From positions 1 through 32,476 of the forward strand of contig JAJZYW010000005.1 of the NCBI GenBank assembly GCA_021797895.1: a stretch of DNA of 32,476 nucleotides, given 5' to 3'. The translations under genes were made by a program, and so were the position numbers. The stretch comes from Microcaldota archaeon (GTDB taxonomy: Archaea > Micrarchaeota > Micrarchaeia > Micrarchaeales > Micrarchaeaceae). A model generated the notes under the pieces. That model had not been told where the DNA came from and made no database searches. It worked only from the letters and a program-made list of their open reading frames with translations. Of this stretch, positions 1 to 32,476 are shown one piece after another. The first letter of the stretch is position 1. Every line of letters begins with the position of its first letter.

Positions 1-137
1 ATCTTTAATTCGTCGGCGTTTATTATGCCGGCCCTAAACATTGATTCTGCAAAATTTATTTTTTCTTTGAGGATTGGAAATCCATCCTCCGAGCTATCAA
101 GGATGCGCTTTATTTTGTCCTCATCTTTCTTCTCCAT
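1..137 (-). CDS. Orphan protein, N-terminal part only
   Basis: An ATG at 137 opens a frame that runs without a stop to the left edge of the window, giving 45 codons (starts MEKKDEDKIKRILDSSEDGF). The visible part is charged and looks helical. I recognise no family and infer no function. The frame is supported by the extended TATA box at 194-206 on the same strand, which is also found in front of four other orphan genes here, and by the divergent malic enzyme gene on the other side. The leader would be about 40 bases. No Shine-Dalgarno is evident before the ATG, so the start is uncertain; no other in-frame ATG lies nearby upstream. The rest of the gene lies outside the window. Confidence 0.5.
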   Translation of the reverse strand, partial: MEKKDEDKIKRILDSSEDGFPILKEKINFAESMFRAGIINADELK

Positions 138-193
138 GGGCTTACCCTCATGTGATGCGGCGTAGGGATTTCTACAGCATTGGGTTAACTCTG

Positions 194-206
194 CCAGATA
201 TTTAAT
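194..206 (-). promoter_or_regulatory. Extended TATA box with CTGG
   Basis: On the minus strand this reads ATTAAATATCTGG. TAAATATC is a good archaeal TATA box, and the CTGG directly after it recurs at four other promoters (12172, 15903, 17874 minus, 20606). It lies 69 bases before the start of the partial orphan gene at 137. The bases between 207 and about 270 hold no gene that I can see. Confidence 0.6.
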
Positions 207-316
207 CTTGAGCTGATTGCGTCGGAATGCACAGCCGCGCATTGCTTTGATTGCACTAACTACGCCAGCAAGTTTTATAATTGTGGGATTCGAGTGCTTA
301 TAGCTGCATTTAAAAG

Positions 317-1660
317 ATGACGCAAATGGAAGGCGACGAAGAAAGAACAGAGGAGTTCAACGAGCAGGCGATAAGGTACTCCGGGCTTTACAGGGGCAAG
401 ATAAACACGATGCCGAAGGTGCCTGTGCGCGGCCTCAGGGACTTCTCGGTATGGTATACTCCAGGAGTTGCTGCCGTATCGCTCAAGATAGCAGCAGACA
501 AGGAGCAGTCGTTCGAGCTGACAGGAAGATGGAACAGCATAGCGATACTGACCGATGGGACGCGAGTCCTTGGGCTGGGCAACGTAGGCCCTGAGGCGGC
601 AATGCCTGTGATGGAAGGCAAGGCGCTCATATTCAACTATCTTGGAGGGGTGAACGCGATACCAATCCCCATAAGGACGAAAACAAAGGAGGAATATGTG
701 GCAGTGGCCAAGGCGCTTGAGCCGTCTTTCGGAGGATTCAACATGGAGGACATAGAGTCGCCGAAGTGCTTCGCAATACTGGAGGAGCTGCAGAAGGAGC
801 TCAGCATACCTGTATGGCACGACGACCAGCTCGGCACCGCGTCTATAATACTTGCGGGGCTGATAAACGCGCTTAGGGTAACAGGCAAGAAGCTTGGGGA
901 GATAAGCGTTCTCATGATGGGAACAGGTGCTGCAAACATAGCTGCGACGCACCTCCTCACAGCTGCCGGAGTCAAGCCTGGCAACATGATAATGGCGGAC
1001 TCGAAGGGCATACTGGAGCCGGAAAGGGAGGACATGGACTCGCTTATGATAAACAACCCATGGAAGTACAAGCTTGGCATAGAGACAAACTCTGAAAGGA
1101 GGAAGGGGGGCATAGAGAACGCCTTCAAGGGCGCTGACGTTGTCATATCGGCCTCAAAGCCCGGGCCAAACACAATAAAGAAGGAGTGGATAGGCGCGAT
1201 GAATAAGGATGCAGCGGTATTTGCGCTTGCCAACCCCGTTCCGGAAATATGGCCGCGCTGGGCTTCTGAAGCTGGAGCCAGGATAGTTGCGACTGGAAGG
1301 GGCGACTTCCCCAACCAGATAAACAACAGCCTGGTGTTTCCTGGAGTGTTCAGGGGCATCCTGGATGCTGGAGCAAAAGGAGTCAACCCTGAAATAATGG
1401 TCAAGGCTTCTTACGAGATAGCAGATTTCGTGAAGGATCCTTCTCCTGAAAGGATAGTGCCGACGATGGACGAGTGGGAGCTCTATCCGAAAGTCGCGGC
1501 TGCAGTTGCGTCTAAGACTGTTGAGATGGGGCTTGCGAGGAAGAACGACTCTAGGGAGGGATTCCTGAAACGCGCTACAGAGATAATAGAGGGCAACAGG
1601 AAGATATACGCAAGGATGATGGAGGAAGGGATGATAAAAAATTATTTTGAAGGTGATTGA
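317..1660 (+). CDS. NAD(P)-dependent malic enzyme
   Basis: Oxidatively decarboxylates malate to pyruvate and CO2 in the cytoplasm, linking C4 acids to pyruvate. The 447-residue protein matches the short (MaeB-like) malic enzyme without a phosphotransacetylase domain. The malic domain shows YTPG at 47-50 with the catalytic Tyr, the catalytic Lys in EGKALIFN at 102, and metal-binding acids in MEDIE (144-145) and WHDDQLGTA (169-170). The nucleotide-binding domain follows with the Gly-rich MGTGAANIAAT at 201-211. Cofactor preference cannot be read safely. The ATG at 317 and one at 326 are both possible starts; I keep the first. A TATA-like TTTTATAA lies at 273-280. The acetyltransferase gene follows after one base, so the two are probably co-transcribed. 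Malate dehydrogenase is excluded by the malic-enzyme motifs. Confidence 0.93.
   Translation: MTQMEGDEERTEEFNEQAIRYSGLYRGKINTMPKVPVRGLRDFSVWYTPGVAAVSLKIAADKEQSFELTGRWNSIAILTDGTRVLGLGNVGPEAAMPVMEGKALIFNYLGGVNAIPIPIRTKTKEEYVAVAKALEPSFGGFNMEDIESPKCFAILEELQKELSIPVWHDDQLGTASIILAGLINALRVTGKKLGEISVLMMGTGAANIAATHLLTAAGVKPGNMIMADSKGILEPEREDMDSLMINNPWKYKLGIETNSERRKGGIENAFKGADVVISASKPGPNTIKKEWIGAMNKDAAVFALANPVPEIWPRWASEAGARIVATGRGDFPNQINNSLVFPGVFRGILDAGAKGVNPEIMVKASYEIADFVKDPSPERIVPTMDEWELYPKVAAAVASKTVEMGLARKNDSREGFLKRATEIIEGNRKIYARMMEEGMIKNYFEGD
1651..1657 (+). promoter_or_regulatory. Shine-Dalgarno that fixes the GNAT start
   Basis: AGGTGAT at 1651-1657 lies four bases before ATG 1662, inside the last codons of the malic enzyme gene. 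It makes ATG 1662 the better start than the in-frame TTG at 1647. Confidence 0.7.
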
Positions 1661-1661
1661 G

Positions 1662-2144
1662 ATGGTGGATGGGATAGCAGTCAGGAAGATGGAGCAGAAG
1701 GATATGGAAGGCGCGGTCGACATGGTGCTGCGCCTGAAGAAGCTGAACGCCGAGTTCGACTCCTCGTTCGTTGTCCGCGAAGGCATAGGCGACGAGATCA
1801 ATGGATATCTTACTGCAGCCATTGGAGATGAGAAGGGACACATAGTGCTTGTCGCCGATGCGGGCAAGGGTGCGGTTGGCATGATAAAGGTCGACATACT
1901 GGACAGGATAGGATACGAGCCCAGAAAGGAGGCAAGGATAGTGGAGTTCTACATAATGCCGGAGCACAGGAGAAAAGCTGTAGGCCATGCGCTGCTTGAG
2001 GAGCTGACCTCGATGCTGAAGAGGCGCGGCATATCGCTCGTGTCTGCCGAATTCCCCTCGATGAACGACATAGCGGTAGGGTTCTACAGAAAGAAGGGGT
2101 TCAGGAACCTCGTGAGCGTCTACGGCAAGCAGGTAGACGAATGA
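1662..2144 (+). CDS. GNAT family N-acetyltransferase
   Basis: A 160-residue protein of the Gcn5-related acetyltransferase fold, which moves an acetyl group from acetyl-CoA to an amine. The acetyl-CoA loop is visible as EFYIMPEHRRKAVGHALLEE, a variant of the usual RxxGxG/A loop with the first Gly replaced by Ala and the second kept. The C-terminal GFYRKKGFRNL is the usual last helix and strand. An in-frame TTG lies at 1647, but the Shine-Dalgarno at 1651-1657 favours ATG 1662. It is probably translated from the same mRNA as malic enzyme. The substrate (protein N-terminus, small amine or other) cannot be told from the sequence. The family is clear; the role is unknown. Confidence 0.85.
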   Translation: MVDGIAVRKMEQKDMEGAVDMVLRLKKLNAEFDSSFVVREGIGDEINGYLTAAIGDEKGHIVLVADAGKGAVGMIKVDILDRIGYEPRKEARIVEFYIMPEHRRKAVGHALLEELTSMLKRRGISLVSAEFPSMNDIAVGFYRKKGFRNLVSVYGKQVDE

Positions 2145-2208
2145 CGCAGCGATTGAGAACACGATGCGGGTGCGGGGCAGGGCTGCCTATTTGCAGGGCT
2201 ATGCAAAC

Positions 2209-2233
2209 ATTTTTAAACGATTCTATCAATAGA
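2209..2233 (+). promoter_or_regulatory. TATA box and small inverted repeat before the MFS gene
   Basis: TTTTTAAAC at 2209-2217 is a TATA box about 40 bases before ATG 2257. It is followed at 2222-2233 by the inverted repeat TCTATCAATAGA (five-base arms, two-base spacer), just upstream of the expected transcription start. The repeat could be an operator but is short and AT-rich. Confidence 0.4.
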
Positions 2234-2256
2234 TTAGCGGAATAATGGGTGTATAG

Positions 2257-3663
2257 ATGGCCGTCCAGGTAAAAGACGATTTGTATATAAGCCAGAGAAT
2301 CGACAGACTCCCCTTCACTAACTATTACCTTCTGCTGATAATAGCTGCCGGGGCTGGATTCTTTTTCGACATATTCGACATAGACACGATGTCTGTGAGC
2401 GCCGCAGTAATATCCAAGACATTCCACATGGTGCCGCTGATAACAACGCTTACGATAGCGATGGCATTCATAGGGATGTTCTTCGGCTCGATCCTTTCGG
2501 GAAGGCTTGCCGACAAGTACGGCAGGAAGAGGCTCTTCATCATAACTCTTCTCGTAATAGCGTTCGGCTCGTTCCTGACGTTCCTTTCAACAACCGTCGC
2601 AGAGCTCTGGCTCTTCAGATTTATTACAGGATTCGGAATAGGAGGCGACCTCCCGGTCATATGGGCTTACCTGGGAGAGCTTTCGCCATCGAAGTTCAGG
2701 GGCAAGTTCTTCGGGTACGCGATGATAATAGGAGTGCTCTCGCTTCCTGTGGTGGGGCTTTCAGGAACAGCGCTGATATCCGCATTCCCGATAAACGGAT
2801 GGAGATATGTATTCCTTCTCGGAGCATTAATAGCTTTCATAGTATGGCCTCTTAGAGCACTTGCGCCGGAATCACCGCGCTGGTACCTCAGCAGGAACAG
2901 AAGGAAGGATGCCGATGCGGCGATGACCGGCATCGAGGAGGCTGTGCATAGGAGGACACACAGGCCTCTGCCTTCGTATTCGAAGGACGTAAAATACTCT
3001 ATAGGAGAGTACAAGGCGCCTCTCAGCGAGCTTTTCAGAAAGGACGTGATAGGCAGCACGATAGTTGCATCGCTGCTGTGGATATTCCAGACATGGGGAT
3101 TCTACGGCTTCACTGCATTCCTCCCGCTCATACTGATAGCAAAAGGCTATTCCCTTGTACACGCAATATTCTTCACTGCAATAGGATGGGCTGGCGGTTT
3201 CCTTGGCCCCGTTCTGGTTTCAGTGATCTCAGACAAATACCAGAGGAAATACCTGCTCTCCACATATGCGTTCTTTGCCGCGCTGTTCATATTCCTTATG
3301 GGTCTTACTCCGCCTAACAGCGCAGTCGAGGTTGTGCTGCTTGCCTTCCTGGTGAATATTTTCATACAGGCATGGGCTGCCACGCTGTACATATACGTGC
3401 CCGAGATATTCCCCGCGAGAGTTAGGGCAAGCGGAGGCGGGCTTGCAAACGGGCTCGGCAGGGGCTTCAACGTCGTTGGGCTTCTCGTCATAGGAGTCGC
3501 ACTTGCTGGCATACCCGTTGCGCAGCTTAGCTTCACCGCAGTGAGCTGGCTTGTCTGCCTCATAATAATAGCGGTATGGGGCATAAAGACGTCCAGGCGC
3601 ACGCTGGAGGACATAACAGAGAAGAAGGTTATCTCTGGAAGGGGCAGGAGGAGCTCAAAGTGA
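2257..3663 (+). CDS. MFS transporter, metabolite:proton symporter type
   Basis: A 468-residue inner-membrane carrier with about 12 membrane helices. Helix 1 carries the acidic FFFDIFDIDTMS (residues 36-47), typical of sugar, phosphate and organic-acid proton symporters. Loop 2-3 has the MFS signature GRLADKYGRKR (82-92), and helix 4 has RFITGFGIGGDLP (121-133), followed by the ELSPSKFRGK loop. A long cytoplasmic linker rich in Arg and His lies in the middle (about 205-250). The tail is basic. Its position after malic enzyme suggests an organic acid or sugar substrate, but that is inference. It has its own TATA box at 2209-2217. The start ATG 2257 follows a GGGTG-like Shine-Dalgarno. Confidence 0.9.
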   Translation: MAVQVKDDLYISQRIDRLPFTNYYLLLIIAAGAGFFFDIFDIDTMSVSAAVISKTFHMVPLITTLTIAMAFIGMFFGSILSGRLADKYGRKRLFIITLLVIAFGSFLTFLSTTVAELWLFRFITGFGIGGDLPVIWAYLGELSPSKFRGKFFGYAMIIGVLSLPVVGLSGTALISAFPINGWRYVFLLGALIAFIVWPLRALAPESPRWYLSRNRRKDADAAMTGIEEAVHRRTHRPLPSYSKDVKYSIGEYKAPLSELFRKDVIGSTIVASLLWIFQTWGFYGFTAFLPLILIAKGYSLVHAIFFTAIGWAGGFLGPVLVSVISDKYQRKYLLSTYAFFAALFIFLMGLTPPNSAVEVVLLAFLVNIFIQAWAATLYIYVPEIFPARVRASGGGLANGLGRGFNVVGLLVIGVALAGIPVAQLSFTAVSWLVCLIIIAVWGIKTSRRTLEDITEKKVISGRGRRSSK

Positions 3664-3676
3664 GCCCCTTCCTCCA

Positions 3677-4111
3677 ATGGCGATGCAAATGGCAAACAGC
3701 AAAGTCAGAAAGCTGATATTCAAGCCTGAAATCAGGAGCGCCAAGGACGAGGTCGTAAAGCACTATTCTGAGGTAGGAAAGCGCTTCGTGTTCCTTGACA
3801 AGAACAACTTTCCAGATGGAAATGTCTACATGATAGAGAGGGTCATGAGGGGAATAAAAAAACCCTATGAGCCTGCCAAGCTCAGGAGTCACACAGTCAA
3901 CGCCATAATGGTGTTCACTGGCTTCGGAAGGCTCCTTGAAGGGATGGAGGTAGAGATAAGCCTTGGCACCAAAAAGCATATTATGGAAACGCCATTTGTG
4001 GTGTTCGTCCCAAAGAACACCAAGCACAGCTACAAGATAATCAGGGGCAGCGGAACTTATCAGAAGATACTTTTTGCGCCAGGCGGGGACTACAACAAGG
4101 TCACCAGCTGA
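3677..4111 (+). CDS. Cupin-like small protein
   Basis: A 144-residue protein. The C-terminal half looks like a single cupin barrel: SHTVNAIMVFTGFGRLLEG, then METPFVVFVPKNTKHSYKI, then a last strand. The usual cupin metal ligands are only partly present; His in SHTVN and HSYKI are candidates. The N-terminal 50 residues are charged and not recognised. Cupins bind metals, sugars or hormones and many are isomerases or sensors; no substrate can be assigned. The gene follows the MFS transporter after 13 bases, so it may share its transcript. Three in-frame ATGs (3677, 3683, 3689) lie close together and none has a clear Shine-Dalgarno. I keep the first. Confidence 0.6.
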   Translation: MAMQMANSKVRKLIFKPEIRSAKDEVVKHYSEVGKRFVFLDKNNFPDGNVYMIERVMRGIKKPYEPAKLRSHTVNAIMVFTGFGRLLEGMEVEISLGTKKHIMETPFVVFVPKNTKHSYKIIRGSGTYQKILFAPGGDYNKVTS

Positions 4112-4141
4112 TTTCCCGGATGATTGAACTGCAGCAGCTGG

Positions 4142-5500
4142 CTACATTTTTGCAAGCGCTTCCGCAAGGGCTTTCTTTGTTATGCTTATTCTCTTTCCAC
4201 TCTCATTCTGGAAGAACCTATCAGAGCCCGCAACTATGCTGTCCCAGTTCTCCTTGAGGTAGATTTCTACCGTGCCCCAGTGCTCTTTTAGAAGCGAGCG
4301 CGCCGCCATGAGATCCTCCTTTAAAGGAGCGATCTCCCCGGTCTCCTTTTGGAATATAATTTTGACTGCAGTCGAGTATATCTCGCTTGAAGCTGCAATC
4401 CTCTCGGCGAGCTCAGGCATTGCCTTCGCCCCCCTCTCAACTGCGGCTGCCGTTTTTGAGATTAAGTCTCCTTCCCTGAGGCCGCCAAGCATTGGATACG
4501 CCGAAGGGCCAGCCTTCTTCATTGCTGAGTAAAGTGCCCTGCCGAATTCGCCGACTTTGCCGCCAAAGAATTCATGCGCAGCCCTGAAGGCGATCGGAGC
4601 CACTGCATCTGAATTCACGCGTTCGGAATCCGACCTCATTGTTGACAGAAGGAAGTTGAACCTGACCGACTGGCCCATAGATTCGAGGCTCTTCATGCTG
4701 CGCCTCTCCTCGCGCTCCTCCTCGCTCGACTCCATCGCGTCGAGCACCTCCAAAAGCATCGCGCCTTTCCTCGAATAAATGGAGAGGTTCACCCTTCCCG
4801 CATCTATTATGTCTCCTATTGACTCTTCGAGCTTTCCATACATGGAAGCGTCCTTGAAGAAAGGCTTTATCTTCTTGAGGCGGGAGGCGAAAATGGCCTC
4901 GTCAGATTTGTAGTATTCGGAGAAAAGCCTGTATATGTCCTCCATGTGCTTTGTGACGTCGACGCTTTCCTGCCTGTTTGCAGTGTACTTCATGTTCTCT
5001 ATTGCTGAGAATTTCATGGCTATCAGTGCTTCGGGCGACGCAACCAGCATCTCTGCATCGCTCCCTGACTGCGTGCTGACAGGTATTGCGTGCTTCATTA
5101 TCTCGCGCTTGTCAAGGCTGGAGAGCGCGTCCCTTCCGTTCAGCGTGTTTATGTCAGCCGCCATAGACATCTCTACCCCTTTGTAGCTGATGTCCTTCCT
5201 GAAGTGGTGCTTTCCGTCCTTGACTCCTGAATCATCCTGTATCCAGCCCCGAGCTTCCATCATCGAAAGCCTTTCGCGGCTCATGTCGTGCTGCACGAGC
5301 AGGTCTATGTCAGGTGTTTTCCTGAAAGTTCCCTGTGAAAGGACGTTGACTGCCCTGCCGCCTATGAGCACGGTTGTGCCGAAAATTAGGGATATTGCCT
5401 CGTACTCCTTCTGCACGAGTGATGCGGGTATGTTGTACTCCTCGTGCTGGCTCTCAGCTTCTGATTTCAGCGTTTTGTTCACGCTGGGAGTTTTAAGCAT
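4142..5500 (-). CDS. Nucleotidyltransferase-fold protein, AbiEii/MNT-like, with long helical tail
   Basis: A 452-residue protein. The N-terminal part carries the pattern of minimal nucleotidyltransferases: LIGGRAVNVLS (45-55), then FRKTPDIDLLV (59-69) with the DxD metal acids at D64 and D66, and a possible third acid at D116. Further on, LVASPEALIAMKFSA and the R...D...DIYRLF segment resemble the helical half of the AbiEii toxin family. The C-terminal 230 residues are helical and not recognised. Members of this fold transfer NMP groups to tRNA, proteins or drugs; the substrate here is unknown. A TATA box (GCTATTTATATG, 5538-5527) lies about 30 bases before the ATG. A relative with degenerate motifs follows upstream on the same strand. 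A toxin role is possible but not shown. Confidence 0.6.
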   Translation of the reverse strand: MLKTPSVNKTLKSEAESQHEEYNIPASLVQKEYEAISLIFGTTVLIGGRAVNVLSQGTFRKTPDIDLLVQHDMSRERLSMMEARGWIQDDSGVKDGKHHFRKDISYKGVEMSMAADINTLNGRDALSSLDKREIMKHAIPVSTQSGSDAEMLVASPEALIAMKFSAIENMKYTANRQESVDVTKHMEDIYRLFSEYYKSDEAIFASRLKKIKPFFKDASMYGKLEESIGDIIDAGRVNLSIYSRKGAMLLEVLDAMESSEEEREERRSMKSLESMGQSVRFNFLLSTMRSDSERVNSDAVAPIAFRAAHEFFGGKVGEFGRALYSAMKKAGPSAYPMLGGLREGDLISKTAAAVERGAKAMPELAERIAASSEIYSTAVKIIFQKETGEIAPLKEDLMAARSLLKEHWGTVEIYLKENWDSIVAGSDRFFQNESGKRISITKKALAEALAKM

Positions 5501-5563
5501 TTTATCAGTAAACTAGCGCAGCACTTCATATAAATAGCTTTTCTTCAGCCCTGCGACTGGCTT

Positions 5564-6322
5564 TCAGCCCTGGATCCTGCTTTGGCTCCGCGAATCCCTT
5601 ATCAGAGAACGCAGCCTGGCTGCCTCCTCAGCTATGATTGCAAGGGCAAGCCCGTCCGGCCAGGCAGCCTTCGGCTTGATTGACTGCTTCATTGAGCTGA
5701 AGCTGATGAGGTCGTAGAACACTCCCTGTGAAGGACTTGCGGCCTGGCTAAGATCCATTATGAAGCTGTTCACGTCAAGATTGTAGAGCTCTCCGAGAAG
5801 CCTGTATGCCGCGTATGCATGCTCCCTCTCTGCCTGGATGCTAGTGGTGGTGCGTGCGCTGCGCGCAGCGAGCAGCTCGTAAGAAAGCATGATCTTCTTT
5901 CCGGCTATCCTGACACGAGGCACGTCCATGTCTATTGAGTTGTAGAACATCGCGCTTGTCGGTATGCCGTATGTGTAGAAGCTGCCGCTTTTGTCGTATA
6001 CAATAGTCACTGGTATCGAATAGCCTTTCTCCGGCTTGAGCATGGTGCGCCTTTCGGAGCCGTCAGCATGCTCCTCGTGCTCCAGCGGCTCGTAGCCCTG
6101 CCGAATAAGGGACTTGAGGCTTCCTTGCTTTGGCTTGCGCGCCAGGGCGATCTCTATGCCGCTTGTGTCCCACGACGTGTTGTCAAAAACCGATAGCCTG
6201 AGGGCCCAGTTTCCTATAACGGCTGCGGGGGCTACCTCCCTGCTTATCGACTGGTATGCTTCCTGGAGCGACGCTATCGGGGCGTTGCGCTTTTGAGTAT
6301 GCTGCCTTTTTGTGAAATCCAT
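5564..6322 (-). CDS. Degenerate nucleotidyltransferase-like protein
   Basis: A 252-residue protein laid out like the nucleotidyltransferase-fold protein downstream. VIGNWALRLSVF occupies the place of the GG motif and TSGIEIALAR the place of TxDIDLLV, so both metal-binding Asp residues are replaced (Gly and Glu). A later segment, KKIMLSYELLAARSAR, matches the AxKxxA helix region in position. It is therefore probably a non-catalytic relative, perhaps a partner or regulator of the active-looking protein. Homology is judged by motif spacing only. A TATA box at 6353-6345 (GTATAATC) lies about 26 bases before ATG 6322, suggesting a leaderless message. A TTG one codon further upstream is less likely as start. 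Confidence 0.5.
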   Translation of the reverse strand: MDFTKRQHTQKRNAPIASLQEAYQSISREVAPAAVIGNWALRLSVFDNTSWDTSGIEIALARKPKQGSLKSLIRQGYEPLEHEEHADGSERRTMLKPEKGYSIPVTIVYDKSGSFYTYGIPTSAMFYNSIDMDVPRVRIAGKKIMLSYELLAARSARTTTSIQAEREHAYAAYRLLGELYNLDVNSFIMDLSQAASPSQGVFYDLISFSSMKQSIKPKAAWPDGLALAIIAEEAARLRSLIRDSRSQSRIQG

Positions 6323-6408
6323 CAATATGCACTTGCTATGCTAGATTATACTATTCAGTTTTTCAGATATATAGAGCTTTGCAGGCGCATACTCTCTGCA
6401 TTGAGCGC

Positions 6409-7035
6409 TCAGTCGTCGTCCTTCTGGCCGAAGAAGAAAAGCTTGTTGACGAAGTTCATTCCTTTCCAGTAGCGCTCCTCCTTGTTGTAGTCGCCGCGCA
6501 TGTTGTATCCCCTCTTTTCCCAGAATCCAGCCTTGTCCTCCTTCATGACCTCTATCCCGTCCAGCCACTTGGTGCTCTTCCACAGGTATAGCGTGGGTAT
6601 GAGAGCCCTTACCGGACCGCCATGTTCCTTTTCAAGAGGCTTGCCGTTGAACTTGAATGCTACGAGGCATTCGTCGTCGACGTATTCCATGGGAACATTT
6701 GCAGAATATCCGACATACGAGGATCTGAGCATAAGGAAATGGCCGGATTCCTTGATTTTCGCTTTGTCAAGCAGGTATCTGATGCGTATTCCCTCCCACG
6801 TGTCACCAAGCCTGGACCACCGCGTCACGCAGTGCTCGTCAACGGTTTTTTCCTCAGTTGGCATCGCCATCAGCTCGTCCCAGGAGATGCTGAGCTCATA
6901 CTCAACCTCGCCATAGATGCGCAGCCTGTACTCATGCAGGTCTATTTCAGGGGTGTGGCTTGCGCTAAGGACAGGAAACACCTCCGTGACTATCTGCCCA
7001 TGAGGCACTCGCCTCCTTGCAGGATCTGGTTCCAT
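6409..7035 (-). CDS. Sulfite-oxidase-like molybdopterin oxidoreductase
   Basis: A 208-residue protein of the oxidoreductase molybdopterin-binding (sulfite oxidase/MsrP, YuiH-like) family. The core is seen in DEHCVTRWSRLGDTWEGI, where C69 is the expected molybdenum ligand, and in VAFKFNGKPLEKEHGGPVRALIP and WKSTKWLDGIEVM. There is no signal peptide, Tat motif, haem domain or dimerisation domain, so it is a cytoplasmic, single-domain member of usual length for this short subfamily. Substrate and electron partner are unknown; a role in sulfur or sulfoxide redox chemistry is inference. TTTAAA at about 7064-7069 on the minus strand lies some 30 bases upstream, so the message is probably leaderless. 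Confidence 0.85.
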   Translation of the reverse strand: MEPDPARRRVPHGQIVTEVFPVLSASHTPEIDLHEYRLRIYGEVEYELSISWDELMAMPTEEKTVDEHCVTRWSRLGDTWEGIRIRYLLDKAKIKESGHFLMLRSSYVGYSANVPMEYVDDECLVAFKFNGKPLEKEHGGPVRALIPTLYLWKSTKWLDGIEVMKEDKAGFWEKRGYNMRGDYNKEERYWKGMNFVNKLFFFGQKDDD

Positions 7036-7063
7036 ATAAACAATTGGATTTTTTTGAAATGCT

Positions 7064-7080
7064 TTAAATTAGCATATGCT
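7064..7080 (-). promoter_or_regulatory. TATA box with adjoining palindrome
   Basis: On the minus strand the perfect palindrome AGCATATGCT (7080-7071) directly precedes the TATA element AATTTAAAGC. It therefore sits where the TFB recognition element or an activator site would be for the molybdoenzyme gene. Confidence 0.35.
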
Positions 7081-7130
7081 GAATTGCATTTCCATGCACG
7101 GCGTGGATTGCCAAGGCGCCTCATAAAAAG

Positions 7131-7140
7131 ATTTAAATAT
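7131..7140 (+). promoter_or_regulatory. TATA box of the orphan gene at 7169
   Basis: ATTTAAATAT lies about 30 bases before ATG 7169. It overlaps the place where an upstream in-frame ATG (7142) would be untranscribed, so it decides the start. The downstream bases are CATG, not the CTGG seen at other orphan promoters. Confidence 0.6.
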
Positions 7141-7168
7141 CATGATTTTGAGAGTTTACCGTGGTAGC

Positions 7169-7612
7169 ATGGACCAAACTGCTTTTGTAGGGAGGAGGAA
7201 GGATAGCCATCATGAATCGGTGAAAGCGATAGAGGAAAGCATAATGGGGTATCTAGGTTTCTTAAGAAAGAGTGAAAATCTGTACCTCAAAAACGTGGAC
7301 AAATACAGGGAGCTCAAATACCACTTTGAGCATATGGATGATGATGAAGCGTTCGAATACGCCAGGAACGCAATGCTATTCCCGGAGAACATAGAAAAGA
7401 TTTACAGAGTGGACGTGGGCAGGATATTCGCAGAGATGGACAAGAGCTACTGGTACTCAAATCAGAGTTGGAGTGCACAGAATATAGAGCTTTCTTACGG
7501 CTTCAACCAGCCGATCTACATGATATTGGACACAGAGAAGAACAGGAAGCTCGCCATTGATGTGGTGAACTCAATAAAGGCTTCGCCTAGGCTGCCAATC
7601 AGGAAGGATTAG
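7169..7612 (+). CDS. Orphan soluble protein
   Basis: A 147-residue protein with no family I recognise. It is charged, has no membrane segment, and has helical stretches around SVKAIEESIMGYLGFLRKSE and NAMLFPENIEKIYRVDVGRI, then a Tyr/Trp-rich patch (KSYWYSNQSWSAQN). The in-frame ATG at 7142 lies only two bases after the TATA box at 7131-7140, so ATG 7169 is the likely start of a leaderless message. The gene reads toward the membrane-hairpin orphan at 7676, which has its own promoter. No function is proposed. Confidence 0.6.
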   Translation: MDQTAFVGRRKDSHHESVKAIEESIMGYLGFLRKSENLYLKNVDKYRELKYHFEHMDDDEAFEYARNAMLFPENIEKIYRVDVGRIFAEMDKSYWYSNQSWSAQNIELSYGFNQPIYMILDTEKNRKLAIDVVNSIKASPRLPIRKD

Positions 7613-7636
7613 ACTGTTGACGCTGCAAACGCAAAC

Positions 7637-7648
7637 TGATATATATCA
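7637..7648 (+). promoter_or_regulatory. Palindromic TATA region
   Basis: TGATATATATCA is a perfect 12-base palindrome about 30 bases before the GTG start at 7676. It contains the likely TATA box and could also bind a dimeric regulator. Confidence 0.4.
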
Positions 7649-7675
7649 ATAAAGCCGCTGTAATAGTGTGATATC

Positions 7676-8197
7676 GTGGTGTCCAAGACCGTTGAAAAGG
7701 ATTTTCTTGAGGTTTATAAGGAAGACGTTGCGGAGCATACGAAGCAGGCTATTTACAATAAGACAGGTATACTCTTCCCAGCTGAAACCAAAAAGGAGAT
7801 CAGGAAGCTTTATAAGATGAGCGTGCCTGCGGCGCTTCATTTTGACGAAAAGACGAAATCATGGAATTATAATTTGAATGATTTGGAGGACGCAGCTGAA
7901 TCGGAAAAATCGTTGGTTGGGCAGGCAGGGGTTTGGGCTGCCGCATGGTTTCTAGGAGACGTCATAGGCATGGGAGTTTCAAGTTCACCAACTGCAGGAA
8001 TAAGTCCTGAAACATTTGCAATTGGAGGGGCGCTTATGAGTGTGCTGGCGGTGCCAATAATCCTTGGAATGACGAGCTTCATGTACAAGAGAAAGGCCGA
8101 AAAGCTGCGTGACTTTCTGACAGCTAACCAACGCAAGCTGAACCATAACTTGCCAAGGAATCGGCAAATGGGGAGCGAGACACTTATGGAAGGCTGA
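7676..8197 (+). CDS. Orphan membrane-hairpin protein
   Basis: A 173-residue protein with a charged N-terminal domain (1-75), two hydrophobic helices (about 80-101 and 114-136) separated by a short Ser/Pro/Gly loop, and a basic tail after MYKRKAEKL. The topology is a membrane hairpin, probably with both ends in the cytoplasm. I recognise no family. The start is a GTG at 7676 or 7679, both close to the expected transcription start set by the TATA region at 7637-7648. The last 14 bases overlap the 3' end of the opposing drug exporter gene. Confidence 0.6.
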   Translation: MVSKTVEKDFLEVYKEDVAEHTKQAIYNKTGILFPAETKKEIRKLYKMSVPAALHFDEKTKSWNYNLNDLEDAAESEKSLVGQAGVWAAAWFLGDVIGMGVSSSPTAGISPETFAIGGALMSVLAVPIILGMTSFMYKRKAEKLRDFLTANQRKLNHNLPRNRQMGSETLMEG

Positions 8198-9698
8198 CTG
8201 CCTTCCGCTTTTTTGACTGAATAGCTTTGACAGCGGCAGCTTTGCGGCTGGCGTGATCTTCTTTATTGCCCTGCATTGAGCCGTCGCTCCTGTCCTCCTT
8301 GCCCCTTGCATAGGAGAATATCCCGGCTATTATGAGCATCGCCATGAGGGCGAAGAAGGCGAAGTGCATGCCCGCAACAAAGCCCTTGCCCACTCCCCCT
8401 ATAACCTTTGATGTGCCTGCAAATATCTCGAAAGCGAGATACCTCGGCACTGCGGATGCTGCAGCCACGAATGCTATTATGAAGCTGCCTATGAGCCCCA
8501 GGCTGCTGAAGAGCCTTAGCGTTCCGGAAGCCGAGCCCCTGAGCTCTCCGCTCACATTTGCCATCACCGCGCTGTTGTTTGCTGGCCAGAACATCGCACC
8601 GCCAAATCCTGTTATTATGGTGCCGATAACTATCAGGTATATGGGCGATGAGACTCCGAGGACCAGTATGTAGAACAGCACGCCCGCAACCATCAGGGCT
8701 ATCCCAGCGGTTGCGATTGGCCTCGCGCCAAGCCTGTCAGAGTACCTTCCCATGCGCGGAGAGAGCACTCCGCTAACAACATAGCCCGGGAAGAGAATGA
8801 GCGAGGCGTCAAGAGGCGAATAGCCCCTTACCCCCTGGAGGTACATTATGAGAAGGAATGTGACGCCAAGGAAGCCTAGCCCCTGGAAGAGCGATGCAAG
8901 AAGGGAGTTCCTGAATATCTTGTTCTTGAACATGCTGAAGTTGATGGTGGGCATCTTGACATGCTTCTCTATCAGCACGAACGCTACCGCAAAGACTATC
9001 CCTACAATGAGGAGCGCCACGTTTAGCGACGTCACACCAACGGAGGAGTAGTTTATGCCTGCGTATGCAACCAATGCCACCGCGATGCCTATGGTCACCA
9101 TACCCGGAAGGTCTACCTTGTCTGCAGAGCGCTTGTTGTCCGTTATGTACTTAAGCCCTAGCGCAAGCGCGACTATGCCTATCGGCACGTTTATGAAGAA
9201 TATGTACCTGTATCCTATGAAAGTTGTTATGAACCCGCCAAGCAGTATGCCGAGGAGAGCGCCTATGTTCCAGCTCAGCCCTGTGTAGCCGTACGCCTTG
9301 CCTATCCTGTGGCGCTCGAACGTATCTGCTATTATAGCGCTGCTGTTGGATGCAAGCAGCGCGCCTCCCAGAGCCTGGAATGCCCTGGATATTATAAGCG
9401 TTATGTCTGTGGGAGCAATCCCGCACAGAAATGAGGATATGGTGAATATCGCGAAGCCGAGGTTGAACATCCTTCCCCTGCCGAATATGTCGCCTATCCT
9501 GCCGAACTGCGTCGAGAACACAGCCACGACTATCATGTAAATTAGTATGACCCATATTATGGTAGATATCGTGGAATGAAGCGCAGCAGTCATCGCCGGA
9601 AACGCAAGCAGCACTATCGTAGAATCTATCGATGCCATCAGCGTCCCGATTACAACGACTGCGAGTATCGTGTTCTCCCTAGACATAGAGATTCCCAT
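8184..9698 (-). CDS. DHA2-family (14-helix) MFS drug exporter
   Basis: A 504-residue membrane carrier of the EmrB/QacA group, which exports drugs or toxic compounds against protons. Helix 1 has LMASIDSTIVLLAFPAM (20-36) with the Asp typical of DHA2 carriers. Loop 2-3 has the MFS signature GRIGDIFGRGRMF (66-78). The order and number of hydrophobic segments fit 14 helices. The C-terminal tail after FSYARGKEDR is long, charged and basic. A TATA box (CCATATAAGC, minus, about 9728-9719) lies about 25 bases before ATG 9698, so the message is leaderless; a second Met follows four codons later. It converges on and overlaps the hairpin-protein gene by 14 bases. Confidence 0.9.
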   Translation of the reverse strand: MGISMSRENTILAVVVIGTLMASIDSTIVLLAFPAMTAALHSTISTIIWVILIYMIVVAVFSTQFGRIGDIFGRGRMFNLGFAIFTISSFLCGIAPTDITLIISRAFQALGGALLASNSSAIIADTFERHRIGKAYGYTGLSWNIGALLGILLGGFITTFIGYRYIFFINVPIGIVALALGLKYITDNKRSADKVDLPGMVTIGIAVALVAYAGINYSSVGVTSLNVALLIVGIVFAVAFVLIEKHVKMPTINFSMFKNKIFRNSLLASLFQGLGFLGVTFLLIMYLQGVRGYSPLDASLILFPGYVVSGVLSPRMGRYSDRLGARPIATAGIALMVAGVLFYILVLGVSSPIYLIVIGTIITGFGGAMFWPANNSAVMANVSGELRGSASGTLRLFSSLGLIGSFIIAFVAAASAVPRYLAFEIFAGTSKVIGGVGKGFVAGMHFAFFALMAMLIIAGIFSYARGKEDRSDGSMQGNKEDHASRKAAAVKAIQSKKRKAVSLP

Positions 9699-9774
9699 GA
9701 AGAAGACCGCTTTGCGTAGCTTATATGGGCAAACTTCTTAATAAAGATTGCTTTCCGACGCAGCAATTGAGGGG

Positions 9775-10665
9775 TTAGCGCCTCGCAAGCCTCACATTCG
9801 GGATGATGTCTACGCTCGGGACTTTGATGGATACCGACGCATCATCCTGCGCAAGTGCATCGTATGAATCCTTGGGCGCCAATGAGAACGATAGCGAGTA
9901 TATTCCCTTCAATGCCTCAATGTCAGAGAGCACTTTAAGAGCGGTCTCAGAGTCCAGATATCCCTTCATGCCGAAATCCTTGACTGCGGCAGACGCTATT
10001 TCAATCAGCTCGTCGTCCCACGACTTGGAAACCCTTCCCGAGTTTATTATCGCTTGCAGGGCTAGCTCATGCTTCGTCGCAGAATCGAGCGAGAGCATAT
10101 CGGCGTATAGCGGATCCCTTGCATCCAGCTCCGCTTCGAGGGCTTTTATCGCATTGAGCTCCGCCCTCAGCTGCCCGGGAGTGTACGCATCCGCTGCACC
10201 GCTCTTTGGAGTGACTATTCCATCAGGAAACACCTCGAACACTCTCCCGTCGGAGCCATCTCTTAGCATGTTCGCTATCTCGGAGGTGTGGACATGGTCT
10301 ATGCCCTTGGCGTTTGCCACACCGCACATTATAAGATACTTCTTTAGGCTTATCCTTGTGCATACTGTTTCGGAAAGCGTAGCGGCGAACTTTGAGAATG
10401 AATCGCACATCACCCTCGTCGCCCCGCATATGGATTCCTTTTCGCGCATGCCATAATTGTAATTGCTGAAGCTTGTTGCTCTCTCTATCTCCCTGACGGA
10501 GTCCTTTATCGCTTTCGAAAATGAGCCAATTTCCGTCTGCATGGCCATGCCGTCCGTCAGCAATCCATAGGCTGTGTCGTAGAAAAGCACTTTCGCTTTG
10601 TGGGCCCGTGCGGCGAGCGCCGCACTGTCTGCATCAACAGGTTTGCCAGCTTGCAAGTCCATCAT
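9775..10665 (-). CDS. Orphan protein next to the TnpB element
   Basis: A 296-residue protein from ATG 10665 (MMDLQAGKPVD). It is helical in the N-terminal two thirds, has a Cys-rich stretch (ESICGATRVMCDSF, ETVCTRISLKKYLIMCG) and ends in a beta-looking SVSIKVPSVDIIPNVRL. I recognise no family. The frame is open further upstream to 10746, but those codons lie in the end of the TnpB element, so they are not native. The element ends 31 bases before ATG 10665, so either the promoter was displaced or some native N-terminal codons were lost. Transcription might now come from the element. Confidence 0.55.
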   Translation of the reverse strand: MMDLQAGKPVDADSAALAARAHKAKVLFYDTAYGLLTDGMAMQTEIGSFSKAIKDSVREIERATSFSNYNYGMREKESICGATRVMCDSFSKFAATLSETVCTRISLKKYLIMCGVANAKGIDHVHTSEIANMLRDGSDGRVFEVFPDGIVTPKSGAADAYTPGQLRAELNAIKALEAELDARDPLYADMLSLDSATKHELALQAIINSGRVSKSWDDELIEIASAAVKDFGMKGYLDSETALKVLSDIEALKGIYSLSFSLAPKDSYDALAQDDASVSIKVPSVDIIPNVRLARR

Positions 10666-10696
10666 GTCGCCGTTAATGAGTGAATATGTCGAATAT

Positions 10697-10873
10697 GTGA
10701 CATCCTCCCCTGCCTGAAGGCAGGGGCTTCCCCTGCGTTCATGCAATCACTGCATCCCGCAAAGGATGTGTTTTGTCGGTTCTCAGTTCCTCGAGAACCG
10801 CCTCCCTTTGAGGTCTTACACTCTCTCCCTGAGCGTGACTTCCCCTCTGTCCGAGGGTAGCTCTTTTGAGTAT
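10697..10873 (-). ncRNA. Predicted TnpB omega RNA scaffold (copy 1)
   Basis: The 3' end of tnpB and the right end of the element, read on the minus strand. The perfect hairpin CCCCTGCC-TTCA-GGCAGGGG at 10726-10707 is followed by GAGGATGTCAC. The part inside the coding region (10804-10873) is identical over 70 bases to the second copy. In this family the omega RNA overlaps the tnpB 3' end and its guide is the sequence just outside the right end, here ATATTCGACATATTCA. The 5' border is a guess. Confidence 0.55.
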
Positions 10874-11962
10874 GTTTCTCGATGCGTTTACGTCTCTGTC
10901 TAGTGTCATTCCGCAAACGTTGCAGTGGTAGATCCTATCTTCTAGAGCCAGCCTTTCCGCCCCCTTCTTTATGTAATGGCAGTTGCTGCATTCCTGCGTC
11001 GTGTCCTTTGGATCTATCTTCATTACTTTCATACCAGCACTTTCAGCCTTGTATGAAAGCATGTTTATGAACCTGTTCCATGAAGCGTTCTGGATTGACT
11101 GTGCGAGACGGTGGTTCTTTACCATATTCTGAATATGAAGGTCTTCCACTGCAAATGATGTGTATCCTGAATTTACCAATTTATCTGACAGTTTATGTGC
11201 GAAGTCGTTTGATTGGTTTGTAACGTATTCCCATTCCCTTTGAAGCATTGATTTTGCGCCTTCTCTTCTCTTCGAGCCTTTGCTTCTTCTTGCGACTATC
11301 TTCTGCCATCTTGCGATTTTCTTTCTCTTTTGTTGCATGAACTTTGGCTTCTGGATTGTATGGCCGTCTGAAAGTGCAATGAAGTTGTTTAGCCCCATGT
11401 CTATTCCTACAGGGTTTATGTCATCCACTTCTGGAACTTTGATGTGGTTTATTGTGGTGAAGACCGCATAATAATCTCTTCCTCCCCTCTTTATTGCAAG
11501 CGTCTTTATTGTGCCTTCTATATTCCTGTGCATTTCTATTCTCATTGTGCCTATCCTTGATACGCGCAATCTGTCCTTCCTTATTGAGAAGGAGCCGTTG
11601 TCCTGCGGATATGTTATCGACTTGTATCTGTCCCTTGACCTGAATCTTGGAAATCCTGCCTTCCTGTTTCCTTCCCTGACTCTCCTGAAGAAGTTCAGGT
11701 ATGCCTTGAAAATCCTGAATTCAATCTCGCATCTTGTCTGCGAGTATAGTTTCAAGTATTTCTTGTCCTCTTGAATTATCTCTTTCACAAACCTGTTGAA
11801 CTGCGCCATCGAGACCTTTGTCTTTCCGTTGCGATAGGATGCAATTGACTTCTCAAGAATCCTGTTGTAGAACTGCTGTGCGAGAATAAGCTTCTCGTCT
11901 ATCTCTTCCTGCCTTTTGGCATCAGGATAGATTCTGAATTTGTAGGCTCTTGCCAGTTCCAT
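10739..11962 (-). CDS. tnpB: RNA-guided endonuclease TnpB
   Basis: A 407-residue, apparently intact TnpB, the ancestor-type of Cas12. It uses the omega RNA from the element's right end to cut DNA next to a short target-adjacent motif. The RuvC acids are present: D188 in GIDMGLNNF, E273 in AVEDLHI and D357 in DRDVNASRN. The zinc ribbon between the last two has Cys 325, 328, 347 and 350. The N-terminal half is the Arg/Lys-rich wedge region starting MELARAYKFRIYP. About 40 residues follow the last RuvC motif; at DNA level they overlap the predicted RNA scaffold. ATG 11962 fits the family N-terminus better than GTG 11971. A TATA-like GCATATATAAAAG lies just upstream. It may serve only to keep the element in place. 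Confidence 0.93.
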   Translation of the reverse strand: MELARAYKFRIYPDAKRQEEIDEKLILAQQFYNRILEKSIASYRNGKTKVSMAQFNRFVKEIIQEDKKYLKLYSQTRCEIEFRIFKAYLNFFRRVREGNRKAGFPRFRSRDRYKSITYPQDNGSFSIRKDRLRVSRIGTMRIEMHRNIEGTIKTLAIKRGGRDYYAVFTTINHIKVPEVDDINPVGIDMGLNNFIALSDGHTIQKPKFMQQKRKKIARWQKIVARRSKGSKRREGAKSMLQREWEYVTNQSNDFAHKLSDKLVNSGYTSFAVEDLHIQNMVKNHRLAQSIQNASWNRFINMLSYKAESAGMKVMKIDPKDTTQECSNCHYIKKGAERLALEDRIYHCNVCGMTLDRDVNASRNILKRATLGQRGSHAQGESVRPQREAVLEELRTDKTHPLRDAVIA

Positions 11963-12022
11963 TGCGCTCACTTTTATATATGCGCATAACCATTATATCC
12001 TTTGTTACAGCGGTTCGCTTTC

Positions 12023-12047
12023 ATCCCACCGCTAAAGCATGTGGGAT
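12023..12047. repeat. Hairpin at the probable left end of the TnpB element
   Basis: ATCCCAC at 12023-12029 pairs with GTGGGAT at 12041-12047 around a GCTAAAGC-containing loop. Its place upstream of tnpB fits a left-end hairpin. It also resembles right-end hairpins of related elements, so a relic of another insertion is possible. Confidence 0.45.
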
Positions 12048-12171
12048 TTCCCGCTCACGGTGTTAAATGTTTTGTGCATGTGGGACATTCGCAGGCGCAT
12101 TCACTTGCCCTGCCTTCAGCCGCGCCACATAGCAGGGATGGCTTAAAATCCTGTCTTGAATCTTCCAAAGC

Positions 12172-12184
12172 AATAAATATCTGG
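12172..12184 (+). promoter_or_regulatory. Extended TATA box with CTGG
   Basis: AATAAATATCTGG, starting 38 bases before ATG 12210. It is identical over 13 bases to the boxes at 17874 (minus) and 20606. Confidence 0.65.
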
Positions 12185-12209
12185 AAGCAGCAGGGATTGT
12201 GATGATTGC

Positions 12210-12566
12210 ATGAAGGACATGATGAGAAATGCAGAGGACGATTACAGGCGGTTCGCGAGAAAGGAGCTTGCAAAGCTGATGGCAATGTACGATTCTTATG
12301 ACAGGAACGGGATAAGCGCCAACGTTCTTGAGGAGAAGCCGAGTTTCCTTGGAACAAATGGGGTTCTTGAGCTTGTCGAAGGCGTCATAAACAAGGGAAT
12401 CGAGATTTTCGGCTCGTACGATGGGAAAACAAAGGAGATATTCCAGAAGGAGTTCAACGAAGTGATAGACAGGATAACGCGCGTCAACATGGAGAAGGCC
12501 ATGGACGCGATAGCCAGAAGCGACGATGAAGAGAGGTTCGACGCTTTCACGGTAAGGAGGGATTGA
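12210..12566 (+). CDS. Orphan helical protein
   Basis: A 118-residue, highly charged protein predicted to be all helical: DYRRFARKELAKLMAMYDSY, then ELVEGVINKGIEIF, then FQKEFNEVIDRITRVNMEKA. No membrane segment, cysteine pair or known motif is seen, and I recognise no family. ATG 12210 lies 38 bases after the start of the extended TATA box at 12172, the same distance as at 15903-15941. The next ATG in frame is three codons later. It belongs to the set of orphan genes with this promoter. After it, 12567-12654 holds nothing I can identify. Confidence 0.6.
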   Translation: MKDMMRNAEDDYRRFARKELAKLMAMYDSYDRNGISANVLEEKPSFLGTNGVLELVEGVINKGIEIFGSYDGKTKEIFQKEFNEVIDRITRVNMEKAMDAIARSDDEERFDAFTVRRD

Positions 12567-12654
12567 CGTTATTGGAGCGGCAGATTGGGGAAAGTGGGAG
12601 GGTCAATTTTCCACCTGGACTGAAAGACATGCTGTGCGACGAATGTTCCTGCAA

Positions 12655-12686
12655 GCTTTTAAAGGCTTTCCTTTGATATTCAAAGG
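12655..12686 (+). promoter_or_regulatory. TATA box followed by a perfect inverted repeat
   Basis: CTTTTAAAGG (about 12655-12664) is the TATA box of the membrane protein at 12693. At 12670-12686 the sequence CCTTTGATATTCAAAGG is a perfect inverted repeat with seven-base arms and a three-base spacer. It lies over the expected transcription start, which is where an archaeal repressor would bind. Confidence 0.5.
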
Positions 12687-12692
12687 ATAAAC

Positions 12693-13091
12693 ATGGCAAA
12701 ACAATCAATGCGTTCTAGGAAAGGCCAGTCGAACGTGGGTACGTTCGCACTCGAATTCGTGGGCAGCCTGTTCTACCTGGTACTGGTATACCTTATGGCT
12801 GCTGACGAAATGGTAGCAAGCCCCGTATTCGCAAACGTCGGAACATTCTGGCTGCCTGTATATGTAGGCATTGCAATAGTGTCCGCAATAGCGATGTTCT
12901 TCTTCAGCTTCACATACCTGGCTGACGCGAGCATACTGTCAGGCATGCATACGAAGAACATGGGACTGATACTCGCACTCGCTTCCGGAATTACCTTCCT
13001 GACACTGACGGTAGGGTCGGCGTACTTCATAGTCGCGCTGGTCGGATTCGTACTGTCGGTAATAGGGGGCATATCGGGATACAGGCTCTGA
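12693..13091 (+). CDS. Small four-helix membrane protein
   Basis: A 132-residue integral membrane protein. After a basic N-terminus (MAKQSMRSRKGQ) it has four hydrophobic segments at about 16-37, 51-76, 88-108 and 109-130, with a short HTKNM loop between helices 2 and 3. I recognise no family and the role is unknown. The TATA box at about 12655 gives a leaderless or nearly leaderless message from ATG 12693, and a perfect inverted repeat lies at the start site. A T-rich terminator follows. This clear control suggests regulated expression. Confidence 0.7.
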   Translation: MAKQSMRSRKGQSNVGTFALEFVGSLFYLVLVYLMAADEMVASPVFANVGTFWLPVYVGIAIVSAIAMFFFSFTYLADASILSGMHTKNMGLILALASGITFLTLTVGSAYFIVALVGFVLSVIGGISGYRL

Positions 13092-13094
13092 AGC

Positions 13095-13117
13095 CTTTTC
13101 CCTTTTTTCTTTTTTTT
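13095..13117 (+). terminator. T-rich transcription terminator
   Basis: Runs of T (CTTTTCCCTTTTTTC and eight further T) directly after the membrane protein gene. Archaeal RNA polymerase stops at such tracts without a hairpin. The opposing hydrolase gene ends at 13118. Confidence 0.6.
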
Positions 13118-14017
13118 CTAGCGCCTTGAGCCTGGGCTTCGCCCAAGCGTAGCAAGCGCCCACCGGATTATTTTTCCGGAAGGGAACCTGTTGTTTCTGA
13201 ACAGCGAATGGCCAGCACCATTGACCATCAGATATGAGAATTGGGACGATGAATCTCTCATAAGCACCCTAATCGCTTCTATTGGCTTGATTACCATATA
13301 CTCGTCAGCACTGCCAAAAATTGCAAGCACTGGAGCTTTGATCTTTGAGAATTCGACCAGCTTCCCCGATTTATAATCGAATATGTTTCCCTCAGGTCTT
13401 GATTTATCCGATGTGCTGAGGAATCTTGAGGCGGATATTATCCTCTGGTCGTATGACATCTTGCCTGGAGGCATCAGCGCATTGGGGTTCTTTCTTGCAA
13501 TCCGCTTGGCGAGCGCTACCCTTGCCGCAAATACAGTTTTGCTTCTGTAGTTGCGCAGGTCAAAGTTCCTGTCGTCAACGGGACTTAGCAGGACCAGCCC
13601 CCTGACTCGACTGTCCCTGTTTCTCGACAGGTAGTATACCGCTTTCTGGCAGCCCGTGCTCTTGCCCACAAGTATTATGTGCCTGTAGCCCCTTGATTCC
13701 AGGAACATTATTGCTCCGCGTATGTCTTTCTCGGAGTCCTCAAATCTCTCCATAGCGGATCCGGCAATGAGCTCCTTGCTTCCAGTGGCGTAGCCGAACG
13801 ACTCTATTATGTAGCTGCCCCTGTGCTGCATGGAGAAAAGCGCAATGCCTTCCTTGACTGACGCCTTGGCGAGCGCTTCGGCAGTGCTGCCGTAAAACGA
13901 GCCGCCGAGCCCGCTCACGTATAGCAGCGCAGAGCCTTTCTTGGCTTGAGGCTCGTAGAGCGCACCGTATAGCACAAGCCCGTCCGAAGCCTTGAAACTA
14001 ACTATGTCTGCAAGCAT
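13118..14017 (-). CDS. Alpha/beta hydrolase (serine hydrolase)
   Basis: A 299-residue soluble protein with the alpha/beta hydrolase fold. The nucleophile elbow is GKSTG with Ser120, the acid is probably D238 in FGSADEY, and the His is H270 in NGAGHSLF. The oxyanion region is YVSGLGGSFYGS (33-44). Substrates of such single-domain hydrolases are esters, amides or peptides; this one is not assigned. The frame is open further upstream, but that part lies under the divergent epimerase gene. ATG 14017 has a TATA-like CTTTTTAG about 30 bases before it and no competing start, so I take it as the true start. Confidence 0.85.
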   Translation of the reverse strand: MLADIVSFKASDGLVLYGALYEPQAKKGSALLYVSGLGGSFYGSTAEALAKASVKEGIALFSMQHRGSYIIESFGYATGSKELIAGSAMERFEDSEKDIRGAIMFLESRGYRHIILVGKSTGCQKAVYYLSRNRDSRVRGLVLLSPVDDRNFDLRNYRSKTVFAARVALAKRIARKNPNALMPPGKMSYDQRIISASRFLSTSDKSRPEGNIFDYKSGKLVEFSKIKAPVLAIFGSADEYMVIKPIEAIRVLMRDSSSQFSYLMVNGAGHSLFRNNRFPSGKIIRWALATLGRSPGSRR

Positions 14018-14093
14018 AGTAGGGATGCAATTCAAAACGCTAAAAAGCTTTTCATGCGATGTTGCATGCGGGTTTGAAGCTCCGGTGTGAAAC

Positions 14094-15014
14094 GTGGACG
14101 TTTTTGAAGGAAAGAAGGTTGTGGTAACTGGTGGCGCTGGCTTCATAGGGTCGAACCTAGTCAAGTCGATATACAAGAGCAATGAGGTGGCTGTCGTGGA
14201 CAGCATGAGAACAGGAAAGGAAAGCAACCTTCCGAGGGCGGCCATAGGGAAGGGATTCAAGCTGTTTAAGGATGATGCAAGGAACATTGGGCTGCACTGC
14301 AGCGACAGCGAGATAATTTTTCATATGGGATCATACTCCTCCTCAAAGATATATGACGAGAAGCCTTCACTTGTTGGCGAGACGCTCTCGGTAATAACTT
14401 CAGTCCTCGAATATGCGAGGAGGTACGATTCGGCGGTGGTGCTTGCATCTTCCTCTTCAGTATACAACGGAATAGCCCCGCCGCACAAAGAAGATGCCGT
14501 GCTCAGGGTCAGGAGCCTGAGCGGAGAGGCCAACATAGCCTCAGAGAGGCTCGGGGAGATTTACTCTGAGATGTACGGTATGAACATAACCGCGATGAGG
14601 CTGTTCTCAGTGTATGGATTCGGCGAGACCTCAAAGGGCGAATACGCCAACCCTGTAAGCCAGTTCATATGGGCGGTGAAGGCGAGAAGGCACCCGCTGA
14701 TATACGGCGACGGAAGCCAGAGGCGGGACTTTGTGTTCGTGAGCGACGTGGTTGAGGCGCTGAAGAAAGCCGTAGGGTATAAGGGCTTCGGGATATTCAA
14801 CGTGGGCACTGGCCAGAATTTCTCATTGAACGAGCTGCTGGAGAAGATATATAGGCAGTACGGCTCTGAAGTGAAGGCGAGATATGCTGATATACCAGTC
14901 AAGAACTACCTCGTTGAGACGCTTGCAGACACGACAAAGGCAAGCGAGGTGCTCGGCTTCAGGGCTGAGATATCGCTCGACCAGGGCATAAGCATGCTTC
15001 TCGGAAGAAGATGA
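14094..15014 (+). CDS. NAD-dependent epimerase/dehydratase-fold protein lacking the Tyr-Lys dyad
   Basis: A 306-residue extended short-chain dehydrogenase of the nucleotide-sugar epimerase (GalE-like) group. The NAD loop VTGGAGFIGSN is at 11-21, the catalytic Ser region ASSSSVY at 118-124, and MRLFSVYG and YGDGSQRRDFVFVSDVVEA follow as in sugar epimerases. The usual YxxxK dyad should lie at 147 and 151; the sequence there is NIASE, so Tyr is Asn and Lys is Glu. Normal hydride-transfer chemistry is therefore doubtful. It may bind NAD and a nucleotide sugar without catalysis, or use other residues. The start is GTG 14094, since a stop lies just upstream. It is divergent from the hydrolase and ends four bases from the dienelactone hydrolase. 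Confidence 0.85.
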   Translation: MDVFEGKKVVVTGGAGFIGSNLVKSIYKSNEVAVVDSMRTGKESNLPRAAIGKGFKLFKDDARNIGLHCSDSEIIFHMGSYSSSKIYDEKPSLVGETLSVITSVLEYARRYDSAVVLASSSSVYNGIAPPHKEDAVLRVRSLSGEANIASERLGEIYSEMYGMNITAMRLFSVYGFGETSKGEYANPVSQFIWAVKARRHPLIYGDGSQRRDFVFVSDVVEALKKAVGYKGFGIFNVGTGQNFSLNELLEKIYRQYGSEVKARYADIPVKNYLVETLADTTKASEVLGFRAEISLDQGISMLLGRR

Positions 15015-15018
15015 GCGC

Positions 15019-15840
15019 TCAGGAGGCGAGCTTCCTCCTGAAGAAATCGAGCACCATCGGCCAAGCTTCCTTCGCTGCGCTTGCATTGTAGTTGACAGGG
15101 TTTGTGTCGTTGAAGAACGCGTGAGACGCGCCAGGGAATATCTTCATCTGGAAGTCCTTTTCATTCTCTGCCATCGCTTCGACGAGATCCTTCAGAGTGG
15201 CATTTATGCGCTTGTCCCTGCCGCCGTAAAGCCCCATCACAGCGCCTTTGATTCCCTTCACCGATTCGGAAGGCGGACTTTCGCCGTAGAATATTATGGA
15301 TGCCTTGGTTTTTCCAGTGCAGGCTAGCAGTGCAGACATTCCGCCGCCAAAGCAGAAGCCTACGCTTCCTATCGCCCCCTTCTTCACGTTGCTTAGGGTG
15401 CCGAGGTACTCTACAGCTTTCTCAAGCTCGGCAGTGAGCTTGTCCCTCGGCAGATTGAATATCTTTGGCATCAGCGTTGAAACTGCAGCCCTCTTTGCCT
15501 CGTCGCCAATCTCGGCAAGCTTCTGCTTGGCGTACTCAGTATCCCTCTGCTTCTCGGGAGGGATTGACATGAAGAACTGCATCGTCGCCTTTATGTTTTC
15601 AGGAGTCATCTCAGGAGGCACTGCACCACTGGAGAACAGGTGCGGCGCTAACGCCACGTATCCTTCCCTGGCGAAGCGCTCCGCCACATCCTTTATGTGG
15701 CCATCCAGGCCCCATATCTCATGTATCACTATTATTGCTGGCGCCTGCTGCACGCCTTTCGGCTCGGCAATGAAAGCGTCTATCCCTTTTCCATTTGCAC
15801 CTTGGTACTTTATCATCTTGGAGCTTATTTCATTCTGCAT
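15019..15840 (-). CDS. Dienelactone hydrolase family protein
   Basis: A 273-residue cytoplasmic hydrolase. The Cys-Asp-His triad of dienelactone hydrolase is visible: Cys163 in GSVGFCFGGGM, Asp209 in YGGRDKRI and His240 in PGASHAFF, with the supporting Glu41 in IHEIWGL. Such enzymes open lactone rings or hydrolyse esters; the natural substrate here is unknown. It is slightly longer than the classical enzyme because of a helical insert at about 80-130. ATG 15840 is preceded at the right distance by AGGTG, so the GTG two codons upstream lies inside the Shine-Dalgarno and is not the start. No other gene is in its transcript. Confidence 0.88.
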   Translation of the reverse strand: MQNEISSKMIKYQGANGKGIDAFIAEPKGVQQAPAIIVIHEIWGLDGHIKDVAERFAREGYVALAPHLFSSGAVPPEMTPENIKATMQFFMSIPPEKQRDTEYAKQKLAEIGDEAKRAAVSTLMPKIFNLPRDKLTAELEKAVEYLGTLSNVKKGAIGSVGFCFGGGMSALLACTGKTKASIIFYGESPPSESVKGIKGAVMGLYGGRDKRINATLKDLVEAMAENEKDFQMKIFPGASHAFFNDTNPVNYNASAAKEAWPMVLDFFRRKLAS

Positions 15841-15891
15841 TTTCACACCTGTCTAATTTCGCATAGAAGGGATAAATCAATTTCGTAACAT

Positions 15892-15937
15892 AATTGGAAA
15901 GCGATAAATATCTGGGGCTTTCAATTGGAAGTGCGAT
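15892..15937 (+). promoter_or_regulatory. Extended TATA box with CTGG inside a direct repeat
   Basis: GATAAATATCTGG at 15903-15915, starting 38 bases before ATG 15941. It is flanked by two near-identical copies of one sequence: AATTGGAAAGCGAT at 15892-15905 and AATTGGAAGTGCGAT at 15923-15937. They are 31 bases apart, about three helical turns. Confidence 0.6.
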
Positions 15938-15940
15938 TTT

Positions 15941-17317
15941 ATGGTAATGAACTTTAAAACTGGCGAGGCGAAAGGAGCCGATGCGGAAGCAAGCCGCGAC
16001 GCGCAGGCGACCTCCCTTTCTGACATGCGCGTGGCAGGGCTAGCCGTATGCATGGCATCCGCGGTTAACAAGTGCTCAAATTCGTATGTCATCCGCGACA
16101 AGCCTGTATCGGATGTTGTTGGGGCTGCGCTCCGCGCATACGTCAAGCATTTCAGCAGCCTGGGGAAAACAGAGTCAAGGTCACTGCTGGAATCGGTGGA
16201 CTACGACCTGGTAAATCTCCGGGACGCCGATAATCCTGATGAGGCGAAGGCAGGGGTGGTAAGGGAACTCATCCGTATTGATGATGGCAGCCCAATAGCA
16301 TACGGCAGGTCGTCGCTTTCCCGCTACGCATTCGAGATCCTGGTCAACATAGTATCGTACATGAAATCGCTGCAGCTTGGTTTCGTCAATGGCATTGTTT
16401 TTGATAAGTATCAGCAGGACAGCCCAGCGCTGGACAGGATTGCGGAGGGGGAAGAATCCGAAACCGGTATCGCTGGCGCGGTTGATCCGAACGAGATTGC
16501 AGCGCTATGCGGAGCCATTACAAACACGACGAGGCAGCTCGGGTGGAAAGGCGCGTCTGAGGCACTTTCATCGGCTGCGAGGCTTTACAATGAGGGCATG
16601 CGCAACTGGGAATTCGGATGCTCAGATTTCCTGACTAAGGCGCTTGAGCATGAGATTGCGCCGCGCAAAAAGGTAGGCGAGGCGTACAGCGCCAGACTTT
16701 ACAGGACAGTAAAAGAGTTCGGCAAGGAGGCAGATTTCGAAACAGGCTTATCTGAGGATAGGCAGATTGCAGCAGCTGGTATTATGCGCTCCATAATCGG
16801 AGAAGCAACACCTTATAAAAAGGATTATGAACACAGGCTGAGGCTCGCTGCTGCAATCGGTTCTTACCATTCCGGCAGGAGAATCGAGATTACAAGGAGA
16901 AAGGATTGGGAGGCTTTCAGGGTCAACCTGCAGGGTGAAACTGCGGAGGACCGCTTAGTTTTGCGGCTTGCGGCTGCAATGAAAAGGCTTGGCAATGAAT
17001 ACTATGACGCGGAGTACGCTGCGATTGAGGGGTTGCGCATCATTATGGCAGATGAGAAGTATATGGAGAACAATACGCTCCTTGCCCTCCTCGAAAAGCT
17101 CCGCTTGAAAGTTGGATATGCCTGGTTTGCCCGGATAAGCCACGACGTAGAGGTGAGGGATGTCGATGCAGAACGCATAGCGGAGAAGCTGAATGCTGCA
17201 GGAAAACTAAAGCTAGACGCCTTCTCGCTCATGGTTGACGGAATTGCGGCAGCATACGGCATAAAAGTAAAGGTGGACAACGTCAGCAGGGGCATGATAG
17301 TGCTCAACTTCTCATGA
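15941..17317 (+). CDS. Large orphan helical protein
   Basis: A 458-residue soluble protein that looks almost wholly helical and Ala-rich; only the C-terminal GIKVKVDNVSRGMIVLNFS looks beta. No known motif, membrane segment or signal peptide is seen, and I recognise no family. The start ATG 15941 fits the promoter at 15903, again at 38 bases. By eye its codon use differs from nearby enzymes, with many ATT/ATC Ile and CGC Arg codons where they use ATA and AGG. That may mean low expression or transfer. It ends five bases from the opposing orphan at 17323. No function is proposed. Confidence 0.65.
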   Translation: MVMNFKTGEAKGADAEASRDAQATSLSDMRVAGLAVCMASAVNKCSNSYVIRDKPVSDVVGAALRAYVKHFSSLGKTESRSLLESVDYDLVNLRDADNPDEAKAGVVRELIRIDDGSPIAYGRSSLSRYAFEILVNIVSYMKSLQLGFVNGIVFDKYQQDSPALDRIAEGEESETGIAGAVDPNEIAALCGAITNTTRQLGWKGASEALSSAARLYNEGMRNWEFGCSDFLTKALEHEIAPRKKVGEAYSARLYRTVKEFGKEADFETGLSEDRQIAAAGIMRSIIGEATPYKKDYEHRLRLAAAIGSYHSGRRIEITRRKDWEAFRVNLQGETAEDRLVLRLAAAMKRLGNEYYDAEYAAIEGLRIIMADEKYMENNTLLALLEKLRLKVGYAWFARISHDVEVRDVDAERIAEKLNAAGKLKLDAFSLMVDGIAAAYGIKVKVDNVSRGMIVLNFS

Positions 17318-17322
17318 AGCGC

Positions 17323-17823
17323 CTACTTCCTTACTATGCGGCGCACGCTGTTGCGTATGATATGTTTCAGTTCTGCCTCCATCTCCTTGAATGACTCCTT
17401 GCCTACAGTGCCTGCGCTTTCAGGAGGAGCAAGGCGCTCTTCAGCCATCGCAGACATGTACCTGGTAGCCCGCGCTGGCTCCATACTGTGGTTGCGGCAG
17501 TATTTCCCGTATGAATTTATCGTGAGCAGGAGCATCTCTGGATATTCGTCGATGTAGTGCTTTGCGATGTTGTTGAGCATCATCTGGCCGTTCATTATCC
17601 TCGAGGTATCCAGCGCAGTTGCCGCCCTTATTAAGTGGGAAGCGCCCCTGGATACTTCTTGCAATTCGTCCTTCCTGAGCTTTCCGAAGCCCCGCTGGCT
17701 TGCAGTTTCGCGAAGTAATCCCATGCGCGTTCCGATGCGCAGCGTCTGGGCGTTTTCGAATGACTTCTGAGCCTGCTTTAGCTCGTCCAAATATTCTTCC
17801 CTTGTATATGGTTTTCCAGGCAT
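17323..17823 (-). CDS. Orphan helical protein
   Basis: A 166-residue basic, helical protein (MPGKPYTREEYLDELKQAQK...) without recognisable motifs. The frame is open to 17892, but the promoter box at 17874-17862 lies inside that extension. ATG 17823 is therefore the likely start, about 50 bases after the start of the box, leaving a leader of roughly 20 bases. It converges with the large orphan at 15941, which has the same type of promoter, so the two may be co-expressed. It follows the HAD phosphatase gene on the same strand but has its own promoter. Confidence 0.6.
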   Translation of the reverse strand: MPGKPYTREEYLDELKQAQKSFENAQTLRIGTRMGLLRETASQRGFGKLRKDELQEVSRGASHLIRAATALDTSRIMNGQMMLNNIAKHYIDEYPEMLLLTINSYGKYCRNHSMEPARATRYMSAMAEERLAPPESAGTVGKESFKEMEAELKHIIRNSVRRIVRK

Positions 17824-17861
17824 GTTGTCGCCCCGTAATAATGCAGGGAGATATCGCCCGT

Positions 17862-17874
17862 CCAGATATTTATT
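17862..17874 (-). promoter_or_regulatory. Extended TATA box with CTGG
   Basis: AATAAATATCTGG on the minus strand. Its first bases overlap the TAA stop of the upstream HAD gene. Confidence 0.65.
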
Positions 17875-18484
17875 GGTTGCTGGCTCCTGCATACGTGGAA
17901 TCGAGTATGCTGCCTATCTCTTCCCAGCTGCGCGCAGGGATTATGTTCGGGTCCTGATTGCTTTCCGCAAAATCCGAATTCCACGGACGCTCAAAAAGTA
18001 TCGCCTGCCTTCCCGCTGCTGCTACGCTGCGAGCCACAATCTCGTAATCGTCTATGTATGTGCGTATGCCGCGCATGCTGCCCACTGTTATCTTCTCCTC
18101 AAAATGCTCCACAACGATTATGCCATCGTATGGTATGCCATTGCTGTCAAGCCACCTGGTGAAATCCTCTTTCCTGCCCACGGTCGCCGTCACTATGTAG
18201 ATGTCAGAGCTCTCGTGCACCCTGGACAGCACGCTGGGTATTGAACCGTCCACCAGCGGTATCTTCTCCCAGGATTTCCACGCTTCGTGGAACAACTTCA
18301 GAGTTGTAGGACGCGGTATGCCGAAGCTCTTTTCCGCGCTGTACTTGTTCCATCCTTCAATCCTGGCTTTCGGGTTGTACCTCTCGCGTATCATTCCGAC
18401 CACAACACCGGAGGTATCCGCCAGCGTGTTGTCAAGGTCAACTGCTATTGAGCCTTTTACATTTCTTAGCTTCCCTTCGCCCAT
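17870..18484 (-). CDS. HAD-superfamily phosphatase, 5'(3')-deoxyribonucleotidase-like
   Basis: A 204-residue HAD-fold hydrolase. Motif I is VDLDNTLADT with nucleophile D16 and D18, motif II is IVTAT with T99, the motif III Lys is probably K131, and motif IV is YIDDYE with D145/D146. The short helical cap between motifs I and II resembles the 5'(3')-deoxyribonucleotidase group, so a nucleotide or small phosphoester substrate is likely but not certain. ATG 18484 has a TATA-like AATTTATC about 30 bases upstream, after the end of the glycosyltransferase gene. The stop codon overlaps the promoter of the next gene. Confidence 0.8.
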   Translation of the reverse strand: MGEGKLRNVKGSIAVDLDNTLADTSGVVVGMIRERYNPKARIEGWNKYSAEKSFGIPRPTTLKLFHEAWKSWEKIPLVDGSIPSVLSRVHESSDIYIVTATVGRKEDFTRWLDSNGIPYDGIIVVEHFEEKITVGSMRGIRTYIDDYEIVARSVAAAGRQAILFERPWNSDFAESNQDPNIIPARSWEEIGSILDSTYAGASNQ

Positions 18485-18528
18485 TTAAACGCATCCACTT
18501 TCACAGCGTACAGATAAATTAGTTGGGG

Positions 18529-19512
18529 TCACTTTGCGCCGCGGCTTGATCTGAGCCTGCCCACCCTCCTGAATGATATAAATAGGGGATCTCCTGAGAG
18601 AGTCAGCCCAGTGCCGAAGAGTATTTTTTTGTTTGTAAGGCGCATCTCGGAATTGATCCTGAGGAGCGCGGCGAACGTCCCCTGCACGTACGGCGCAAGC
18701 TTGACCGCGGCGTCGAACTTTGACTTGACTGTTGCGGATTTGAGCATTGTGAAGTTGCCCTCCCATATCCTGTAAGCGTTGAGCCGCTCGCCTACGTATT
18801 CCAATTCTCCCCTGAGCGAAGCCACCATGCCCATCAGGTAGTCCTCAAAGCATCTGTCGTAGGCGCTTCCGCTTATGCATCTGAATGCCCTCAGCATAAG
18901 CTTCCTGAAGCGCCTGTCAAGAACCACGGTGTTTATGTCTACGTAGTATTTGCTGACCAGCTGCGAGAACTTTCTGTAGTCTCGCGGAGCAGGAGGAAGG
19001 ACATTGCGTATCGGCTTGCCGTTCTGGTCCACAGCTTGGTAAGCCGTGAAGCTGAAGCTGGCTCCTGACTTTTCCATGAAGCTTATCTGGCGCAACAGCT
19101 TGCCAGGGTAGTAGAAGTTGTCTGAATCAAGCGCCGCCACGTACCTGCCTTTTGCTGCGGCGAGCCCGTCCTGATAAGCCCTAAAAGTGCCGTTGTGCCC
19201 CCTTACTAGCACTCTTACCGAGCCGCCCCTGCGCAGCAGCCTTTCCATCCCGGGCAGCATAGCCTTCAGCGAGCCGTCGCTCGTTGCCCTGGAGTATACC
19301 ACTACCAGTTCTATGATGCCGCCATATTCCTGGTCAACAATCGAGTCGATTGCCTCAGCCACGTGCTTCGATGAGTTGTAGATGCGCATTACCACGCTCA
19401 CGTCAGGTTCCTCCTTCGGCCCTGCAACGACATCGGAATCTTTTCCGGAAGCGAGCGCCTTGGCAAGCGCCGCTTCGAGATTGCTGACGGAACGCACAAC
19501 ACCATAGCCCAT
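18529..19512 (-). CDS. Family 2 glycosyltransferase
   Basis: A 327-residue GT-A fold glycosyltransferase that adds a sugar from a nucleotide sugar to an acceptor. The catalytic domain begins at about residue 37 with VSVVMRIYNSSKHVAEAIDS. The metal-binding DxD is ALDSDNF (D129, D131), and the putative base region is FEDYLMG (E223, D224). No clear transmembrane helix is present; the C-terminus is basic and may touch the membrane. The donor and acceptor are unknown; envelope glycan or protein glycosylation is usual. A TATA-like GCTAAAAATC lies about 28 bases before ATG 19512. Confidence 0.85.
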   Translation of the reverse strand: MGYGVVRSVSNLEAALAKALASGKDSDVVAGPKEEPDVSVVMRIYNSSKHVAEAIDSIVDQEYGGIIELVVVYSRATSDGSLKAMLPGMERLLRRGGSVRVLVRGHNGTFRAYQDGLAAAKGRYVAALDSDNFYYPGKLLRQISFMEKSGASFSFTAYQAVDQNGKPIRNVLPPAPRDYRKFSQLVSKYYVDINTVVLDRRFRKLMLRAFRCISGSAYDRCFEDYLMGMVASLRGELEYVGERLNAYRIWEGNFTMLKSATVKSKFDAAVKLAPYVQGTFAALLRINSEMRLTNKKILFGTGLTLSGDPLFISFRRVGRLRSSRGAK

Positions 19513-19644
19513 TCAAACAGGTAAAGCTTGTAAAGCAAGATTTTTAGCCGTTGCCCGGACGCAAGGTATGTAATAAATTACTTCGCTTCTAAATAAGGTA
19601 GGGCATTTGCCGACCTCCCATAGCGATATGCGATGGGTGTAAAA

Positions 19645-19950
19645 ATGTCGGAGAAAAATGGTGCCTGGAAAGAAATAACGTCTCCAGCGGGGGACGACGC
19701 GTCCGAATTCTTCCTTGACAAAAAGCATTTCAAGGTAGTCGGGACTCTCAAGGAGAAGAATTGCTTCGGGGAAACGGTGCGCCTGTGCAGGGTGTCTGAG
19801 GGAAAGGCCCACGACGAGAAATTTGCAGTGCTGTCCTCGTTTATGCGCGTAGACTCGGGAAAGTGCACCAATGTGCGCGCGCTGCTGCGAGGCATAATCG
19901 CAGACGAGGCGGAAGCTTTGGAGGCGTTCTGCAAGTCCTACGACGGCTGA
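19645..19950 (+). CDS. Small orphan protein
   Basis: A 101-residue soluble protein (MSEKNGAWKEITSPAG...). It has three Cys residues, a beta-looking middle (HFKVVGTLKEKNCFGETVRLCRV) and a helical end. I recognise no family. An in-frame ATG lies at 19633, but GGGTG at 19635-19639 is a good Shine-Dalgarno for ATG 19645. Upstream, the inverted repeat GTAATAAATTAC at 19570-19581 overlaps a possible TATA box. The last 13 bases overlap the 3' end of the flavin reductase gene on the other strand. Confidence 0.55.
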   Translation: MSEKNGAWKEITSPAGDDASEFFLDKKHFKVVGTLKEKNCFGETVRLCRVSEGKAHDEKFAVLSSFMRVDSGKCTNVRALLRGIIADEAEALEAFCKSYDG

Positions 19951-20522
19951 GCGCCCCTGAGCCTCAGGGTCCACGCCGCAAGCGACTTCAGCAGCTCCAC
20001 TATCATGTCGCGCGTGGGCTCGTCGACCACGATGCCATTCTCAACCTTCTCCGATGCGCCTGCTATGTACAGCTGGGGCCTCTCAAGCGGATGCGCGTTG
20101 AGGAATGAAAATATCTGCCTGAGATGCGCCTGCGCTGCAAATGTGCCGATGAGCTGGCCGCCGGTTGCGCCTATCGTCGCAACTGGTTTGTCGTCGAAAG
20201 AATTTTGGCCGTACGGCCTCGACGCCCAGTCTATCGCGTTCTTCAGCACTCCGGGTATTGACCTGTTGTACTCCGGCGTGGCTATCAGTATGGCGTCTGC
20301 ACCCTTTATCTTGCTCTTGAATGCCGCGACCGCGGGAGGCATATTCCGCTCCTCGTCCTGATCGTAGAGCGGTATCCCCTTTAGGTCGATCACTTCTACT
20401 TCTACGCCTTCAGGCGCATACTCCTTCGCCGTGTTCACCAGTGCCTTGTTGAACGAATCCTTCCTTAGGCTTCCTGCAAATGCGATAACCCTGATTTTTC
20501 CATTGTTCTCCATTTTGACCAT
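19938..20522 (-). CDS. NADPH-dependent FMN reductase (flavodoxin-fold)
   Basis: A 194-residue flavodoxin-like flavin reductase that uses NAD(P)H to reduce FMN, quinones or related acceptors. The FMN phosphate loop is AGSLRKDSFNKAL near the start, and the family signature PEYNRSIPGVLKNAIDW lies in the middle, followed by the GATGGQLIGT loop. Length is usual for the family. A role in oxidative or quinone stress is likely but is inference. A strong TATA box (TATAAAAAAAC, minus, near 20545) lies about 25-30 bases before ATG 20522, so the message is leaderless. It is divergent from the multi-winged-helix protein gene and overlaps the opposing small orphan by 13 bases. Confidence 0.88.
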   Translation of the reverse strand: MVKMENNGKIRVIAFAGSLRKDSFNKALVNTAKEYAPEGVEVEVIDLKGIPLYDQDEERNMPPAVAAFKSKIKGADAILIATPEYNRSIPGVLKNAIDWASRPYGQNSFDDKPVATIGATGGQLIGTFAAQAHLRQIFSFLNAHPLERPQLYIAGASEKVENGIVVDEPTRDMIVELLKSLAAWTLRLRGAQPS

Positions 20523-20584
20523 AATGGTTCTAATCTCAAAGTTTTTTTATACTGCTTGATTTATTTTGACCCGCGGTAAAAATG

Positions 20585-20640
20585 CGGGCATGCTTGCCCG
20601 ACACCAATAAATATCTGGACTATCCGAATTGAAAGTACTC
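20585..20640 (+). promoter_or_regulatory. Inverted repeat, extended TATA box with CTGG, and downstream element
   Basis: CGGGCATGCTTGCCCG at 20585-20600 is a perfect inverted repeat (six-base arms, four-base loop). Five bases later comes AATAAATATCTGG at 20606-20618. GAATTGAAAGTAC at 20626-20638 resembles the AATTGGAAGTGC at the same place in the 15941 promoter. ATG 20652 follows. Confidence 0.6.
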
Positions 20641-20651
20641 GGATTGATTCT

Positions 20652-22046
20652 ATGGAGACCAGGGGATATGCCAGGAGCGGAAGGCTTCGCAGCAGGGAGG
20701 AAGCTGCGATGCTCAGCATATTCGACGGGATACATCAGCTTACTGCAATGGAGGCTGCGGAACGGTACCATAGGAGTTACGGTCTGCGTATTGATGCTGC
20801 GGATGCCAAGCGCATACTGGACGGGCTTTCTGAAGATGGACTCATAAGCAATACGCTCGACAACGGCAGCACGTTTACGCAGAAACCCGGATACAAGATT
20901 CGCTGGGAGGGGATGCGCGAATCTGCCCGCCTGAACCCTGCGGAAAAGGCAATCGGTATGGTGGACAGCCTGTGCTACTCACTGTCGTCAGACCTCAAGG
21001 CGCTAGCAATACTTGCTATGGATCCCGGGAAAAAGTATTCCTCGTCCGAGCTCAATGAGTGCGTGTCATCGAGGCTTGGCGGACAGGTATCAATACCGCA
21101 GCGGGCGCTCATGAACTATTTCTGCAGGTGGAATGACGCGGTCGTGCCAGTGAAGGTTATACCTGAGCATAGCATAAAGGGCAGCGTCAACTGGGTATCG
21201 GCGCAGAAGGAGGCATGGAGCCAGCGCACGTACGACCCCATAATAATAGGTGCAATAAGGGCTGCCGTGGGCCTTTCTAAGGAATTTGGAAGGACTGTGA
21301 CTATTGCAGAGATATTCGGCCCTTCCTCAAGCCCAGGAGGGCATACAAAGGGGGCATCTGTTTATGCAATAATAAACACGCTCGCAAACGCAGAAAGGGA
21401 TCACACTTACAACGGCTTGAGGAGCGAAATAATGAGCAGGTTCGGCATAGATGTAAGGCATGAAATACGCATGCTCTCGAAGATTGGTGCAATAGACTAC
21501 AGCTCCACATATGTGAGAATGGGAACCGGCTCGTCCAGCAGGACAAGCTACATCAGGAAGTCTCCAATAGACGTAGAGAAAGCGATGGACAAGGTCGTAG
21601 AAATCAAACCTTATCTAAGCAAGGGCATGCGGGCTGTAAGATCCACTGTTGAAATTGTTGCTGCACTGGAGGGAAGATTTGAGCCTAAAGAGGTTGCATC
21701 ACGCTCAGGCTGCGGCTTGGATTCGGTCAGAAAGGTCATGGCTGCTATGGCAAAGATGGGGCTGCTCGCCAAATGGGAAGGCGGAAGCAACGAGAAAAGC
21801 ATAGTCAGGGCGAACAGAGTTACACATTACATGTGGAGGGAAATCTTCAGCCCGATTGGTGAAATGGCATGGTTCATGCATACGTACGGCACCGGGATGT
21901 ACTCAAGAGCTGCCGAGTCTGTCGCTTGGGCGGGAAGGCAGGGTGAATCCTCTTTAGATGGCGAGCTTGCCGAGAATGTGGTAAGGCTGGTTGGCGCCTA
22001 CATCCGCAACAAGAAGGAGGAGATGGGGCTTGCGCGCAGGGATTGA
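20652..22046 (+). CDS. Multi-winged-helix orphan, possible transcription regulator
   Basis: A 464-residue soluble protein with several stretches that look like winged helix-turn-helix units: residues about 14-86 (EEAAMLSIFDGIHQLTAMEA, then ILDGLSEDGLIS), 115-143, 257-291 (FGIDVRHEIRMLSKIGAIDY) and 331-378 (FEPKEVASRSGCGLDSVRKV, then MAKMGLLAKWEG). This pattern of helix, short helix and wing ending in 'xxGLI/LxKW' suggests nucleic acid binding. I recognise no named family. Its own promoter has the CTGG-extended TATA box and an adjacent inverted repeat, so autoregulation is possible. Other readings, such as a replication or RNA-binding protein, remain open. Confidence 0.55.
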   Translation: METRGYARSGRLRSREEAAMLSIFDGIHQLTAMEAAERYHRSYGLRIDAADAKRILDGLSEDGLISNTLDNGSTFTQKPGYKIRWEGMRESARLNPAEKAIGMVDSLCYSLSSDLKALAILAMDPGKKYSSSELNECVSSRLGGQVSIPQRALMNYFCRWNDAVVPVKVIPEHSIKGSVNWVSAQKEAWSQRTYDPIIIGAIRAAVGLSKEFGRTVTIAEIFGPSSSPGGHTKGASVYAIINTLANAERDHTYNGLRSEIMSRFGIDVRHEIRMLSKIGAIDYSSTYVRMGTGSSSRTSYIRKSPIDVEKAMDKVVEIKPYLSKGMRAVRSTVEIVAALEGRFEPKEVASRSGCGLDSVRKVMAAMAKMGLLAKWEGGSNEKSIVRANRVTHYMWREIFSPIGEMAWFMHTYGTGMYSRAAESVAWAGRQGESSLDGELAENVVRLVGAYIRNKKEEMGLARRD

Positions 22047-22051
22047 GAGGG

Positions 22052-22585
22052 CTATTTTATCCCTACGTAAGCGTTGTCGTATTCGTTGAATTTGTCTGTC
22101 GTTATGCTTCCCAGCCCTGAGGACGCCATGAGCTTCCTTATTTCCCTGCTCTCGTTTATCCCATCGACAACAACCAGGCGGCCCCGCTTCTTGAGCACCC
22201 TGGATGCCTCGGCTATCATTTGTGCCCGGGCCGCAGAGCTCACCTCGTGAAGTACAAGCGCGATTATCACTGCATCGAAAGACGCAGCCTTAAACGGGAG
22301 CTTCTCTATCTGGCATACCGCATAGTTTATGCCAAGGCGCCTTTTCTTCTCCTTGTAGAGCGCCTCCTTTATTCTGGCGCCTTCCTTATCTATTCCAACA
22401 GCAGCTATGCTTGGATACACTGACTTTATTGCCCGCAGGAACGCGCCGTTGCCGCATCCCGCATCAAGCACCTTCAATTTGCTTATATATGGCATCTTTT
22501 CCTTAGCAAAGTTGCGAACCGATTTTAAATAAACTATCCTCTCTTTTCTAATATCCCTTATGCGATCACCGCTATTCACTTGCAC
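22052..22585 (-). CDS. Class I SAM-dependent methyltransferase
   Basis: A 177-residue Rossmann-fold methyltransferase. Motif I is VLDAGCGNGAFL (39-50), the acidic end of strand 2 is VGIDKEG, and the post-I motif IEKLPFKAASFDAVIIALVLHEV is typical of the UbiE/Methyltransf_11 group. The fold is short at the C-terminus. The substrate is unknown. The start is a GTG at 22585 or 22579; no ATG is available nearby. A TATA-like TTTTTATTG lies just upstream on the minus strand. It ends five bases from the multi-winged-helix protein gene, tail to tail. Confidence 0.82.
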   Translation of the reverse strand: MQVNSGDRIRDIRKERIVYLKSVRNFAKEKMPYISKLKVLDAGCGNGAFLRAIKSVYPSIAAVGIDKEGARIKEALYKEKKRRLGINYAVCQIEKLPFKAASFDAVIIALVLHEVSSAARAQMIAEASRVLKKRGRLVVVDGINESREIRKLMASSGLGSITTDKFNEYDNAYVGIK

Positions 22586-22648
22586 CGCGATACAATAAAA
22601 ACCTTGCTGGGTTTCAAATGTTTATCTGCGTAAAAACGGGATGTGCAG

Positions 22649-24121
22649 TCATGCAAGGTTCTTCCTCACAGTAGGAATGCTTGTCCTGCCGCTGTCATAT
22701 TCCACATACACGTTCTTCAGCTTGAGATACTCCCTTATGCCGTGCACGCTTCCCTCTCCTGCCTGGCCCGTCATCCTGAACCCTGTATGGTAGCCTTGCG
22801 AGGCTTCAGGCCCGGGCATGTTTATGTAGAGCTCGCCAAACCTTATGCGCTCAGAAGCTTCCTGGGCAAGAGCAAGGTCCTTTGTAAACAGGTACGAAGC
22901 CAGCCCGTACCGCGAGTCGTTTGCCTTCTCGAAAAGCTCCTCTTTCGAAGAAACACTCAATGCGCCTATGGCTGGGCCAAAGACCTCTTCCTGGAAAAGA
23001 CGCGACTTCTGCCCTGCACCCGTAATGACTGCTGGGCGGATGTAGTAGCCGGAGGAGTATGCTTGCGGCATATTGGGTCGCTCTTCCCCAGCAAGGAGCT
23101 TGCCGCCACCCTCTATTGCCTCGCTTATCGTTTCCTTAAGATTGGCGAGAGCGCCCGAATTTATCAGCGGACCCATGTCAGCATTTCGCGGATTGCCAAG
23201 GCGCAGCCTCTTGGTTATGGCGGCGAACCTCTTCACGAACGAATCGTATATGTCCTCGTGGACATACAGCCTCTCGGCAGCTATGCAGGACTGTCCCGCA
23301 TTCCAGTATTTTGCCCATAGGAGTGTGCGCATTGCGTTGCCAATATCCGCATCCTTCCAGACCATGAATGGCGCCTTTCCGCCGAGCTCTAGAACCAGCT
23401 TGGCCATATTTGATGAGGCCTTCTCCATTATGCGCTGCCCTGTTGATGTTGAGCCAGTCATTGTAACGAGGGAAACGCGCCTGTCGGAGACGATTGCGTC
23501 GCCTATTTCGGAGCCCTTCCCTGCAACCATGTTGAGCACACCCTTCGGCACGCCTGCACGCTCAAACTTTTTCACTATCCATTCTGCGCTGCCTGGAGTG
23601 TCGCTGCTCGGCTTGAGCACAACGGTATTGCCTGTGAGCAAAGCCGGCGCGAGCTTTCTAGCTACCATCGCCGCGGGAAAGTTCCAGGGAGTTATCGCAG
23701 CCACGACGCCGCGAGGCACCAGGTACTGCATTATCTTCCTCGAAGGGCTCTCCCCCTCAACTATGTCCCCGGTTATCTTCCTGGCAAATTCCGCATAGTA
23801 CTGAATCTGGTCTATAGTGCCGTCGACCTCCTCCTTTGCTTCTATGGGTATCTTGCCGTTCTCACTTGCCAGTATATGCTCTAGAGCCGCCCTGTCCCTT
23901 TCTATAAGTTCCTTTGCCCTGTAGAGCAGCTTGGATCTTTCTGCCGAAGTCTTACGGCTCCATCCATCAAATGCTGACTCTGCCGCACCTATCGCGGCCT
24001 TTACGTCGTCCTTCGACGCTCCTTTGAACGAATACATCAGCTTCCCGTCTACAGGCGAGTATTTGCTAATCCTGCCTGAGCTGCTCCCTTCCACCCATTT
24101 CCCGCCTATGTACATCTTCAT
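22649..24121 (-). CDS. D-glyceraldehyde dehydrogenase (NADP+), Thermoplasma type
   Basis: A 490-residue aldehyde dehydrogenase. The active-site Asn147 is in TPWNFPA, Lys170 in VVLKPSSD, Glu246 in LELGGKAPF and Cys279 in NAGQSCIAA. From memory, long parts such as EEVDGTIDQIQYYAEFARK, ARKLAPALLTGNTVVLKPSS and GPEASQGYHTGFRMTGQAGE match the Thermoplasma and Picrophilus glyceraldehyde dehydrogenases closely. These oxidise glyceraldehyde to glycerate in the non-phosphorylative Entner-Doudoroff pathway. Other aldehydes (lactaldehyde, succinate semialdehyde) cannot be excluded. ATG 24121 has AGGTG at the right distance upstream, so the frame further upstream is not used. It is divergent from the IlvD/Edd dehydratase around a repeat-rich control region. 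Confidence 0.88.
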   Translation of the reverse strand: MKMYIGGKWVEGSSSGRISKYSPVDGKLMYSFKGASKDDVKAAIGAAESAFDGWSRKTSAERSKLLYRAKELIERDRAALEHILASENGKIPIEAKEEVDGTIDQIQYYAEFARKITGDIVEGESPSRKIMQYLVPRGVVAAITPWNFPAAMVARKLAPALLTGNTVVLKPSSDTPGSAEWIVKKFERAGVPKGVLNMVAGKGSEIGDAIVSDRRVSLVTMTGSTSTGQRIMEKASSNMAKLVLELGGKAPFMVWKDADIGNAMRTLLWAKYWNAGQSCIAAERLYVHEDIYDSFVKRFAAITKRLRLGNPRNADMGPLINSGALANLKETISEAIEGGGKLLAGEERPNMPQAYSSGYYIRPAVITGAGQKSRLFQEEVFGPAIGALSVSSKEELFEKANDSRYGLASYLFTKDLALAQEASERIRFGELYINMPGPEASQGYHTGFRMTGQAGEGSVHGIREYLKLKNVYVEYDSGRTSIPTVRKNLA

Positions 24122-24132
24122 CTCCACACCTG

Positions 24133-24173
24133 CGTTTATCACAATAAACGTTTGGGCGTTAAAACGTATATAG
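24133..24173. promoter_or_regulatory. Divergent control region with repeated CGTTT/AAACG half-sites
   Basis: CGTTTATCACAATAAACG at 24133-24150 is a perfect inverted repeat with seven-base arms and a four-base spacer. ACGTTT at 24148-24153 and AAACGT at 24162-24167 form a second, overlapping one. GTTTTAAC (minus, about 24165-24158) is the probable TATA box of the dehydrogenase, so the first repeat covers its start site. GTATATAG at 24166-24173 is the probable TATA box of the dehydratase. A shared regulator is likely. Confidence 0.5.
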
Positions 24174-24229
24174 TTTAGCTGAAGATATTGATATGCCGCA
24201 GCATGTTCTGCCTTGCGGGAGGTAATATT

Positions 24230-25912
24230 TTGGAAGAGAGATACCTGAAATCTAGATCTGACGCAGTTTACAAAGGCCCCTACAAGGCGCCCAACAGGGC
24301 ATACATGAAGGCGATGGGCCTCTCTGACGAGGACTTATCAAAGCCCATTGTCGGGGTTGGCGCAGCATGGAGCGAGGCTGGACCCTGCAACCTCCACGCA
24401 ATGATGCTTGGGAGGAAGGCGAAGGAGGGCGTGGCATACATGCACGGCACACCGAGGATGTTCACTACCCCACTTGTTATAGATGGAGTTGCGATGGGCT
24501 CTGAGGGAATGAAGTACTCGCTGGTAAGCAGGGAGATAATAGCGGATACGGTTGAGCTAAGCGTCAACGCCCATGGCTACGACGCTTTTGTTGGCATATC
24601 CGGATGCGACAAGACGACTCCGGGCATGCTGATGGCAGCAGCCAGGATGAACATACCTTCGATAGTGCTTTATGGCGGCACTACGCTGAACGGGCACCTG
24701 AATGGGAAGGTAATAACCATGGAAAGCGTTTTCGAGGCTGTAGGCTCTTTTGCAGCAAAGAGGCTCAGCGAGGAGGAGCTCAAGGAATTGGAGAACAACG
24801 CGATACCTACGGAAGGAACATGCGCCGGGCTGTTCACGGCGAACACGATGGGAACAATGGCGGAGGTGCTCGGAATGGCCCTGCCAGGAAGCTCAGCTCC
24901 CCCTGCTGTCGAGGGAATAAAGTCTGATTACGCGTTCGAATCAGGAAAGGCGATCATGGCTCTGCTTGAAAATGGGATAAAGCCCAGGGATATAATGACG
25001 CGCGAGGCGTTCGAGAATGCTATAACAGTGCTTATGGCAATGGGGGGATCTACCAACGTTGTACTCCATCTTCCTGCGATAGCTGCTGAAGCAGGAATAA
25101 AGCTGACGCTTGATGACTTTGACGAGGTAGGAAGGAAGGTGCCCGAGATAGCGAACATGAAGCCTGGAGGGGAGCACACTATGGAGGACCTGAGCAGGAT
25201 AGGGGGAGTCCCGCTCGTGATAAAGAAACTTCTCGATGTCGGGATGCTGGATGGGAACACCATGACGGTTACTGGAAAGACTTTGAAAGAGAACATAAGC
25301 TCGATGAACATAAGGGAAGCCGCGAACGACGTGATATCGGAAGTGTCGAAGCCATATCGCGGCTCAGGCGGACTTAGGATTCTAAAGGGAAGCCTGGCTC
25401 CAGAAGGTGCAGTGATAAAAGTCGCTGCTGCGAAGATGCTCAAGCACAGCGGCCCTGCAAAGGTCTTCGATTCTGAGGAGGATGCGTTCAGCGGAGTGGC
25501 TGGCGGCAAAGTTGCTGAGGGCGACGTAGTCGTGATAAGGTATGAAGGGCCGAAGGGAGGACCTGGCATGAGGGAGATGCTCTCCGTTACCGCAGAAATA
25601 ATTGGCAAAGGCTTGGGAGAGAGCGTAGCGCTCGTGACTGACGGAAGATTCTCCGGAGCCACAAGGGGTCTTATGATAGGGCATGTTGCCCCGGAGGCGT
25701 TTGTCGGAGGGCCTATTGCCTTGGTCAAGGACGGCGACATGATAAGCGTTGACTGTGAAAAGGGCACGCTTGAGCTTTCTGTTGAGCGCGATGAGATTGA
25801 GCGCAGGAAGCTGGAGTGGAAGCAGCCGGAGCCAAAGCACAGGAGAGGACTTCTTGCACAGTATGCAAAGCTTGTTACAAGCGCGCCTGAGGGCGCCATT
25901 CTGGCACCCTGA
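24230..25912 (+). CDS. IlvD/Edd family dehydratase (dihydroxy-acid or sugar-acid dehydratase)
   Basis: A 560-residue Fe-S dehydratase. The three cluster Cys residues are in AGPCNLHA (C53), GISGCDKTTPG (C126) and EGTCAGLFTANTMG (C198), and ALVTDGRFSGATRG near the end is the family signature. IlvD makes branched-chain 2-keto acids. Archaeal members also dehydrate gluconate, and divergence from glyceraldehyde dehydrogenase favours a sugar-acid role in the non-phosphorylative Entner-Doudoroff pathway. That is inference; no other branched-chain genes are in the window. The start is TTG 24230, because GGGAGGT at 24217-24223 sits six bases before it and the length then matches the family. The frame upstream to TTG 24188 looks unused. 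Confidence 0.88.
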   Translation: MEERYLKSRSDAVYKGPYKAPNRAYMKAMGLSDEDLSKPIVGVGAAWSEAGPCNLHAMMLGRKAKEGVAYMHGTPRMFTTPLVIDGVAMGSEGMKYSLVSREIIADTVELSVNAHGYDAFVGISGCDKTTPGMLMAAARMNIPSIVLYGGTTLNGHLNGKVITMESVFEAVGSFAAKRLSEEELKELENNAIPTEGTCAGLFTANTMGTMAEVLGMALPGSSAPPAVEGIKSDYAFESGKAIMALLENGIKPRDIMTREAFENAITVLMAMGGSTNVVLHLPAIAAEAGIKLTLDDFDEVGRKVPEIANMKPGGEHTMEDLSRIGGVPLVIKKLLDVGMLDGNTMTVTGKTLKENISSMNIREAANDVISEVSKPYRGSGGLRILKGSLAPEGAVIKVAAAKMLKHSGPAKVFDSEEDAFSGVAGGKVAEGDVVVIRYEGPKGGPGMREMLSVTAEIIGKGLGESVALVTDGRFSGATRGLMIGHVAPEAFVGGPIALVKDGDMISVDCEKGTLELSVERDEIERRKLEWKQPEPKHRRGLLAQYAKLVTSAPEGAILAP

Positions 25913-26003
25913 GATAACGCCGAATGTAATATAAACCTGAATTTCCTGATTAGAACGATTGGTTTGGAGAGGGCAGGCATTTTTGATTGCATTTGGTGCT
26001 GAT

Positions 26004-28496
26004 ATGGCGGGCAGGCGTTATGCTGGAGTGCCGTTGAGCTACAGGCTCGAATTCTCGTTAGGCTGGGACCCTGATGATTTTTCAGGAAGGGCGAGGATAA
26101 CGATTGACATCGACAAGCCTTCAGGAATCATAGAATTCGACGCAGACATGATAGAGGTAAGGAGCATATCTGCAAGCTGCAATGGCAGGAAAATGCGCGT
26201 GTCTGGCTTCAGCTATCCGAAAAGGGACAGGCTGGCGGTAAAGCTCTCAGGTAAAGCCCGTGGCAGGTGCGAGTTCGACATATCGTATACAGGAAAAGTC
26301 CGCAACGACATGAACGGGCTGTTCAAGCAGAGGTATGTTGAGGGCAACATGGGCAGCTACATCATAGCGACGCAGCTGGAGAGCGTATTCGCAAGGTCGG
26401 TCTTCCCGTGCTTCGACGACCCTTTGCTTAAAGCTACTTTCGATGTCTCTATTACGGCTCCGAAATCCATGACGGCGCTGTCTAACATGCCATCCAAAAA
26501 ATCAAGGATCCTTGGTGACATGAAGAGGACCGATTTCCAGAGGAGCCCAAGGATGTCGGCCTACCTGCTGTTCATAGGCTTGGGCAATTTTGGATCAAAG
26601 GCATCAGTTTCAGAAGGCACAGAGGTAAGGGGCTTCGCGAGGAGGGAGAAGGCGTACATGATAGGCAACACCATTAAGGTTGCAGCCGACATACTGCACT
26701 TTTTCAATGGATACCTTAAGATCCCGTACCCGCTGCCGAAGGTGGACTTCATAGCGGTACCCGGATTTAACGCCGCAATGGAGAACTGGGGAGCCATAGT
26801 GAGCGGTGAGAGGGACATGCTATACGACGAGAAAAAAGCCTCGGTATTCCAGTTCCAGAACATATCCGACACGCTCGCCCACGAGCTGGCGCACCAGTGG
26901 TTCGGCAATCTGGTGACAACGTCGTCCTGGGGCGACCTATGGCTCAACGAGAGCTTTGCGGACCTGATGAGCCATAAGGCTCTCGATTCGCTGTTCCCGG
27001 AATGGAACATAAGGACGCAGTACGCGATAGAGCTGTTCAACGGCGGCGCCAACGCCGACTCGCTGAAAAACACACACCCTATCAGCGCAGGGAAAACGGG
27101 CTTGAAGCCGGAGGACATGTTCGATATGGTAAGCTACAACAAGGGGTATCTGGTGCTCAGGATGATAGAGCACTATATGGGGGGCGACGCATTCCTCAGG
27201 GGTCTCAGGAGCTACCTGCGCAGGAACGCATACGGGAATGCAACGCCTAACGACCTCATAACGGCGCTCTCTGCTGAGGTTGGGAAGAGCGGCCAGGAAT
27301 TGAGGGCAGTTGCCAAATCGTGGCTCACTGCGGAGGGAATGCCCCTCATCACCTCGAGGCTTTCGGATGGAGTGGTGCACCTTTCGAAAAGCAGGTTCGC
27401 CATATCCGGCAAAAAGTCGGCCCTAGACCAGGAATGGATAGTGCCTGTAAGTTACATAGACTCTGAAGGGATAGACGGAATACATCTCCTCAGGAAAAAA
27501 GCAGATTTCAGGATCTCAGGCAGATGGGCGATATTCAACCACATGCATTCGGGATTTTACAGGGTAAAGTACGACAGCGCGCAGCTCGAGAACATAGGGA
27601 TGGAGATAAGCAGGGGAGGGCTGGAGGTACTGGATGCGTTCGGCGTAGAAAACGACTTCTACGCTCTGGCGAAAGCCGGATACGCGAACATTGGGGATTA
27701 CGTTGAATTCGTCCAGAAATATTGCATGGGGGCTGACCCATACACAGCCAAGGACATTGCCGTGAACTTCATGGACATGCGTGCCGTGGCGGGTGAGGCT
27801 CTTCCGAAGCAGATAGGTTACGCAGCAGCAAGGTTCGCCAGCGGCGCCATTGCGGCGCAAAGGTCCAAGCCCTCCAGCACGCCTGGAAAAATGCTAACGA
27901 GCTCTGCGCTGGAGCTTCTCGGTTCGCTTGGCGATAGGGAGGCGCTTGAATGGGCATCCAGGATGGCGAGGCTGGCACTCAGCGGCAAGGGAATAACCCC
28001 AGACTTGAGGGCAACTGCCTATTCGATAGCTGCCAGGAACGGCATACTAAAATTTGAGGATATGAAGAAGCTGTATGATGGGGCGGACACAGCTGCAGAG
28101 CGCGCCGAGGTGGTCTACGCTATGGGCCTTATCGGAGACAGAACAGAATTGCACAGGGCTCTCGACCACCTGGCTAAGAGAGGGCTGTTCTACGACGAAC
28201 AGCTCGCAGCCAAAGCAGCATTCTCCTCGGTGAGGAGCACGAGAGCAGCGCTGGAATGGCTGATAGCCAACTGGGGCAGGCTCTCGGAGAAGTTCGCCGT
28301 GGACTCGGCAGCATTGCAGTTCATCATAGGATACATGAAGTGCATATCTTCAAAGAGCGACCTAGATAGGTTCGTCAGTTTCTTCGGCGAAAAAGCCAAA
28401 GAGAATGAAAGCAACAGATTTGCAATAGAGAATGTGATAGACCTGTCGCTCTCCAATATAAGGTTCCTCTCGCGCATGCAGGATAGTTTCAGATGA
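26004..28496 (+). CDS. Tricorn-interacting-factor type M1 aminopeptidase
   Basis: An 830-residue zinc aminopeptidase of family M1, like the tricorn interacting factors F2/F3 of Thermoplasma, which trim short peptides to amino acids after the proteasome or tricorn. The exopeptidase motif is AAMENWG (257-263, Ala in place of the first Gly of GAMEN). The zinc site is HELAHQWFG (H293, H297) with E316 in NESFAD, exactly 18 residues on. An N-terminal beta domain (about 1-200) and a C-terminal helical repeat domain (about 510-830) complete the fold. No signal peptide is seen, so it is cytoplasmic. ATG 26004 follows GGTG at a suitable distance; TTG 25959, near the expected transcription start of a TATA box at about 25928, is an alternative. 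Confidence 0.92.
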   Translation: MAGRRYAGVPLSYRLEFSLGWDPDDFSGRARITIDIDKPSGIIEFDADMIEVRSISASCNGRKMRVSGFSYPKRDRLAVKLSGKARGRCEFDISYTGKVRNDMNGLFKQRYVEGNMGSYIIATQLESVFARSVFPCFDDPLLKATFDVSITAPKSMTALSNMPSKKSRILGDMKRTDFQRSPRMSAYLLFIGLGNFGSKASVSEGTEVRGFARREKAYMIGNTIKVAADILHFFNGYLKIPYPLPKVDFIAVPGFNAAMENWGAIVSGERDMLYDEKKASVFQFQNISDTLAHELAHQWFGNLVTTSSWGDLWLNESFADLMSHKALDSLFPEWNIRTQYAIELFNGGANADSLKNTHPISAGKTGLKPEDMFDMVSYNKGYLVLRMIEHYMGGDAFLRGLRSYLRRNAYGNATPNDLITALSAEVGKSGQELRAVAKSWLTAEGMPLITSRLSDGVVHLSKSRFAISGKKSALDQEWIVPVSYIDSEGIDGIHLLRKKADFRISGRWAIFNHMHSGFYRVKYDSAQLENIGMEISRGGLEVLDAFGVENDFYALAKAGYANIGDYVEFVQKYCMGADPYTAKDIAVNFMDMRAVAGEALPKQIGYAAARFASGAIAAQRSKPSSTPGKMLTSSALELLGSLGDREALEWASRMARLALSGKGITPDLRATAYSIAARNGILKFEDMKKLYDGADTAAERAEVVYAMGLIGDRTELHRALDHLAKRGLFYDEQLAAKAAFSSVRSTRAALEWLIANWGRLSEKFAVDSAALQFIIGYMKCISSKSDLDRFVSFFGEKAKENESNRFAIENVIDLSLSNIRFLSRMQDSFR

Positions 28497-29124
28497 AGCC
28501 AAGCCATAGGAGCAGGATGCCTATGAATTCGGAGTAATACAGGAACGCAGGGAACTCAGCTATGTAGAGCGTTCCTGCTATGCTCACTACAACGACGCCT
28601 GCGATTATGGAGAGCATCTTGCTGCTCCTTCTCCTCATGTAGCTCCGCGCTGCAAGAGCTATCAATACCACGGCAGCAGGAAAGGTAGCGGCTGACGAAG
28701 AGGCAACAACAGAAAGCGGGAGGACGCCGAATACCACATGGTTTACCACCACGTCGCCAAGATGCGAGCTCATCAGCGAGTACAGCACAGCTGCGCCTGC
28801 AAGCGCCGAATACGCCGCATAGGCGTACTTGGCACTTCTGCTTTTCGTCATCGATATGGAACCCATGGCGAGGAACTCGACGAGCAGCGCGACTGACAGG
28901 AAATACGCGTCCGCCATCGCGCTGCCATACACCCCTATGGCGAACAGCACCTCTAGGAGCACGCCGAACGCGAACAGCCAGAGCCCTATGCTCCAAAAAG
29001 CGTACTGAACCTGTCTCGACGATAGGTACCTGCGGGTTATGAGCACGGCCAGCACTGCAGTGAGAATGAGTATCAGCGCAGCGGACCCCGCCACGAAATA
29101 GCTGTCCGCAAAAATCCCAGGCAC
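28489..29124 (-). CDS. Polytopic membrane protein of unknown function
   Basis: About 211 residues with six or seven hydrophobic helices, among them SAALILILTAVLAVLI, IGLWLFAFGVLLEVLFAIGV, FLSVALLVEFLAMGSISM and IIAGVVVVSIAGTLYIAEF. The loops are short and basic (ITRRYLSSRQ, TKSRSAKYA, RSYMRRRSSK), and these would face the cytoplasm. I recognise no family. The frame is open to 29241, but a TATA-like GGTTTTTATC at about 29157-29147 (minus) and the divergent gene at 29209 argue for a later start. I take GTG 29124; the exact start is uncertain. The 3' end overlaps the aminopeptidase gene by eight bases. Confidence 0.6.
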   Translation of the reverse strand: MPGIFADSYFVAGSAALILILTAVLAVLITRRYLSSRQVQYAFWSIGLWLFAFGVLLEVLFAIGVYGSAMADAYFLSVALLVEFLAMGSISMTKSRSAKYAYAAYSALAGAAVLYSLMSSHLGDVVVNHVVFGVLPLSVVASSSAATFPAAVVLIALAARSYMRRRSSKMLSIIAGVVVVSIAGTLYIAEFPAFLYYSEFIGILLLWLGFI

Positions 29125-29178
29125 ATTAGAGATTGCTATGCACTCTGATAAAAACCTTTCTTGAAAAGAGGTGTAAAG

Positions 29179-29189
29179 CATAAATATCA
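29179..29189 (+). promoter_or_regulatory. TATA box of the orphan gene at 29209
   Basis: CATAAATATCA lies about 30 bases before ATG 29209 and rules out the in-frame TTG at 29161. The core TAAATATC is shared with the CTGG promoters, but CATG follows, as at 7131. Confidence 0.6.
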
Positions 29190-29208
29190 TGTCGACACAT
29201 TCCAACCC

Positions 29209-29703
29209 ATGGCAGTCGGCAAGAAAAACTTGAAGGCACATGAGAATGGGATGACATTCGATGAGGCGAGGCTTTTCCTTCAGCTCAAATGGTACGTTGA
29301 GGACACCATAGAAGGAGAAATTGACATCCCGATGTTCTCATCGATAGTCGGAATGGAACTTGAGAAAATGAGTGCCGGCGGGTGCAACGCTATAAGCAGG
29401 CTCCACCTGGATTACCTGCTGATGAGGCACGCCGAGTTCGGTCAGGAGGTCGGCAGTAGCTATGCGAACGAATTCCATAAGCAGGCAAACAACGGTCATG
29501 CCGCGGACCTGTATTCGCTTAAGAGGAATGTTGAGACAAGCGGCCTGGTGGAAAGCGCTGGCGAATTGTCGTGGAGGGAGGTCGGGGCGGTGATCTTCTA
29601 CATCATAAACAACGTGAGATGGGAAAACACGAAAAAGATGCTTTCAAAGCTAATTAGGGAAGATGCCGCCAATGATGACGGATCTTATGAATACCTTTAT
29701 TGA
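29209..29703 (+). CDS. Orphan soluble protein
   Basis: A 164-residue acidic protein, mainly helical (EARLFLQLKWYVEDTIEGEI, LSWREVGAVIFYIINNVRW, MLSKLIREDAAND), ending in an acidic and Tyr-rich tail (GSYEYLY). I recognise no family and see no membrane segment. ATG 29209 fits the TATA box at 29179 as a leaderless start. It converges on superoxide dismutase, separated by the hairpin terminator of that gene. No function is proposed. Confidence 0.6.
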   Translation: MAVGKKNLKAHENGMTFDEARLFLQLKWYVEDTIEGEIDIPMFSSIVGMELEKMSAGGCNAISRLHLDYLLMRHAEFGQEVGSSYANEFHKQANNGHAADLYSLKRNVETSGLVESAGELSWREVGAVIFYIINNVRWENTKKMLSKLIREDAANDDGSYEYLY

Positions 29704-29720
29704 TAAGCTAAGTTGATAGG

Positions 29721-29747
29721 CTAAAAAATAGGGGCTCTTGAAGCCCC
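29721..29747 (-). terminator. Hairpin and T-tract terminator of superoxide dismutase
   Basis: On the minus strand, GGGGCT-TCAAG-AGCCCC (29747-29731) is followed by TATTTTTTAG. This is the layout of a bacterial intrinsic terminator, placed ten bases after the dismutase stop codon. On the plus strand the same hairpin lies after the orphan gene but without a T-tract. Confidence 0.6.
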
Positions 29748-29756
29748 GCCGGAGAA

Positions 29757-30413
29757 TCACTTCTTTTCCAGGCCAGCCCTGTTTATCGCCTTCTGCAACC
29801 TCTTTTCTGCGTCTTCCCAGTTGATGAGCTTCCACCATGCGTCTACGTAGTCTGCCCTCTTGTTCTTGTACTGCAGGTAGTACGCGTGCTCGAATTCATC
29901 GAGTATCAGCACTATAGGGAGCTCTGCTATCTGGTTCATGAAATGGTTTTCGTACGTCATTATGTGCAGGTTGCCATTCTCCACGTCGTAGTTCAGCGTC
30001 GTCCATCCTGTTCCGGGGAGCGAGTTGGCGGTCTCGAAGAGAACCCGCTTGAAGTTGTCGAGGCTTTTGTACTGCTTGTTTATCATGTCTGCTATCTGCC
30101 CTCCGGGGGCGCCTCGCTTGTTCTCCTCGCCCATGTTGTTCCAGTACAGCGAGTGGAGCTTGTGGCCGTTGAGGTTGAACGTCAGTCCGCGCACTATGCC
30201 CTGTATGTCGTAGCTTCCCGCGCTCTGGTCTATCACTGTCTCAAGCCTGTCTACCAGCTTGTTTGTCGTGGTAACATAGCCCTTGTGGTGGCCATTGTAG
30301 TGCACGTCCATTATATCCTTGCTTATGTAAGGCTCCAACGCATCCAGCTTGTACGGCAGCGGCGGAAGCTCGTATTTCTTAAAAAGTTCTTTCTTCACGT
30401 TTTGTCCTTCCAT
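29757..30413 (-). CDS. sod: Fe/Mn superoxide dismutase, Sulfolobus type
   Basis: A 218-residue dismutase that turns superoxide into oxygen and hydrogen peroxide in the cytoplasm. The metal ligands are H38 in [14 protein letters not shown]87 in [13 protein letters not shown], and D172 and H176 in [12 protein letters not shown]. From memory, long stretches ([39 protein letters not shown]) match the Sulfolobus enzymes, which are mostly iron-dependent, so transfer between archaeal groups is likely. ATG 30413 is preceded by AGGTGAG at the right distance. A TATA-like TTTTTATATG lies further upstream in the shared region with the divergent MFS gene. A hairpin terminator follows the stop. Confidence 0.95.
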
Positions 30414-30444
30414 AGTCTCACCTAGCTCTGACTCGCACCCGACA

Positions 30445-30533
30445 TATAAAAATTTAACTAGAAAACAGGGGCATCAAAGTCAAAAATATGCATCAGTTAA
30501 CGATGCTGCATTGCACAGGGCAAGGCATATAAA
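30445..30533. promoter_or_regulatory. Divergent promoter region between sod and the MFS gene
   Basis: Minus strand: TTTTTATATG at about 30451-30442 for sod. Plus strand: CATATAAATT at about 30524-30533, some 26 bases before ATG 30556 of the MFS gene, giving a leaderless message. Between them, GCATC-N7-GATGC at 30490-30506 is a weak inverted repeat around GTTAAC. Confidence 0.45.
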
Positions 30534-30555
30534 TTCCGAAAGCGTTCCAGTAAGC

Positions 30556-31767
30556 ATGAAATCGCTGAGGGCGCTGGCGTTCACTTCGTACGCGCATTTC
30601 ACCAATGACGGCTTCTACCTGCTTTTTCCTCTGCTCATAACATACTATTCGAAGCTGCCGCACGTCAACATATCGTTCCTTGGGTTTATCGCGGTAATAT
30701 ACGCTGTTCTGTCAGGGCTGCTCTCGCCAAAGATAGGGGCGGTAGCAGACAGGCGGGACAACGATGCCGCGATGATAGGCATAGGGCTTTCGATGTACGC
30801 TTTGGCTGTAGTCGTGCTGCTGCTGCCGTTCATCTTTACAGGGTATTTCTACATGCTGGTGATACTCGGGGCTGCAATACTTGGTGTGGCGCAGTCTTTC
30901 TATCATCCGATAGGGGCAACGATACTCGCCTACTCGTTCGGCAAGAATGCCCCGACAGAAATGGGCATAAACGGATCAGCAGGAAGCCTTGGCAGGTCCG
31001 TGATATCGGGACTTTTTGTACTTGCCATTGCAGTATTTGGGATAACCACCGGAATGTTCGCGCTAGCGGCATTCGCGCTTGTATCGGCACTCATAGTGTA
31101 TGCGGGATTGTCCTACTTTAGCAGGGGAAGGCCGCGGAAAAAGTCAGTAAGGGCTGGCGCAAAAGGCAAAAAGACCATGGGAGAGTACAGGGGTTTCATA
31201 ATACTCCTCATGGCCATAGTCTTCATGCGCGCCATGTTCCTCGCTGGCACAGTGACTTTCATACCGAAGTATCTTGACACCGTGCTGAATTCCAGCGTCC
31301 TCATGGGCGCGGTTGTGTCATTCAGCTTCTTCTTTGCAGTACTCGGTCAGTTGGCTTTCGGGTATATAACATCCAGGATGGGGGGCAAATTCAGCATGAT
31401 GCTTACTTCCGTATTCCCAGGCATAGCGTTTGTCCTGTTCCTGCTTTCCGGAAGCAATGTGTACATGCTCGCCGCCACCTATTCGATATTCACCTTCTTC
31501 GCCTTCACCGGATTCCCTGTTCTGCTCGGCTACGTAAACCAGGTAGTGCCGAAGTCTATATCGACCACTGCAGGAGGGGACGTATGGGGGCTGGGGCAGT
31601 ATGTAGGCAACGGCGCCGGGATAGCGGTGATATCCGCGCTCATACTCGCCATAAGCGTGTACTCTGCACTATGGGTCATGCTCGCGTTCCTGATTCCCTC
31701 GATAGCGCTGATAGCTTTCCTTCCGAAGCAGGGGAAGGCGAACGCACGAATGCTAGGAAAGGAATAA
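30556..31767 (+). CDS. MFS transporter, fosmidomycin-resistance-like
   Basis: A 403-residue carrier with about 12 helices. It opens with LAFTSYAHFTNDGFYLLFPL, and helix 4 has GVAQSFYHPIGATILAYSFG, close to the HP-containing motif of the Fsr (fosmidomycin resistance) group of exporters. The loop 2-3 signature is weak (PKIGAVADRRDND). A basic linker (SRGRPRKKSVRAGAKGKK) lies between the halves. The substrate is unknown; drug or metabolite efflux is likely. The frame is open upstream to 30349, but the TATA box at about 30524 shows that ATG 30556 is the start. Its stop codon overlaps the TATA-like box of the small ORF that follows. Confidence 0.85.
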   Translation: MKSLRALAFTSYAHFTNDGFYLLFPLLITYYSKLPHVNISFLGFIAVIYAVLSGLLSPKIGAVADRRDNDAAMIGIGLSMYALAVVVLLLPFIFTGYFYMLVILGAAILGVAQSFYHPIGATILAYSFGKNAPTEMGINGSAGSLGRSVISGLFVLAIAVFGITTGMFALAAFALVSALIVYAGLSYFSRGRPRKKSVRAGAKGKKTMGEYRGFIILLMAIVFMRAMFLAGTVTFIPKYLDTVLNSSVLMGAVVSFSFFFAVLGQLAFGYITSRMGGKFSMMLTSVFPGIAFVLFLLSGSNVYMLAATYSIFTFFAFTGFPVLLGYVNQVVPKSISTTAGGDVWGLGQYVGNGAGIAVISALILAISVYSALWVMLAFLIPSIALIAFLPKQGKANARMLGKE

Positions 31768-31826
31768 ATATCTTATTTGTAGTCTTATTAGCGCGACCGC
31801 TCACTTTTCATGCTGAATGAAGTGAG
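31763..31826 (+). promoter_or_regulatory. TATA box and hairpin before the 42-residue ORF
   Basis: GAATAAATATC begins at 31762-31763, over the stop codon of the MFS gene. At 31800-31826, CTCAC and GTGAG, then TTCAT and ATGAA, pair to a ten-base stem with a two-base bulge and a GCTGA loop. The start codon of the small ORF comes three bases later. The hairpin could be a leader structure, an operator or the end of a mobile element. Confidence 0.4.
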
Positions 31827-31829
31827 AAA

Positions 31830-31958
31830 ATGACAAATAGGATGGAATCACCAGCCTCCTCAAGGGGCTGGACGGAAGTCATAGGCTTCCTAGAAGAAAG
31901 GAAAACAGGAAACGTGGGCGACATAAACAAGTATCTAAGGTTGCTCCGTGGGGAGTAA
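31830..31958 (+). CDS. Small ORF, 42 residues
   Basis: ATG 31830 to TAA 31956-31958. The product begins MTNRMESPASSRGWTEVIGF and ends DINKYLRLLRGE. The part from WTEVIGFLEERKTG to YLRLL looks like two helices with a turn, as in the first half of a winged helix. It may be a true small protein or the 5' remnant of a DNA-binding protein cut by the adjacent TnpB element, whose end is 90 bases on. It has a TATA-like box and a hairpin upstream. The bases 31959-32047 hold nothing else I can identify. Confidence 0.4.
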   Translation: MTNRMESPASSRGWTEVIGFLEERKTGNVGDINKYLRLLRGE

Positions 31959-32047
31959 GCGAACAGCTGAAACCTTCTGCCATCAGGCAGTCTCTTCCTA
32001 TAGATTTTAGGAGTTTTTCATCTAGCCATAAAACGATTTTGAGTTTC

Positions 32048-32226
32048 GTGACATCCCCCCCACCCGTAAACGGCGTGGGCTTCCTCTGCGTTCATGCAAT
32101 CACTGCATCCAGCAAAGGATGTGTTTTATCGGTTCTCAGTTCAACGAGAACTGCCCCCCTTTGAGGTCTTACACTCTCTCCCTGAGCGTGACTTCCCCTC
32201 TGTCCGAGGGTAGCTCTTTTGAGTAT
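32048..32226 (-). ncRNA. Predicted TnpB omega RNA scaffold (copy 2)
   Basis: The 70 bases 32157-32226 are identical to 10804-10873 in copy 1. The terminal hairpin is different in sequence but still pairs: CCCA with TGGG and CCGT with ACGG (minus strand, about 32081-32060). This supports a structured RNA with the same role. Confidence 0.5.
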
Positions 32227-32476
32227 ATTTATTGATGCGTTTACGTCTCTGTCCATTGTCATGCCACATCTGTTACAGATGTATGTTCTTTCCGAGAGTG
32301 GCATTTCCTGAATGTTGCCACAACTACTGCACTCTTTTGATGTGTTCCTTGCATCCACCTTTATTACTTTCATACCGGCACTTTCAGCCTTGTATGAAAG
32401 CATGTTTATGAACCTGTTCCATGAAGCGTTCTGGATTGACTGTGCGAGACGGTGGTTCTTTACCATATTCTGAATA
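32092..32476 (-). CDS. tnpB: TnpB, C-terminal part
   Basis: The last 128 codons or so of a second tnpB, open at the window edge. It covers the start of IQNMVKNHRLAQSIQNASWN, the zinc ribbon with Cys pairs in CSSC and CNRC, the last RuvC Asp in DRDVNASIN and the long tail ending DAVIA. Compared with copy 1, the sequence on both sides of the zinc ribbon is nearly identical at DNA level, while the ribbon itself differs and is a few residues shorter. Whether the full gene is intact cannot be seen. Confidence 0.9.
   Translation of the reverse strand, partial: IQNMVKNHRLAQSIQNASWNRFINMLSYKAESAGMKVIKVDARNTSKECSSCGNIQEMPLSERTYICNRCGMTMDRDVNASINILKRATLGQRGSHAQGESVRPQRGAVLVELRTDKTHPLLDAVIA

Follow-up and report, generated by a model that had tools for sequence, protein, structure and literature searches.

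The region between positions 24122 and 24229 of the window, as we call the whole 32,476-nucleotide stretch of Micrarchaeal DNA analysed here, is probably a compact divergent promoter shared by two genes that form a metabolic unit, those for a D-glyceraldehyde dehydrogenase (GADH) and a dehydratase of the IlvD/DHAD family (IlvD). The best explanation we can offer for the whole is that the pair leads from glyceraldehyde via glycerate to pyruvate and is controlled by a tandem-palindrome operator; we hold it tentatively, at not far short of an even chance. The interest of the finding comes from IlvD, which looks orphaned from branched-chain synthesis, more than from the operator. The window is contig C5 of a MAG of 710,730 bp in 32 contigs (77% complete), in which 745 ORFs were called with a simple hexamer model. 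For comparison a family set of 85 genomes was used, i.e. the source genome (G000) and 84 others. The relative G032 is closed (one contig of 989,838 bp).

The enzyme pair and its Entner-Doudoroff company

GADH (490 aa, 22649-24121 on the reverse strand, likely start ATG 24121) exceeded the cut-off of the equivalog model NF040792 (816.3 bits compared to 760), and its best solved relatives are the D-glyceraldehyde dehydrogenase chains 5izd, 5j77 and 5m4x. IlvD (560 aa, 24230-25912 on the forward strand, likely start TTG 24230) passed the cut-offs of the dihydroxy-acid dehydratase models TIGR00110 (720 compared to 618.15) and PRK00911 (811.3 compared to 644). Among named genomes its five best matches all belong to Micrarchaeota, one being the closed chromosome of Ca. 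Micrarchaeum sp. A_DKE, which we take to be the Ca. Micrarchaeum harzensis of PMC8975820.

The source genome has genes assigned to the non-phosphorylative Entner-Doudoroff (ED) pathway for glucose dehydrogenase, gluconate dehydratase, KDG aldolase and GADH, two of them with scores below the model cut-offs. The glucose dehydrogenase (C15:9829) reached 85.5 with PF16912 (cut-off 34.9). The gluconate dehydratase, a member of the enolase superfamily (C4:12804), scored 568 with NF040790 (cut-off 750), and the KDG-aldolase-like protein (C15:12715) scored 108 with NF040954 (cut-off 390), its top solved relative being a KDG aldolase structure. GADH family, gluconate dehydratase, KDG-aldolase-like and glucose-dehydrogenase-like proteins are thus like those of the non-phosphorylative ED pathway of thermoacidophilic archaea and Ca. 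Mancarchaeum Mia14, as excerpts of PMC5498576 present it. Unlike that pathway, an orphan IlvD occurs together with ED genes in 8 of the 85 family genomes, and neither PF13660 nor enolase was found here. A glucose dehydrogenase query from G019 gave no match below 1e-5 in G032. In the source genome the genes for glucose dehydrogenase and the KDG-aldolase-like protein form an operon with a gene for a GH15 trehalase-like hydrolase (C15:9829-13596), which suggests that a glucoside may feed the pathway.

Within the family, IlvD was found in these eight genomes (in G002 only as a part at a contig edge), with C-terminal relics in two more, gluconate dehydratase in 12 and GADH in 10. All eight IlvD-bearing genomes contain gluconate dehydratase and seven contain GADH (hypergeometric 1e-8 and 2e-7, values uncorrected for relatedness); no GADH was found in G095, whose IlvD lies at a contig end. 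Ten IlvD loci have a visible neighbour (source, G002, G006, G019, G032, G051, G095, G102, G107:C78 and L035, the ORF of the last identified by reading; the fragment G107:C118 is excluded). An ED gene adjoins IlvD in every one of them, gluconate dehydratase in 8 and GADH in 3, with both present in G006. In G006 and G051 GADH and IlvD stand in tandem, their longest ORFs overlapping by 4 bp (counted from the first ATG, they lie a few bases apart). The sequence-only reading had fitted both enzymes into a non-phosphorylative ED route, and this fit holds, GADH by its model score and IlvD by its co-occurrence with ED genes and not with branched-chain genes.

The two genes were also lost together. Blastn of G001:C21 against the window revealed that a stretch of 3,022 bp (22722-25743), covering most of GADH, the repeat array described below and about 505 codons of IlvD, is missing in this sister genome. 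To the left and right of the gap the contig (L204, 5250-6300) is colinear with the window, and it retains 3' relics of about 24 codons of GADH and 56 of IlvD. Because these 3'-end scars remain, we regard the difference as a loss in G001 and not as a gain in the source. A further IlvD relic, with a large internal deletion, lies on G007:C1 (L206, 5640-6100) in a genome that has neither gluconate dehydratase nor GADH. The G002 copy of the window locus ends at a contig break after the methyltransferase gene. G002 also has an ED cluster on contig C90, whose gluconate dehydratase shares 92% identity with the G032 enzyme, and a second copy on C26 that is 94% identical to the source gene on C4; this suggests that C90 is either a foreign contig in the bin or a recent transfer. 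The IlvD of G002 likewise stands on a contig of foreign appearance for this bin.

The substrate of IlvD

GADH would oxidise the D-glyceraldehyde delivered by 2-keto-3-deoxygluconate aldolase to D-glycerate. IlvD would then most likely convert D-glycerate to pyruvate by removal of water, a single step in the place of glycerate kinase, enolase and pyruvate kinase. Glucose could in this way yield two pyruvates without phosphorylated intermediates. This D-glycerate reaction, which we infer for IlvD, agrees with the equipment of the genome: since an enzyme of the enolase superfamily is already present for gluconate, the substrate of IlvD need not be gluconate, and GADH plus IlvD make sense as a path from glyceraldehyde via glycerate to pyruvate.

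Enzymes for the conventional onward route were searched in 13 genomes, five of which are at least 90% complete. Enolase was found in none of them (controls 14 of 14). PF13660, presumably the class-I glycerate kinase, was likewise found in none of the 13, a result to be read with the positive controls, of which only 4 of 14 were recovered. With E. coli pyruvate kinase and GlxK as queries, tblastn, run with no positive control, gave nothing below E=1 in the source genome or G032. According to excerpts of PMC8975820 and PMC5498576, the ED pathway of the Micrarchaeota studied there leads as far as glycerate, with no onward enzyme found. Excerpts of PMC5864196 describe an incomplete but syntenic ED pathway together with a glycolytic pathway in Micrarchaeota, and by the inference given in excerpts of PMC12892359 the ancestor of Micrarchaeota had enolase, while other lineages have complete glycolysis. 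By these partial accounts the enolase and glycerate gap belongs to the group studied here and is not phylum-wide. For the missing glycerate step, the orphan IlvD is a candidate in those lineages that have it.

A chemical precedent exists. In vitro, enzymes of the IlvD type form pyruvate from D-glycerate by dehydration (excerpts of PMC6692406 and PMC9314677); the latter calls the reaction "non-natural" and gives activities of 0.02 U/mg for SsDHAD and 0.96 U/mg for FtDHAD, low values that count against the glycerate proposal. A synthetic kinase-free cascade from glucose to pyruvate built on the Saccharolobus DHAD comprises, in the excerpted descriptions (PMC6692406, PMC6982167, PMC9314677), the same steps as proposed here, i.e. 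glucose dehydrogenase, gluconate dehydration, KDG aldolase, glyceraldehyde dehydrogenase and glycerate dehydration by an IlvD-type enzyme. That cascade works in vitro, whereas the proposed Micrarchaeal version would be natural, with a separate gluconate dehydratase. In the open-access literature no paper contained both 'Micrarchaeota' and 'dihydroxy-acid dehydratase', and the titles and abstract beginnings of the papers listed revealed no natural glycerate-dehydration pathway. To our knowledge, the shortcut from glycerate to pyruvate is otherwise restricted to test-tube enzyme cascades.

It is possible, though we consider it rather doubtful as a complete proposal, that some Micrarchaeota perform a natural glycolysis free of kinases and enolase, in which a Thermoplasmata-related IlvD acts as physiological D-glycerate dehydratase and the pair is co-controlled here from one TATA box by a tandem-palindrome operator. 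If true, this would be the first natural pathway with direct glycerate dehydration that we know of and would provide a host-associated archaeon with pyruvate without kinase steps. It would also give cell-free biotechnology a source of evolved glycerate dehydratases; according to excerpts of PMC6692406 and PMC9314677, the dehydration of glycerate is the bottleneck step there.

About as likely as the glycerate-dehydratase reading is that IlvD is a second, promiscuous sugar-acid dehydratase of the Saccharolobus kind, converting gluconate, xylonate or other sugar acids to 2-keto-3-deoxy acids for the same aldolase; we give this a substantial chance, somewhat below even. In the excerpted text of PMC9314677 the promiscuous Saccharolobus-type class of acid dehydratases is characterised by GCDKTT, GTCSG with Phe261, SGAT and the lack of a C-terminal His. 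IlvD, with GCDKTT, GTCAGLF, SGAT and the C-terminus PEGAILAP, agrees with this class in GCDKTT, in GTCxG with Phe at the equivalent of position 261 (counted from the Cys of GTC), in SGAT and in the missing His. The sugar-acid-specific class, by the same excerpt, carries a C-terminal His, and its absence from IlvD speaks against the sugar-acid reading. The motif agreement is suggestive only, because SGAT also occurs in two Thermoplasmata IlvD relatives (GCDKTS, GSCGGLY, SGAT) and because in the enzymes of G006, G051, G095 and L035 the position-261 equivalent is Tyr and not Phe. Furthermore, the active-site motifs do not separate the use of glycerate from that of gluconate or branched-chain substrates. 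Gene neighbourhood favours the sugar-acid dehydratase and counts against glycerate, since gluconate dehydratase adjoins IlvD more often (8 of 10 loci) than GADH does (3 of 10). Conversely, a second gluconate-type enzyme would find the enolase-superfamily dehydratase already in place in all eight IlvD-bearing family genomes. G011, G034 and G100 possess GADH and gluconate dehydratase but no IlvD, and neither PF13660 nor enolase was found in any of the three; glycerate may therefore have another fate. The 77% completeness of the source genome counts against the glycerate proposal as well.

That IlvD is an ordinary branched-chain dihydroxy-acid dehydratase working on host-derived intermediates is very unlikely: it does pass the TIGR00110 and PRK00911 cut-offs, and in a tree of 25 rows the eight IlvD of Micrarchaeota fall into one clade (96/95), which joins the two from Thermoplasmata (100/99), whose genes stand, as read from the translations, beside ORFs resembling acetolactate synthase and KARI (ilvB/ilvN/ilvC), but ilvC (KARI, TIGR00465) and ilvB (acetolactate synthase, TIGR00118) exceeded their cut-offs in none of nine genomes (controls 14 of 14), IlvD is missing along with GADH in G001, and in the family it occurs only in genomes with gluconate dehydratase, save for the G007 relic. 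The nine genomes of this search include six with IlvD; five of the nine are at least 90% complete and the source is 77% complete. Fragments of ilvC and ilvB below the cut-offs were seen in three and two of the nine genomes, respectively.

The tandem palindrome

As the sequence-only reading had claimed, four CGTTT/AAACG half-sites between the two genes make up two overlapping inverted repeats. All four are exact (CGTTT at 24133, AAACG at 24146, CGTTT at 24149, AAACG at 24162), and the array spans 34 bp (24133-24166). It is composed of two 18-bp palindromes, P1 (CGTTTAT-N4-ATAAACG, 24133-24150, 7-bp arms and a 4-bp loop) and P2 (CGTTT-N8-AAACG, 24149-24166, with 6-bp arms if read as ACGTTT/AAACGT with the flanking A/T). 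P1 and P2 follow each other in a 16-bp register and have 2 bp in common. The symmetry axis of the whole array lies in a central AAACGTTT (24146-24153).

The unit CGTTT-N8-AAACG exists in exactly two copies in the 710,730 bp, both within the array, and six further intergenic sites match it with one mismatch. Two of these six, 21 bp apart, lie at G000:C13:22448-22486 in a long gap between called genes. A Markov-3 simulation of the intergenic set gave 0.1 exact copies per genome and not a single segment with two copies in 200 runs. With correction for the search (any 5-mer half-site, loops of 0 to 12, 400 simulated genomes), some tandem palindrome appeared in 77 of the 400, one with an arm sum of at least 13, the value of the array, in 13, and one which in addition had G/C in the half-site in 3. 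The real genome contains four segments with tandem palindromes, namely the array, two AT-only segments, one of which is stronger than the array, and one built on AGCTA. Since four segments are more than the model expects, the model may understate effects of chance or base composition. The rarity of the array is good but not overwhelming evidence of selection.

We have to consider that the repeats are no operator, that AAACG is simply the flank on the BRE side of the TATA box at this promoter, and that the palindromes arose by chance. This has a real possibility of being correct, though clearly short of even. In the IlvD promoter TATATA follows AAACG directly, at two other AAACGTTT sites the sequence is GAAACGTTTAAATAT, a BRE with a TATA box, and the frequency of tandem palindromes in simulated and real genome just given fits chance as well. 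The array also lacks conservation: in relatives, the array was found neither in 14 gene-start stretches from 10 loci nor in two Thermoplasmata ilvD upstream stretches, none of which contained more than two half-sites. On the other hand, a palindrome pair as strong as this one was rare in the simulations, its unit occurs nowhere else in the genome, and intergenic DNA as a whole shows no enrichment of AAACG/CGTTT (140 copies compared to a mean of 132.8 under a Markov-1 model). The lack of enrichment led us to reject AAACG as a general BRE, yet the two AAACGTTT sites with BRE and TATA remain.

AAACGTTT occurs nine times in the genome, seven times in intergenic DNA (three on C3, one each on C4, C5, C16 and C29), and its intergenic share is the highest among 42 palindromes that contain two G/C and occur five times or more. 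The other six intergenic cores lie away from the located ED genes, as judged by reading the translations of their neighbours. A regulon of another kind around these cores is possible.

The sequence-only reading had further proposed a sugar-acid-responsive switch, with the same repeats to be expected before other genes of the pathway. No sequence evidence supports this. The stretch C15:9700-9840 at the glucose dehydrogenase/aldolase operon contains no half-site and C4:13983-14090, before gluconate dehydratase, a single AAACG, and no PF13660 glycerate kinase gene was found for the comparison; with the full array absent elsewhere in the source genome, we rejected a sugar regulon. Among the 84 other family genomes the array pattern, allowing up to two mismatches, matched in one, before a surface-protein-like gene. 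Its reversed control pattern matched in two, so we treat the single match as chance. G032 has one CGTTT-N8-AAACG, situated away from its ED cluster. The earlier interpretation as a whole is partly supported: its pathway guess was right in direction, and its regulon claim fails its own test. At loci of the A_DKE type, the divergent promoter between aldolase and gluconate dehydratase bears another palindrome, CAGTTGCAACTG (L033:1711-1722, L003:3908-3919) or, in L032, CAGTTAACTG (about 345-356).

Promoter layout and candidate regulators

A BRE/TATA-type promoter model fitted to 415 upstream regions identified TATATA at 24167-24172 as the best TATA-type match for both divergent genes, with scores of 5.03 on the forward and 5.01 on the reverse strand, compared to a median of best scores of 4.92. 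One TATA box may thus serve GADH and IlvD. A second, weaker TATA-like site for GADH begins at 24153 within the array. Likely ribosome-binding sites are GGGAGGT (24217-24223, forward strand) for TTG 24230 and AGGTG (24127-24131, reverse strand) for ATG 24121. GGTG-type 6-mers peak upstream of the called gene starts, partly by construction, since the gene caller rewarded such motifs in choosing starts.

Transcription is roughly predicted to start about 25 bp from TATA, near 24193 on the forward and 24145 on the reverse strand. For GADH the array is located directly downstream of TATATA and covers this roughly predicted start and the leader. For IlvD it is located directly upstream, fills the BRE position and abuts TATATA. 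Hence the earlier claim that it covers the start site of one gene and the TATA box of the other is right for the predicted GADH transcription start and wrong for the box. The likely GADH start codon, ATG 24121, lies 11 bp outside the array; only the alternative GTG 24142 would lie inside.

An operator role of the tandem palindrome is plausible. The 34 bp most likely form an operator for two regulator dimers side by side. A bound regulator, positioned between TATA and the predicted start, would block initiation at GADH; at the IlvD promoter, where it would touch the edge of the BRE, it could either block TFB or recruit it, as proteins of the TrmB type can from there. For TrmB-family proteins, excerpts of PMC4158304 give a rule of position: a site downstream of BRE/TATA represses, one upstream activates. 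By this rule, a single bound protein could repress both genes, or it could repress GADH and activate IlvD. Protein binding to the array, and with it the sign of regulation, are presumed throughout. TrmB/Tgr-type dual regulators and the Thermococcales glycolytic motif, as excerpted from PMC4158304, are alike in that a palindromic site follows the TATA box of one gene and precedes the BRE of the other, these being the positions for repression and activation. They differ in motif, the Thermococcales TATCAC-N5-GTGATA having no copy in the source genome, and in that the array has no linked TrmB protein.

Several proteins came into view as possible regulators. The neighbouring gene at 20652-22046 of the window encodes a protein of 464 aa that matched no NCBIfam model and exceeded no Pfam cut-off; it reads like repeated winged helices and has counterparts of 69-72% identity in both other genomes of the genus. 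It is unlikely to be a dedicated regulator of the pair, as it is kept in G001, which is without GADH and IlvD. In L032-L034 the second ORF after IlvD encodes a regulator with HTH_3 and CBS domains (e.g. L033:5847-6383, by domain search of the L033 copy); tblastn gave no match to this regulator below 1e-3 in the source genome. At G000:C29:11188-11204 (L158), three half-sites, AAACGTTTCAAGCGTTT, lie upstream of a small winged-helix-like ORF with a sub-threshold HTH_5 match, possibly a regulator with a related site.
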